Below, one piece after another: positions 1 to 64,000 of a stretch of 64,000 nt of DNA (positions are counted from its first letter, which is position 1; the number at the start of each line of letters is the position of its first letter). The stretch spans positions 124,001 through 188,000 of the forward strand of contig NZ_QFZZ01000006.1 in assembly GCF_005233515.1 (NCBI RefSeq), written 5' to 3'. This stretch comes from Pseudomonas sp. CFBP13508. GTDB lineage: Bacteria > Pseudomonadota > Gammaproteobacteria > Pseudomonadales > Pseudomonadaceae. The notes beneath the pieces were generated by a model. It was not told where the DNA came from, ran no database searches, and saw nothing but the letters and a program-made list of their open reading frames with translations. The translations under genes and the position numbers were made by a program.

Positions 1-117
1 AAAGCCGGCGCTGAAATCGTTTCCTTCACTTACTTCAAAGTAGGCGAAGGCATCGAGAAGCCGGTCGACAACTTCGCTGAAGAAGTTGCTGCCCAGCTGG
101 CTGCCGCCAAGCAATAA
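1..117 (+). CDS. tsf: Elongation factor Ts, C-terminal end (partial)
   Basis: Only the last 38 codons are present, ending in TAA at 115-117. The peptide (…[19 protein letters not shown]…) matches the C-terminus of EF-Ts, the guanine nucleotide exchange factor for EF-Tu. The conserved rpsB-tsf-pyrH-frr order supports the call, because pyrH follows after a terminator. The start and most of the gene lie outside the window. Confidence 0.88.
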
Positions 118-140
118 GACGGTTTTTCAACTGTCGCCCG

Positions 141-174
141 AAAGAGGCTGCCCGCTCACGCGCGCAGCCTCTTT
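141..174 (+). terminator. Intrinsic terminator after tsf
   Basis: A perfect 11-bp stem (AAAGAGGCTGC at 141-151 pairing with GCAGCCTCTTT at 164-174) encloses a 12-base loop, and the right arm ends in TTT. It lies 23 bases after the tsf stop and probably ends the rpsB-tsf transcript, leaving pyrH to its own promoter in 175-327. Confidence 0.8.
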
Positions 175-327
175 TCAGATGGGGTTACCAATTTTTTATT
201 TGGTTTCCAACCGGAACTGACTTACAAAGCCATGTTCCGATGGCGCTGCAGCAGCGCCAAGCTAGAGTGAACGCCAGCTGTAAACAGCTCGCAAAGAATT
301 TTAAATACGCCGCAGGAGAGATTCGCA

Positions 328-1068
328 ATGGCTCAGCAGGGCAGTGGTTATCAGGCTCGCTATAAACGCATTCTACTCAAGCTTAGCGGCGAGGCCCTGA
401 TGGGCTCGGAAGAGTTCGGGATCGATCCTAAAGTATTGGATCGCATGGCGCTGGAAGTCGGCCAACTGGTCGGCATCGGCGTCCAGGTCGGTCTGGTGAT
501 CGGCGGTGGCAACCTGTTCCGTGGCGAAGCACTGAGCAAAGCCGGTATGGATCGGGTCACAGGCGACCACATGGGCATGCTGGCCACTGTGATGAACGCC
601 TTGGCCATGCGCGATGCGCTGGAACGTGCCAATATCTCGGCCATCGTCATGTCGGCCATTTCCATGGTTGGTGTGACCGATCACTACGATCGCCGCAAAG
701 CCATGCGCCACCTGAACTCCAAGGACGTCGTGATCTTCGCGGCCGGTACCGGCAATCCGTTCTTCACCACGGATTCGGCAGCCTGCCTGCGTGCAATCGA
801 AATCGACGCTGACGTTGTGCTCAAGGCCACCAAGGTTGATGGCGTCTACACCGCAGACCCGTTCAAGGACCCGCATGCCGAGAAGTTCGATCATCTGACT
901 TATGATGAAGTACTGGATCGCAAGCTGGGCGTAATGGATCTGACTGCTATCTGCCTGTGCCGCGATCACAAGATGCCGCTGCGCGTTTTCAACATGAACA
1001 AGCCCGGCGCCCTGCTGAACATTGTGCACGGCGGCGCTGAAGGGACTTTGATCGAGGAAGGCCAATAA
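328..1068 (+). CDS. pyrH: UMP kinase
   Basis: PyrH phosphorylates UMP to UDP with ATP in the cytoplasm, the entry to UTP/CTP synthesis. The 246-residue length is normal for the bacterial hexameric amino-acid-kinase family. Visible motifs are [12 protein letters not shown] near the N-terminus (nucleotide-binding lysine and glycines), GGGNLFRG (phosphate binding) and [19 protein letters not shown]. The ATG at 328 has an AGGAG at 314-318. Its stop shares one base with the frr start (TAATG), so the two are translationally coupled. A 210-base gap from tsf with a terminator suggests a separate promoter. Confidence 0.97.
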
Positions 1069-1625
1069 TGATCAACGAAATCAAGAAAGACGCCCAAGCG
1101 CGTATGCAGAAATCCCTGGAATCGCTGAACCACGCGTTCGGCCAGATTCGTACCGGCAAGGCTCACCCGAGCATCCTCGGCAGCGTCATGGTGCCTTACT
1201 ACGGTACCGACACTCCGCTGAGCGGCGTTGCCAACGTCACCGTAAAGGACTCTCGCACCCTGCAGGTCGTGGCGTTCGAGCGCAACATGCTCGCGGCTGT
1301 CGACAAGGCAATCCAGAGCGCCGGTCTGAACCTCAATCCGACCAACCTCGGCGAGTTGCTGTTGATCCCGATGCCGGCCCTCACCGAGGAAACCCGCAAG
1401 GGCTTCACCAAGCAGGCCCGCAGCGCAGCTGAAGACGCGCGCGTTGCTGTGCGCAACATTCGTCGTGATGCCTTGGGTGAGCTGAAAAAACTGGTCAAGG
1501 ACAAGGAGATCAGCGAAGACGAAGAGCGTCGCGCCATCGCTGATATCGACAAGCTGACCAAAGAATCCGAGGCCCAGATCACCAAGGCCACGGACGAGAA
1601 AGAAAAAGACCTGATGGCCGTATAA
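1068..1625 (+). CDS. frr: Ribosome recycling factor
   Basis: RRF works with EF-G to split post-termination ribosomes. The protein has 185 residues, the standard length, beginning [10 protein letters not shown] and containing the conserved GKAHPSIL and [10 protein letters not shown] segments. The C-terminal half is charged and predicted to form the long three-helix bundle ([10 protein letters not shown]). It overlaps pyrH by one base and is followed 14 bases later by uppS, in the usual proteobacterial order. Confidence 0.97.
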
Positions 1626-1639
1626 GGGTCGAGTTTTAA

Positions 1640-2395
1640 ATGGACAAGACCAAGCAGACTGCGCCGTCCGCGGTGCCGCGCCATGTCGCGATCATCATGG
1701 ATGGCAATAATCGCTGGGCGAAAAAACGCTTTATGCCGGGTGTCGCCGGGCATAAAGCGGGCGTGGATGCTGTGCGGGCGGTGATCGAGGTGTGCGCTGA
1801 GGCCAAGGTCGAAGTCCTGACCCTGTTCGCCTTCTCCAGTGAAAACTGGCAGCGCCCGGCCGATGAAGTCAGCGCCTTGATGGATCTGTTCTTCAAGGCG
1901 CTTCGTCGTGAGGCCAAGCGCCTCAACGACAATAACATCAGCCTGCGTATCATTGGTGATCGCTCGCGTTTCCACCCTGAGCTTCAGGCGGCGATGCGCG
2001 AGGCCGAGGCCATGACCGTCGGAGCCAACCGCTTTGTCCTGCAGATCGCCGCCAATTACGGTGGCCAGTGGGATATTGCCCAGGCCGCACAGCGCCTGGC
2101 GCGTGAAGTTCAGGCTGGGCATTTGCGCCCGGAGGACATCACCCCGGATTTGCTGCAGACCTGTCTGGCCACCGGCGATCTGCCGTTGCCCGACCTGTGC
2201 ATCCGCACCGGTGGCGAACATCGCATCAGCAACTTCCTGTTATGGCAACTGGCCTACGCCGAGTTGTACTTCTCCGACCTGTTCTGGCCGGACTTCAAAC
2301 ACGACGCCATGCGCACCGCGCTGGCCGATTTCGCTTCGCGCCAGCGTCGCTTCGGTAAAACGAGCGAACAGGTCGAAGCTGGAGCCCGGGTTTAA
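1640..2395 (+). CDS. uppS: Undecaprenyl diphosphate synthase (cis-prenyltransferase)
   Basis: UppS condenses eight isopentenyl diphosphates onto farnesyl diphosphate to give the C55 lipid carrier for peptidoglycan and O-antigen. The N-terminal HVAIIMDGNNRWAKKR holds the catalytic aspartate and substrate-binding Asn/Arg. The C-terminal RTGGEHRISNFLLWQLAYAE is the second family signature. The 251-residue length is typical. AGGG at about 1626 precedes the ATG. Its stop overlaps the cdsA start by one base (TAATG), coupling two envelope-lipid genes. Confidence 0.96.
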   Translation: MDKTKQTAPSAVPRHVAIIMDGNNRWAKKRFMPGVAGHKAGVDAVRAVIEVCAEAKVEVLTLFAFSSENWQRPADEVSALMDLFFKALRREAKRLNDNNISLRIIGDRSRFHPELQAAMREAEAMTVGANRFVLQIAANYGGQWDIAQAAQRLAREVQAGHLRPEDITPDLLQTCLATGDLPLPDLCIRTGGEHRISNFLLWQLAYAELYFSDLFWPDFKHDAMRTALADFASRQRRFGKTSEQVEAGARV

Positions 2396-3201
2396 TGCTT
2401 AAACAACGAATAATCACTGCACTGATCCTGCTGCCGATTGCCTTGTGCGGGTTTTTCCTGCTCAAGGGTGCCGGCTTCGCACTGTTCATCGGCCTGGTAG
2501 TCAGCCTCGGTGCCTGGGAATGGGCGCGTCTGGCCGGCTTCACCGCGCAATCGTTCCGCGTCGGCTTCGCCGCCGTGGTCGCCTTGATGCTGTTCGTCAT
2601 GTATGTGTTGCCCGGGCTGGCGCCTTGGGTGCTCGGTGCATCGGTGATCTGGTGGGCGATTGCGACTTATCTGGTGCTGACGTATCCACGCTCCAGCGCG
2701 CATTGGTCCACCGCGGCGACCAAGCTGCTGATTGGTCTGCTGATCCTGCTGCCTGCATGGCAGGGGTTGGTGCAGATCAAGCAATATCCGCTGGGTAACT
2801 GGTTGATCATGGCGGTGATGGTGCTGGTCTGGGGGGCGGACATCGGTGCTTACTTCTCCGGACGCAAGTTCGGCAAGCGCAAACTTGCGCCGCAGGTAAG
2901 CCCGGGCAAGAGCTGGGAAGGCGTCTACGGTGGTCTGGCGCTGAGTCTGGTGATTACCGCAATTGTCGGGCTGGTGCGCGACTGGACCGTGGCCGAGCTG
3001 CTCAAAGGCCTGATCGGTGCTGTAGTGATCGTCTTCATTTCCGTGGTCGGTGACCTCACCGAGAGCATGTTCAAGCGTCAGTCCGGCATCAAGGACAGCA
3101 GTAATCTGCTGCCCGGGCATGGCGGCGTGCTGGATCGCATCGACAGCCTGACCGCGGCCATTCCGGTGTTCGCCGTATTGCTCTGGATGGCCGCACCGTG
3201 A
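2395..3201 (+). CDS. cdsA: Phosphatidate cytidylyltransferase (CDP-diglyceride synthase)
   Basis: CdsA makes CDP-diacylglycerol from CTP and phosphatidate, the branch point for all phospholipids. The 268-residue inner-membrane protein has about seven or eight hydrophobic segments. The family signature is near the C-terminus: [11 protein letters not shown] followed by [24 protein letters not shown] is also conserved. Its ATG overlaps the uppS stop. Its last codons overlap the GTG of dxr (GTGA, 4 bases), so uppS-cdsA-dxr form one coupled unit. Confidence 0.96.
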
Positions 3202-4388
3202 GTCGTCCCCAGCAGATTACGGTGTTGGGTGCGACCGGTTCGATCGGTCTGAGCACTCTGGATGTGATTGCCCGTCATCCTGAGCGTTATCAGGTTTTTG
3301 CATTGAGTGGCTTCTCGCGTCTCAGCGAGCTGCTCGCGCTGTGCGTGCGTCATGTACCGCGATTTGCCGTGGTGCCTGAAGGTGCCGCAGCGCGCGGGTT
3401 GCAGGACGACTTGCGTGCAGCCGGTTTGCCGACTCGCGTCCTGGTGGGCGAGGAGGGCCTGTGTCAGGTTGCCTCCGCGCCTGAAGTCGATGCGGTCATG
3501 GCGGCCATTGTCGGTGCGGCCGGGCTGCGTCCGACACTGGCGGCGGTCGAGGCGGGCAAGAAAATTCTCCTGGCCAACAAGGAGGCGCTGGTGATGTCCG
3601 GCGCTCTGTTCATGCAGGCCGTGCGCAAAAGCGGCTCGGTACTGCTGCCGATCGACAGCGAACACAACGCGATTTTTCAGTGCATGCCCGCAGATTTCGC
3701 GCGCGGCTTGAGCTCGGTGGGCGTGCGGCGGATATTGCTGACGGCCTCTGGCGGTCCTTTCCGGCAGACGCCGATGGCCGAGCTGGCGCATGTTTCGCCT
3801 GAACAGGCCTGTGCGCATCCGAACTGGTCCATGGGACGCAAGATCTCGGTGGATTCGGCGAGCATGATGAACAAGGGTCTGGAACTGATCGAAGCCTGCT
3901 GGCTGTTCGACGCCAAGCCGGCTCAGGTCGAAGTGGTGATCCATCCGCAGAGCGTGATCCATTCTCTGGTCGACTATGTGGATGGCTCGGTGCTGGCGCA
4001 ATTGGGTAACCCGGACATGCGTACGCCGATCGCCAATGCCCTGGCCTGGCCGGAGCGTATCGATTCCGGCGTACCGCCACTGGATCTGTTTGCCATTGCG
4101 CGACTGGATTTCGAAGCGCCCGATGAAAGCCGTTTCCCTTGTCTGCGTCTGGCTCGTCAGGCGGCCGAAGCCGGCGACAGCGCGCCGGCGATGCTCAACG
4201 CGGCCAATGAAGTGGCCGTAGCGGCGTTTCTCGACGGACGGGTTCGCTACCTGGAAATCGCGAGTATCATCGAGGAAGTCTTGAATCTGGAACCGGTGGT
4301 GGCGCTGAACGATCTGGATGCCGTGTTTACGGCGGACGCCAAAGCGCGATTGCTGGCCGAGCAATGGTTAAGTCGGCACGGCCGATAG
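3198..4388 (+). CDS. dxr: 1-deoxy-D-xylulose 5-phosphate reductoisomerase
   Basis: DXR converts DXP to MEP using NADPH, the first committed step of the MEP isoprenoid pathway. The N-terminus carries the Rossmann motif [14 protein letters not shown], and the middle carries [10 protein letters not shown] and the substrate/metal segment [13 protein letters not shown]. At 396 residues it has normal length. It starts at GTG in a 4-base overlap with cdsA. Its product feeds UppS, encoded two genes upstream, and ispD and ispF of the same pathway also lie in this window. Confidence 0.97.
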
Positions 4389-4442
4389 TTTGTGCAACAC
4401 AACGGCGACACGCGACACTGAACAGGATTGCGGAGAAAGTAG

Positions 4443-5795
4443 ATGAGCGCGCTCTATATGATTGCCGGCACCCTGATCGCCCTGGGTGTGCTGGTCACCT
4501 TCCACGAATTCGGCCACTTCTGGGTCGCGCGTCGCTGTGGCGTCAAGGTTCTGCGTTTTTCCGTGGGCTTTGGCATGCCGTTGCTGCGCTGGCATGACAA
4601 GCAAGGCACTGAATTCGTGGTTGCCGCGATTCCCTTGGGCGGCTACGTCAAGATGCTCGACGAGCGCGAAGGCGAAGTGCCGGTCGATCAACTCGATCAG
4701 TCGTTCAATCGCAAATCGGTACGTCAGCGTATCGCCATTGTTGCCGCTGGCCCGATTGCCAACTTCCTGCTGGCGCTGGTGTTCTTCTGGGTGCTGGCGA
4801 TGCTCGGCAGCGAGCAGGTGCGGCCGGTCATCGGCGCGGTCGAGTCTGGCAGCATCGCCGCCAGGGCTGGTCTGAATGCCGGTCAGGAGATTGTTTCGAT
4901 CGATGGCGAGCCCACGTCGGGTTGGGCAGCAGTCAATCTGCAACTGGTCCGTCGTCTCGGTGAAAGCGGTGCCATTCAATTGCTGGTGCGAGAGCAGGGT
5001 TCGACTGCTGAGTCGCCGCGCACGCTGGCACTGGATAACTGGCTAAAAGGCGCCGACGAGCCGGATCCGATCCGCTCGCTGGGGATTCGTCCGTGGCGCC
5101 CGGCCCTGCCGCCGGTGCTTGCCGAGCTCGATCCGAAAGGCCCCGCGCAAGCGGCAGGCCTGAAAACCGGTGATCGTTTGCTGGCCCTTGATGGCAAGCC
5201 ACTCGATGACTGGCAGCAGGTGGTCGATACCGTTCGTACGCGTCCTGATACCAAAATCATGCTGCGCATCGAGCGCGACAATGCTCAAATCGACGTCCCT
5301 GTGACCCTCGCAGCGCGCGGTGAAAGCAAAGCACCGAGCGGTTATCTGGGCGCTGGCGTCAAAGCCATCGACTGGCCGCCGGAAATGATCCGCGAGGTCA
5401 GTTATGGTCCGCTGGCCGCGATTGGCGAGGGCGCCCGTCGCACTTGGACCATGAGCATCCTGACGCTGGATTCACTGAAGAAAATGCTGTTCGGCGAGCT
5501 CTCGGTAAAAAACTTGAGTGGACCGATAACCATTGCTAAAGTGGCGGGCGCTTCTGCCCAGTCGGGCGTCGCTGATTTCCTGAATTTCCTTGCTTATCTG
5601 AGTATTAGCCTGGGCGTTCTGAATTTGCTGCCCATTCCTGTACTGGATGGGGGGCATTTGTTGTTTTATCTGATCGAGTGGGTGCGTGGTCGCCCCTTGT
5701 CGGATCGGGTGCAAGGTTGGGGGATACAGATCGGTATCAGTTTGGTGGTCGGGGTGATGTTGCTTGCTCTGGTCAACGATCTGGGTCGACTGTAA
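4443..5795 (+). CDS. rseP: Site-2 zinc protease RseP
   Basis: RseP is the inner-membrane metalloprotease that cleaves anti-sigma factors (MucA/RseA type) and remnant signal peptides. The zinc motif HEFGH is at residues 21-25 in the first transmembrane segment. Two PDZ-like regions lie in the periplasmic part (about 115-300). The C-terminal NLLPIPVLDGGHL contains the third catalytic aspartate. The 450-residue length matches pseudomonad RseP/MucP. It lies between dxr and bamA as usual, linking it to envelope stress and outer-membrane assembly. Confidence 0.96.
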   Translation: MSALYMIAGTLIALGVLVTFHEFGHFWVARRCGVKVLRFSVGFGMPLLRWHDKQGTEFVVAAIPLGGYVKMLDEREGEVPVDQLDQSFNRKSVRQRIAIVAAGPIANFLLALVFFWVLAMLGSEQVRPVIGAVESGSIAARAGLNAGQEIVSIDGEPTSGWAAVNLQLVRRLGESGAIQLLVREQGSTAESPRTLALDNWLKGADEPDPIRSLGIRPWRPALPPVLAELDPKGPAQAAGLKTGDRLLALDGKPLDDWQQVVDTVRTRPDTKIMLRIERDNAQIDVPVTLAARGESKAPSGYLGAGVKAIDWPPEMIREVSYGPLAAIGEGARRTWTMSILTLDSLKKMLFGELSVKNLSGPITIAKVAGASAQSGVADFLNFLAYLSISLGVLNLLPIPVLDGGHLLFYLIEWVRGRPLSDRVQGWGIQIGISLVVGVMLLALVNDLGRL

Positions 5796-5869
5796 CGCTT
5801 CGCTGAATTGCGAATCTGCCGCATTTTGCGGCAGTTTGTTTATTGCCAGTTGGAATAAGAAAGGACTTC

Positions 5870-8245
5870 ATGAAACGTCTGCTGCTAACTGCGGTTCTCA
5901 CCGTATTGATGATCGCCGAAGTTCACGCCGAGTCCTTCACTATCTCTGATATTCGCGTTAATGGCCTCCAGCGGGTCTCCGCGGGTAGCGTCTTTGGTGC
6001 CTTGCCGTTGAACGTCGGCGAGCAGGCGGATGATCGTCGCCTGGTGGAATCCACTCGTGCGTTGTTCAAAACCGGTTTCTTTCAAGATATCCAGCTGGGC
6101 CGCGAAGGCAACGTTCTGGTCATCACCGTGGTCGAGCGTCCATCGGTCGCCAGTATCGAAATCGAAGGCAACAAGGCGATTTCCACTGAAGACCTGATGA
6201 AGGGCCTCAAGCAATCCGGTCTGGCCGAAGGCGAAATCTTCCAGCGCGCCACCCTTGAGGGTGTGCGTAACGAACTGCAACGTCAGTACGTGGCCCAGGG
6301 TCGCTACTCGGCCACCGTCGATACCGAGGTGGTTTCGCAGCCGCGTAACCGCGTGGGTCTGAAGGTGAAGATCAACGAAGGCACCGTTGCCGCCATCCAG
6401 CACATCAACGTGGTAGGCAATACGGTTTTCCCTGAGGAAGACCTGACTGACCTGTTCGAACTGAAAACCACCAACTGGCTGTCGTTCTTCAAGAACGATG
6501 ACAAATATGCCCGCGAAAAACTCTCCGGTGACCTGGAGCGTCTGCGTTCCTACTATCTGGACCGCGGCTATATCAACATGGACATCGCTTCGACCCAGGT
6601 ATCGATTACCCCGGACAAGAAGCACGTCTACATTACTGTCAACGTCACCGAAGGCGAGAAGTACACCGTCCGTGACGTCAAGCTCAGCGGTGACCTGAAA
6701 GTCCCTGAAGACCAGGTCAAGTCGCTGTTGCTGGTGCAGAAAGGCCAGGTGTTCTCGCGCAAGCTGATGACCACTACCTCCGAACTGATCACCCGCCGCC
6801 TGGGTAACGAGGGCTATACCTTCGCCAACGTCAACGGCGTGCCTCAGCCGCATGACGACGACCACACTGTGGACATCCTGTTCGCTGTCGATCCAGGCAA
6901 GCGTGCCTACGTCAACCGCATCAACTTCCGTGGCAACACCAAGTCCGAGGACGAAGTGCTGCGTCGTGAAATGCGTCAGATGGAAGGCGGCTGGGCTTCG
7001 ACCTACCTGATCGACCAGTCCAAGACCCGTCTGGAGCGTCTGGGCTTCTTCAAGGAAGTCAACGTTGAGACTCCGGCTGTGCCGGGTGTCGACGACCAGG
7101 TTGATGTGAACTATGCGGTTGAAGAGCAGGCTTCCGGTTCGATCACTGCCAGCGTTGGTTTCGCTCAGAGTGCCGGCCTGATCCTCGGTGGCTCGATCAC
7201 CCAGAACAACTTCCTCGGTACCGGTAACCGCGTCAGCATCGGTCTGACCCGCAGCGAATACCAGAGCCGCTACAACTTCGGCTACGTTGACCCCTACTGG
7301 ACCGCCGATGGCGTGAGCCTGGGTTACAACGCGTTCTATCGCACCACTGACTACGATGAGCTCGATGCCGATATCTCGAGCTACGCCGTCGACAGCCTGG
7401 GCGCTGGCGTCAACGTTGGCTACCCGATTAGCGAAACATCGCGTCTGACCTTCGGTCTGTCTGCCCAGCAGGACAAGATCAACACCGGTCGCTATACCGT
7501 TGACGAGATTTTCGATTTCGTCGACAAGGAAGGCGACAACTACCTGAACTTCAAGGCCTCGGCCGGTTGGTCCGAGTCGACCCTGAACAAAGGCGTGTTG
7601 CCGACCCGTGGTCGTTCCCAGAGTCTGACCCTGGAAACCACCATTCCTGGCAGCGACCTGTCGTTCTTCAAGCTCGACTACCGTGGTCAGCTGTTTCAGC
7701 CAATCACTGAAAACTACACCCTGCGCCTGCACTCCGAACTCGGTTATGGCGATGGTTACGGTTCGACCGATGGTTTGCCGTTCTATGAAAACTACTATGC
7801 CGGTGGTTTCAACTCGGTTCGTGGCTTCAAGGACAGCACCCTCGGCCCGCGCAGTACGCCGAGCCGTGGCACCAACCCGGGCACGTCGCTTGATCCGGAC
7901 CAGGATCCACTGCCGTTCGGTGGTAACGTCCTGATCCAGGGCGGTGTGGAAGTTCTGTTCCCGCTGCCATTCGTCAAGGATCAGCGTTCCCTGCGGACTT
8001 CGGTTTTCTGGGATGTCGGTAACGTGTTTGACTCGCAGTGCAAGGACACTACGAACGCCAATGGCTCGTCGTCCAACACCAAGTGCAACGACATCAGCCT
8101 GAGCAACATGGCCAGTTCCGTCGGTGTCGGCGTGACCTGGGTCACCGCACTGGGGCCGTTGAGCTTCGCGCTGGCGATGCCGATCAAGAAACCGGATGAC
8201 GCTGAAACTCAAGTGTTCCAATTCTCCCTCGGCCAGACGTTCTAA
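5870..8245 (+). CDS. bamA: Outer-membrane protein assembly factor BamA
   Basis: BamA is the essential Omp85 beta-barrel insertase. The ATG at 5870 is preferred because AAAGGA (5859-5864) precedes it and it opens directly into a signal peptide (MKRLLLTAVLTVLMIAEVHA, cleaved before ESF). An upstream in-frame TTG at 5843 would give a non-signal extension. Five POTRA domains span about residues 22-425. The barrel follows, with the conserved VRGFKDSTLGPR loop (the VRGF motif) near residue 655. The mature C-terminus ends in phenylalanine (…SLGQTF), as Bam substrates do. The total is 791 residues. Confidence 0.97.
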   Translation: MKRLLLTAVLTVLMIAEVHAESFTISDIRVNGLQRVSAGSVFGALPLNVGEQADDRRLVESTRALFKTGFFQDIQLGREGNVLVITVVERPSVASIEIEGNKAISTEDLMKGLKQSGLAEGEIFQRATLEGVRNELQRQYVAQGRYSATVDTEVVSQPRNRVGLKVKINEGTVAAIQHINVVGNTVFPEEDLTDLFELKTTNWLSFFKNDDKYAREKLSGDLERLRSYYLDRGYINMDIASTQVSITPDKKHVYITVNVTEGEKYTVRDVKLSGDLKVPEDQVKSLLLVQKGQVFSRKLMTTTSELITRRLGNEGYTFANVNGVPQPHDDDHTVDILFAVDPGKRAYVNRINFRGNTKSEDEVLRREMRQMEGGWASTYLIDQSKTRLERLGFFKEVNVETPAVPGVDDQVDVNYAVEEQASGSITASVGFAQSAGLILGGSITQNNFLGTGNRVSIGLTRSEYQSRYNFGYVDPYWTADGVSLGYNAFYRTTDYDELDADISSYAVDSLGAGVNVGYPISETSRLTFGLSAQQDKINTGRYTVDEIFDFVDKEGDNYLNFKASAGWSESTLNKGVLPTRGRSQSLTLETTIPGSDLSFFKLDYRGQLFQPITENYTLRLHSELGYGDGYGSTDGLPFYENYYAGGFNSVRGFKDSTLGPRSTPSRGTNPGTSLDPDQDPLPFGGNVLIQGGVEVLFPLPFVKDQRSLRTSVFWDVGNVFDSQCKDTTNANGSSSNTKCNDISLSNMASSVGVGVTWVTALGPLSFALAMPIKKPDDAETQVFQFSLGQTF

Positions 8246-8290
8246 GCGTCTGACCCAAGATAACGACAATGGATTTTGTAGGAGTGCATC

Positions 8291-8794
8291 GTGCGTAAGT
8301 TGACTCAATTGGTTCTCCTGGCCTCCGTACTGGTGGCAGGCCCGGCGTTCGCCGACATGAAAATTGCCGTGCTGAACTATCAGATGGCACTGCTGGAATC
8401 CGACGCGGCGAAGAAGTACGCCGTGGATGCCGAGAAGAAGTTCGGTCCGCAACTGACCAAGCTGAAAACCCTGGAAAGCAGCGCCAAAGGCATTCAGGAC
8501 CGTCTGATGGCCGGTGGCGACAAAATGCAGCAGGGCGAGCGTGAGCGTCTGGAGCTGGAATTCAAGCAAAAGGCTCGTGACTTCCAGTTCCAGTCCAAGG
8601 AACTGAATGAAGCCAAAGCCGTTGCCGACCGTGAAATGCTCAAGCAGCTGAAGCCGAAACTGGACAGTGCCGTGGAAGAAGTCATCAAGAAAGGTGGTTT
8701 CGACCTGGTGTTCGAGCGTGGCGCAGTCATCGATGTCAAACCTCAGTACGACATCACGCGCCAGGTTATCGAGCGCATGAATCAGCTGAAGTAA
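8291..8794 (+). CDS. skp: Periplasmic chaperone Skp/OmpH
   Basis: Skp is a trimeric periplasmic holdase for unfolded outer-membrane proteins. The gene starts at GTG 8291 with TAGGAG at 8279-8284. Residues 1-21 form a signal peptide (…LVAGPAFA). The mature protein is dominated by charged helices with coiled-coil character (residues about 55-120), the tentacles of Skp. At 167 residues it has normal length. The position between bamA and lpxD is conserved. Confidence 0.94.
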   Translation: MRKLTQLVLLASVLVAGPAFADMKIAVLNYQMALLESDAAKKYAVDAEKKFGPQLTKLKTLESSAKGIQDRLMAGGDKMQQGERERLELEFKQKARDFQFQSKELNEAKAVADREMLKQLKPKLDSAVEEVIKKGGFDLVFERGAVIDVKPQYDITRQVIERMNQLK

Positions 8795-8797
8795 CCC

Positions 8798-9853
8798 ATG
8801 ACCGTGACTATCAGGCTCGACCAGTTGGCCGAGCACCTCGGCGCCACTCTGCGTGGCGACCCCGAGACGCAAATTACTGGGCTAGCCACTTTGCAAGAGG
8901 CTGGCCCAGCTCAGTTGAGCTTTCTGGCAAATCCCCAATACCGTAAATACCTGGCCGGTTCCCAGGCAGCTGCACTGCTGCTCAAGGAAGCCGATGCCGA
9001 GGGTTTTGCCGGTAACGCCCTGGTGGTGCCGGATCCTTACCTGGCCTACGCGCGCATCTCGCACCTGTTCGATCCAAAACCAAAAGCTGCTGCGGGGATT
9101 CATCCGACAGCGGTGATTGCGGCGGATGCAGTGGTTGATCCAAGCGCCAGCATCGGCCCGTTCGTGGTGATTGAAGCCGGTGCGCGTATCGCTGCGCAGG
9201 TGACGCTGGGCGCGCACTGCGTGGTCGGAGCTCGCAGCGAAATCGGTGAAGGCGGCTGGCTGGCTCCGCGCGTCACGCTGTATCACGACGTGCGCATCGG
9301 CAAACGTGTGGTGATCCAGTCCGGCGCGGTGATCGGCGGCGAGGGCTTCGGCTTCGCCAACGAAAAGGGCGTCTGGCAGAAAATCGCCCAGATCGGTGGC
9401 GTGACCATCGGCGACGATGTCGAGATCGGCGTGAACACCGCCATCGACCGCGGCGCTCTGGCCGATACCGTGATCGGCAACGGCGTGAAGCTCGACAACC
9501 AGATCCAGATCGCACACAACGTCCAGGTCGGTGATCACACCGCCATGGCCGCGTGCGTCGGCATTTCCGGCAGCACCAAAATCGGCAAGCACTGCATGCT
9601 CGCCGGCGGTGTCGGTCTGGTCGGCCACATTGATATTTGCGACAACGTTTTCCTGACCGGGATGACCATGGTGACCCACTCGATTACCGAGCCGGGTGCC
9701 TATTCTTCCGGCACAGCCATGCAACCGGCGGCCGAATGGCGCAAAAGCGCGGCCCGCATCCGTCAGCTCGATGACATCGCGCGACGGTTGAAACAGCTGG
9801 AAAAGCGCGTAGGGGAAGTGACCCCTGACGGCAATGCTTCATCTGATGGCTGA
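8798..9853 (+). CDS. lpxD: UDP-3-O-(3-hydroxyacyl)glucosamine N-acyltransferase
   Basis: LpxD adds the N-linked hydroxyacyl chain in the third step of lipid A synthesis. The 351-residue protein has an N-terminal uridine-binding domain (about 1-100) and then a left-handed beta-helix built from hexapeptide repeats (for example [24 protein letters not shown]). The expected catalytic histidine falls in [11 protein letters not shown], at about residue 240. It starts 3 bases after the skp stop. A 106-base gap with an imperfect hairpin separates it from fabZ. Confidence 0.97.
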
Positions 9854-9959
9854 TACCATTTCCATATCAAGTGTGCACAGCCTCTAGACTGCCTCCTTGA
9901 TTTGCTAGAGGAGTGCGCGTCAGTCGCGCTCCCAATCTTTACATAGGCTTTCCCCTGAA

Positions 9960-10400
9960 ATGATGGACATCAACGAGATTCGCGAATACCTGCCTCACCG
10001 TTACCCGTTCCTGCTGGTGGACCGGGTGGTGGAACTGGACACTGAAGGCAAGCGAATTCGCGCCTACAAGAATGTCAGCATCAATGAACCGTTCTTCAAT
10101 GGTCACTTTCCCGCGCATCCAATCATGCCGGGCGTGCTGATCATCGAAGCGATGGCTCAGGCTGCCGGGATCCTCGGTTTCAAGATGCTCGACGTCAAAC
10201 CGGCCGACGGCACCCTGTATTACTTCGTTGGCTCCGACAAGCTGCGCTTCCGCCAGCCAGTCAAGCCGGGCGATCAGTTGATCCTTGAAGCGACCTTCAT
10301 CAGTTGCAAGCGCAAGATCTGGAAGTTCGAATGCCAGGCTTCGGTGGATGGCAAGCCGGTCTGCTCGGCAGAAATCATCTGCGCGGAACAGAAAGTATGA
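9960..10400 (+). CDS. fabZ: 3-hydroxyacyl-[ACP] dehydratase FabZ
   Basis: FabZ dehydrates 3-hydroxyacyl-ACP in fatty-acid elongation and so competes with LpxA/LpxD for hydroxyacyl-ACP. The hot-dog fold signature is [20 protein letters not shown], with the catalytic His and Glu. At 146 residues it is typical. Two adjacent ATGs (9960 and 9963) are possible starts. The gene overlaps lpxA by 4 bases (ATGA), which couples membrane and lipid A synthesis. Confidence 0.96.
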
Positions 10401-11173
10401 GTTTGATTGACCCTCGCGCAATCATCGATCCGTCCGCCGTACTGGCTGACGGCGTCGAGGTCGGCCCGTGGTCGATCATCGGCGCAGGTGTGGAAATCGG
10501 CGAGGGTACCGTGATCGGGCCGCATGTGATCCTCAAGGGGCCGACCCGCATTGGTAAATACAATCGCATCTACCAGTTTTCCTCGGTAGGCGAAGACACC
10601 CCGGATCTGAAGTACAAAGGCGAGGAAACCCGCCTGGTGATCGGCGACCACAACGTCATCCGCGAAGGCGTGACCATTCACCGTGGCACCGTGCAGGATC
10701 GTTCGGAAACCACGCTGGGTGATCACAACCTGATCATGGCCTATGCCCACATCGGCCATGACAGCGTCATCGGCAACCACTGCATTCTGGTCAACAACAC
10801 AGCGTTGGCCGGGCATGTACACGTTGACGACTGGGCGATCCTCTCCGGTTTCACCCTGGTGCATCAGTACTGCCATATCGGCGCGCACAGCTTTTCGGGC
10901 ATGGGCACGGCGATCGGCAAGGACGTTCCGGCGTTCGTCACCGTTTTCGGCAACCCGGCCGAAGCGCGCAGCATGAACTTCGAAGGCATGCGCCGTCGCG
11001 GTTTCAGCGAAGACGCGATCCACGCCTTGCGTCGTGCCTACAAAACGGTCTACCGCCAGGGCCTGACGGTCGAGCAGGCGCTGGCCGAGCTGGCGGAACC
11101 GTCTGCGCAGTTCCCTGAAGTCGCCGTGTTCCGCGATTCGATCCAGGCATCGACTCGCGGCATCACCCGCTGA
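10397..11173 (+). CDS. lpxA: UDP-N-acetylglucosamine O-acyltransferase
   Basis: LpxA performs the first lipid A step, moving a 3-hydroxyacyl chain from ACP to UDP-GlcNAc. The ATG at 10397 overlaps the fabZ stop and gives [12 protein letters not shown], the expected start. The 258 residues form hexapeptide repeats of a left-handed beta-helix, with the catalytic His in [14 protein letters not shown]. The helical C-terminal domain begins near [13 protein letters not shown] longer in-frame opening upstream lies inside fabZ and was rejected. Confidence 0.97.
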
Positions 11174-11175
11174 TC

Positions 11176-12306
11176 ATGGCCAGTCTGCGTATTGCGCTGG
11201 TGGCGGGAGAGGCTTCCGGTGACATTCTCGGCGCCGGCCTCATGCGCGCCCTCAAGGCTCAGCACCCGGCAGTGGAATTCATCGGTGTCGGTGGTCCGCT
11301 GATGCAGGCCGAAGGCCTGACCTCGTACTTCCCCATGGAGCGCTTGTCGGTCATGGGGCTGGTGGAAGTCCTCGGCCGGCTGCGTGAGTTGCTCAAGCGC
11401 CGCAAAGAGCTGATTGCCACACTGATTGCCGCAAAGCCAGACGTGTTCATCGGCATCGATGCGCCGGATTTCAACCTCAATATCGAACTCAAGCTGCGTC
11501 AGGCCGGGATCAAGACCGTGCATTACGTCAGCCCGTCGGTGTGGGCATGGCGGCAGAAACGGGTGCTGAAGATCCGCGAAGGCTGCGATCTGATGCTCAC
11601 CCTGTTGCCGTTCGAAGCGAAATTCTACGAAGAGAAAGGCGTGCCGGTGCGTTTCGTCGGTCACACCTTGGCCGATACCATTCCGCTGCAAGCCGATCGC
11701 GGCGCTGCGCGCGCCGAGCTGGGTTTGCCCGACGGTCCGCTGGTGGCGTTGATGCCGGGAAGCCGTGGCGGTGAAGTCAGTCGCCTCGGCGCGCTGTTCC
11801 TCGACACTGCCGAACGTCTGCGCGCCATGCGTCCGGGCGTGCGCTTTGTCATTCCTTGTGCAAGCCCGGAACGTCGGGTGCAACTTGAGGCCTTGCTCGC
11901 TGGCCGAGATTTGCCGGTGGCATTGCTCGACGGTAAATCCCATCTGGCCCTGGCCGCGTGCAACGCGGTGTTGATCGCCTCTGGCACTGCTACCCTTGAA
12001 GCGCTGCTGTACAAGCGGCCGATGGTGGTGGCGTATCGGTTGGCGCCGCTGACGTTCTGGATTCTCAAACGCATGGTCAAGAGCCCGTACGTGTCGCTGC
12101 CCAACTTGCTCGCTCAGCGCTTGCTGGTGCCGGAATTGTTGCAGGATGATGCGACTGTCGAGGCGTTGGCGCAGACGCTGTCGCCATTGATCGATGGTGG
12201 CGAGGAACAGACCCGCGGCTTCGACGAGATCCACCGCACGCTGCGGCGCGATGCTTCCAATCAGGCGGCGCAAGCCGTCCTTGACCTGATCGGCAAACCA
12301 CAATGA
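11176..12306 (+). CDS. lpxB: Lipid-A-disaccharide synthase
   Basis: LpxB is the inverting GT-B glycosyltransferase (family GT19) that joins UDP-diacylglucosamine and lipid X. The N-terminus [16 protein letters not shown] is the family signature, and [10 protein letters not shown] marks the nucleotide-binding second domain. At 376 residues it is normal. It follows lpxA by 2 bases and overlaps rnhB by 4 bases (ATGA). Confidence 0.97.
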
Positions 12307-12944
12307 GCAAGACAAGCATGCAAATGGGCCTGGATTTCACTCTGGTCGCCGAAGTCGAAGAACTGGTCGCCGGTGTTGATGAAGTCGGTCGTGGTCCGTT
12401 GTGCGGTGCGGTGGTGACGGCGGCAGTGATTCTCGATCCGAACCGGCCGATCCTCGGCCTCGACGATTCGAAGAAACTTACTGAAGCCAAGCGCGAAAAG
12501 CTCTACGACGAGATCTGCGAAAAGGCCCTGAGCTGGTGCATCGCCCGCGCCGAAGTCGAAGAAATCGACGATCTGAATATCCTCCACGCGACCATGCTGG
12601 CGATGCAGCGCGCGGTTGCCGGTCTGCACATTCAGCCGAAACTGGCGATGATCGACGGTAACCGCTGCCCGCATCTGCCGATGCGTTCCGAGGCGGTGAT
12701 TCAGGGCGACGGCAAGGTGCCGGCGATAGCGGCGGCGTCGATTCTGGCCAAGGTCAGTCGTGATCGCGAAATGGCGGCGTTCGAATTGATCTACCCGGGC
12801 TACGGCATTGGCGGCCATAAAGGCTATCCGACGCCCGTTCATCTGGAAGCACTGGCGCGGCTCGGCCCGACGCCGATTCACCGCCGCTCGTTCGCCCCGG
12901 TGCGCCTGGCTTACGAGGCGCGGGAAAGCCTGACGCAGGTTTAG
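12303..12944 (+). CDS. rnhB: Ribonuclease HII
   Basis: RNase HII nicks RNA-DNA hybrids, mainly at single misincorporated ribonucleotides. The N-terminal [17 protein letters not shown] holds the first two catalytic acids (DE), and LDDSKKL and the MIDGNRC segment are also conserved. The 213-residue start overlaps the lpxB stop. An internal ATG at 12318 is an alternative that would trim five residues. It is linked to dnaE downstream. Confidence 0.95.
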
Positions 12945-12966
12945 GCGCAAGGCTGATGTTTTATTC

Positions 12967-12990
12967 GAGGCCCGGTACAATCCGGGCCTC
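12967..12990 (+). terminator. Hairpin between rnhB and dnaE
   Basis: A perfect 9-bp GC-rich stem (GAGGCCCGG at 12967-12975, CCGGGCCTC at 12982-12990) has a 6-base loop and is followed by GTTGTCTCT. The weak U-tract suggests a partial terminator or attenuator rather than a full stop. Confidence 0.55.
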
Positions 12991-13020
12991 GTTGTCTCTA
13001 TGTAACTGGACAGGATCACT

Positions 13021-16542
<3,522 letters not shown>

Positions 16543-16544
16543 CC

Positions 16545-16569
16545 GGCAAGTGCCACCATTGCGCTTGCC
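16545..16569 (+). other. Hairpin after dnaE
   Basis: GGCAAGTGC (16545-16553) pairs with GCGCTTGCC (16561-16569) with one G-U pair and a 7-base loop. There is no strong U-run, so it is a weak terminator or mRNA-end structure at best. Confidence 0.35.
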
Positions 16570-16681
16570 CGCAACCTGAATTTTTAATCTCGACCTCAGC
16601 GCGCCTCTCCCTTAAGGTAGGGCGCGAATAGACAACCGGCCGGCCCAAGCTCACTTGGGACACGACCCAAGACGGACGCCT

Positions 16682-17629
16682 ATGAACCCGAATTTTCTAG
16701 ATTTCGAACAGCCGATCGCCGACCTGCAAGCCAAGATCGAAGAGTTGCGCTTGGTCGGTAATGACAATTCGCTGAATATCGGCGATGAGATCTCCCGCCT
16801 GCAGGACAAGAGCAGGACGCTGACCGAAGACATCTTCGGCAAGCTGACCAGTTGGCAGATCGCACGTCTGGCGCGTCACCCGAAACGCCCTTACACCCTC
16901 GATTACATCGAGCACATCTTCACTGAGTTCGACGAACTGCACGGCGACCGTCACTTCTCCGACGACGCTGCCATTGTTGGCGGTATCGCCCGTCTGGAAG
17001 ACCAGCCGGTGATGATCATCGGTCACCAGAAAGGCCGTGAAGTGCGCGAGAAAGTCCGTCGCAACTTCGGCATGCCGCGTCCTGAAGGCTACCGCAAGGC
17101 CTGCCGTCTGATGGAGATGGCCGAGCGCTTCAAGATGCCGATCCTGACCTTCATCGATACCCCGGGCGCCTACCCAGGCATCGACGCCGAAGAGCGCAAC
17201 CAGAGCGAAGCGATTGCCTGGAACCTGCGTGTGATGGCGCGGTTGAAGACCCCGATCATTGCCACCGTAATTGGTGAGGGTGGTTCCGGCGGCGCACTGG
17301 CCATCGGCGTCTGCGACCAACTGAACATGCTGCAGTATTCGACCTACGCGGTGATCTCGCCGGAAGGTTGCGCATCGATCCTGTGGAAAACCGCCGAGAA
17401 AGCACCGGATGCCGCTGAGGCGATGGGCATCACCGCTGAGCGTCTGAAAGGCCTGGGCATTGTTGACAAAGTGATCGGCGAGCCACTGGGCGGCGCCCAC
17501 CGTGACCCGGCTGCTGCCGCTGCGTCGATCCGCGCCGAGCTGAGCTCGCAACTGGCGATGCTCAAGCAGTTCGATAACGAAGCGCTGCTCAAGCGCCGTT
17601 ACGATCGCCTGATGAGCTACGGTCTCTAA
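16682..17629 (+). CDS. accA: Acetyl-CoA carboxylase carboxyltransferase subunit alpha
   Basis: AccA pairs with AccD to transfer CO2 from carboxybiotin to acetyl-CoA, committing carbon to fatty acids. The 315-residue protein starts [12 protein letters not shown], the usual pseudomonad start. An in-frame start 27 bases upstream adds a non-conserved peptide. The crotonase-type core includes [20 protein letters not shown] and [12 protein letters not shown] (oxyanion and CoA binding). No strong Shine-Dalgarno is visible. REP sequence follows the stop. Confidence 0.97.
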
Positions 17630-17642
17630 GTCGAGCGCTATC

Positions 17643-17727
17643 CCCTGTAGGAGCTGCCGAAGGCTGCGATCTTTTGATCTTGCTTGTCAGAATCAAAAGA
17701 TCGCAGCCTTCGGCAGCTTCTATAGGG
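17643..17727. repeat. REP palindrome pair (REPIN-like)
   Basis: Two 36-base arms (17643-17678 and 17692-17727) form an inverted repeat with two mismatches around a 13-base spacer. The arm core CTGCCGAAGGCTGCGATC is a repetitive extragenic palindrome widely scattered in P. fluorescens-group genomes. It may stabilise the accA mRNA 3' end or act as a weak terminator. Confidence 0.85.
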
Positions 17728-17750
17728 ATTTCTGAGAAGCGACCCTCTCT

Positions 17751-19079
17751 ATGAATTCCTCTAAGAGTGATTTGCCGTCGCGGCTTCTGCTGAACCTTGA
17801 GCCCTGGCGCCACGCCGCTCATTGGCGCATCGCCTTCTCCGGTGGCCTCGACTCCACCGTCCTCCTGCATCTGCTCGCCACTCTGGCGAACGCCGAATCC
17901 CTCCCTGCGCTAAGCGCCATCCACATCCACCACGGCCTTCAGGCTACGGCCGATGCGTGGCCGCAACATTGCCAGTCCGTTTGCGATGCGCTGGGCGTGC
18001 CGTTGCAAGTGAAGCGGGTGACCGTAAAGGGCGGGGCGAGCCTGGAGCGGGCGGCGCGGGATGCGCGTTATGCTGCGTTCAGTTCGCTGACACAGACCAA
18101 TGACGTGCTGATGACTGGCCAGCACCGCGACGATCAAGCCGAAACGCTGCTGTTTCGGCTGTTGCGCGGAGCTGGAGTGCGTGGGCTTGGCGGGATGCCG
18201 CAGCAGCGTCCAGTGGGGCAGGGCGCTCTGGTTCGACCGTTGCTCGACGTCAGTCGCGCCGAACTGGAAAGTTATGCACAGGCACATCAGTTGCACTGGA
18301 TCGAAGACCCGTCCAATCAGGATCGGCAGTTTTCCCGTAACTACCTGCGCCATCAAGTCATGCCGGTGCTGACCGAGCGCTGGCCGCAAGCGCAGGCCAG
18401 CATGGCACGCACGGCTGTGCATCTGCGTGAAGCCCAGGGCTTGCTCGATGAGCTGGCGCAGATCGATCTCGCACAAGCCCAAACGGTCCATGAATTCGCT
18501 TGGCTGGGTGTTCCATCACTTGAGCTGGCGCCGTTGGCTGCATTGTCTGACGCACGCCAGCGAAACGCCCTCGGTCACTGGCTTGAGCCACTGACTCGCC
18601 TGCCAGATGCTGACCATTGGTCGGGTTGGATCGACCTGCGCGATGCCAGCTCCGACGCTTCACCGATCTGGCGTCTCGCCGACGGAGAGCTGCACCGCAG
18701 CGCCGGTCGCGCCTGGTGGCTCAGCGGCCATTGGCTGCGCACGCCGGTGATCGGCGCCGACTGGCAGACCCCGGCTGCAACGCTACGCTTGGCCGATAAC
18801 GGGCGCGTCATGTTTCACGGCCAAACTCCGTCCGCGCCTTTGCGCATCGCCTATCGGCAGGGCGGTGAAGTAATGCATCTGGCGGATCGCGGCCACCGTG
18901 ATCTCAAGCGTCTGCTCAATGAGCGCGCATTACCAAGCTTCGTGCGTGGCAGATTGCCGCTGCTGTTTCGTGGTGAAGAATTACTCGCGGTGGCGAACCT
19001 GCCGGGTCTTGATGGTCAGATGGACGAAGGCTGGACGTTGCATTGGCAGCCAACAGACGAAGATCAAGGTTTGAGCTGA
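17751..19079 (+). CDS. tilS: tRNA(Ile)-lysidine synthase
   Basis: TilS attaches lysine to C34 of the CAU-anticodon tRNA(Ile), giving AUA decoding. The PP-loop motif FSGGLDSTVLLHLL is near residues 29-42. The 442-residue length includes the N-terminal ATP-binding domain and the C-terminal TilS domains of proteobacterial enzymes. The accA-tilS-pyrG order is conserved in Pseudomonas. A 274-base gap to pyrG has no clear gene and presumably carries the pyrG promoter. Confidence 0.95.
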   Translation: MNSSKSDLPSRLLLNLEPWRHAAHWRIAFSGGLDSTVLLHLLATLANAESLPALSAIHIHHGLQATADAWPQHCQSVCDALGVPLQVKRVTVKGGASLERAARDARYAAFSSLTQTNDVLMTGQHRDDQAETLLFRLLRGAGVRGLGGMPQQRPVGQGALVRPLLDVSRAELESYAQAHQLHWIEDPSNQDRQFSRNYLRHQVMPVLTERWPQAQASMARTAVHLREAQGLLDELAQIDLAQAQTVHEFAWLGVPSLELAPLAALSDARQRNALGHWLEPLTRLPDADHWSGWIDLRDASSDASPIWRLADGELHRSAGRAWWLSGHWLRTPVIGADWQTPAATLRLADNGRVMFHGQTPSAPLRIAYRQGGEVMHLADRGHRDLKRLLNERALPSFVRGRLPLLFRGEELLAVANLPGLDGQMDEGWTLHWQPTDEDQGLS

Positions 19080-19332
19080 AAGGAGCATTCCGGTAGACTA
19101 CGCTCCCTTCTTGATACAACTTCTGTGGATTCGCCTGAATTGCAGGAGTTGCCGATTACCAAGCAGTCTTTGCTGGGCGATTCCAAAAAATGTGTAGCGA
19201 GCAACGTACCGGTGTTTCATCTGCCGGTCTGTCACAACGCGGCGGTTTTTTCGAAAGGTGCACTGTGATTAATGCAGGTGATCGGGGGCTTCGGCCTTCC
19301 TTCGCTTTCCCCGGCGGCTCGTTCCGCTTTAA

Positions 19333-21835
<2,503 letters not shown>

Positions 21836-21871
21836 CGCTCGATTCTCCGGTAAAGTACCGCACGATTTGTC

Positions 21872-23280
<1,409 letters not shown>

Positions 23281-23360
23281 GCGCAACCTGATCAAAGGAC
23301 ACCGGATTGTGTCGGAAAAGTCGTGACAGCGATGGATTTGCCACTAATCTGATGCCTTAA

Positions 23361-23391
23361 GCACAAGCCTGGATCTTTCCAGGCTTCGTGC
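23361..23391 (+). terminator. Hairpin between eno and ftsB
   Basis: GCACAAGCCTGG (23361-23372) pairs with CCAGGCTTCGTGC (23379-23391) with a single bulged C and a six-base loop. It lies 80 bases after the eno stop. No U-run follows, so termination efficiency is uncertain. Confidence 0.5.
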
Positions 23392-23449
23392 TATCAGATG
23401 CTGCAACATTATGCGTGGCTGTCTTTTTTCACTGGATACCTGATATTCG

Positions 23450-23728
23450 ATGCGCAGTCCTTACTGGTTGTTTCTTGTTTTGCTCTTGCTGCTGGCCGGT
23501 CTGCAGTACCGCCTGTGGGTGGGCAATGGCAGTCTGGCGCAGGTCGCCGAGCTGAAACAGCAGATCGCCGACCAACATGCCGAAAACGAAGGCCTGCTGG
23601 AGCGCAACCGGGTGATGGACGCTGAAGTCAGCGAGTTGAAGAAAGGCATGGAGACCGTTGAAGAGCGGGCTCGTCACGAACTGGGCATGGTCAAGGACGG
23701 CGAAACCCTTTACCAGTTGGCCCAATGA
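23450..23728 (+). CDS. ftsB: Cell division protein FtsB
   Basis: FtsB is a bitopic inner-membrane divisome protein that works with FtsL and FtsQ to activate FtsWI. The 92-residue protein shows a short cytoplasmic N-terminus, one transmembrane helix (WLFLVLLLLLAGLQY, residues 6-20) and a coiled coil (about 28-72, VAELKQQIADQHAENE). The C-terminal RHELGMVKDGETLYQ is the family motif. It overlaps ispD by 4 bases. Confidence 0.95.
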   Translation: MRSPYWLFLVLLLLLAGLQYRLWVGNGSLAQVAELKQQIADQHAENEGLLERNRVMDAEVSELKKGMETVEERARHELGMVKDGETLYQLAQ

Positions 23729-24432
23729 TCGATTCCCTGCCGGCCTTCTGGGCCGTAATTCCTGCCGCGGGCGTCGGTGCCCGAATGGCCGCGGACCGTC
23801 CCAAGCAATATCTGCAACTGGGCGGGCGCACAATTCTCGAACACAGCCTCGGCTGTTTCCTTGATCACCCGAGCCTCAAGGGCCTGGTGCTCAGTCTTGC
23901 TGTCGATGATCCCTATTGGCCGAATCTGGCATGCGTCAACGATCCGCGCATTCAGCGGGTTGATGGCGGGGCGGAGCGTTCCGCTTCGGTGCTAAACGCC
24001 TTGCTGCATCTGCATGCGCAAGGTGCCGACGATGACGACTGGGTGCTGGTGCACGATGCGGCCCGGCCCAATCTGAGTCGCGATGATCTCGACAGGTTGC
24101 TGGCTGAATTGGCGGATGACCCAGTGGGTGGTTTGCTGGCGGTACCCGCCCGCGACACGCTAAAACGCGTCGATAAAAACGGGCGCGTAGTTGAAACGGT
24201 GGATCGCAGCGTGATCTGGCAGGCGTATACGCCACAGATGTTTCGCCTCGGTGCGTTGCATCGGGCGTTGGCCGACAGCCTGGTCGCGGATGCCGTCATT
24301 ACCGATGAAGCTTCGGCGATGGAATGGGCCGGTCTGGCACCGCGTCTGATCGAAGGGCGCGCGGATAACCTCAAGGTGACCCGGCCGGAAGATCTGGAGT
24401 GGTTGCGCCAGCGATGGGCTAACCGCCGCTGA
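23725..24432 (+). CDS. ispD: 2-C-methyl-D-erythritol 4-phosphate cytidylyltransferase
   Basis: IspD activates MEP with CTP in the third step of the MEP pathway. The N-terminal nucleotide-binding loop is AAGVGARMAADRPKQYLQLGG-like, and VLVHDAARPNLS and LKVTRPEDLEW are also family features. The 235-residue length is typical. It is translationally coupled to ftsB. REP elements separate it from the convergent LysR gene. Confidence 0.96.
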   Translation: MIDSLPAFWAVIPAAGVGARMAADRPKQYLQLGGRTILEHSLGCFLDHPSLKGLVLSLAVDDPYWPNLACVNDPRIQRVDGGAERSASVLNALLHLHAQGADDDDWVLVHDAARPNLSRDDLDRLLAELADDPVGGLLAVPARDTLKRVDKNGRVVETVDRSVIWQAYTPQMFRLGALHRALADSLVADAVITDEASAMEWAGLAPRLIEGRADNLKVTRPEDLEWLRQRWANRR

Positions 24433-24457
24433 GATTTGCGGTCGCTGTGCCATTGCC

Positions 24458-24539
24458 TTCGCGAGCAGGCTCGCTCCCACAGAGGGAAAGCATCCAGCTG
24501 TCGAACTCGGTCAATTGTGGGAGCGAACCTGCTCGCGAA
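24458..24539. repeat. REP palindrome pair (REPIN-like)
   Basis: A 24-base arm at 24458-24481 and its inverse at 24516-24539 match with a single mismatch. The core GTGGGAGCGAACCTGCTCGC is one of the commonest REP sequences in fluorescent pseudomonads. It lies between the convergent genes ispD and the LysR regulator, a typical REPIN site, and may terminate transcription from both sides. Confidence 0.85.
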
Positions 24540-24564
24540 AGCGGTCGCACGGGCAATCAATAAC

Positions 24565-25461
24565 TCAAAGCTTGTACTCCGGCCTTTCAGCCAGTCCCAC
24601 CTTCAAAAAATCCACCAACTTGCGCACCTTCGGCGACAGATGCCGCTGCTGCGGATACAACGCCCACACCGCCGTATTCGGCGGCTGATGCGCCTCGAGC
24701 AAGGAAATCAGCGCGCCGCTGTGCAGGTGCTCAAGCACGTAATAGTCCGGCAACTGACACAACCCGACACCCTGCAGGGCTGCATCCAATACCGCTTGCC
24801 CACTGTTGCAGCGCCAGTTTCCCTGTACGCGCTGGGAAAATTCCCGGCCGTTCTGTTCCAGTTGCCAGATATCCGAACTGCCAATCAGGCAATTGTGCCG
24901 ACTCAATTCCGACAAACTATGTGGGCGCCCATACCGTTCCAGGTAGGAAGGCGACGCGCACAGGTACATTCTTCGTGGCGCCAGACGTGTCGCGACCAGG
25001 CGCGAGTCCTGTAGCCGGCCCAGGCGAATCGCCAGGTCCAGACCTTCATGCACCAGGTCAAGCTGGCGATTGCTCAGCTCGATATCGATGCGCAGCTGCG
25101 GATACAGCCCCATGAACCGCGTCACCAGCGGCACGATAAACCGTTCACCGTAGGCCACGGCGCAAGTCATGCGCAGCATGCCTTTCGGTTCGCTGGTCAG
25201 ATCACCCACTGCGCGCAAGGCTTCTTCGCGACCGTCCTGCAGGCGTTGGCAATGTTGCAGGAACGTTTGTCCGGCCTCGGTCAGCGTCACCCGCCGGGTG
25301 CTGCGATAGAGCAGGCGCGTTTGCAAACGCTCTTCGAGCCGTACGATTTGTCGACTGATGTGCGAGGAAGAAACCCCAAGACGCTCGGCAGCGGCGGTGA
25401 ATTGGTTGCATTCGGCGACGGCAACGAACTCGTCGATGCCTTCCCAGCGGTTTTCCGACAC
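24565..25461 (-). CDS. LysR-family transcriptional regulator, divergent from frmA
   Basis: The 298-residue protein has an N-terminal winged helix-turn-helix (about residues 8-65, FTAAAERLGVSSSHISRQIV, then LEERLQTRLLYRSTRRVTLTEAG) and a periplasmic-binding-protein-like effector domain (about 90-290). It is transcribed away from the formaldehyde dehydrogenase gene across a 116-base gap. LysR proteins often regulate such divergent neighbours, so it probably controls frmA-fghA. The effector is not evident from sequence; glutathione-linked formaldehyde is only a guess. Confidence 0.9.
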   Translation of the reverse strand: MSENRWEGIDEFVAVAECNQFTAAAERLGVSSSHISRQIVRLEERLQTRLLYRSTRRVTLTEAGQTFLQHCQRLQDGREEALRAVGDLTSEPKGMLRMTCAVAYGERFIVPLVTRFMGLYPQLRIDIELSNRQLDLVHEGLDLAIRLGRLQDSRLVATRLAPRRMYLCASPSYLERYGRPHSLSELSRHNCLIGSSDIWQLEQNGREFSQRVQGNWRCNSGQAVLDAALQGVGLCQLPDYYVLEHLHSGALISLLEAHQPPNTAVWALYPQQRHLSPKVRKLVDFLKVGLAERPEYKL

Positions 25462-25526
25462 TTGGATTATCCCTGTATGGCAATAATGTTTTGCTTTCGT
25501 CCGGATTATTCATCAGGGCGCGCTGA

Positions 25527-26690
<1,164 letters not shown>

Positions 26691-26702
26691 GGAGCAGCGG
26701 CA

Positions 26703-26763
26703 AGCTACAAGCCACAAGCTGCAAGCAGGCGCAACGCCCTCTTGCAGCTTGAAGCTCGCAGCT
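26703..26763. repeat. Imperfect inverted repeat between frmA and fghA
   Basis: A 23-base arm (26703-26725) is matched at 19 of 23 positions by the inverse arm at 26741-26763. The inner 11 bp (CAAGCTGCAAG / CTTGCAGCTTG) are perfect. The alternating AGCT/CAAGC composition resembles a dispersed repeat seen in Pseudomonas intergenic regions. It could attenuate transcription between the two genes. Confidence 0.7.
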
Positions 26764-26778
26764 TGCGGCTGAAGTGCT

Positions 26779-27624
26779 ATGAATCTGGAAAACATTTCCT
26801 GTCAGAAGAGTTTCGGTGGCTGGCACAAGCGCTATCGCCATCGCTCCGAAGTGCTTGATTGCGACATGGTCTTCGCCGTGTACCTGCCGCCGCAGGCGGA
26901 GCAGGGCGGCAAGCTGCCAGTGCTGTACTGGTTGTCGGGGCTGACCTGCACCGATGAGAATTTCATGCAGAAGGCCGGTGCGATGCGCATGGCTGCCGAG
27001 CTTGGTCTGATCATCGTCGCCCCGGACACCAGCCCACGTGGCCCGGATGTCCCGGACGATGCGGACAAGGCTTGGGATTTCGGTCTCGGCGCCGGGTTTT
27101 ATCTGAACGCCACGCAGGAACCGTGGGCGCGTCATTATCGGATGCATGATTATGTCGTGCAGGAATTGCCGGCACTGGTTGAAGCGCATTTCCCCGCTTC
27201 CGACAAGCGCAGCATCAGCGGCCACTCGATGGGCGGCCACGGTGCTTTGGTCTGCGCGCTGCGCAATCCCGGGCGTTATCAATCAGTGTCGGCGTTCTCG
27301 CCGATTACCCATCCGATCGACTGCCCGTGGGGCCAGAAAGCCTTCTCCAACTATTTGGGTGAAGACCGTTCGAAGTGGAAGGAGTGGGACGCCTGTGCGC
27401 TGATTGCCGAGGCCTCGGAGAAGTTGCCGTTGCTGGTCGATCAAGGCGATCGCGATGATTTCCTCGCCACCCAGCTGAAACCCGAAGCCCTGCAACACGC
27501 CGCAAAACAAGCGGGGTATCCGCTGGAGCTGCGCCTGCAACCGGGCTACGACCACAGCTATTTCTTCATCTCAAGCTTCATTGACGACCACTTGCAGCAT
27601 CACGCGCGCGCTCTGCGCGGTTAA
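26779..27624 (+). CDS. fghA: S-formylglutathione hydrolase
   Basis: FghA hydrolyses S-formylglutathione to formate and glutathione, the step after FrmA. The 281-residue alpha/beta hydrolase carries the nucleophile elbow [10 protein letters not shown] (about residue 148) and the esterase-D-family segments [17 protein letters not shown] and [15 protein letters not shown], the latter with the catalytic His. The nearest downstream gene, ispF, belongs to a different pathway and is separated by a terminator. Confidence 0.96.
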
Positions 27625-27637
27625 TGCAGGTAGAATC

Positions 27638-27668
27638 ACGCCCTGACAAAAATCGGGGCGTTTTTTTT
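27638..27668 (+). terminator. Intrinsic terminator abutting the ispF start codon
   Basis: ACGCCCTGA (27638-27646) pairs with TCGGGGCGT (27653-27661), with one mismatch and a CAAAAA loop. An uninterrupted run of eight T occupies 27661-27668. The ATG of ispF begins at 27669. The hairpin is well placed to end the frmA-fghA transcript but occupies the position where a ribosome binding site for ispF should be. Confidence 0.75.
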
Positions 27669-28142
27669 ATGCGTATTGGCCACGGCTACGATGTGCACCG
27701 TTTCGCTGAAGGCGATTTCATTACTCTGGGCGGCGTGCGGATTGCACACGGCTTCGGGCTGCTCGCTCATTCCGACGGTGACGTCTTGCTGCACGCCTTG
27801 AGCGACGCTTTGCTCGGCGCGGCGGCGCTGGGTGATATCGGCAAACATTTCCCGGACACTGACCCGCAATTCAAGGGCGCCGACAGCCGCGTGCTGTTGC
27901 GTCATGTGGTCAGTCTGATCCACGCCAAGGGCTGGAAAATCGGCAACGTCGACAACACCATCGTTGCCCAGGCGCCAAAAATGGCGCCGCATATCGAATC
28001 GATGCGCGCGCTGATCGCGGCGGATCTTCAAGTTGAGTTGGATCAAGTGAACGTCAAAGCTACCACCACCGAAAAGCTTGGCTTTGTCGGTCGCGAAGAA
28101 GGCATCGCCGTGCACTCCGTTGCCTTGTTGCTGCGCGCATGA
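27669..28142 (+). CDS. ispF: 2-C-methyl-D-erythritol 2,4-cyclodiphosphate synthase
   Basis: IspF cyclises CDP-ME 2-phosphate in the MEP pathway. The N-terminus [12 protein letters not shown] supplies metal ligands Asp8 and His10, and [17 protein letters not shown] supplies the third His. At 157 residues it has normal length. An in-frame ATG at 27624 would add 15 unconserved residues (through the terminator). The ATG at 27669 starts the conserved sequence but has no AGGAG-like site, only GGGG of the terminator stem 11-14 bases upstream. It overlaps truD by 4 bases. Confidence 0.95.
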
Positions 28143-29184
28143 ATGAACTGCAATTGCTCGGCCCTCGGGCCTATGGCCAACCTCTCGGCACAGCGGTACT
28201 GAAAGCCAGCGCCGAAGATTTCCAGGTCGATGAAGTGCTGGATATTCCGTTCAGCGGTGACGGCGAACATTTGTGGATCTGGGTGGAAAAGCGCGGCCTC
28301 AATACCGAAGAAGCGGCGCGGCGGATTGCCAAAGCGGCGGGCGTGCCGTTGCGCACTGTCAGCTATGCCGGTCTCAAGGATCGTCAGGCCCTGACCCGAC
28401 AGTGGTTCAGCGTGCAGTTGCCGGGCAAGGCCGATCCGGATCTGTCGGCGGCGGAAAACGACACGCTGAAGATCCTCAAGACCACGCGCCACAAGCGCAA
28501 GCTGCAACGCGGTGCGCATTCGGCCAACGGTTTCACCCTGCGCCTGACTCAATTCAATGGCGACAAAGACGCGCTTGAACAACGGTTGCAACTGATCGCC
28601 AAACAAGGCATTCCCAACTATTTTGGCGCCCAGCGCTTCGGCCATGACGGCGGCAACGTTGTCGATGCGCGGGTGTGGGCGGCGCGCAAGGCTCTGCCGG
28701 AGCAGCGCAATGTACGCTCGCGGTTACTGTCGACGGCGCGCAGCTTTCTGTTCAACCAGGTGCTGGCGGCGCGCGTCGCCGATGGCACCTGGAACACCGC
28801 GCTGGTTGGCGATTTGCTGGCTTTCACGGACAGCCGCAGTTTTTTTCCCGCCGGTGAAGCCGAATGCAGCGACCCGCGCCTGGCAATTCTCGACCTGCAC
28901 CCGACCGGTCCGCAGTGGGGCGAAGGTGACTCGCCCGCAGCTGGCGCAGTCCATGAACTGGAGCAGGAGATCGCCGCCCGCGAAGCGGAGCTGCGCGACT
29001 GGTTGATCCACGCCGGAATGAGCCATGAACGTCGCATCCTGCGGCTGCCCATTGGCGGGTTGACGTGGCATTATCCCCAACCTGACATTCTGCAACTGGA
29101 ATTCGTCCTCCCGGCCGGATGCTTTGCCACCGTATTGGTGCGCGAGCTCGTTGATCTGGTGCCGGTGGGGCAGACGGACAGCCC

Positions 29185-29197
<13 letters not shown>
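28139..29197 (+). CDS. truD: tRNA pseudouridine(13) synthase TruD
   Basis: TruD makes pseudouridine at position 13 of tRNA(Glu). The 352-residue protein contains the catalytic-loop segment [16 protein letters not shown] (Asp in GLKD) and the TruD insertion-domain region with [16 protein letters not shown]. The ATGA overlap with ispF and a 13-base overlap with surE place it inside the conserved ispF-truD-surE-pcm-nlpD-rpoS cluster. Confidence 0.96.
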
Positions 29198-30608
<1,411 letters not shown>

Positions 30609-30768
30609 GCATTTGCAAACAGGCGCTGAATTCCTTTCAACGGCGCCGGTCTTACAGCGGCAGCCAGAGTTTAAACGCAGCGTACTTGCCCTTGGCAAAC
30701 GTGTGCGCACGGTGATTTCGCTTCATTAAAGGTAAAGCCGTTTCGGCCCGTTATACTTGCGACACCTC

Positions 30769-30785
30769 ATGCCGCAACGCGGCAT
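30769..30785 (+). other. Small hairpin before nlpD
   Basis: A 7-bp perfect stem, ATGCCGC (30769-30775) with GCGGCAT (30779-30785), has an AAC loop and is followed by TCAGAATTTTT. It may be a weak terminator for pcm or a structure in the nlpD leader. The rest of 30609-30820 shows no gene. Confidence 0.4.
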
Positions 30786-30820
30786 TCAGAATTTTTCAGC
30801 CACCACAAAGGGAGCGGCGG

Positions 30821-31690
30821 GTGAGTCTCACAGTCATTGCGCAGCGTATGGGTAACACGAGCTTTCAGCGCCTGGTGACTGGCCTTGTCTTGAGCACCTT
30901 GCTGGTCGGTTGCTCCAGCACCAAATCGAGCAGCGTGCGGGTTGTTGATCGCAACAATACGGTGGCGCAACGTCCTACCGTCACCACCGGACAGTATGTA
31001 GTCCGTCCCGGCGATACCTTGTTTTCGATCGCCTTTCGTTACGGCTGGGACTACAAAACCCTCGCCGCCCGGAACAACATTCCTACGCCGTATACGATCC
31101 ATCCGGGTCAGACAATTCGCTTCGACGGGCGCAGCGGTTCAACACCGACGGCGGTCGTCAGCAACTCCAGTTCTTCACCTTCTTCGTCGAGTAAAACCAC
31201 GGTAATCCGGCGCCAGGCGAATGGCACCACAACCACTACAACCACCGGTTCCAAAGGGGTTGTACCGTCCGTCGCGAGCAAACCTGCACCCGCTCCACTG
31301 CCTCCGGCAGGCCCGGCCCCGACCGGCTGGGGATGGCCATCTAATGGCGTTCTGATTGGAAAATTCTCTTCAAACGGTAGTTTGAATAAAGGAATTGATA
31401 TCGCCGGAGATTTGGGACAGCCTGTTTTAGCTGCGTCTGATGGGACGGTCGTATACGCCGGGAGTGGCTTAAGGGGCTACGGCGAATTGGTCATCATCAA
31501 ACACAGCGAAACCTACGTCAGTGCCTACGGACATAACCGCAGGCTGTTGGTTCGGGAGGGGCAGCAGGTCAAGGTCGGACAGACAATTGCCGAAATGGGG
31601 TCAACGGGTACAGACCGGGTGAAACTGCATTTTGAGATTCGCCGCCAAGGTAAACCTGTAGATCCGCTGCAGTTCCTGCCAAGACGTTGA
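30821..31690 (+). CDS. nlpD: Lipoprotein NlpD (LytM-domain amidase activator)
   Basis: NlpD is an outer-membrane lipoprotein that activates peptidoglycan amidases at division. It starts at GTG 30821 after AAAGGGA (30807-30813). The signal ends in the lipobox LLVGC. A LysM domain (VRPGDTLFSIAFRYGW…TIHPGQTIRF, about 54-100) is followed by a Ser/Thr/Pro-rich linker and a C-terminal M23/LytM domain (about 165-287). Two zinc-ligand positions look degenerate: NKGIDIAG lacks the usual His, and KLHFEIR lacks the first His of HxH. That matches NlpD-type activators rather than active peptidases. In relatives the main rpoS promoter lies inside this gene. Confidence 0.92.
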   Translation: MSLTVIAQRMGNTSFQRLVTGLVLSTLLVGCSSTKSSSVRVVDRNNTVAQRPTVTTGQYVVRPGDTLFSIAFRYGWDYKTLAARNNIPTPYTIHPGQTIRFDGRSGSTPTAVVSNSSSSPSSSSKTTVIRRQANGTTTTTTTGSKGVVPSVASKPAPAPLPPAGPAPTGWGWPSNGVLIGKFSSNGSLNKGIDIAGDLGQPVLAASDGTVVYAGSGLRGYGELVIIKHSETYVSAYGHNRRLLVREGQQVKVGQTIAEMGSTGTDRVKLHFEIRRQGKPVDPLQFLPRR

Positions 31691-31796
31691 TTTGAAGGCC
31701 AGCCTGTTCCGTCGCGTAGAGGGGACAGGCTCCAGCGTTGCCAAGGATAAAGGCGTCGCTTGAGCTTGGGGTCGAACTCACCAAAGGACTATAACA

Positions 31797-32804
31797 ATGG
31801 CTCTCAGTAAAGAAGTGCCGGAGTTTGACATCGACGATGAGGTTCTCCTTATGGAGACCGGCATCGATTCGGATTCGATGTTGAATGATGAAGGGGCTGC
31901 TCCACCTTCCGTTCGTTCCAAATCCAGACACTCCGCCACACTCAAACAACATAAATACATCGACTACACTCGGGCACTTGATGCCACGCAGCTGTATCTC
32001 AACGAAATCGGCTTTTCCCCTCTGCTCTCCCCGGAAGAAGAAGTTCATTTTGCGCGCTTGTCGCAAAGTGGCGACCCTGCCGGACGCAAGCGCATGATCG
32101 AAAGTAACCTGCGGCTGGTCGTCAAGATCGCCCGGCGTTACGTCAATCGGGGGCTGTCGCTGCTGGATCTGATCGAAGAGGGCAACCTCGGCCTGATCCG
32201 CGCGGTTGAAAAGTTCGATCCCGAGCGCGGCTTCCGCTTCTCGACCTACGCCACGTGGTGGATCCGTCAGACCATCGAACGCGCGATCATGAATCAGACC
32301 CGGACCATCCGGCTGCCGATTCATGTGGTCAAGGAGCTCAACGTGTACCTGCGGGCCGCACGGGAGCTGACGCAAAAACTCGACCACGAACCTTCACCCG
32401 AAGAAATCGCCAACCTGCTGGAGAAACCGGTGGGCGAGGTCAAGCGCATGCTCGGCCTCAACGAAAGGGTTTCTTCGGTCGACGTCTCGCTGGGTCCGGA
32501 TTCGGATAAAACCCTGCTGGACACCCTCACTGACGATCGTCCGACCGATCCGTGCGAACTGCTGCAGGATGACGACCTGTCGCAAAGCATCGATCAATGG
32601 CTGTCGGAGCTGACCGACAAGCAGCGCGAGGTGGTGATCCGCCGCTTCGGCCTGCGCGGTCATGAGAGCAGTACTCTGGAGGACGTAGGCCTGGAGATCG
32701 GTCTGACCCGCGAGCGGGTACGACAGATCCAGGTGGAGGGCCTCAAGCGCCTTCGCGAGATCCTGGAGAAGAATGGCCTGTCGAGCGAGTCGCTGTTCCA
32801 ATAA
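31797..32804 (+). CDS. rpoS: RNA polymerase sigma factor RpoS
   Basis: RpoS is the stationary-phase and general stress sigma factor. The 335-residue protein has region 1.2 ([17 protein letters not shown]), region 2 ([20 protein letters not shown] and [17 protein letters not shown], -10 recognition), region 3 and region 4 ([20 protein letters not shown], -35 recognition). In pseudomonads it interacts with the Gac/Rsm cascade whose small RNA RsmZ lies just downstream. A strong terminator follows 21 bases after the stop. Confidence 0.98.
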
Positions 32805-32825
32805 GCGCCTGATCGACCGCCCGCA

Positions 32826-32860
32826 AAAAGCCCCGGCTGATTCAATCAGTCGGGGCTTTT
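32826..32860 (+). terminator. Intrinsic terminator of rpoS
   Basis: AAAAGCCCCGGCTGA (32826-32840) pairs with TCAGTCGGGGCTTTT (32846-32860) with one G-U pair, a 5-base loop and then TTATTT. Its A-rich left flank could also allow function in reverse. Confidence 0.9.
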
Positions 32861-32945
32861 TATTTATGCCTGTCTCGTGCATCGGGTCTGTCAGCGCGAG
32901 ACACCTGACAAGCGGTAGGCAATTTCTGTGTTTGTAGTCTCGCGC

Positions 32946-32963
32946 TGTAAGCCTTTGCTTACT
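32946..32963 (+). promoter_or_regulatory. GacA upstream activating sequence (UAS) of rsmZ
   Basis: TGTAAGCCTTTGCTTACT matches the TGTAAG-N6-CTTACA palindrome known as the GacA response-regulator site upstream of rsmX/Y/Z. It ends 173 bases before the inferred rsmZ start, a spacing like that known for rsmZ. The intervening 32964-33100 is AT-rich, as expected for the DNA-bending linker in these promoters, and contains no convincing gene. Confidence 0.85.
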
Positions 32964-33100
32964 GTGTCGTAAGTGTTCGCTATTTTTATACTTCGGCAGA
33001 AGGCGATTGCGCTCAATGGTGAACGTTAACTCGATGATTTATATGAACATTTTTCAATTGTTATGTCTTTATGTCAGCGTAGACCTGCGCCTGAGCCTGA

Positions 33101-33128
33101 TTGCTCCGCTGCGGAAACTCTCTAATAT
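33101..33128 (+). promoter_or_regulatory. Predicted sigma-70 promoter of rsmZ
   Basis: TTGCTC at 33101-33106 and TAATAT at 33123-33128 are 16 bases apart. The inferred 5' end of RsmZ (33137) is 8 bases after the -10. The weak -35 fits a promoter needing GacA activation. Confidence 0.65.
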
Positions 33129-33136
33129 CAAGCCTG

Positions 33137-33264
33137 TGTCGACGGACAGACACGCCCATCACGGAAGAGGGGAACGGACATCGCAGGAGGCGATTCATCA
33201 GGACGATGAAAAGGAATACAGGGAATAGGGAAAAAATGTGGGCGGGTCATACCGCCCCTTTTTT
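33137..33264 (+). ncRNA. rsmZ: RsmZ small RNA (RsmA/RsmE-sequestering)
   Basis: RsmZ titrates the translational repressors RsmA/RsmE and so relieves repression of secondary metabolism and biofilm genes under GacS/GacA control. The 128-base segment has nine GGA motifs, several in hairpin loops: TGTC-GACGGACA-GACA at the 5' end and ATCGC-AGGAG-GCGAT near 33179-33193. It ends in a terminator, GGGCGG (33240-33245) with CCGCCC (33252-33257), followed by a T-run. Its location between rpoS and fdxA is the known rsmZ locus. The 5' end is inferred from the promoter and by resemblance to known RsmZ. Confidence 0.9.
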
Positions 33265-33293
33265 CGTCTGCAGAAAAGTAAAACCTGCAAAAG

Positions 33294-33317
33294 CAAAAAG
33301 GCCCGCAAGGGGCCTTT
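33294..33317 (-). terminator. Intrinsic terminator of fdxA
   Basis: Read on the minus strand, AAAGGCCC pairs with GGGCCTTT (33310-33317 with 33297-33304 on plus) around a 5-base loop, followed by a T-run (the A-run at about 33295-33299). It lies 20 bases after the fdxA stop and faces the RsmZ terminator. Confidence 0.75.
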
Positions 33318-33336
33318 CAGTCGAGCGCGGGGTAGA

Positions 33337-33660
33337 TCAGCGTTCGAGTTGTTCGATTTTGTTCGGCTTGCCATCCCAATCAGCAGAATCCGGAAGCGGA
33401 TCCTTGCGCTCGGTGATGTTCGGCCAGATATCCGCCAGCTCGGCATTGAGCTCGATGAAGTTTTCCATGCCGCTTGGGATCTCGTCTTCCGAGAAGATCG
33501 CCACAGCCGGGCATTCTGGTTCACACAGCGCGCAGTCGATGCACTCGTCCGGGTGAATCACCAGGAAGTTCGGGCCTTCGTAAAAGCAGTCCACCGGACA
33601 GACTTCTACGCAGTCGGTGTACTTGCACTTGATGCAGTTGTCGGTGACGACGAAGGTCAT
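33337..33660 (-). CDS. fdxA: Seven-iron ferredoxin FdxA
   Basis: FdxA is a small cytoplasmic electron carrier with one [3Fe-4S] and one [4Fe-4S] cluster. The ATG at 33660 gives [17 protein letters not shown], the standard start. A GTG further upstream gives an unconserved basic leader. Cysteines lie in [17 protein letters not shown] and [12 protein letters not shown]. The 107-residue length equals that of the proteobacterial family. It is downstream of mutS on the same strand, an order conserved in pseudomonads. Confidence 0.96.
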
Positions 33661-33716
33661 TTCTAATTTTCTCCTCAGGCGGCGGCAGCGTTGCCCCTTC
33701 ACGGTTGGGGTCGCCA

Positions 33717-33769
33717 GGTTCGGGAGCGATACCTGCTGACCAGGCTATGAGCCAGCAGCATCCCGAACC
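33717..33769. other. Two-part hairpin between mutS and fdxA
   Basis: GGTTCGGGA (33717-33725) pairs perfectly with TCCCGAACC (33761-33769), and an inner stem CTGCTG (33733-33738)/CAGCAG (33753-33758) lies inside. There is no U-run on either strand, so this is a leader structure or weak terminator between mutS and fdxA. Confidence 0.45.
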
Positions 33770-33823
33770 GCGCGAGATTCTAACAGCTTGAAGCGATTTG
33801 CGTTATATCCGCTTCTTCAGTGC

Positions 33824-36406
33824 TTATATCCGGTTCTTCAGTGCATAGAGCATTTCCAGCGCACGGCGTGGCGTCATGTCGTCCAGATCCACTTTCGCCA
33901 ATTCGTCCAGCACCGGATGCGGCAGCGAGGCGAACATGTCGCTTTGCTGTGGCGTCGACGGCTTGCCCTTTGCAGCCGGTTTCGGCGCTTCGTGGGGCAG
34001 GGCGGTGTCTTCAAGACGGCTCAAATGCTCCCGTGCTCGCAGGATCACTTCGCTCGGCACACCCGCCAGTTGTGCCACCGCCAAGCCATAGCTCTGGCTG
34101 GCAGGCCCAGGTAGGACGTGGTGCAGGAACACGATCCGTTCGTTGTGCTCGGTAGCGTTAAGGTGCACGTTAGCTACAAGGGGTTCGGCTTCCGGCAGCA
34201 CCGTCAGTTCAAAATAGTGGGTGGCGAACAGGGTGTAGGCGCGCAGATGAGCCAAGCGCTCGGCCGCCGCCCACGCCAGCGACAGACCGTCGAAGGTGCT
34301 GGTACCGCGCCCGACTTCGTCCATCAGCACCAGGCTGCGCTCGGTGGCGTTGTGCAGGATGTTGGCGGTTTCGCTCATCTCGACCATGAAGGTCGAGCGA
34401 CCACCGGCGAGGTCATCGCTGGAACCGATGCGGGTGAAAATCCGGTCCACCAGCGACAGCTCGCAACTGGCGGCCGGCACGAAACTGCCGATATGCGCCA
34501 GCAGCACGATCAAAGCGGTTTGCCGCATGTAAGTGGATTTACCACCCATGTTCGGGCCAGTGATGACCAGCATGCGCGTGTTGTCGTCCAGGCTCAGGTC
34601 GTTGGCCACGAACGGCGTGGTCAGCACTTGCTCGACTACCGGGTGACGACCCTGAGTGATGCGCATGCACGGCTCGCTGACGAACCGCGGGCAGTTAAGG
34701 TCAAGGTTCAGCGCGCGCTCGGCAAGGTTGCTCAGCACATCCAGCTCGGCCAAAGCGCCGGCGGTGTCCTGCAACGGCGGCAACTGGCTGATCAAGTCTT
34801 CGAGCAGCGCTTCATAAAGCATCTTTTCCCGAGCCAGCGCGCGACTCTTGGCCGACAGCGCCTTGTCTTCGAATTCTTTCAGCTCGGGCGTGATGAAACG
34901 CTCGGCACCTTTGAGCGTCTGCCGGCGGATGTAGTCAGCGGGCGCCGATTCAGCCTGCTTGCTCGGCAGCTCGATGAAGTAGCCGTGGATACGGTTGTAG
35001 CCGACTTTCAGATTGGCCAGACCGGTGCGAGCCTTCTCCCGGGCTTCCAGATCGATGAGGAACTGACCGGCGTTTTCGCTCAGCGATTGCAGTTCGTCGA
35101 GCTCACTGTCGTAACCGGTTTTCAGCACACCGCCGTCACGGATCACCGCAGGCGGATTGTCGATAATGGCTTTGGCCAGCAGCGCCGCCAGTTCCGGGTA
35201 AGTGCTGGCGGTGGCCGCCAGATGTTGCAAATGCGGCGCTTCCAGATCAGTCATCGCCACTTGCAGTTCGGGCAGCGCGCCGAGTGCATCGCGCAGACGC
35301 GCAAGGTCACGCGGCCGCGCATTGCGCAGGCCGATCCGCGCCAGGATTCGCTCGATGTCGCCGATTTCCTTAAGCTGCGGTTGCAGCTTTTCGAAGCGGT
35401 AACCGTCGAGCAGGCAACGGATCGACGTCTGGCGGGCGAGCAGTACCGTCAGATCGCGCAGCGGCCGATTCAGCCAGCGAGTCAGCAAGCGACTGCCCAT
35501 GGCGGTCTGGCAACGATCGACCACCGATTGCAGAGTGTTGTCGCGACCACCGGCCAGATTGGTGTCGAGTTCCAGATTGCGCCGGCTGGCGCCGTCGAGC
35601 ACCACGGTGTCATCGAGACGTTCGTGACGCAGGCTGCGCAAGTGGGGCAGGGCGGTGCGCTGGGTTTCCTTGGCGTAGGCCAGCAGGCAGCCGGCAGCGC
35701 CGATGGCCAGAGTCAGGTTTTCGCAGCCGAAGCCTTTCAGGTCTTGGGTGGAAAACTGCTGGCAGAGACTTTTCAGCGCCGAATCACGCTCGAAATCCCA
35801 CGGCGCGCGACGGCGTACGCCACGGCGTTTTTCCGCCGGCAGGTCTTTTGGCCAGTCATCCGGAATCAGCAATTCCACCGGGTTGACCCGCTCCAGTTCC
35901 GCCAGCAGGTTTTCCCAGCCTTTGATCTCGAGCACGGTGAAGTTGCCGCTGGTGATGTCCAGCACCGCCAGACCGAACAGGCGCTCATCGCCCAATACAG
36001 CTGCAATCAGGTTATCGCGGCGTTCATCCAGCAGCGCCTCGTCGCTGACTGTCCCCGGCGTGATGATCCGTACGACCTGGCGCTCCACCGGGCCTTTGCT
36101 GGTGGCCGGGTCGCCGACCTGCTCGCAAATCACCACCGACTCGCCGAGCTTGACCAGTTTCGCCAGGTAACCTTCCGCCGCGTGGTAAGGAATCCCACAC
36201 ATCGGAATCGCCTGACCCGCCGACTGCCCGCGCGCGGTCAGGGTGATGTCCAGCAACTTGGCGGCTTTCTTCGCATCTTCGTAGAAGATCTCGTAGAAAT
36301 CGCCCATGCGATAGAACATCAGCTGGTCCGGGTGCTGATTCTTCAGGCGCCAGTATTGCTGCATCATCGGAGTGTGGCTGGATAGATCGGAAATTGGCTT
36401 ATTCAT
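33824..36406 (-). CDS. mutS: DNA mismatch repair protein MutS
   Basis: MutS recognises mismatches and small loops and recruits MutL. The start at 36406 gives a protein of 860 residues with the conserved early segment [17 protein letters not shown]. The mismatch-contacting [12 protein letters not shown] (Phe-x-Glu) is at about 33-45. The Walker A is [15 protein letters not shown], and [16 protein letters not shown] contains the Walker B and signature. The frame stays open for 45 codons upstream, but that part is not MutS-like. No Shine-Dalgarno precedes the ATG. Phage DNA begins close to its 5' side, so its native promoter may be altered. Confidence 0.97.
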
Positions 36407-36606
36407 CAGTAGGTTAGGAGGGTACGCTGAAAAAAATGGGGCAAATTTGGGGCATTTGACGGCACGTGGATTACAAAGACCCAAATCGTAAGATTCTGTA
36501 TTTAAGGGTATCACGTCGTGATGCCCTGCCCTCAACGCCAAGTACAGTGGTGAGGATCAGCTCGGCATGGTATTAATGTGCCATTGTTCATATGGAGGGG
36601 TTAGGC

Positions 36607-37812
36607 ATGAAGGATGTGTTCTCTAGTCATTTCGCTGATGACGCTGAACGACGCGCAAAATTATGGCAAAACTGCTTTTTTGTTTTTGATACAAACGTCC
36701 TAACCTCAGTATATAAACGATCTGATGAAGCGCGAGATGCGCTCTATAAAGTGATTGCTTCCCTCGGTGACCGTTTATGGATTCCATATCAAGTAATCTA
36801 TGAGTTGCTCGATAACCGCGCTTCAATTGCTCATGCACAAGCCGGATTATACACAGCAGCCGTAGGTAGCCTGACTTCGGTACTTGATAATTTCGATAGC
36901 GCAACGAAACATCCTTTTTTGCCTGAGAGTCTGCATAAGGAATTTGTTGAGGTTTCTAATAAAGTCATTGCTGAGCTTGAGGCTAAGCGTGACTTTCACG
37001 AATCTCGACTGACCGCGGATGATGTGAAGTCTTCGCTTTCTGAAATGTTGATGGGCAAGGTAGGGGCTCGGTATTCCGAAGAGCAATTGAGAGCTGTTGT
37101 AAAAGATGGAGAGGTTCGGTATGCGAATAGAATTCCTCCTGGCTTCGAAGATGTTGGAAAACACAAAGGCTCTACCGTTTTTAGTGATGTATGCAAACGT
37201 TATGGTGACTTGATTATTTGGAAGCAAGTTATTGAAAAAGCTAAAGCGGTTAACAAGCCCGTCATACTGGTGACGGGAGAGCAGAAAGACGACTGGTGGG
37301 ATAGGCAAGGAGGCAAGACGATTGGACCATTGCCGCGCTTAATCGAAGAATTCTCAGAGGAGACTGGACAGGATTTTTTTCTGTATAGCCACCACCAATT
37401 CCTCGATTTCGCTAATACTTACTTGGAACAAACCACATCCCCAGAGGTTATTGATGAAGTGAGAGAGGCTGCCTTGGATGACGCCGCCGAGTGGAAGATT
37501 ACGTTCGATAATTCCTCAAAACACACCTGGGCTCATGCCATAGGTGAAGAGCTAGATTTTGATGAGATTAATACTGACGCGATCACTAATCCTTATAATA
37601 ATCCTGTTCCTAGTGATGTTGCTCTCGCCTATGCGCAGTTAATAGCAACTCAGCGAGCGTATAATAATTCGATTTCTGCTAGGTCTCCTAGTGATCCACG
37701 AGAAGTCCGCAGAAGAAAGCGTGAGGCGGAAAGACTGGTTGCTGAAATATACGAAGAGCAAAAGCGCTTGTTCGCCTCTAAAATGGGGAAGAAGGACGGT
37801 GGTGGTGACTAA
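36607..37812 (+). CDS. PIN-like (PIN_8-type) putative ribonuclease, prophage-end cargo
   Basis: PIN-fold proteins are metal-dependent nucleases, usually RNases. The 401-residue protein shows FFVFDTNVLTSVYKRS with the first acid (Asp28), VIYELLDN (Glu66), RYGDLIIWKQVIEKAK (Asp201) and ILVTGEQKDDWWDRQGG (Asp228/229), the spacing of the PIN-like family seen in defence-associated proteins. A charged helical C-terminus follows. GGAGGGG at 36594-36600 sets the ATG at 36607; an ATG at 36592 overlaps that site and is less likely. The gene is visibly AT-rich against mutS. It is convergent with the integrase and overlaps it by 4 bases. No antitoxin partner is visible. Role inferred: phage-borne defence or toxin. 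Confidence 0.8.
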   Translation: MKDVFSSHFADDAERRAKLWQNCFFVFDTNVLTSVYKRSDEARDALYKVIASLGDRLWIPYQVIYELLDNRASIAHAQAGLYTAAVGSLTSVLDNFDSATKHPFLPESLHKEFVEVSNKVIAELEAKRDFHESRLTADDVKSSLSEMLMGKVGARYSEEQLRAVVKDGEVRYANRIPPGFEDVGKHKGSTVFSDVCKRYGDLIIWKQVIEKAKAVNKPVILVTGEQKDDWWDRQGGKTIGPLPRLIEEFSEETGQDFFLYSHHQFLDFANTYLEQTTSPEVIDEVREAALDDAAEWKITFDNSSKHTWAHAIGEELDFDEINTDAITNPYNNPVPSDVALAYAQLIATQRAYNNSISARSPSDPREVRRRKREAERLVAEIYEEQKRLFASKMGKKDGGGD

Positions 37813-39062
37813 ATTAAGGGTTTTGCTAATTTTTTAATATTGTGCCAGATAAGTTCAAGTTCTTGGGGGGATTCATCGTCCATCCATTTCGCGTAGACTT
37901 CCACGAGCATAGTGAAGTCTTTGTGACCCATCTGTTTCGCAATGAACGCCAGATTTCCGCGTGCAGTCAGGCACCAGCATGCATATGTATGTCTGGTCTG
38001 ATAGGGCCGACGCGGGCGTATCTCAGAGCGTTTTTGTACGGCGGCCCATTTGGTATTCCATGATGTCGGGACGTACCAGTGATTGATGATTTTCTTTCGA
38101 GCCTGCGTGGTCGGAGACAGCAATGGCGTTACCGTTTCCTGCCTGCTCTCATGCCGATTCATATAAATCTCGATAGTCCTCGGTTCATGGTTTTCGACGA
38201 GACCGATAAGGCTTTTGCAAGCATCGAGGGCTGGTGGCATCAAAAATACGGTGCGGGGCTTACCAGTTTTGGGGACTTTGAAGGTGCCGTCTGCAGTGAT
38301 CGCTCTGGTTATGTGTAGCTGCCCGGACGCCAGGTCAATATCCTCCACCGCCAGCCCGCATAATTCTCCGGGTCTAAGTCCTGTGTAAACGGCGAGTGTG
38401 ATCGCAGCCGAATCCTGAACGTGTAAACAGCCCTTATTTATCAACTGGTCGAACTCTGCCTTCGTCAGGGGATCTGGCTCACGTCCGATCATTGCGAAGC
38501 GGACGCAAGCCGCCGCCAACCCCTCACGGCAATATCTGTTGTCTTCACACCACGCTAAGAAGCCGGCGAAAGTCGCCAGGTAATGGTTCGCCGTCGACGG
38601 CGCCCTGGTGGCGATGAGCTGAGTCCTCAATCGCTGGATATCTTCGGGTAATAGGACGCCCGCCAAGCGTTCCGAGCCGAGCAGATCGGCGCAGATATCC
38701 AATGCGTAGCCGTATTTTTCTTCGGTCATCGGAGTTATGTCGACGGCCTTCAGCGGCTTGTAACGTTCCATCAACGCCCCGATCCGCTCGTCTTTTACCG
38801 TGGTGTAGTTGGTCGCATTCTTTGAGTTCGGGAAGTGGCGGCCGTATTCAAAATGTCCCGTCTTGATCTCGTGAAGAATTGCCGCCCTGAGTAGGGCGGC
38901 ATGCTTGATGTTGGCTTTGGTCACGGGCAGGCCAAGGGTTTCGCGGCAGCGAATTCGCCGCCACATGAATACGACGCGAATGCTTCCGCCGTGTATTTCA
39001 ATCCCTTTGTGTTTAGCCAGCTCCGCTTCTAGGCCGCTTGCTGAGGTGCGCTCTCGGCCCAC
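37809..39062 (-). CDS. int: Tyrosine-type phage integrase
   Basis: Site-specific recombinase of 417 residues for integration and excision. The N-terminal arm-binding domain (IEIHGGSIRVVFMWRRIRCR, DUF3596-like) and a SAM-like core-binding domain (about 90-190) precede the catalytic domain. That domain has Arg230 (YTGLRPGE), Arg357 in PYQTRHTYACW, His380 (MGHKD) and nucleophile Tyr390 (EVYAKW). The first box-II position is Tyr rather than His, as in related phage integrases. GTG start at 39062. It overlaps the excisionase-like gene upstream by 34 bases and ends against the PIN gene. Confidence 0.94.
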   Translation of the reverse strand: MGRERTSASGLEAELAKHKGIEIHGGSIRVVFMWRRIRCRETLGLPVTKANIKHAALLRAAILHEIKTGHFEYGRHFPNSKNATNYTTVKDERIGALMERYKPLKAVDITPMTEEKYGYALDICADLLGSERLAGVLLPEDIQRLRTQLIATRAPSTANHYLATFAGFLAWCEDNRYCREGLAAACVRFAMIGREPDPLTKAEFDQLINKGCLHVQDSAAITLAVYTGLRPGELCGLAVEDIDLASGQLHITRAITADGTFKVPKTGKPRTVFLMPPALDACKSLIGLVENHEPRTIEIYMNRHESRQETVTPLLSPTTQARKKIINHWYVPTSWNTKWAAVQKRSEIRPRRPYQTRHTYACWCLTARGNLAFIAKQMGHKDFTMLVEVYAKWMDDESPQELELIWHNIKKLAKPLI

Positions 39063-39226
39063 TTGTCATACTCCGTCATGTTGATTGCGATGCGGCCGTC
39101 CGGTGTCTTGCGCCAGACCCTGCCTTGAGCCCACGTACCGTTTTTAACTTTGTGGCGAATTGCGTCTTCGCTATATCCGGTGAGTTCGGAGGCTCGGTTG
39201 ATCATTACCCAGCGAGGAAGGCTCAT
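39029..39226 (-). CDS. xis: Excisionase-like DNA-binding protein
   Basis: A 65-residue protein with an N-terminal helix-turn-helix-like stretch (MINRASELTGYSEDAIRHKVKNG-type) followed by WRKTPDGRIAINMTEYDKWAE, the arrangement of small phage excisionases that read 'entry, conditions, tryptophan at the wing'. A perfect AGGAGG precedes the ATG at 39226. It directly precedes and overlaps the integrase gene, the usual xis-int order. The frame continues open upstream, but that region is not protein-like. Recombination directionality is inferred from position and shape. Confidence 0.8.
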   Translation of the reverse strand: MSLPRWVMINRASELTGYSEDAIRHKVKNGTWAQGRVWRKTPDGRIAINMTEYDKWAESAPQQAA

Positions 39227-39263
39227 GATTGTGCCTCCTGCAGCATCAAACGCAGGACGAATG

Positions 39264-39878
39264 TTAGAGGCTGCATGGGCTCGCCCCTTCTTGCTGAGCA
39301 ACGAGCGCGGCATGCTTCCACGCTCTGCGACTCCACGCGGCGAAGCCGGCCCGATACGCGTAATGCTCACGGGCGAATGAATCGGATGTCTTCGCGCCTG
39401 GTGCGGTGATGTACGTGCCTCGCTGTGTGCAGTACTGCAGACCTTCGGGCACTGGGAACTCTTTTTCGAACTCGGCACGCTCGTTGATCTGCACCTTGTT
39501 GGCGGCAATTTTCGCTGTGCGTTCGGGCGAGCACGAGGGATGCTTATACCCCTCGGCAGGCTGCGCGGGCGAACGATTCTGAGCGTTTAGCGTGGCATTG
39601 GGGGTCGCTGCCTCGCGCAGCTTTTCGTGGGGTATAAGTGCCTCGGTGGAGCTGCTGCAAGGAGCAATAATGCCTGCTGCTGCGCAGCAGAGACTGTTTG
39701 TTTCTAGTGTGTCGACGCTGGTTTCCTTGCGGAGCAAAGCGGTCGTGGTTTGGGTGTCGTGCTGGTCCATTTGCATACCGCTTTCCTCCGAAATTTGAGT
39801 GCGCGTTGGTGCATCAATCGCTGATGGGGCGTTAGCCGGGTTGCGGTGGGTGCTGGATTGGGGACGGATTTCGCTCAT
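39264..39878 (-). CDS. Hypothetical phage protein
   Basis: A 204-residue protein with no recognised domain. The N-terminal two thirds are polar and low in hydrophobic residues. The C-terminal part (FEKEFPVPEGLQYCTQRG … YAYRAGFAAWSRRAWK) resembles a short motif, F-x(n)-P-x-G … AGFxAW, that recurs in phage early-region proteins of unknown function. The ATG overlaps the end of the next upstream gene (ATGA), so it belongs to the leftward operon. Function unknown. Confidence 0.65.
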   Translation of the reverse strand: MSEIRPQSSTHRNPANAPSAIDAPTRTQISEESGMQMDQHDTQTTTALLRKETSVDTLETNSLCCAAAGIIAPCSSSTEALIPHEKLREAATPNATLNAQNRSPAQPAEGYKHPSCSPERTAKIAANKVQINERAEFEKEFPVPEGLQYCTQRGTYITAPGAKTSDSFAREHYAYRAGFAAWSRRAWKHAALVAQQEGASPCSL

Positions 39879-40342
39879 GCGGCGTTCTCCTGCTCGGCCG
39901 GTTCCAGCAGAGCAGCCATGGCTAGCGCCTGGTCACGGAGGACGCTGGTATCGCGTTCCAGCTTTTTGCCGGTGCGAAAGGCGCTGAACGTTTCAGATGC
40001 GATCCGGAGTTTCTCGGCGATTTCCAGTAGGGTCAGTCGTTCCTGTTCGCCAAGTTTTGAGGCAGCCAAGGCGCGCTCATAGTGGGCGTAGAGTTTCTTG
40101 CGTTGGTCGTGCGCCTGATCAAGGGTGTGCTGCAAGTTGCGGATTTCTTCCGCGCTATCAGCGCTCTGGATCGCTTGGCCGTCTCGATACCCAACACAGC
40201 CGCCAACGTCATAGCCTTCGCTGTAACCCTCTGAATGTCCCTCGGCTCGGCCGCTGTTGAAGCCGTGCCGGTAGGCGAGCCAGTAAACGCCGGCGACCAT
40301 GAGGACGATCGCTATCAGCGCGTAGATTTGAACTGCAGTCAT
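39875..40342 (-). CDS. Hypothetical membrane-anchored coiled-coil protein
   Basis: A 155-residue protein with one N-terminal transmembrane helix (IYALIAIVLMVAGVYWLAY, residues about 5-23), a Gly/Tyr-rich stretch containing repeated EGYSEGYD-like units, and a helical coiled-coil-like region (about 62-150). The topology suggests an inner-membrane anchored cytoplasmic or periplasmic helical domain. Its stop overlaps the next gene in the leftward operon. No family recognised. Confidence 0.65.
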   Translation of the reverse strand: MTAVQIYALIAIVLMVAGVYWLAYRHGFNSGRAEGHSEGYSEGYDVGGCVGYRDGQAIQSADSAEEIRNLQHTLDQAHDQRKKLYAHYERALAASKLGEQERLTLLEIAEKLRIASETFSAFRTGKKLERDTSVLRDQALAMAALLEPAEQENAA

Positions 40343-40399
40343 GTGGTGTGCTCCTGGTGAAGTCTTCGGCTGGTGGTGGCAGCCGTTCGGTTTTGGGTG

Positions 40400-40717
40400 T
40401 TACTCGTTGGCGTCGTCCTGCTGCCGCTGCATGTCTTCGTCGGCCTTGTAGGCGCGGATGTCGATCAGGGAAGCGACGTGCCGGATGTGTGCGTACTTCG
40501 GTGCCTTGCGGCTGGTGTCCAGCGTGGTGATGGGGAGCTGGATGCGGCCGCTGCTGATCTCGGCCACGAACGATTGCTCGTTGAGGTTGCGGAAGTACTG
40601 CTCGCGCACTTTGTCGAGCGGGATCAGGACGTCGCCGAAAATGCGGTAAAGCAATTCGACCGTGGCTGATTCCGGCGCCGGGTGCAGGCGCAGCGGGTTT
40701 TGTGCTGTGTTACTCAT
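40400..40717 (-). CDS. PrtN-like pyocin-activator family protein
   Basis: A 105-residue protein. The core (LLYRIFGDVLIPLDKVREQY … GRIQLPITTLDTSRKAPKYAHIRHVASLIDIR) matches the PrtN pattern: IPLD, a basic/aromatic helix, then a 'G-I-LP' turn and an 'HL-DLA-YID' helix. PrtN activates pyocin genes in P. aeruginosa after RecA removes PrtR. The ATG at 40717 overlaps the end of the upstream small gene by 8 bases; GGAGG lies about 13 bases upstream. An alternative start at 40768 would add 17 residues. In this phage it may activate late genes or be a remnant of tailocin-type control. Confidence 0.75.
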   Translation of the reverse strand: MSNTAQNPLRLHPAPESATVELLYRIFGDVLIPLDKVREQYFRNLNEQSFVAEISSGRIQLPITTLDTSRKAPKYAHIRHVASLIDIRAYKADEDMQRQQDDANE

Positions 40718-40889
40718 GGCTTTGTTGGGCCTCCTTGCGTTGTTTTTTGGCCGGGTGGTTCCAGGCATTCAGGCAATGCGTTCTGGTCAGCTCGCGCAGA
40801 TGTTCGGGCACTTCAAGGAGCGCGGCGTTGCGCTCCTCTCGTGTCCGCATAGCGATGATCTGGCGGGCGTATTCCCTAGGCCACGTCAC
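40710..40889 (-). CDS. Small conserved-type phage protein (59 aa, GTG start)
   Basis: The GTG at 40889 opens a 59-residue frame beginning MTWPREYARQIIAMRTREER and ending in KKQRKEAQQSHE, with stop at 40710-40712. It overlaps the upstream KilA-C gene by 14 bases and the PrtN-like gene by 8 bases, the usual coupled layout. The pattern 'ARQIIA-RxxR-ALExVPEHLRELV' recurs in small Pseudomonas phage proteins (DUF7696-like). Function unknown. It was found by reading the overlaps rather than by length. Confidence 0.65.
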   Translation of the reverse strand: MTWPREYARQIIAMRTREERNAALLEVPEHLRELTRTHCLNAWNHPAKKQRKEAQQSHE

Positions 40890-41160
40890 GGCTGTCTGCC
40901 GGGATTGCAGGCAGATCGATACCCAACTGTTCCGCTAGCCAGCGGATGCCAGGTTGTTTCACCTTGGTCGACTGGCTGTACTGCATGCCGAGCTGATCGT
41001 GGTACCACTGGCCGTCCTTGATTCGCAGGAAGTCGCGATCACGGTTGGGATAGACCGGTAGGTTCCGCTCGTTGAGCAGACCTTTTTCACGCATACGTGC
41101 GATGAGCTTCGGCCGAGTCAGGCCGAGGTGGGTTGCGGCTTGGGCGAGAGTGCGTTCCAT
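40876..41160 (-). CDS. KilA-C domain antirepressor-like protein
   Basis: A 94-residue protein from the ATG at 41160, starting MERTLAQAATHLGLTRPKLI, then ARMREKGLLNERNLPVYPNR and a C-terminal WLAEQLG. This is the compact winged DNA-binding KilA-C fold of phage antirepressors, without the N-terminal AntA/KilA-N half. GAGGGG just upstream acts as ribosome binding site. A longer reading to 41250 adds a non-conserved tail. It belongs to the leftward operon with the PrtN-like gene. Confidence 0.75.
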   Translation of the reverse strand: MERTLAQAATHLGLTRPKLIARMREKGLLNERNLPVYPNRDRDFLRIKDGQWYHDQLGMQYSQSTKVKQPGIRWLAEQLGIDLPAIPADSRDVA

Positions 41161-41170
41161 GGTGTGCCCC

Positions 41171-41761
41171 TCATGCCGCGTGCGCAGCTGGTGTTGCCGC
41201 TGCAGCAAGGTGGTTGATGGACTCGCTGACTTTTCCGTAGATCTCGTCATCGCTGCCGTACACGGTGAAGCAACGGGTGTGCGGGCTTTTGTTACCGATG
41301 CTCAGGATGGTGGTGACACCTGATCGAGAATGAGTGCGATGAAGCGCGACGATTAGCGGGTAGTCGAAACCCATATCGAGGTTCAGCACGCCGCCGGTGC
41401 GCACCAGCTCAAACACTCGCTGCTTGTCCGAGATTTCAAAGCGGCCATATTCGCGGCTGGCGTGGGGACGGTGCAGCAGATCGCTGGTATTGCTCGCATC
41501 GAACGGGCCGTTGGCGATCTCTTCGATGAAGTCGGCCAGCTTGAGATGCATCTTCTTTTCGTTCGGCAGGGTCAGCGTGTGGCGCTCGCTGCCCAGCTCC
41601 ACGACGAAGGTGCTTTCCGAGATGCCACGTTCAACCTTGAGGCGAAACGCCAGGCACTCGCGCTTGGGCGCGGTTCGGAGGACATGGTTGAAGGTCTCAG
41701 TCAAGTTGACCTGAGCATTGAGCAATTGCAGGGTGCGGTTGTCGATTTTGTACTTGATCAT
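41171..41761 (-). CDS. Hypothetical phage protein
   Basis: A 196-residue protein starting MIKYKIDNRTLQLLNAQVNL. It is largely beta-rich with alternating polar/hydrophobic residues (for example STFVVELGSERHTLTLPNEKK), has no transmembrane helix and ends in an Ala-rich tail. It is second in the leftward operon and overlaps the 58-residue gene upstream by 4 bases. No family recognised. Confidence 0.65.
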   Translation of the reverse strand: MIKYKIDNRTLQLLNAQVNLTETFNHVLRTAPKRECLAFRLKVERGISESTFVVELGSERHTLTLPNEKKMHLKLADFIEEIANGPFDASNTSDLLHRPHASREYGRFEISDKQRVFELVRTGGVLNLDMGFDYPLIVALHRTHSRSGVTTILSIGNKSPHTRCFTVYGSDDEIYGKVSESINHLAAAATPAAHAA

Positions 41762-41934
41762 GCTGCATGCCCTCCGCCGTTCGGATTGACTGGGGCAGGA
41801 GTGATGCGTGCTGTCAGCTTCGGTTTGCTGATGGCGAACGCGCAGCCGTACTTGCGGGCTAGGCGCCGGATCTCAAAAATTTGGAAGGGGTTGGCAGCGG
41901 CCGGGTGGACGTGCAGGGTTGCTGTGGTGTGCAT
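41758..41934 (-). CDS. Small hypothetical phage protein (58 aa)
   Basis: A frame from the ATG at 41934 to the TGA at 41758-41760, beginning MHTTATLHVHPAAANPFQIF and continuing EIRRLARKYGCAFAISKPKL. It overlaps the next gene by ATGA. GAGG lies about 8 bases upstream. It would be the first gene of the leftward operon, directly after the operator region. Function unknown. Confidence 0.5.
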   Translation of the reverse strand: MHTTATLHVHPAAANPFQIFEIRRLARKYGCAFAISKPKLTARITPAPVNPNGGGHAA

Positions 41935-41969
41935 GGTGTTGCCTCGCTCTGTGGTGGAAGAGTGAAGCT

Positions 41970-42013
41970 AATATCAACCAATAATTGATATTGGTCAACA
42001 ACCTTTGGTTGAC
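41970..42013. promoter_or_regulatory. Operator cluster at the head of the leftward operon
   Basis: Two inverted repeats are visible: AATATCAA (41970-41977) with TTGATATT (41985-41992), and GTCAAC (41994-41999) with GTTGAC (42008-42013). A third, ACCAAT (41977-41982)/ATTGGT (41990-41995), overlaps them. The half-site (T)ATCAACC is shared with the repressor-Cro intergenic operators, so the phage repressor and/or Cro probably bind here between the leftward operon and the rightward DUF2806 gene. Confidence 0.7.
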
Positions 42014-42098
42014 TGTTGAGATTTTGCTTTGCGCGTTCTAGATTGACATGGCGACCGCATTCTTCGTTTCCACTCCCAACCTATCTAGGGCTAACAAA

Positions 42099-43103
42099 AT
42101 GACGTTACCAGGTGAGAAGCTCATTATCCGAATATGGGAATCAGTCGCGGATAAAGGCATAGGTAGTATTTTCAGACCAGCTCAGATTAGGCGTGAAGGT
42201 TTGGCAAATATTGAAGTTCGTCGTGCTGAGCAGTTAGCGTTAGCTCAAATGGAACGTGAAATTCAAGAAATTCGCAATGGCACCAGAGAGCTATCGGATT
42301 TTTCTTTGAAGCTTCCCTTTGCTGATGAAAGAAGAGTCAAGAGTAATCTTCGCGTGGAGCCAGTTATCAATACTGCCACTTTGATTGAAAAAGTTAGTTT
42401 GCAGGGGATGGCTGATAGTCTTCAAAAAGAGGTCAATATTACAAAGGCTTTGATCTATGCTGAGGAATCAGTAATGCAGGATGATGCGGAGCCAAGTGAC
42501 GAAAAAGTTGAAGACGACTGGATTTATCGCTGGAAAGACTGTGCTAGCCAAATTTCATCAGATGACATGCAGAGGCTCTGGGGGCGGTTGCTCGCGGGAG
42601 AGGTTAAACAACCCGGAGCTTATTCTCTGCGTTGTCTGGAATTCGTGCGAAATTTATCCCAGAGGGAGGCAAAACTTATAGAGAGAGTGTTAAGGCTCGA
42701 TTTGGATGGGGCTATTTGGTCAGGTTTTGAAGTTGAGGACGGCGCGCTGCGCTATGCAGAATACTTAGAGCTGGAAAGCTTGGGAATTTTGACTGGTGTT
42801 ACGGGAAATATTTCTAATAATATTACTACTCATGAGCCTGGTGTTAAGTGGATTCGGTTCTTGCGATCTCATAAAAAAGGATTGTTGATCACGCATAGCG
42901 ATCTCAATGCTACGTTAAAAATCAAGGGATATGCAGTCTCCGCACTCGGCTTGCAAATGAAGAGTCTGGCGGAGCTTGAATGTGATGAGAAATATTTGAG
43001 AAAATTAGGCGAGTTCGTGAAGGAACAAGGTTTTTCAGTTGAAATTGTTGATTATTTGCTAAAGGATGGCTACTACATGTTCGGCAATGCAATAGAGTTG
43101 TAG
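42099..43103 (+). CDS. DUF2806-family protein in the immunity region
   Basis: A 334-residue protein from the ATG at 42099 (TAGGG upstream). Its central domain (about 140-190) has DDWIYRWKDCASQISSDDMQ followed by RLWGRLLAGEVKQPGAYSL, the DUF2806 core. No transmembrane segment. The N-terminal third is helical and charged. The gene is AT-rich compared with the adjacent phage genes and lies tail to tail with the repressor gene (17-base gap), the place where lysogen-expressed cargo is common. The biochemical function of DUF2806 is not known to me; superinfection exclusion or defence is inferred from location only. Confidence 0.75.
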   Translation: MTLPGEKLIIRIWESVADKGIGSIFRPAQIRREGLANIEVRRAEQLALAQMEREIQEIRNGTRELSDFSLKLPFADERRVKSNLRVEPVINTATLIEKVSLQGMADSLQKEVNITKALIYAEESVMQDDAEPSDEKVEDDWIYRWKDCASQISSDDMQRLWGRLLAGEVKQPGAYSLRCLEFVRNLSQREAKLIERVLRLDLDGAIWSGFEVEDGALRYAEYLELESLGILTGVTGNISNNITTHEPGVKWIRFLRSHKKGLLITHSDLNATLKIKGYAVSALGLQMKSLAELECDEKYLRKLGEFVKEQGFSVEIVDYLLKDGYYMFGNAIEL

Positions 43104-43120
43104 CTGTGAGGCGTTATCGT

Positions 43121-43852
43121 TTATTCAGGGATGAAGGAGCCCACTACTTTTCCACAGATATGAGTCTCCTCCGTAATATCGATGATTGGATATTGCGGAT
43201 TTATTGGCCTCAAATATTGTCTTCCGGCATCTTCAACGAGAATTTTGAAAGTCGCTTCATTTGTTCTTGGGACTCTAGCAATTACACGATCTCCAGTTTT
43301 TGCTTCGGCTTCTGGGTCAACAAAAATGATACAGCCCGTTGGATAACTGCGCCCAGGACCAGGGTTGGTCATTGAGTCGCCAAGCACTTTAAGTGCATAC
43401 CCATTGTTACTAATTGGGACGGGGCAAGAAAGCCAAGAGTCAGCATCATAGGAATCAAAGTTCGAAACAGTTTCACACCAAGCACCAGCCTGAACCCACG
43501 AGATCAACGGTACTTTACCAAATCGCTCATTGATTTCTCTTACATTGGTTCCGTCACTAACTCCGAATTGTCGAACATTGCTTTCGCCTGCCTGTTCTTT
43601 TGGCAGCACACCGTATTCAAGCCACTCCCTCCGTACCCTCAACCACGAGCATAGGGCTGACATGCTGTCTGCTTCAGCAATGGCTTCGCCGTTCAGCCAT
43701 TTACTAATGGCTTGCGTGGTTTTATCCACCCCTGCACTTTTCAGTTGACGATGAATATCCACTCCACGACCACGAGCGCGTACGCCGGCATCGTCGAGAG
43801 CTTCGTGTAGGCGCTCGCTGAAAGCTGCGCGAAGGGAATTTTTATCAACCAT
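43121..43852 (-). CDS. cI: LexA/CI-type phage repressor (S24 peptidase, PrtR-like)
   Basis: The 243-residue protein has an N-terminal helix-turn-helix (about 12-82, KTTQAISKWLNGEAIAEADS) and a C-terminal S24 self-cleavage domain. The scissile Ala-Gly is visible in SWVQAGAW (122-123), the serine in LGDSMTNPG (Ser160) and the lysine in TFKIL (Lys203). It should keep lysogeny and be inactivated by RecA after DNA damage. It is divergent from the Cro-like gene across a 79-base operator region. PrtR of P. aeruginosa has the same architecture, matching the PrtN-like gene of this phage. Confidence 0.93.
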   Translation of the reverse strand: MVDKNSLRAAFSERLHEALDDAGVRARGRGVDIHRQLKSAGVDKTTQAISKWLNGEAIAEADSMSALCSWLRVRREWLEYGVLPKEQAGESNVRQFGVSDGTNVREINERFGKVPLISWVQAGAWCETVSNFDSYDADSWLSCPVPISNNGYALKVLGDSMTNPGPGRSYPTGCIIFVDPEAEAKTGDRVIARVPRTNEATFKILVEDAGRQYLRPINPQYPIIDITEETHICGKVVGSFIPE

Positions 43853-43887
43853 GAGTTGAGAGTCTCATAAAGGTTGCGCAATAGTCA

Positions 43888-43917
43888 GTTGATCTATAAC
43901 ATCAACCGCAAGTTGAT
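43888..43917. promoter_or_regulatory. Repressor operators between cI and cro
   Basis: Three half-sites are evenly placed: GTTGAT (43888-43893), ATCAAC (43901-43906) and GTTGAT (43912-43917). They form two overlapping dyads with spacers of 7 and 5 bases. The half-site matches the operators at 41970-42013. They cover the divergent promoters of the repressor and the cro-like gene. Confidence 0.75.
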
Positions 43918-43931
43918 AAATGGAGGTTGTC

Positions 43932-44192
43932 ATGTTGGACCCCGCAGATTTTCCGAGCGCAATTGCGTTTGCGTTTGAAGCCGTAGGCGGCATCGGGGCC
44001 GCTGCGAAGGTATGCAATAGAAGCTACCAGGCACTGAACAAATGGCGTCAGGCTGCATGCCTGCCGCGAACGGATTACACAGGTGAAACCAAATACGCCG
44101 AGCTGTTAGCGACTGCTGCGAAGCAAAAAGGCAACGCATTCCAAGCGGCTTGGCTGTTGAACGCTTCGGCTCCACAAAAAGCTGCAGCGTAG
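43932..44192 (+). CDS. Cro-like regulator
   Basis: An 86-residue protein from the ATG at 43932 (GGAGG at 43922-43926). The segment AIAFAFEAVGGIGAAAKVCN followed by RSYQALNKWRQAACLPR is a helix-turn-helix of the Cro/YdaS type with the recognition helix around RSYQALNKW. It is the first rightward early gene, divergent from the S24 repressor, so it should oppose the repressor at the shared operators. A start 12 bases upstream overlaps the Shine-Dalgarno and is disfavoured. Confidence 0.8.
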   Translation: MLDPADFPSAIAFAFEAVGGIGAAAKVCNRSYQALNKWRQAACLPRTDYTGETKYAELLATAAKQKGNAFQAAWLLNASAPQKAAA

Positions 44193-44196
44193 TCAG

Positions 44197-44220
44197 AAAA
44201 AAGGCGACCCAAAGGTCGCC
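44197..44220 (-). terminator. Minus-strand intrinsic terminator after cro
   Basis: GGCGACC (44203-44209) and GGTCGCC (44214-44220) form a perfect 7-bp stem with a CAAA loop. On the minus strand the stem is followed directly by TTTTTT (the A-run at 44197-44202). On the plus strand there is no T-run. It therefore terminates leftward transcripts arriving from 44221 and above, although no minus-strand gene is evident there. Confidence 0.7.
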
Positions 44221-44259
44221 CAGTTCCTCCCGGCATGCGCCACCACAGCGCTGTCGGGT

Positions 44260-44417
44260 CGCGATAAAGAAAGGCGGGCACACCACATGCAACCACCTCT
44301 CTTTATCGCGCTTTTCCAAGGCTCGGAAGCCTTGGTGTTGCTGCCTCTTCCACCACAGATTTGGCAGCTGTTGCGCCAGGGGTGAGCAACGGATTGCTCG
44401 CCCCGGCACGGTGCCGG
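44260..44417. ncRNA. Hairpin-rich noncoding block, candidate regulatory RNA
   Basis: The 331 bases between cro and the CII-like gene hold no convincing gene but a train of stems: CGCGATAAAGA (44260-44270) with TCTTTATCGCG (44300-44310); CCAAGGCT-CGGA-AGCCTTGG (44316-44335); GCTGCC/GGCAGC (44340-44345, 44363-44368); an 11-bp stem with loop CGGA (44379-44404, one G-U); and CCGGCA/TGCCGG (44403-44417, competing with the previous). Two loops read CGGA. Candidates are a C4-type antisense RNA, a put-like antitermination element or an Rsm-binding leader. Strand is undecided. Confidence 0.45.
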
Positions 44418-44523
44418 TGTCGATCCCGAAGATCTAGCCGGCGTTTGGGCCCTTTCAAGCCACGCGGCAAATGTATCACCACTGCATGTCGCGCGGCACT
44501 GGCAACTTACAAGGATTAATGCC

Positions 44524-45042
44524 ATGAGCCGTATCGCTCTGAGTTCTGTTGAGCGGGCGCAGCGGGAAGTTTTGCCGCTCGATCTCGCGCTTTACCATGC
44601 CGCACGGGACTACCCCGGTGGCGCCGCAGCCATCGCCGCCACCACCGGCCGGAATGCGACCACGCTGCAGCACAAGCTGTCCCCAACCCACCCCAGCCAC
44701 ACGGTGAACATTCAAGAGTTCGGCGAGATTCTGGAGCTGACCAAGGATCGCCGCATTCTGGATGCAGTGCATGCCTTGGTCGGTGATACGACTTGGCAGG
44801 AACTGGCTGAGGCGTACACCAATGACATGCCCGAGACGTTGACCATCGGGATTGCCGAGTACTTCCGGAAGGTCGCCGATCTGGCGGATATCTGGGCCAA
44901 GAGCATTGGCGACGGGGTGGTTTCCGATGAGGAACTGGCCGCGATTCGCCTGCAGGTGTTTCGAGGCATTCAAGGACTGCTGGGGCTGTTCAACCGCGCC
45001 ACCTACGTCAATCAGACGACGCGGGGTACTGACCGTGGTTGA
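44524..45042 (+). CDS. CII-like phage regulatory protein (Phage_CP76 family)
   Basis: A 172-residue protein. The N-terminal half (LPLDLALYHAARDYPGGAAA, then IAATTGRNATTLQHKLSPTH) is the CP76/YmfL-type helix-turn-helix, and the rest (YFRKVADLADIWAKSIGDGV) is helical. Such proteins take the place of CII in many Pseudomonas and enterobacterial phages and act in early gene control. Its last bases overlap the TraR-type gene by 8. Confidence 0.85.
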   Translation: MSRIALSSVERAQREVLPLDLALYHAARDYPGGAAAIAATTGRNATTLQHKLSPTHPSHTVNIQEFGEILELTKDRRILDAVHALVGDTTWQELAEAYTNDMPETLTIGIAEYFRKVADLADIWAKSIGDGVVSDEELAAIRLQVFRGIQGLLGLFNRATYVNQTTRGTDRG

Positions 45043-45265
45043 TATCGTCGACTTTGCTAATGACTTGGTGCAAGAGCGCATCGATCAGGCGCTCGCTGCA
45101 CGTCTCCTCGCCGCCAAGCCCACTTTGGCGGCGCATTCGTTTCTGTTCTGTGAAACCTGTGATGGCCCCATCCCCGAGGCTCGCCGTCTGGCGCAGCCCG
45201 GTTGTACTCAGTGCGTGGATTGCCTTTCCCTCGCAGAATTGAAAGGGGCGCGCCATGCTCGATGA
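45035..45265 (+). CDS. TraR/DksA-type C4 zinc finger protein
   Basis: A 76-residue protein from the GTG at 45035: an N-terminal helix (VDFANDLVQERIDQALAARL) then the finger CETCDGPIPEARRLAQPGC-x2-C-x2-C. This is the short TraR/YbiI form of DksA found in phages, which binds the RNA polymerase secondary channel without ppGpp. It overlaps the CII-like gene (8 bases) and the primase (11 bases). Confidence 0.85.
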   Translation: MVDIVDFANDLVQERIDQALAARLLAAKPTLAAHSFLFCETCDGPIPEARRLAQPGCTQCVDCLSLAELKGARHAR

Positions 45266-47471
45266 GGTGTTAGGGCAATTCGCGGATTACGGTCTTGAGC
45301 CTGCGCAGCCATTGGTTTTCGGCAAGCTGACCCGCTGCAAGACGATGCAAGACAAGGGCAAGGAAAAGAACGGTTGGTATGTCGTTCACGAGCAGCGCAC
45401 TGAGAAAGGCGAGACGCTGATCTTCGGTGCGTTCGGTGACTGGCGTTCGGGCGAGTCTCAGAAGATCAAGGTCAAGGCCGGCCGAATGTCGCCTGAAGAA
45501 CGCGAAGTTATGCGCGCTCGGCAGGAAGAGGCCAAACGGCGGGCGGCTGAGATTTCAGCCAACGCGGCACGTCGTGCGGCCAAGCGGGCGGCGGGTATGT
45601 TCAAGCGCATGCCGGAGAAGGGGCGTAGCGACTATCTGGATCGCAAGCAGATTGTCGGCTTCGGCGTTCGGTATGCGCCGCGCACCGGCGCTTTCTTGGT
45701 GCCAATGAGCAATGTCCGGGACGAGATTGTCGGCCTGCAGGTGGTGTTCCCAACCAAGCAAGAGGATACCGGCCGGGACAAGTCCTATTGGCCTTACGGC
45801 ATGTCGAAGGAGGGCGCTTTCCATCTGATCGGGCCGCACCCGGATCCGGGCGAGCCGGTGCTAGTGTGTGAGGGCTACGCGACCGGCGCAAGTCTGCATA
45901 TGGCCACGTCATTGACCGTGGCCGTTGCGTTTGATGCGGGCAATTTGCTGGTGGTTTGCAAGGCCATGCGCGAGCGTTTCGCCGGTTGCCCGCTGATCAT
46001 CTGCCGAGACGATGACTGGAAGACCACCAAGCCGAATGGCGATGCGTGGAACCCTGGTGAAGAGAAAGCAAACAACGCGGCGCTAATTGTCGGTGGCCAG
46101 GTTGTTGCGCCGATCTTTTCCGGTGAGCGTGAAGCCAAGTGGACCGACTTCAACGATCTGCATGTTGCGGAAGGTTTGGAGGCGGTGCGCCGTCAGGTAC
46201 TGGCGGTGGTCAAGCCGCCGGCTGCTGGTGGTTGGAAAGATCTGCTGGCACGCAGCGAAAGCGGCGCGCTGATTGCGCACATGCAGAACGTCGAGTTGAT
46301 CCTGGCCAACGATGAGCGTTGGGCCGGTGTGATTAGCTACAGCGCGTTCAGCTCGAAGATCGTGAAGCTGCGTGCGGCGCCTTATGGCGGCGGCACAGGC
46401 GATTGGGCGGATATTGACGATGTTCGGGTAATGAAGTGGCTCGCGCAGCAGTACAACTTGCGGGTCAAGGCCTCGCATGTGATCGAGGCGGTGAGTGTCG
46501 TTGCGCATGACCATGCGTTCCATCCAGTGCGCCAGTACTTGCGCAAGCTGCAGTGGGACCAGGTGCCTCGGCTTGAAAGTTGGCTTACCAACGTCATGGG
46601 CGTGAAGGCGACAGATTATTCAGCAAAGGTCGGCAAGCGCTGGATGTTATCGGCGGTGGCGCGGGTGATGAAGCCCGGTTGCAAGGCTGACTCGGTGATG
46701 ATTCTGGAAGGTGCACAGGGCGCCGGTAAGTCGACGGCGATGAGCATCCTCGGCGGCGAGTGGTTTATGGACACCCCGTTTGCGCTGGGTGACAAAGACG
46801 GCTTTCAGGCGATCCGGGGCAAGTGGATCGTCGAGCTGGGGGAGCTGGATAGCTTCAACAAGGCCGAGAGTACGAAGGCCAAGCAGTTCTTTTCGGCGTC
46901 CACTGACACTTACCGCGAGAGCTACGGCCGCAGAACGATGGACGTGCCACGCCAGTGTGTTTTCGTGGGTACCACCAACCAAGACGAGTACCTGAAGGAC
47001 GCCACCGGCAACCGGCGTTACTGGCCGGTCGCGTGTACCAAGGTGGATCTGGAATTGTTGCGCTCGATGCGCGATCAGCTATGGGCCGAGGCGGTGTTCT
47101 GCTACGACGCGGGCGATCTCTGGTGGGTAACGCTGGATGAAGCGGCGATGTTCGGCGAGGAGCAGGACGAGCGTTTCGTTGTGGATGAATGGGAAGGGCC
47201 GATTCTGACCTGGCTCGAGGAGTCGCAGATCGGCGAGACCACCACCGGCAGTGACGTGCTCACCAGTGCCTTGAAGCTGGACTTCGGGCACTGGGGCAAG
47301 CCGGAGCAGATGCGTGTCGGCGCGATCATGCACCGGTTGGGCTGGCGGCGTGTTCGGTTGCCGGCGTTGGCTAAGAGCGGCCAGCGGCCCTGGGCTTACA
47401 AAAAGCCGACAGGGTGGGGCGGTGCCTCGGCGTTGCAGCGAGTGGAGTTCGAGGAGCCTTGCTTTGATTAA
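45255..47471 (+). CDS. Phage replication protein: Toprim primase fused to VirE-type helicase
   Basis: A 738-residue protein. The N-terminal third carries a Toprim-type region (VLVCEGYATGASLHMATSL near 205-225, then IICRDDDWKTTKPNG). The C-terminal half is a VirE-type P-loop ATPase: Walker A EGAQGAGKSTAMSILGG (about 484-500), ELGELDSFNKAESTKAKQFF and VFVGTTNQDEYLKDATGNRR with the arginine finger region. It probably primes and unwinds for phage replication. A basic region of about 75-115 (ANAARRAAKRAAG) may bind DNA. Confidence 0.9.
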   Translation: MLDEVLGQFADYGLEPAQPLVFGKLTRCKTMQDKGKEKNGWYVVHEQRTEKGETLIFGAFGDWRSGESQKIKVKAGRMSPEEREVMRARQEEAKRRAAEISANAARRAAKRAAGMFKRMPEKGRSDYLDRKQIVGFGVRYAPRTGAFLVPMSNVRDEIVGLQVVFPTKQEDTGRDKSYWPYGMSKEGAFHLIGPHPDPGEPVLVCEGYATGASLHMATSLTVAVAFDAGNLLVVCKAMRERFAGCPLIICRDDDWKTTKPNGDAWNPGEEKANNAALIVGGQVVAPIFSGEREAKWTDFNDLHVAEGLEAVRRQVLAVVKPPAAGGWKDLLARSESGALIAHMQNVELILANDERWAGVISYSAFSSKIVKLRAAPYGGGTGDWADIDDVRVMKWLAQQYNLRVKASHVIEAVSVVAHDHAFHPVRQYLRKLQWDQVPRLESWLTNVMGVKATDYSAKVGKRWMLSAVARVMKPGCKADSVMILEGAQGAGKSTAMSILGGEWFMDTPFALGDKDGFQAIRGKWIVELGELDSFNKAESTKAKQFFSASTDTYRESYGRRTMDVPRQCVFVGTTNQDEYLKDATGNRRYWPVACTKVDLELLRSMRDQLWAEAVFCYDAGDLWWVTLDEAAMFGEEQDERFVVDEWEGPILTWLEESQIGETTTGSDVLTSALKLDFGHWGKPEQMRVGAIMHRLGWRRVRLPALAKSGQRPWAYKKPTGWGGASALQRVEFEEPCFD

Positions 47472-47823
47472 GGAGATCGATTCGCTGCTTCGGTTGTGGG
47501 CGCAGGAGCTGCACTCGGAACATTCGAAAGGGGGGCTGGCTGGGGGGAATATGGTTGCCATGATGATGGAGAGCAACGGGCAACTGATCAGAGGGCGGCG
47601 TGCCTTCCGTGCGCCGCTGGAGAGTTCGTTGGACATTGAGCTGATCGTGACCAAGCACCTCGCGCCAGAGCTGGTGACGGTGGTGCGTGAGCATTACTGC
47701 ACGCTCGATGTGGATATGCGCTTGCGGTATGTCCACTGCGGTTGTGGCCGCGATACGTACTACCAGCGTTTGCATGAGGCGCATCTGCAGATCTACTGGG
47801 TGCTGATGGGGGCGGCTGCGTGA
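47464..47823 (+). CDS. Antiterminator-like late regulator (helix-turn-helix)
   Basis: A 119-residue protein from the TTG at 47464, overlapping the primase end. The beginning (MIKEIDSLLRLWAQELHSEH, with GGLAGGN) and a C-terminal sigma-4-like helix-turn-helix (RYVHCGCGRDTYYQRLHEAH) match the layout of small Pseudomonas phage proteins placed where Q sits, before the lysis and late genes. An ATG at 47551 is a poorer start. The antiterminator role is inferred from shape and location. Confidence 0.6.
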   Translation: MIKEIDSLLRLWAQELHSEHSKGGLAGGNMVAMMMESNGQLIRGRRAFRAPLESSLDIELIVTKHLAPELVTVVREHYCTLDVDMRLRYVHCGCGRDTYYQRLHEAHLQIYWVLMGAAA

Positions 47824-48350
47824 CCCCAGGTAGCGCTCCGGTTGTGGTTGTCCCACTGGCCCGTCTTGTCTCGCTGCGTTTTGATGCAGTGGGACAGGTG
47901 TGGGCCTTGTCGTTGTTGGGCTGTCCCACCGTCCCGCTTAGTAGTGCCTCCCGCCCGTGTGAGCGTAGCGGGCGAGCACTACGCGCTTACGCGCGAACGC
48001 GTGTTCTTAAAATTCTTCCTTTACACGAGAAAGAAGAAAGATAAGTAGGACAGTGGGGCGAAGCCCCGATTTTAGGCGCTCTCAGGCGTCCCACTTCGAT
48101 TCTGAAAAGTGGGACGTATGGGACACCGCCGCAACAACAGAATGCCGTGGTGGTGTATTCGCCGACATTCGCTAGGCATTCACCCTGCGTTACCCACTTA
48201 TTCACCGGGTGGCATTAAAACAGGGTTGCTGCCACCGGAATCGACCTGTAAAAAGTAGTCATCTTCGATAGGTGCGACCGCAGAGAGCGGCAGGCACCAC
48301 ACCACCAAACCCGGCCATTGCGCCGGGTTTTTGCGTTCATGGGGTAGGCG
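47824..48350. other. 527-base early/late junction without a convincing gene
   Basis: The stretch is rich in GTGGGAC/GTCCCAC motifs on both strands: TGTCCCACTG (47849-47858) with its exact inverse CAGTGGGACA (47887-47896), another CTGTCCCACC at 47921-47930, and a perfect 10-bp hairpin CGTCCCACTT (48087-48096)/AAGTGGGACG (48107-48116). GGGGC-GAA-GCCCC then ATTTTA (48055-48073) looks like a weak rightward terminator. The possible short frame from 47820 is Arg/Leu-rich and unlike neighbouring proteins. A late promoter is expected here but I cannot place it. Confidence 0.6.
48307..48332 (+). terminator. Intrinsic terminator before the holin gene
   Basis: AAACCCGGC (48307-48315) pairs with GCCGGGTTT (48322-48330), loop CATTGC, giving TTTTT at 48328-48332. 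It lies 19 bases before the holin start and separates the early from the late transcript, a natural target for an antiterminator. Confidence 0.85.
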
Positions 48351-48695
48351 ATGACAAGCGAGCAACAAGCACTGGCAGAAATGCCGATCTGGTTAGTGAT
48401 CGTCCTGGCTCTGGTCGGTGGCGTATCGGGGGAGATGTGGCGGGCGGACAAGGATGGGGCGCGGGGCTGGGCGTTGTTGCGCAGGCTCGCGCTTCGGTCC
48501 GGGGCCTGCATTGTCTGCGGGGTGACGGCGATGATGTTGATGATCGCGGCCGGCATGACGATCTGGACGGCGGGCGCCTTGGGATGCCTCACGGCGATGG
48601 CCGGCGCGGATGTGGCCATCGGATTGTACGAACGATGGGCTGCCAAGCGTCTGGGCGTCAGCGAAGTCCCGCCCACCGGGGGCACGCAGGGGTGA
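48351..48695 (+). CDS. Putative phage holin
   Basis: A 114-residue protein with three hydrophobic segments: MPIWLVIVLALVGGVSG (about 11-27), SGACIVCGVTAMMLMIAAG (about 50-68) and TIWTAGALGCLTAMAGADVA (about 70-89). A short polar C-terminus ends the protein. This fits three-helix phage holins, which permeabilise the inner membrane for endolysin release. Its place just before the terminase genes is common in Pseudomonas phages of this kind. No endolysin or spanin gene is beside it, so those should lie past the tail genes. Confidence 0.8.
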   Translation: MTSEQQALAEMPIWLVIVLALVGGVSGEMWRADKDGARGWALLRRLALRSGACIVCGVTAMMLMIAAGMTIWTAGALGCLTAMAGADVAIGLYERWAAKRLGVSEVPPTGGTQG

Positions 48696-48788
48696 TGCAC
48701 CGATCTGGGGCGCCGAAAACCGCCGGGGACCCTAGGGGTATCTGAAGGACACGGGGTCGGAAACCCGCGCAACTCGGTATCTGCGAGC

Positions 48789-48843
48789 ACTGAAAACTTA
48801 CTGAAATTTCAATCATTGAAATCTCATTGAAAAAGGACTGAAA
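48789..48843 (+). repeat. Helically phased TGAAA repeats upstream of terminase
   Basis: Five copies of A(C/T)TGAAA have their T residues at 48791, 48802, 48817, 48828 and 48839, spaced 11, 15, 11 and 11 bases. That places most copies on one face of the helix. The block ends 8 bases before the small terminase start and overlaps its weak ribosome binding site (AAAGGA, 48832-48837). It may be a packaging-initiation (cosB-like) site or an activator-binding array. Confidence 0.6.
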
Positions 48844-48851
48844 AACTACCT

Positions 48852-49463
48852 ATGACTGAGCCTCTCTACCTATCGAAAAGCGCCTTCGCTGCTCGAATTG
48901 GAAAGGCGCCCAGCACCATCACCTGGCTGAAAGACAACGGGCGTTTGGTGATGGCGCCGGATGGGAAACGCGTCGATGTATATGCGACAGAATCCCTCAT
49001 CAAAGAAACATCGGACCCCAGCAAGGCCGGCGTTGTCGCTCGTCACGAACGTGAGCGGCAGCTCAAAGAAGGTTTCAGCACTGCGGTCCCCGAACCCTCG
49101 CAGCCGTTTTTGCAGGCTGCGCAGCCCGCGAGCCTTTCGGCTACAGACGCACTGCCTGACTTCCATAAGGCGCGTGCTCGAAAGGAACACTTTGCATCCC
49201 TCAGCGTAGAGGCTGATTTTTACAAGGATCAAGGTGTACTGGTTGAGTCGGCTGTGGTCGACAGAGCTGCCTTCGATACAGGCCGACTGCTGCGGGATTT
49301 GCTGATGACCATGCCGACTCAGATCGCTCCGGAATTGGCGGCAATAAACGATCCATGGATGGTGGAAAAACACTTGTTGGCTGCGCTACGTCGAACACTG
49401 GAAGACGCCGAACGGATGTCCTCCGCTGATTTGCAGCGTGCGCTTTCAAATGCGGGGAATTAA
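48852..49463 (+). CDS. Terminase small subunit (Nu1/DUF1441-like)
   Basis: The small subunit recognises the packaging site and recruits the large subunit. The 203-residue protein has an N-terminal winged helix-turn-helix (LSKSAFAARIGKAPSTITWL, then VDVYATESLI), a variable linker and a helical C-terminal oligomerisation and large-subunit-binding part (LEDAERMSSADLQRALSN). It lies 2 bases before the GpA-type large subunit, as Nu1 does in lambda. Confidence 0.85.
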   Translation: MTEPLYLSKSAFAARIGKAPSTITWLKDNGRLVMAPDGKRVDVYATESLIKETSDPSKAGVVARHERERQLKEGFSTAVPEPSQPFLQAAQPASLSATDALPDFHKARARKEHFASLSVEADFYKDQGVLVESAVVDRAAFDTGRLLRDLLMTMPTQIAPELAAINDPWMVEKHLLAALRRTLEDAERMSSADLQRALSNAGN

Positions 49464-49465
49464 TC

Positions 49466-51496
49466 ATGGTCAATTACGCCGATGGCACTGAGGTATACCG
49501 CAGCGGCTACTTTCGCGGACTGCGGCCGGAGCCTGAGCTTTGGGTTGACGAATGGGCCGACCGTTACATGCGGATTCCCCAAAGCCAGGGCGGTGCTGAA
49601 CCCGGTCCCTATCGCACGGCGCGTACGCCGTATGCTCGTGAGCCGATGCAATGTCTCTCACCGGCGCATCCATGTAAGCGGGTGGTCACGATGATCGCCT
49701 CGCAGTTGATGAAGACGCAGATTGCTTTGAACTGGATCGGCGGCTGCATTCATATGGCGCCTGCGAACATCCTTTTGCTGGAACCGACGCAGCGCCTGGC
49801 ACATGACATTGCCGCTCGTTTCGACCAGGCCGCAGAAGTTGTTCCTGAGTTGCGCGAACGCATTGTGAAGCCGCGCTCAAGGGAGGGCACCAATACCTCC
49901 GGAGTCAAACAGTTCGAGGGTGGACGGTTGTTCATTGCGACCGCCGGATCGTCTTCCAACCTCGCAGAAAAATCGGTGCGTTACGTCTACGGCGATGAGA
50001 TTGATCGTTGGGAGATGGATCTGAACAGCGAAGGCGATCCGGTCAAGCTTGCAGAGGCCCGGGCCTCAACGTTTGGACGCAACGCCAAGTTCTATTTTTC
50101 TAGTACGCCAACTCTTAAGGGGGCGTCGCGCATTGATGATCTTTTCCGCATCAGCGATCAGCGCCACTTTTATGTGCCGTGCCCACACTGCCAGCACATG
50201 CAGGTACTCGACTGGTCTCATCTAAAGTGGGACGAGGCGTATGCCCAGGTTCAATACCTTTGCAATGGGCCTGATTGCGGCGCGCTCATCGATGAACATG
50301 AGAAGGCGACCATGCTGGCGAAGGGGGAGTGGCGTGCTCATTCTCACGGTGACGGCGAAACTATCGGCTTTCAGCTCAATGCCCTTTATGCGCCCCTTGG
50401 ATGGACTAGCTGGGGCCTGCTAGCTCGCGAGTTCGACTCAGCGATGAGCGAGCAGAAAAAAGGCAATCAGTCGCTCATGCAGGTGTTTTACAACACGAGG
50501 CTTGGGCTGCCTTGGGACAGCGCGTTAGAACAGACTAAGGCTGATGAGCTTCAGGCCCGCGCACTGCAAGAGACCTATGTGCTCGGCACCGTACCCACGG
50601 GGGCGCTGATGTTGACTGCTGCAGTAGACGTTCAAGGCAATCGTCTTGAGTTCATGGTGATGGGCTGGGGCTTAGGCCTGGAGCGTTGGGTTATCGACCA
50701 TCAGGTCATCATGGGCGACCCATCCGACGACAGAACATGGGAAACGTTGGACGACAAACTCAAGGCTCGCTACCGCCACCCTAGCGGAGTTGGATTGGGC
50801 ATCCTTGCCACCGCGATTGACTCGGGGGGCAACCATACGCATGAGGTTTATCAGTTCTGCCGCATTCGTCGTTGGCGAAACGTCTTTGCAGTGAAAGGCG
50901 AGAGCCGGCGGGGCAAACCGATCATCGCCCAGCGCCCGTCCCGTGTAGACGTCAACTGGCGAGGCAACATCGAAAAGAACGGTGCTGAACTGTGGATGAT
51001 CGGCACCGACACGGCGAAGGACTGGATCTATAACCGGTACGCATTGGTGTCTGGGCCGGGTGCCTTGCATTTCGCGAAGGATCTACCTGATGACTTCTTC
51101 GCCCAGTGTGTGGCCGAGCGCAAGGTTGCTCGTTTCGTCAAAGGTGAGTGGCGCGTTGAATGGACCAAGGGGAAAGCGGATCGCAACGAAGCGCTCGACC
51201 TGATGGTTTATGCCCGAGCAATGGCCGAATACCTGGGCTTGGGGCGTTATCACGAAAGTGATTGGGATCGGGTACGGCAGTCGCTCATGCAGCATCATCT
51301 GTTTGAAGACAAGTCAGTCCCCGCTGATCCGGTCATACCTAGATCCTCATCCGTGGAACCTGAGGCGTTACCCGTCACGAAAGCAGTCTCGGCCTCGCCC
51401 GTCATCGCTGCTGCGCCACCAGTCACTGCGCATCACAAGCCAAGGGCCGTTCCTCCACGCCGCATCAGTACAAGCGGCTACCTCAAGAGACGCTGA
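49466..51496 (+). CDS. Terminase large subunit (lambda GpA family)
   Basis: The packaging motor ATPase and nuclease. The 676-residue protein shows the ATPase segment MIASQLMKTQIALNWIG (deviant Walker A of GpA proteins, about residues 76-92), VRYVYGDEIDRWEMD (Walker B, about 170) and a zinc-finger-like CPHCQHMQ…CNGPDCGA. The C-terminal half carries the endonuclease region (AVDVQGNRLEFMVMGWG). The family typically makes cohesive ends, which supports a cos mechanism. The lambda-type head genes follow directly. Confidence 0.93.
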   Translation: MVNYADGTEVYRSGYFRGLRPEPELWVDEWADRYMRIPQSQGGAEPGPYRTARTPYAREPMQCLSPAHPCKRVVTMIASQLMKTQIALNWIGGCIHMAPANILLLEPTQRLAHDIAARFDQAAEVVPELRERIVKPRSREGTNTSGVKQFEGGRLFIATAGSSSNLAEKSVRYVYGDEIDRWEMDLNSEGDPVKLAEARASTFGRNAKFYFSSTPTLKGASRIDDLFRISDQRHFYVPCPHCQHMQVLDWSHLKWDEAYAQVQYLCNGPDCGALIDEHEKATMLAKGEWRAHSHGDGETIGFQLNALYAPLGWTSWGLLAREFDSAMSEQKKGNQSLMQVFYNTRLGLPWDSALEQTKADELQARALQETYVLGTVPTGALMLTAAVDVQGNRLEFMVMGWGLGLERWVIDHQVIMGDPSDDRTWETLDDKLKARYRHPSGVGLGILATAIDSGGNHTHEVYQFCRIRRWRNVFAVKGESRRGKPIIAQRPSRVDVNWRGNIEKNGAELWMIGTDTAKDWIYNRYALVSGPGALHFAKDLPDDFFAQCVAERKVARFVKGEWRVEWTKGKADRNEALDLMVYARAMAEYLGLGRYHESDWDRVRQSLMQHHLFEDKSVPADPVIPRSSSVEPEALPVTKAVSASPVIAAAPPVTAHHKPRAVPPRRISTSGYLKRR

Positions 51497-51497
51497 T

Positions 51498-51704
51498 ATG
51501 TCATTTACCCAGAAGCACCTCGACGCAGTTGAGGCGGCCATCGCTCGTGGTGAGAAAACTGTGCGCTACACCGACCGCACCGTGGAATACCGCACGGTCG
51601 ATGAGCTGCTCAAGGCGCGGGAAGAAATACGCTCGTCGTTGGCAAGTGCAGCTGGGCCACGTTCGCGCGTAGTCCGGCTGTACCATGCCGGGAAGGGGGT
51701 CTGA
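51498..51704 (+). CDS. Head-tail joining protein gpW
   Basis: A 68-residue protein from the ATG at 51498, one base after the terminase stop region: MSFTQKHLDAVEAAIARGEK followed by YRTVDELLKAREEIRSSL. Length, charge pattern and position between terminase and portal equal lambda gpW, the small connector protein needed before tail attachment. It shares one base with the portal start (TGATG). Confidence 0.88.
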   Translation: MSFTQKHLDAVEAAIARGEKTVRYTDRTVEYRTVDELLKAREEIRSSLASAAGPRSRVVRLYHAGKGV

Positions 51705-53185
51705 TGGCCCGACAGTTTCCGACGTTGACCCGTAACGGATTTGTCCTGCCGTCCAACATCAAGGCCAGTTACGAAGGCGCCGGAGAGGGGCGACGCTCCA
51801 CTGGCTGGGACGCTCCCGACAACGGGATCAACAGCATCAACACTCCCGCCCTGCGCAATCTGCGGTCGCGCTCGCGGGCGGCGGTTCGCAATGACCCTTA
51901 CGCCTTCAACGTCATCGACAAGCGCGTCAGCAACCTGATCGGTACGGGCATCACTCCTCGGCCCACAACCGACGATGATGCGTTGCGCAAGCTTCTGCAG
52001 GAGCTGTGGGGGGATTGGGTCGATGAATCGGATGCGGATGATCGCACCGACTTCTACGGCCAGCAGGCGCTGGTAGCACGCACGGTGGAAACATCGGGCG
52101 AGTGCTTCGTCCGGTTGCGTCCTCGCAGTCTGGATGAAGGTTTGGCGGTCCCGCTGCAGCTGCAGATCCTCGCACCGGAATTTGTGCCGCACGACAAATT
52201 CGAGACCACCAAAAACGGCAACGTCATCCGCGCTGGCATCGAGTTCACACCCGGCGGCAAGCGGGTGGCGTACTGGATGTACCTGTCGCATCCTCGCGAT
52301 GCAGCCTCGCTGAACGCTGGCTACAACCCACTGGTCCGCGTGCCGGCTACTCAGGTGCTGCACATCTTCGAACCGGTGGAGCCTGGCCAGTTGCGCGGTG
52401 TGCCGCGATTGTCGCCGGTGCTCAAACGCCTGCGCAGTCTGGACAACTACGACGACGCGGTGCTGTTCCGTCAGGAAGTGGCCAACCTCTTTGCCGGTTT
52501 CATCAAGCGTCCAGCGCCGGACTCGGGGCCTCTTCCCAGAGATCCGGTGACCGGTCAGCCGCTCGATCTGGATCGCGATGGCTTCACCCCGATGGTCGCG
52601 CTCGAACCCGGCACCATGCAGGAGCTGGGGGCAGGTGAGGAGGTTGAGTTCTCCAAACCACCGGACGCCGGCAACAACTACCCGGACTTCATGCGACAGC
52701 AATTGATGGCTGCCGCAGCGGGGTCGGGCACGCCTTACGAGATCCTCACCGGCGACATGCGCGGCATCAACGACAGGGCGCTTCGGGTGGTGCTCAACGA
52801 GTTTCGGCGCCGTCTGGAACAACTTCAATTCAGCGTGTACGTGCACCAACTTTGCCGTCCTGTACGGGCGGCGTGGATGGACATGGCGGTGTTGTCTGGC
52901 GTCCTGGTGCTGGACGATTACGCACAGAAGCGCCGCCAGTACCTGCGTACTCGCTGGGTTCCACAAGGCTGGGCCTATATCCAGCCAGTACAGGACGTGC
53001 AGGCACGCCGGATGGAAGTACAGGCCGGGTTTTCTTCCCGCAGCGAGATGGTCCTGCGCACCGGCTACGACGCCGAAACGGTCGATCTCGAAAACGCCGC
53101 CGATCTGGCACGGGCCACAAAACTGGGCCTCAACTACAACACCCTTGATGCCGTCGATGACACCGACGACAAGGAGCAACCATGA
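51704..53185 (+). CDS. Portal protein (lambda gpB family)
   Basis: The dodecameric portal forms the DNA channel and head-tail connector. The 493-residue protein has the family features SRAAVRNDPYAFNVIDKRVS near the start, a beta-rich wing (ECFVRLRPRS) and QVLHIFEPVEPGQLRGVPRL, with LKRLRSLDNYDDAVLFRQEV (stem and clip helices). It is between gpW and the maturation protease, as in lambda, and overlaps the latter by 4 bases. Confidence 0.93.
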   Translation: MARQFPTLTRNGFVLPSNIKASYEGAGEGRRSTGWDAPDNGINSINTPALRNLRSRSRAAVRNDPYAFNVIDKRVSNLIGTGITPRPTTDDDALRKLLQELWGDWVDESDADDRTDFYGQQALVARTVETSGECFVRLRPRSLDEGLAVPLQLQILAPEFVPHDKFETTKNGNVIRAGIEFTPGGKRVAYWMYLSHPRDAASLNAGYNPLVRVPATQVLHIFEPVEPGQLRGVPRLSPVLKRLRSLDNYDDAVLFRQEVANLFAGFIKRPAPDSGPLPRDPVTGQPLDLDRDGFTPMVALEPGTMQELGAGEEVEFSKPPDAGNNYPDFMRQQLMAAAAGSGTPYEILTGDMRGINDRALRVVLNEFRRRLEQLQFSVYVHQLCRPVRAAWMDMAVLSGVLVLDDYAQKRRQYLRTRWVPQGWAYIQPVQDVQARRMEVQAGFSSRSEMVLRTGYDAETVDLENAADLARATKLGLNYNTLDAVDDTDDKEQP

Positions 53186-54330
53186 GCAAGAAAGCGCGAC
53201 CGCGCATTTACAACCGCGCAGGCAAGCGTATCGAAGTTCAGGACAAGACCTGGTACGCCCTGCAGGGCAGCGGAGAAGCCACCGAGCGAGTGATCGAGGT
53301 TTTCGTCTATGGCGAGATCGGCGCATGGGGCATCACTGCCAATCAGTTTGTGCAGGATCTGCGTGCCATGGATGACGGTGTGTCTCCGGTGATCGCCGCA
53401 TTCAACAGTATCGGCGGTGACCTGTTCGACGGGTTGGCCATGCACAACGCGCTGTCGCGGTTGGGCGAGCGCTGTACCGGTCGGATCGATGCGCTTGCAG
53501 CGAGCGCCGCCAGCGTGGCCGTATGCGGTGCACATCGCGTTGTAATCGCGGCGAACGCCATGTTGATGATTCACAACCCATACACCTATGCAGGCGGTGG
53601 CGCTGAGGACTTCCGCCGGGTCGCTGACGTATTGGATCAAACCTTGGAGGCGATCATTGCGGCCTATAAGGCTAAAGCGCCCGACATCGATGAGGCCGAG
53701 CTGCGACGAATGGTTGATGCCGAAACCTGGCTGACTGCCAACGAAGCAGTGGCGCTTGGTCTTGCAGACGAAGTCGGCGACGGCATCAAGGTCAAAGCAT
53801 GTCTCGGTCAAGGCGCGGTGTTGCAACGGTTCCAACACGCTCCGGCTGAGTTGGTAGCGCAGCTCGACGAGCCACCTGAACCAGATCCTGAACTGGAACC
53901 TGTGGATCCGCCGCTGGTGCCGCCTGTAGTTGACTCGGCCAAATTGGCATTGATGATCACTCAGCGCTGCACAGCGGCGGGCATCAGCAATCTGGTCGAG
54001 CCGCTGCTCAATTCTACCCAGCTCGAAAGCGAGGAAATCGTCCTCGCCGGCCTGGCACGCGCCAAGGCGGTGAACGATCTCTGCGTGGCCGCGCGTCTGC
54101 CGGAATTCAGCGCCGAGTATGTCGCGGCCGGTCTGGATGCGGCGGCGGTGCGGGCGCGTCTGTTCGACAAAATTGTCACCAGCGGCAAGGGCTTCGAAAT
54201 CGACAACAGTCTGCCGCTGGCGGACGACCCGGCACCCAAGGTGCTGGCCAAACAACCTGACCCCAACTCGATTTGGGCTGCTCGGCAAGCGGCCCAAACA
54301 GGAACCGCGCGCGGCGCGAAAGGAGCATGA
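53182..54330 (+). CDS. Head maturation protease (ClpP-like S14, lambda gpC analogue)
   Basis: A 382-residue capsid-assembly protease. The N-terminal 210 residues are ClpP-like: VFVYGEIGAWGITANQF, FNSIGGDLFDGLAMHNALS, the nucleophile in DALAASAASVAV, the histidine in MLMIHNPYT and the acid in the ETWLTANEAVALGLADE region. The C-terminal part (about 230-382) is Pro-rich then helical, the scaffold-like section of such fused proteins. It lies between portal and decoration genes. Confidence 0.9.
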   Translation: MSKKARPRIYNRAGKRIEVQDKTWYALQGSGEATERVIEVFVYGEIGAWGITANQFVQDLRAMDDGVSPVIAAFNSIGGDLFDGLAMHNALSRLGERCTGRIDALAASAASVAVCGAHRVVIAANAMLMIHNPYTYAGGGAEDFRRVADVLDQTLEAIIAAYKAKAPDIDEAELRRMVDAETWLTANEAVALGLADEVGDGIKVKACLGQGAVLQRFQHAPAELVAQLDEPPEPDPELEPVDPPLVPPVVDSAKLALMITQRCTAAGISNLVEPLLNSTQLESEEIVLAGLARAKAVNDLCVAARLPEFSAEYVAAGLDAAAVRARLFDKIVTSGKGFEIDNSLPLADDPAPKVLAKQPDPNSIWAARQAAQTGTARGAKGA

Positions 54331-54332
54331 GC

Positions 54333-54677
54333 ATGACTATCAAACAGGAACCGATGCACGCAGGTGAATTCCTGCTGTCCGAGGGCGCCGGCACGATCTC
54401 GCGCGAAGCGATCAATGTCGCGGCGGGTCCAGCATTGTGGCCGGGACAAATTCTCGGGCTGGTGACCGCCACCGGCGAATTCGCACCGTACGAACCTACT
54501 GCAGAGGACGGCACTGAAAACGCTGTCGCCATTCTGTACGGCCCGCTCGGTGAATCCGACGTGGTGCGTCGCGGTCGCGCCGTGGTGCGGCTGGCCGAGG
54601 TCAGCGAAGCGCACTTGACCGGCCTCGATCTGGCCGCTGAGAAAGCCTTGGCCGCACATTCGCTGATCGTCCGCTAA
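54333..54677 (+). CDS. Head decoration protein (lambda gpD-like)
   Basis: A 114-residue protein starting MTIKQEPMHAGEFLLSEGAG. Decoration proteins bind the outside of the expanded capsid and stabilise it; the family core here is AGPALWPGQILGLVTATGEF with a beta-rich remainder. AGGAG at 54321-54325 favours the ATG at 54333 over that at 54327. A terminator follows before the capsid gene. Confidence 0.87.
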   Translation: MTIKQEPMHAGEFLLSEGAGTISREAINVAAGPALWPGQILGLVTATGEFAPYEPTAEDGTENAVAILYGPLGESDVVRRGRAVVRLAEVSEAHLTGLDLAAEKALAAHSLIVR

Positions 54678-54699
54678 AGCATTTCCCTCTTTATTTTGC

Positions 54700-54722
54700 A
54701 TCCCGCCGCGTGCGGGATTTTT
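54700..54722 (+). terminator. Intrinsic terminator before the major capsid gene
   Basis: ATCCCGC (54700-54706) pairs with GCGGGAT (54712-54718), loop CGCGT, then TTTTC. It lies between decoration and capsid genes and could change their expression ratio or need antitermination. Confidence 0.8.
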
Positions 54723-54740
54723 CGTTTCTGGAGAGTACCC

Positions 54741-55736
54741 ATGGCCGATATCGCCATTTTTGACGACGAAGCGTTTACCGTTACCGCGTTGACCGCTGCA
54801 CTCAATGATCAACCGTACCTGCCAGGGCGCATCAGCGCCTTGGGCCTGTTCCGCGAGGAAGGCATCACCACCCTGACCGTGCAGATTGAAAAGGACGGTG
54901 ACACCCTGGCACTGGTGCCCGCTGGCGAGCGTGGTGGTTCTGGCCTGGTGGTTGCGGCCAGCAAGCGCAACCTGATCCCGTTCAACACCGTGCATCTGCC
55001 TGAGCGCTTCACCATCAAGGCCGACGAGATCCAAGGCATCCGTGCCTTCGGCACTCGCACTGAACTTCAGGCAGTGCAGGACGTGGTCAATGCACGGCTG
55101 GCTAAGGCGCGGCGCCAGTTGGATGCCACGCACGAATTCCAGCGTATGGGCGCACTGAATGGTCAGATCCTCGACTCCGATGGCAAAACCGTGCTGCTGG
55201 ATCTCTATGATCGCTTCGGTGTGGAGCGCCAAAAGTTGTCCATGGGGCTGGCGGATGCGGGCACGGAACTGCGGGTCAAGTGCGGTGAAGCGCTGGACAT
55301 GCAGGAAGACGCGCTCGGCAGCGTGACCAGCACCGGTTCTCGCGCCTTCTGCGGCAAGAACTTCTGGAACAAGCTGATCGTTCACAAGTCGGTCAAAGAG
55401 ACCTACCTCAATAGTCAGCAGGCAGCGGCTCTGCGCGGTGATGCTCGTGAAAGCTTCGAGTTCGGCGGCATCATCTGGGAGCGCTACCGTGGCAAGGTGG
55501 CCGGCGTGTCGTTCGTGCATGACGACAAGGCGCTTCTGGTTCCGGAAGGCGTGCCGGATCTGTACATCTCGGTGTTTGCGCCGGCTGACTACATGGAAAC
55601 GGTCAACACCCAGGGCATTCCGTACTACAGCATGATCGAGCCGCTGCCCTTCAACAAAGGCATGGCCGGTGAAGCACAGTCCAACCCGCTGCACCTGTGC
55701 ACCCGACCACGTGCGCAGGTCCTGCTGGAACTCTGA
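54741..55736 (+). CDS. Major capsid protein E (lambda gpE family)
   Basis: A 331-residue HK97-fold capsid protein of the E family: MADIAIFDDEAFTVTALTAA, then a core with VPERGGSGLVVAAS-type beta strands, LPERFTIKADEIQGIRAFGT and a C-terminal RPRAQVLLEL. GGAG at 54730-54733 precedes the ATG. The number of lambda-like head genes around it (W, B, C, D, E) supports the call. Confidence 0.9.
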   Translation: MADIAIFDDEAFTVTALTAALNDQPYLPGRISALGLFREEGITTLTVQIEKDGDTLALVPAGERGGSGLVVAASKRNLIPFNTVHLPERFTIKADEIQGIRAFGTRTELQAVQDVVNARLAKARRQLDATHEFQRMGALNGQILDSDGKTVLLDLYDRFGVERQKLSMGLADAGTELRVKCGEALDMQEDALGSVTSTGSRAFCGKNFWNKLIVHKSVKETYLNSQQAAALRGDARESFEFGGIIWERYRGKVAGVSFVHDDKALLVPEGVPDLYISVFAPADYMETVNTQGIPYYSMIEPLPFNKGMAGEAQSNPLHLCTRPRAQVLLEL

Positions 55737-55738
55737 TC

Positions 55739-56059
55739 GTGGGCTTTCGCGACCTGATCGCCGAGGTCGACGCGGTGGTGTTCGAAACGCTGGGCGACAC
55801 TGCACGGATCGAAGGTCGCGACGAGCCAGTGTTCGGCATGTTCGCCGCACCCTGGCTGCAACCCAAGTTCGGCAAGCTCAACACCGGGTTGCGCGAGCCA
55901 CGCTTCGAGATCCGTGTCAGCGATTCGCAAGGTCTGGAGCAGGGCATGCTGGTCAGCGTCGATTTGCCTGCCTTGGATGGTGGAGGTGACTACGACCTGA
56001 TTCAGCTCGAACCGAGCGGTGACGGCCTGGTCGCTCTGATTCTGAGGTTGCGCCCATGA
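55739..56059 (+). CDS. Head-tail attachment protein (lambda FII-like)
   Basis: A 106-residue protein from the GTG at 55739, starting MGFRDLIAEVDAVVFETLGD and containing APWLQPKFGKLNTGLREPRF. It is beta-rich, of the size and in the place of FII, which sits at the head-tail interface. It overlaps the next gene by 4 bases. Confidence 0.75.
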   Translation: MGFRDLIAEVDAVVFETLGDTARIEGRDEPVFGMFAAPWLQPKFGKLNTGLREPRFEIRVSDSQGLEQGMLVSVDLPALDGGGDYDLIQLEPSGDGLVALILRLRP

Positions 56060-56721
56060 GTGTCGGCAGCTATTTCAAACCCTCGGCGGGGGGCGGGATG
56101 ATCTCCATCCAGTCCTCGGCCGCAGACTTTCAGGCATTCCAGGACTTTGCCAAGGTGGTACCGAAAGCGGCTGCGGCGGCGCATCGGCGCGCGATCAACA
56201 AGACGTTGGGTTGGTTGCGCACGCACATTGCCCGAGCGGTCAGCCGGTCGGAGCGCATTGCTGTTGCGGCGGTGCGTCAGCGGTTGCGCAGCTATCCGGT
56301 TTCCGGCGGGGCTGCGAGCGGCAAACTGTGGTTCGGTTTGAACGCCATCGAATCCAGCCGGATCGGCCGGGCTCGGCAAAGCGGCAGCGGCGTGTCAGTA
56401 GCGGGGCGGCGCTACCAAGGGGCTTTCCTCAAGAAGGTCTACGGCAACAAGCCCGACATCTGGATCCGCACAGCCAGCAAGCATTTCAACGCGGACGACT
56501 ACCCCGACAGCACGGTGTCACCTGGTCGCGGGCCGAGTTCGGGTTGGGTCGCCGAAAACGGCAGTCGTTTCCCGCTGGCTAAGGCCAAGGTATCGCTTGA
56601 GCAAGCCCGGCCGCACTTCGACAGCTGGGTGAAAAAAGCGGATGAGCGCCTGCTGGAGATCCTTAAGCAGGAACTCAACTTTGAGCTGCAAAAATACCTC
56701 AAGAGGATCGGCAATGTCTGA
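56056..56721 (+). CDS. Minor tail protein Z-like (GPZ family)
   Basis: A 221-residue protein with VPKAAAAAHRRAINKTLGWL (about 36-55), a basic stretch and a C-terminal helical KKADERLLEILKQELNFEL. This pattern is that of the prophage minor tail protein Z family, which in lambda helps join head and tail. It is between the FII-like and U-like genes, in lambda order. Confidence 0.85.
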   Translation: MSVGSYFKPSAGGGMISIQSSAADFQAFQDFAKVVPKAAAAAHRRAINKTLGWLRTHIARAVSRSERIAVAAVRQRLRSYPVSGGAASGKLWFGLNAIESSRIGRARQSGSGVSVAGRRYQGAFLKKVYGNKPDIWIRTASKHFNADDYPDSTVSPGRGPSSGWVAENGSRFPLAKAKVSLEQARPHFDSWVKKADERLLEILKQELNFELQKYLKRIGNV

Positions 56722-57226
56722 GGAACCGTTCAGCCTGGACCAGCTTTATCGGGCCGTAGAACAGCATGTGCGTATCCACTTGCCTGGCGTGCAAGCAGTA
56801 ACAGCCTGGCCAGACATTAAGGATCGCGTGTTGCTGCCAGCGGTGTTTCTGGAGGTGTCCGAGATCGAGCCGGGTACCGATATCGGTACCGGCGAAACCT
56901 CGCTGGTCTGCAAGTTCGAGGCTCGGATCATCGTTGACCCGATCAAGCCGCACCATCACCAACAGGCCGTGCAATTGGCGACGCAGTTGGCGGTGCTGCT
57001 GCGCGCGCAGACGTGGGGGTTAGCAGTTGAGCCTGCCGAGTTTGTGCAATCGCTGCAGGACTGGACCCAGCCGCACCTGGATGGATACACGGTGTGGCTG
57101 GTGGAGTGGACTCAGCAGGTTTATCTCGGCGTTGAGGAATGGCCGTGGCGGGACGAACCACCGGGAACGTTGGTGTTGGATCTTGATCCGGGTGACGGAC
57201 CATTCAAACCCGAGGATCTGCCGTGA
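56714..57226 (+). CDS. Tail-terminator-like protein (U-like position)
   Basis: A 170-residue protein from the ATG at 56714 (MSEEPFSLDQLYRAVEQHVR). The middle has alternating beta strands (LLPAVFLEVSEIEPGTDIGT, then LVCKFEARIIVDP) and the rest is mixed. Size and place fit a tail terminator or neck protein of the lambda U type, but the sequence match is not evident to me. It overlaps gpV by 4 bases, the junction between lambda-like and P2-like modules. Confidence 0.6.
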   Translation: MSEEPFSLDQLYRAVEQHVRIHLPGVQAVTAWPDIKDRVLLPAVFLEVSEIEPGTDIGTGETSLVCKFEARIIVDPIKPHHHQQAVQLATQLAVLLRAQTWGLAVEPAEFVQSLQDWTQPHLDGYTVWLVEWTQQVYLGVEEWPWRDEPPGTLVLDLDPGDGPFKPEDLP

Positions 57227-57789
57227 GCTACGCAAGCGCCCAGCATGACCGCATGATCGCGGGAGCGGTAAAGGCTTGCTACGTGGTTGCGGTGGATCTA
57301 TCAGCTTCGCCGCCGGTATGTCGCGTGTCGGACGGCAGTGAATGGGTCAGCGCTTGGGTGCGCTGGCACAGCATCGCAGCGGGCAAGGCCAGGCACTGGC
57401 GGGCACCGTCATTGGGCGAACAGGGCAGTTTGATCAGTCCCAGCGGCGACGTGGCGCAAGGCACGTTTGTTCCTGGCCTGTATGGCAATGCCGGACCGCC
57501 GCCAGACAACCGCGATCATGTTGAGGTCTGGCGCTTCGATGATGGCGGCTCGCTGATCTACGACTGGCAGGCTAAGAGCTACACCATCACTCTGCCGAGC
57601 GGTACGGTCACCATCAAAGTGGCCAGCACGGAAGCGGTCGTAACCGATAGCGCGGTGAACGTGACCGCCGGCAACATCAATCTGAAAGCGGCGGTGATGA
57701 TCGACGGTGCGCTACACGTTACCAAGGGCATCACCAGCGCCGGTGCGATCATTGACGCCACCGGCAACAGTAATCACCACACGCATTAA
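57223..57789 (+). CDS. Baseplate spike protein gpV
   Basis: The tail spike that pierces the outer membrane. The 188-residue protein has an N-terminal OB-like part (VDLSASPPVCRVSDGSEWVS), the conserved LGEQGSLISPSGDVAQGTFV and a C-terminal repetitive beta-helix (SYTITLPSGTVTIKVASTEA, repeats of V-x-V). It ends in NSNHHTH, the histidine-rich tip expected to hold a metal ion. First gene of the P2/R-pyocin-type tail module. Confidence 0.92.
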   Translation: MSYASAQHDRMIAGAVKACYVVAVDLSASPPVCRVSDGSEWVSAWVRWHSIAAGKARHWRAPSLGEQGSLISPSGDVAQGTFVPGLYGNAGPPPDNRDHVEVWRFDDGGSLIYDWQAKSYTITLPSGTVTIKVASTEAVVTDSAVNVTAGNINLKAAVMIDGALHVTKGITSAGAIIDATGNSNHHTH

Positions 57790-57801
57790 TTCATTCACGA
57801 C

Positions 57802-57824
57802 AGCCCGCCCAGTGCGGGCTTTTT
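57802..57824 (+). terminator. Intrinsic terminator after gpV
   Basis: AGCCCGC (57802-57808) pairs with GCGGGCT (57814-57820), loop CCAGT, then TTTTC. It comes 12 bases after the gpV stop and 17 before the next ATG. Confidence 0.8.
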
Positions 57825-57841
57825 CATGCCTGGAGAAACAG

Positions 57842-58090
57842 ATGGCCAAGATCGATACGACCGTCACCGAGGTGCAAGCGTCCTCGGAACCGGCAATTGC
57901 ATCCTCACCGCTCTCATCGCCCGAACTCTTGAAATTCCGTGACAAGCTCTACACGTCGCGACTGTTGGTCGTCCCCGGCACTGACCGTTCCTATCCGGTC
58001 GACAAGGCGACGGTCGTGGTGCCGGCCTCCGACATCGAAGCGGTCAGATTCCTGAAAGCCAGCGAAGAATACGAGCCGTTCAAGGAGTGA
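57842..58090 (+). CDS. Hypothetical tail-region protein between gpV and gpW
   Basis: An 82-residue protein starting MAKIDTTVTEVQASSEPAIA; the second half (KFRDKLYTSRLLVVPGTDRS and KATVVVPASDIEAVRFLKAS) appears ordered. GGAG precedes the ATG. In P2 and R-pyocins gpW directly follows gpV, so this is an extra gene. Its stop lies inside the overlap before gpW. A baseplate accessory or regulator role is possible but not shown. Confidence 0.65.
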   Translation: MAKIDTTVTEVQASSEPAIASSPLSSPELLKFRDKLYTSRLLVVPGTDRSYPVDKATVVVPASDIEAVRFLKASEEYEPFKE

Positions 58091-58095
58091 CACCG

Positions 58096-58422
58096 ATGAT
58101 CGGAATGGATCGCCAGACCGGCCTACCCATATCCGGCATCGAGCACCTGCGCCAATCCATTGCCGACATCTTGAGCACGCCGCTGGGCAGTCGTCGGCAC
58201 CGTATGGAATACGGCAGCAAGCTACGGCGGTTTATCGATTTGCCCATCAACGAAGGCTGGAAAAGCGCCGTACAGGCTGAGGTCGCACGCGCTCTCGGGC
58301 GCTGGGAGCCGCGCTTGAAGTTGGATCAGGTGCGCGTCATTTCCGTCATTGGCGGGCAAATCAATTTGCAAATCGTCGGGACGTACCTGGGCGACAGCGT
58401 CACGTTGGAGGTGGCCGCATGA
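58096..58422 (+). CDS. Baseplate assembly protein gpW (gp25-like)
   Basis: A 108-residue wedge protein of the P2 gpW/T4 gp25 family: MIGMDRQTGLPISGIEHLRQ, then LSTPLGSRRHRMEYGSKLRR. The ATG at 58096 has GGAG eight bases upstream and is preferred to the GTG at 58087. It overlaps gpJ by 4 bases. With gpJ and gpI it forms the baseplate wedge. Confidence 0.93.
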   Translation: MIGMDRQTGLPISGIEHLRQSIADILSTPLGSRRHRMEYGSKLRRFIDLPINEGWKSAVQAEVARALGRWEPRLKLDQVRVISVIGGQINLQIVGTYLGDSVTLEVAA

Positions 58423-59300
58423 GTACCGTAGATCTGTCATCGCTGCCAGCGCCGACCGTGCTGGAGCCTCTGGACTTTGAAGAGGTTTATCAGGACGGGC
58501 TGAGCGTGTTTCGCGGGTACATGGGCGGCAACTGGACGGCCGCGCTGGAAAGCGATCCAGTGGTCAAAGTGCTTGAGGTCGGGGCTTACAACAAGGTCGG
58601 CAACCGCGCCCGAGTCAATGATGCCGGCAAGGCGCTTTTACTGGCGCATGCCATTCGCGGCGACCTCGATCACTTGGGCGCAAACGTTAATCTGAAGCGC
58701 CTGGTCATTCAGGCCGAGGATCTGCTGGCGGTGCCGCCGGTGCCCAAGGTCATGGAAGAAGACGACCCGTTTCGCGAGCGCATCCAACTGGCCTATGAAG
58801 GTTTGACCACAGCCGGCCCGCGCAACAGCTACATCCTGCATGCACGCAATGCCTCTGGGCTGGTGGCAGATGCCACGGCGGAGAGTCCGAAGCCTTGTTA
58901 CGTTACGGTCACGGTGCTGGGGTTGGACGGGGAAGGCGAAGCGCCGCCGGAGCTGCTGGCGACTGTGGCCGCTGCGCTGAATGACGATGACGTGCGGCCG
59001 GTCGGTGATCGGGTGACTGTGCAGAGCGCAGAGGTGATCCGCTACGAGATTGACGCCATTTTGCACATGGCCAGCGCGGGTCCAGAAGCGGACGCCAGTT
59101 TGGCGGAGGCGAAAAGCCGCTTGGCAGCCTGGATCAATCCACGCAAGCGGCTGGGCGTCGAGGTCGCCCGCTCGGCTGTTGACGCTCAGTTGCACGTTGC
59201 CGGAGTTGCCCGGGTTGAGTTGGTCGGGTGGCAGGATCTGGCCCCGACCAAGGCTCAAGCGGCTTTCTGTACGAGCTACAACGTGAGGCTGGCGGTCTGA
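58419..59300 (+). CDS. Baseplate assembly protein gpJ
   Basis: A 293-residue P2 gpJ-family wedge protein with LEPLDFEEVYQDGLSVFRGY near the N-terminus, the conserved AYEGLTTAGPRNSYILHARN and VTVLGLDGEGEAPPELL, and a C-terminal RLAAWINPRKRLGVEVARS. It is between gpW and gpI in the P2 order. Confidence 0.93.
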   Translation: MSTVDLSSLPAPTVLEPLDFEEVYQDGLSVFRGYMGGNWTAALESDPVVKVLEVGAYNKVGNRARVNDAGKALLLAHAIRGDLDHLGANVNLKRLVIQAEDLLAVPPVPKVMEEDDPFRERIQLAYEGLTTAGPRNSYILHARNASGLVADATAESPKPCYVTVTVLGLDGEGEAPPELLATVAAALNDDDVRPVGDRVTVQSAEVIRYEIDAILHMASAGPEADASLAEAKSRLAAWINPRKRLGVEVARSAVDAQLHVAGVARVELVGWQDLAPTKAQAAFCTSYNVRLAV

Positions 59301-59301
59301 T

Positions 59302-59910
59302 ATGAAAAGTCTCCTACCGCTCAACAGCACGCAACTGGAACGGGCCATGGAGGCCGCGTTTTTCGAAAAGACGATTGTCCCTCTGCGCGACCTCTACAAC
59401 GCTGATACCTGCCCGGTGCATTTGTTGCCGCACCTGGCATGGGCGTGGTCAGTGGATCGCTGGGACTACCGCTGGACGGAAGCAACCAAGCGCGCGGCCA
59501 TCAAGGCGTCGTACTACATCCACAAGCACAAAGGCACCATCGGCGCGTTGCGCCGGGTGGTCGAGCCGCTTGGCTACCTGATCGAGATTGTCGAGTGGTT
59601 CAACACGGTGCCCGAGGGAGTGCCGGGTACATTCGCGCTGAAGGTCGGGGTGCTGGATACCGGCATCACCGAAGAAATGTATCAGGAGCTTGAGCGCCTG
59701 ATTGACGATGCCAAGCCCGTTACCCGGCAACTGACCGGGCTGGCAATCAGCCTGGAAACGCAAGGCGATTTGAATATCGCCGTGTCCCTCTATGAAGGCG
59801 ACGAAATCGACGTTTACCCGCCCGTCATGCGTGACATTGAGGTCACTGGCAGCTTTGGCGTGGTCGGCCGCGAACACACCATAGATACCCTGGACGTTTA
59901 TTATGATTGA
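59302..59910 (+). CDS. Tail protein gpI
   Basis: A 202-residue P2 gpI-family baseplate protein that connects wedge and fibre. It has MKSLLPLNSTQLERAMEAAF, LLPHLAWAWSVDRWDYRWTE and the KGTIGALRRVVEPLGYLIEI box. It starts 2 bases after gpJ and overlaps the fibre gene by 8. Confidence 0.92.
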   Translation: MKSLLPLNSTQLERAMEAAFFEKTIVPLRDLYNADTCPVHLLPHLAWAWSVDRWDYRWTEATKRAAIKASYYIHKHKGTIGALRRVVEPLGYLIEIVEWFNTVPEGVPGTFALKVGVLDTGITEEMYQELERLIDDAKPVTRQLTGLAISLETQGDLNIAVSLYEGDEIDVYPPVMRDIEVTGSFGVVGREHTIDTLDVYYD

Positions 59911-61519
59911 TGCGAATTCGCAGTTTTTCGCGATCCTTACAAATGTGGGAATGGCCAAGCAGGCGAACGCCGACGCGCTCGGCATTCCCTGGCTGATCAC
60001 GCAAATGGGCGTGGGGGATGCCAACCCGAACGGGCTGGCCGATCCGCCCAACCCGGTGCCGGCGGCAGGTCAGACCAAGCTGCTCAACGAGTGGCGCCGA
60101 AAGCCGCTGAACCAACTGAAGATCGACCCGGTCAACCCGGCGGTAATCATCGCCGAGCAAATCATTCCGGCCGATGAGGGCGGTAAGTGGATTCGCGAAA
60201 TCGGCCTCTACGATGCAGACGGCGATCTGGTGGCGGTGGCCAACTGCGCGCCGAGCTTCAAGCCGCTGCTGTCGCAAGGCTCGGGCCGCACGCAAATTGT
60301 GCGCATGAATTTCATCGTCACCAGTACCGGCAACATTCAGCTCAAGATTGACCCGGCGATTGTGCTGGCCTCGCGGGCCTACGTCGATGCGGCGATTCTG
60401 GAAGTGCTGCCGAAGAACAAGGCGGCAGGCCAATACACCCGCGTCAAGGTCAACGATCGCGGCGTGTTCGTGTCGGGTGATAACCCGGAAACGCTGGCTG
60501 GGATGGGCATTAAGGACACCTACACCAAAACCGAAATCGAGGCGATGATTGCGCAAGCCTCGGCTTTGCCGGTCGGCGCGACAGTGGCGTTTCCGCTGGA
60601 CAAGGTGGCGCCGGGTTTTCTGGAGCTTGATGGCAGCGTTAAGAGCATTGCTGTCTATCCAGATCTGGCGGCGTTCCTCGGCACGGCGTTTAACAAGGGA
60701 GACGAGGGTGCCGGTAATTTCCGCCTGCCGGAATCGCGCGGCGAGTTTCTGCGCGGCTGGGATCATGGGCGCGGTGTAGATGTTGATCGGGCAATTGGTA
60801 GCAGTCAGCTTGATGCCTTGCAGAACATTACCGGCCAATATGCTGCTAACAACGGCGTACAGCTCGCGGCTACAGGAACGGTGTTAGGCGCTTTCATTGC
60901 GACGGCGAATGGCGGGACACAGCTTCCGAACGGAACTGCCTCCTCCGGCGTGATCAATATGACGTTTGACGCTTCCAGGGTGGCGCGAACTGCTAACGAA
61001 ACGCGCGGCCGTAACTTGGCGGTAATGTGGTGTATTAAGGCGTGGAACGCACCAATCAATCAGGGAAATATTGACGTTGCTGCACTCGCGGCTCTAGCGA
61101 CGCAGGCCACGGAAATAAAGCTGGGTACAGCGAAGATCGCCACGCAGGTGCAGACCGATGCGGGCACCGATGATGCTACGATCGTGACGCCGAAGAAGCT
61201 GCGCTGGGGATTCTCGATTCTGAAAGGTCAAAATGGCTATATCGTCTTCCCGTCATGGCTGGGCGGGATAATCATTCAGTGGTTGACCAACAATACAGGG
61301 CAAATTTCCCAAGGGTTTGCAGAGGATGTAACCGGGCCTTGGACGCTAGCATTTCCCAATGCGTGCTGGCATGTGATCGGCAGTACGGGCAAGTCAAATA
61401 ATGGTAATGGCTTCGCAACCTGCCGTATTGATAACTTCACACTGCTCAGTGTCAGCTCTAGCACCTATGCCCACATTACCGGCTGGGTGGCTCGTAAAAT
61501 ATTTGCTATCGGAAATTGA
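59903..61519 (+). CDS. Tail fibre protein with collar domain
   Basis: The likely receptor-binding protein, 538 residues. Residues about 1-155 form the DUF3751-type attachment domain (MIDANSQFFAILTNVGMAKQ … LLNEWRRKPLNQL). A collar domain follows (about 230-300, GATVAFPLDKVAPGFLELDG and GNFRLPESRGEFLRGWDHG). The C-terminal section (about 435-538, GYIVFPSWLGGIIIQWLTNN) is a Gp53-like fibre tip. The tip decides host range and is the part most likely to vary among relatives. Confidence 0.9.
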   Translation: MIDANSQFFAILTNVGMAKQANADALGIPWLITQMGVGDANPNGLADPPNPVPAAGQTKLLNEWRRKPLNQLKIDPVNPAVIIAEQIIPADEGGKWIREIGLYDADGDLVAVANCAPSFKPLLSQGSGRTQIVRMNFIVTSTGNIQLKIDPAIVLASRAYVDAAILEVLPKNKAAGQYTRVKVNDRGVFVSGDNPETLAGMGIKDTYTKTEIEAMIAQASALPVGATVAFPLDKVAPGFLELDGSVKSIAVYPDLAAFLGTAFNKGDEGAGNFRLPESRGEFLRGWDHGRGVDVDRAIGSSQLDALQNITGQYAANNGVQLAATGTVLGAFIATANGGTQLPNGTASSGVINMTFDASRVARTANETRGRNLAVMWCIKAWNAPINQGNIDVAALAALATQATEIKLGTAKIATQVQTDAGTDDATIVTPKKLRWGFSILKGQNGYIVFPSWLGGIIIQWLTNNTGQISQGFAEDVTGPWTLAFPNACWHVIGSTGKSNNGNGFATCRIDNFTLLSVSSSTYAHITGWVARKIFAIGN

Positions 61520-61526
61520 GGCCAAC

Positions 61527-61955
61527 ATGAAGCGCTATTACAGCCAAACCACCGGATGCACTTATCTGCATGGGCTTCATACTTCGATGCCAGCGGACGC
61601 GGTCGAAATTTCTGATGCTTTGTGCGAATTGGTTATCAGCAATCCTCCGTCCGGTAAGATCCGAGCGCACGACGAGAAGGGTTTGCCCTATCTAATCGAC
61701 GCTCCGGCTCCTGTGGATGATCTGGAGTCTCTGGAGCGAGCATGGCGCGACGGAGAGCTATCTGCGGTGCTGTGGATGCGCGAGCGCCACCGTGACCAGC
61801 TCGAGATTTCCGAGGTAACCACGCTGACGGCGGAGCAATTCAACGATCTGCTGGTTTACATGCAGGCCCTGCGTGACTGGCCGCAATCGCCAGATTTTCC
61901 GGCGGTAGAAAATCGTCCAATTGCGCCGGACTGGATCGCCGGCCAAACCCAATAA
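61527..61955 (+). CDS. Tail fibre assembly chaperone
   Basis: A 142-residue protein from the ATG at 61527, 7 bases after the fibre stop. The N-terminal half (MKRYYSQTTGCTYLHGLHTS) is typical of the tail-fibre assembly chaperones, and the C-terminal LWMRERHRDQLEI … LTAEQFNDLLVYMQALRDWPQ is the phage tail assembly chaperone domain. It should help fold and trimerise the fibre just upstream. Confidence 0.85.
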   Translation: MKRYYSQTTGCTYLHGLHTSMPADAVEISDALCELVISNPPSGKIRAHDEKGLPYLIDAPAPVDDLESLERAWRDGELSAVLWMRERHRDQLEISEVTTLTAEQFNDLLVYMQALRDWPQSPDFPAVENRPIAPDWIAGQTQ

Positions 61956-61984
61956 ACGCCCCGCACTGACGGGGCGTTTTCTTT
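61955..61984 (+). terminator. Intrinsic terminator after the fibre chaperone
   Basis: AACGCCCCG (61955-61963) and CGGGGCGTT (61970-61978) form a stem with loop CACTGA, followed by TTTTCTTTT. It ends the baseplate-fibre transcript at the chaperone stop. Confidence 0.85.
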
Positions 61985-62013
61985 TCCGTTACGCGTAACA
62001 CGAACACCCTCAC

Positions 62014-62037
62014 AGCCTCGCTCATGCGGGGCTTTTT
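62014..62037 (+). terminator. Second terminator before the sheath gene
   Basis: AGCCTCG (62014-62020) pairs with CGGGGCT (62027-62033) with one G-U pair, loop CTCATG, then TTTTT. It is in tandem with the previous terminator and lies 22 bases before the sheath ATG. Confidence 0.75.
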
Positions 62038-62058
62038 CGTTTCTGGAGACTGACCCTT

Positions 62059-63225
62059 ATGAGTTTCTTTCACGGCGTTACGACCACGTCGGTCGACACT
62101 GGCGCGCGCACCATCTCGCTGCCGTCGTCGTCGATTATCGGTCTGTGCGATACCTTCACACCTGGCGTTCTCGGCGGTGGTACGGCCAAGGCGGGCGAGC
62201 TGAAGTTGATCACCACCGAGCGCGAAGCCATCGCCGCTTTCGGCCCCAACTCGGCGATCACCAAGGCCTGTCAGGCCATCTACGTCAAGGCCAAAGCGGT
62301 GATCGTCGCCATCGGCGTGGCCAAGCTGGAAGACGCCGCGCTGCAGACCTCGGCGATCATCGGCGGCGTTCTGGCCTCGGGTCAGCGCACCGGGTTGCAG
62401 GCTCTGCTCGACGGTAAAAGCCTGTTCAACGCGCAGCCGCGATTGCTGATCGCGCCGGGTCACACAGCGACTCAGGCGGTGGCCACGGCGCTCGATAGCT
62501 TGGCGCAGAAACTGCGAGCCATCGGCATCATCGACGGCCCGGGCACGACCGATGAGGCCGCCATGGCCTACGCCGATAACTTCGGCAGTCGCAACCTGTT
62601 CATGGTCGACCCGGGCGTCAAGTATTGGGACACCGTCACCAGTTCGACGGTCGACGCGCCCGGCTCGGCTTGGGCAGCAGGCCTTTTTGCGTGGACGGAT
62701 GCTGAATACGGTTTCTGGGCTTCGCCATCGAACAAGGAATTGACCGGCATCACCGGTACCGGCCGCGCGGTCGAGTACCTGGATGGCGACGAGACGTGCC
62801 GGGCCAACCTGCTCAACAACGCCAATATCACCACGATCATTCGCGACGACGGTTACCGCCTGTGGGGCAACCGCACGCTGTCGAGCGATCCGAAGTGGGC
62901 ATTCGTCACCCGCGTTCGCACGCTGTTCATCCTTATGGACGCGGTGCAGGCCGGGCACAAGTGGGCAGTCGACCGCTCGATCACCAAGACCTACGTGACC
63001 GATGTCACCAACGGTCTCAACGCGTTCATGGCCGACCTGAAAGCTCAGGGCGCGATCATCAACTTTGAAGTGTTTCCCGACACCGAACTGAACACGGCCA
63101 GCCAGATCGCCCAAGGCAAGGTGTATTGGCGTATCCGTTTCACCGACGTGCCGCCTGCAGAAAACCCGAATTTCCTTTTCGAAGTCACCGATCAGTGGAT
63201 GACCGAAGTGCTTGAAGCAGCCTAA
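62059..63225 (+). CDS. Contractile tail sheath protein (P2 FI family)
   Basis: A 388-residue sheath protein with MSFFHGVTTTSVDTGARTIS, LGGGTAKAGELKLITTEREA, a large middle domain and the C-terminal WRIRFTDVPPAENPNFLFEV. Contraction drives the tube into the host. GGAG lies near 62045. It marks the phage as a myovirus. It is followed by the tube gene 13 bases later. Confidence 0.94.
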   Translation: MSFFHGVTTTSVDTGARTISLPSSSIIGLCDTFTPGVLGGGTAKAGELKLITTEREAIAAFGPNSAITKACQAIYVKAKAVIVAIGVAKLEDAALQTSAIIGGVLASGQRTGLQALLDGKSLFNAQPRLLIAPGHTATQAVATALDSLAQKLRAIGIIDGPGTTDEAAMAYADNFGSRNLFMVDPGVKYWDTVTSSTVDAPGSAWAAGLFAWTDAEYGFWASPSNKELTGITGTGRAVEYLDGDETCRANLLNNANITTIIRDDGYRLWGNRTLSSDPKWAFVTRVRTLFILMDAVQAGHKWAVDRSITKTYVTDVTNGLNAFMADLKAQGAIINFEVFPDTELNTASQIAQGKVYWRIRFTDVPPAENPNFLFEVTDQWMTEVLEAA

Positions 63226-63238
63226 GGGGGCGTAACCA

Positions 63239-63742
63239 ATGATTCCTCAGACTTTGTACAACACCAACCTGTTCGTCGACGGCGTGAACTTCTCCGGCGA
63301 CGTGCCGAGCCTGACGCTGCCCAAGCTGACCACCAAGACCGACGAATATCGTGGGGGCGGCATGGCCGGTCCCATCGAGATGGATCAGGGGCTGGAAAAA
63401 ATGGAAGCCTCGTTTGTCACCAAGGGCGTGCGCCGCGAGTCGCTCAAATACTTCGGTCTGGCTGACGGCACCGCTTTCAACGCTACGTTCCGAGGTGCCT
63501 TCAAGGGCCAGAAGGGCGCGGTGACAGCGGTCGTTGCCACCCTGCGCGGTCGCCTCAAAGAGGTCGATCTGGGTGACTGGAAAGCCGGTGATGCGGCTGA
63601 GATCAAACACGCCGTTGCTGTCACGTACTACAAGCTCGAAATCGACGGGCGCCTGATGTACGAAATCGACATGGTCGCCGGCATTCAGGTGATCGACGGC
63701 AAAGACCAACTGCTCGAAGTGCGCAACGCGCTCGGCCTGTAA
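63239..63742 (+). CDS. Tail tube protein (P2 FII family)
   Basis: A 167-residue tube protein with MIPQTLYNTNLFVDGVNFSG, GGMAGPIEMDQGLEKMEASF and a beta-rich core (VVATLRGRLKEVDLGDWKAG). It forms the inner rigid tail tube. The sheath-tube-E order is as in P2 and R-pyocins. Confidence 0.94.
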   Translation: MIPQTLYNTNLFVDGVNFSGDVPSLTLPKLTTKTDEYRGGGMAGPIEMDQGLEKMEASFVTKGVRRESLKYFGLADGTAFNATFRGAFKGQKGAVTAVVATLRGRLKEVDLGDWKAGDAAEIKHAVAVTYYKLEIDGRLMYEIDMVAGIQVIDGKDQLLEVRNALGL

Positions 63743-63755
63743 GGAATAGATCCAG

Positions 63756-64000
63756 ATGACTCAAGCAATCGCTCAAAACTTGCCGGCCTGGCTGTCGCTC
63801 AGCGCGCACGGCGCGGTCGTGACGCTGACCCGCCCAACCAAAGCCAACAGCATCGACGTCGAGACGTTGAACCTGCGCAACCCGACCGTTCGTGAAGTGC
63901 GCGCGGCCGACCGCGCTGCCAACGGCGACGATGAACAGCGCGAACTGATGCTGTTCGCAGGTCTCGCCGAAGTGGGGCTGAAGGATCTGGAAGGCCTCAA
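63756..64000 (+). CDS. Tail assembly protein gpE-like (partial)
   Basis: The first 81 codons of a protein beginning MTQAIAQNLPAWLSLSAHGA and containing RNPTVREVRAADRAANGDDE. In P2 the gene after the tube is E, with a frameshifted E+E' product, ahead of the tape measure. Length is unknown because the window ends. AGGAA lies upstream of the ATG. Confidence 0.75.
   Translation, partial: MTQAIAQNLPAWLSLSAHGAVVTLTRPTKANSIDVETLNLRNPTVREVRAADRAANGDDEQRELMLFAGLAEVGLKDLEGL

Follow-up and report, generated by a model that had tools for sequence, protein, structure and literature searches.

The window, a stretch of 64,000 nucleotides from the genome of Pseudomonas sp. CFBP13508 (G000), contains a prophage gene for a PIN_8-family protein whose C-terminal tail matches the NDPR-type PNPase-binding motif of the host's own RNase E. 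Judged by sequence comparison, this motif copy is the most specific feature of the protein, and one that the original prediction of a lysogen-expressed PIN-like RNase had overlooked. With the NDPR-type tail, docking on PNPase becomes a likelier mechanism than action as a free RNase. Our best reading, to which we assign a probability of roughly 0.57, is that of a prophage endoribonuclease docked on host PNPase and serving most likely in defence. PIN_8 nucleases, prophage cargo slots and elements in mutS are all of kinds already known; searches of open-licence papers turned up no prophage nuclease bearing a copy of the PNPase-docking motif of RNase E.

The PIN_8 gene and its product

The gene occupies positions 36607–37812 on the plus strand and encodes 401 residues, a frame that was present as claimed. 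An alternative ATG lies upstream at 36592 and would give a protein of 406 residues. We preferred the start at 36607 because a Shine–Dalgarno-like GGAGGGG stands just 5' of it and the aligned homologues begin there too. The product matched the Pfam family PIN_8 (PF18476) with an E-value of 7.3e-55 and 186.8 bits against a gathering score of 26.1, and its residues 25–245 aligned to positions 2–227 of the 227-position model. The Pfam match showed that the 401-residue PIN_8 gene is real and not a chance frame. The acidic residues proposed to be spaced as in PIN folds stood up to alignment in all but one case: D28, E66, D201 and D229 were invariant in sets of 19 and 41 aligned sequences, whereas D228 varied.

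The AF2 model had a mean pLDDT of 84.1, with values of at least 95 in 20 of the first 29 ten-residue blocks and lower values in the tail. It places the PIN domain at about residues 22–275 and shows the tail that follows as helical, with low to moderate confidence. Structural comparison with VIA-align gave the best Z-score, 9.8, for the archaeal entry 1ye5, followed by 9.7 and 9.4 for chain K of two RNA-exosome structures (5vzj_K and 5k36_K), which we take to be Rrp44/Dis3 with its PIN domain. The top eight rows (Z 8.4–9.8) included four VapBC entries and the two exosome chains; several unrelated helical rows further down reached Z of about 7.7. A Foldseek search of the AF2 model against the PDB returned no match at E ≤ 0.001, and the PIN chains were separated only in the second look with VIA that followed it. 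The protein resembles VapC toxins in its PIN fold (Z 7.5–9.3) and differs from them in its larger size, in a long helical insertion and in that no antitoxin partner was found. The anticipated PIN family and fold are thus borne out by the Pfam match and by the PIN-type chains at the top of the VIA list. From its family, predicted fold and acidic residues, the protein is probably a PIN-fold, metal-dependent endoribonuclease.

The defence-database check that accompanied the original prediction came back empty for the protein itself, as PADLOC-DB 2.0.0 gave 0 families at E up to 10. NCBIfam assigned it no family, RNase E/G models were absent from it (Pfam and NCBIfam, E up to 1), a sequence search of the PDB yielded only noise, and the INPHARED phage records held no match. 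A search of IMG/VR with the protein alone found no relative; alignment queries did, and one scan returned 110 PIN_8 relatives, 80 of which were kept. Relatives are present in viral contigs and in plasmids, those on plasmids being at most 37.9% identical among the matches listed (best 20 of 60 records). At the viral PIN_8 loci (L092–L176), the tails appeared by eye to be highly variable, with coiled-coil-like and other ends.

The gene lies within a prophage of about 44 kb integrated in mutS, between attL (core at 36366–36377) and the tyrosine integrase gene int (37809–39062, minus strand). This is where it had been expected, at the attachment-site end. The two genes are arranged tail-to-tail and their 3' ends overlap by 4 bases. 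The gene also proved AT-rich against its neighbours, as described, with a GC content of 44.8% compared with 53.7% for int and 61.6% for mutS; the prophage stretch 39063–71364 (extended coordinates) has 59.2%.

An RNase E-type motif in the C-terminal tail

The tail motif, ARSPSDPREVRRRKREAERLV, spans residues 358–378 (37678–37740, plus strand) and lies at the start of a helix (residues 364–397) modelled by AF2 with moderate confidence. When the PIN protein was searched against its own genome, the second place, 75% identical over 24 residues, fell within a protein that scores 940.3 bits, above the cut-off of 908, for the NCBIfam equivalog ribonuclease E; there the motif lies near the C-terminus. 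The RNase E stretch GRAPNDPREVRRRKREAERL and the PIN-protein stretch ARSPSDPREVRRRKREAERL (residues 358–377) are identical at 17 of 20 residues, and the window copy has SDPR where RNase E has NDPR. Only 5 of the 17 identical residues use the same codon, which argues that the motif is kept at the protein level and was not recently copied. The core GRAPNDPREVRRR was found in all 22 RNase E loci read. With the C-terminal scaffold of Pseudomonas RNase E the window protein shares the core [NS]DPREVRRR[KR]R near the C-terminus; unlike RNase E, it has no RNase E catalytic domain, and its motif tail is set on an unrelated PIN nuclease.

In P. aeruginosa, the NDPR motif of RNase E is described as binding PNPase directly, and point mutations in it as leaving PNPase unable to bind and no longer recruited into the foci of RNase E (PMC11964227). 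The P. aeruginosa motif, NDPREKRRLQREAERLA, differs from that of this host, and it is from P. aeruginosa that PNPase binding is known. Given the identity of the motif, we infer that the tail of the window protein may bind PNPase.

The match stands well apart from controls. Three motif tails were shuffled 2000 times each, and no shuffle equalled the observed score. Of 112 natural PIN_8 tails, the three motif tails scored 92–110 and the next best 49; against the P. aeruginosa NDPR peptide (PMC11964227), the same three scored 67–73, the next 36 and the best shuffle 32. The tail scoring 36 (L097) lies above the shuffled maximum of 32 and was not counted as a carrier. Compared with PNPase-site peptides from E. 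coli, Caulobacter and Anabaena, the PIN_8 tails all stayed within the shuffled maximum (29, 28 and 25, respectively), and for this reason we dropped the idea that other PIN_8 tails copy the motifs of other hosts.

Genome scans gave a similarly narrow distribution. The motif query found an RNase E-sized frame in every one of 22 genomes; outside RNase E it matched the PIN proteins of G035 (E 1.8e-8), the window's genome (4.3e-6) and G304 (3.4e-4), with no further match under E 0.17. Of 129 genomes of the genus, an even draw (G000–G128) without G304 and G643, 127 gave a match and 2 gave none. A second match occurred in three of them, namely the PIN proteins of the window's genome and G035, and a match at E 0.04 in G050. 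In both scans the best match per genome was taken as RNase E by its frame length (in the larger scan mostly 999–1188 residues; shorter in G021, G075 and G107), and the window genome's own copy was confirmed by NCBIfam; the genus, family and relatives draws of genomes overlap. Two DNA patterns for the motif gave 0 matches in IMG/VR, and both require N before DPR, so that the SDPR form of the window would escape them.

Four PIN_8 proteins carry the motif (those of the window, G035, G643 and G304), three of them with an open frame. Their motifs are 67–91% identical and the adjoining linkers 16–41%; within the motif, half or more of the synonymous sites differ among the four carriers. Such conservation beyond a diverged linker would be expected if the tail is loose and its short motif functional. 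G035 and G643 show the same mutS–PIN–int order, with integrases 93–95% identical. The G304 copy is frameshifted and lies at mutS (L084:8959–10174), beside a gene that by eye is transposase-like, and the 20 kb read at this locus contained no match to the window's integrase.

The window protein is like other PIN_8 (PF18476) members in its sequence family and acidic residues and unlike them in its RNase E-type motif tail, found in 4 members only; the C-terminus of these proteins looks as if it were an exchangeable targeting part. One relative, of G369/P. cichorii (L001 and G369 being counted as one strain), is 64% identical and lacks the motif, as does that of G582, 55% identical over the PIN part. 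Because of these two, and because the G304 copy is frameshifted, the motif is evidently not essential to the family. PIN_8 relatives occurred at E ≤ 1e-12 in 22 of the 398 genomes of the genus draw, which makes the motif-bearing form a minority. Two tails were rejected as carriers: that of G369/P. cichorii aligns to the motif and is only 9–19% identical there to the four carriers, and that of L104 bears a weak resemblance (E 0.033). The 17–19 kb read around the P. cichorii copy held neither mutS nor the window's integrase.

Slot cargo and candidate roles of the putative nuclease

To avoid bias, the slot between int and mutS was surveyed using the integrase as seed. Of 74 loci, 14 with no more than 600 bases beyond int were set aside, leaving 60 informative ones, among which near-identical loci were kept; gaps were measured from match ends. 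Detecting integrases by regular expression was too strict (7 of 85 loci), and BLAST and Pfam were used instead; the neighbour scan with Pfam covered 39 of 79 listed proteins. A PIN_8 gene filled the slot at 16 of the 60 loci, always on the strand opposite to int and with a gap of −4 to 54 bases. The remaining 44 were without PIN_8, and in 11 of these a mutS frame lay almost directly beyond int. At 15 viral PIN_8 loci, the adjoining integrase was 75–95% identical to that of the window and the PIN protein 38–55% identical over the matched part. Slot contents across the IMG/VR loci L177–L250 include many unnamed sets of one to four genes.

A first scan of slot contents at 34 loci covered 68 of 78 ORFs of at least 80 residues, omitting seven plus-strand ORFs, two minus-strand ORFs of L191 and the PIN protein of L184. 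Since 12 of the 34 loci had no mutS in reach, and some ORFs there may fall outside the slot, we rescanned the 44 minus-strand ORFs in the 22 slots bounded by both int and mutS, with one plus-strand ORF omitted. By Pfam, these 44 include four DUF4325 STAS-like proteins and two TacA-type antitoxins, as well as an AAA protein, a DUF4435 protein and a metallo-beta-lactamase. A D12 methylase, two DUF4325 proteins and one TacA dropped out of the slot count with the rescan. PADLOC identified a neighbouring pair in the L217 slot as AriA and AriB, as in PARIS, and a protein in the L234 slot as LmuA/MBL-like; at E up to 1e-8, the PARIS-like pair was the only one found for the 44 ORFs among the matches listed (25 of 51 families). 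Weak DrmA matches in 3 of the 68 ORFs of the first scan (best E 2.8e-8) were absent among the matches listed for the rescan, whose limit of 1e-8 would exclude them. Most slot ORFs had no family, and most scanned slot genes had no known-defence match. Similar integrases, diverged PIN proteins and varied contents are, at the level of sequence, the pattern of swappable cargo, and the int–mutS slot offers a defined place in which to seek further defence genes of Pseudomonas prophages.

In our preferred reading, the PIN domain would cut RNA as an endoribonuclease of the prophage, as the computed family, predicted fold and acidic residues suggest, and the C-terminal RNase E-type motif would dock the protein on host PNPase. 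RNA cut by the PIN domain would then be passed to PNPase, a 3'–5' exonuclease, so that the two form a small second degradosome. The protein would be expressed in the lysogen and would defend it against other phages. An anti-phage role is plausible by position, and we regard defence as likeliest because the swappable slot elsewhere carries a PARIS-like pair and TacA-type antitoxin genes, though few known systems. The eukaryotic RNA exosome has a PNPase-like ring to which the PIN endonuclease Rrp44/Dis3 is physically coupled. Its likeness to the arrangement proposed here, a PIN endonuclease coupled to a PNPase-like ring, is an analogy only, and the tether is unrelated. Type III-A CRISPR–Cas of Staphylococcus epidermidis, which uses PNPase and RNase J2, is similar in being a defence that leans on host degradosome nucleases; the proteins are different, and the sections of that report consulted mention no borrowed RNase E motif (PMC6447361).

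If docking is true, a phage-carried enzyme makes use of one of the short linear motifs of the bacterial degradosome, and a single brief conserved segment would explain how an antitoxin-less nuclease could be aimed and kept under control. Phage and defence proteins would then be worth scanning for copies of host RNase E motifs. PNPase might even be both control element and guarded target: docking would keep the nuclease harmless until an incoming phage upset PNPase or the RNase E scaffold and thereby freed or activated it. This elaboration is tentative and we consider it unlikely; if true, it would make host RNA decay the partner as well as the guarded target of a one-gene defence system.

The protein could also be an ordinary PIN_8 RNase of the abortive-infection or stress type, its motif serving as a basic, RNA-binding tail with PNPase uninvolved. 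The motif is indeed arginine-rich, and 109 of the 112 PIN_8 tails do without it, many of them being coiled-coil-like or unrelated by eye. However, the match extends to the non-basic P, D, P, E and V of a specific protein-binding motif, the motif is conserved while the linker diverges, and within the 129 genomes it is limited to RNase E and these PIN proteins, save for the one match at E 0.04. We find this explanation rather unlikely, though the likeliest of the rivals. A different use of docking would be as a degradosome decoy: by vying with RNase E for PNPase, the tail would slow host mRNA decay or steer it in the prophage's favour, and certain phage or host transcripts may be the targets of the PIN domain. 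The same motif would be expected to find the same partner, and mobile elements could conceivably profit from stabilised RNAs of their own; yet intact PIN acidic residues would be superfluous in a pure decoy, and the slot behaves as exchangeable cargo, which makes a decoy improbable in our view.

Least of all do we favour the toxin of a toxin–antitoxin addiction module. PIN domains are typical of VapC toxins, and TacA-type antitoxins occur in the slot of other loci. Here, however, no separate ORF of at least 60 residues lies between mutS and the PIN gene, in agreement with the earlier remark that there was no obvious antitoxin. Downstream of the PIN gene lies int, and the matched VapC chains have about a third of the protein's size, so that a role as toxin appears very improbable.

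Integration into mutS

The attL core, ATCGGAGTGTGG, lies within codons 10–14 of mutS (33824–36412, minus strand), and the identical 12 bases at positions 204547–204558 of contig C6 of the same genome were taken as attR. When both prophage ends are compared by eye with the beginning of mutS in relatives, integration within these codons is suggested. At the other end of the prophage, some 44 kb off, a mutS-type upstream region has been retained together with a short stub of mutS. It follows from this integration point that the present 5' end of mutS would be supplied by the prophage: the ORF is intact, with first codons and upstream region that are now prophage-derived, and excision could change mutS expression. 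A mobile element in Vibrio mutS is described as bringing a new promoter and translation start, and is thus alike in supplying the mutS 5' end; its topic is mutation rate, and cargo genes are not mentioned in the sections consulted (PMC5296598). The mutS/cinA region is also reported as a known prophage site in P. fluorescens (PMC2647930).

The divergent intergenic region (36413–36606) between mutS on the minus strand and the PIN gene on the plus strand belongs to the phage's side of the attL core and presumably holds the promoters of both. A consensus promoter scan gave no site within it, and overall the promoter and terminator scans gave no more than chance would. Near attL is a pair of TGGGGCA repeats whose starts, at 36437 and 36448, are 11 bases apart (36437–36454, plus strand), and a similar pair with the same spacing occurs near the other prophage end (80408 and 80419 in extended coordinates); these pairs are possible arm-type sites of the integrase, which by Pfam combines Arm-DNA-bind_2 and Phage_integrase domains. 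Other prophage genes encode a repressor-type Peptidase_S24 protein, a VapE-like protein, a GpA terminase and a portal protein. A gene for a DUF2806 protein (Pfam E 1.5e-26) at 42048–43103 adjoins the Peptidase_S24 gene, is convergent with it, and is possibly a further lysogenic cargo gene.
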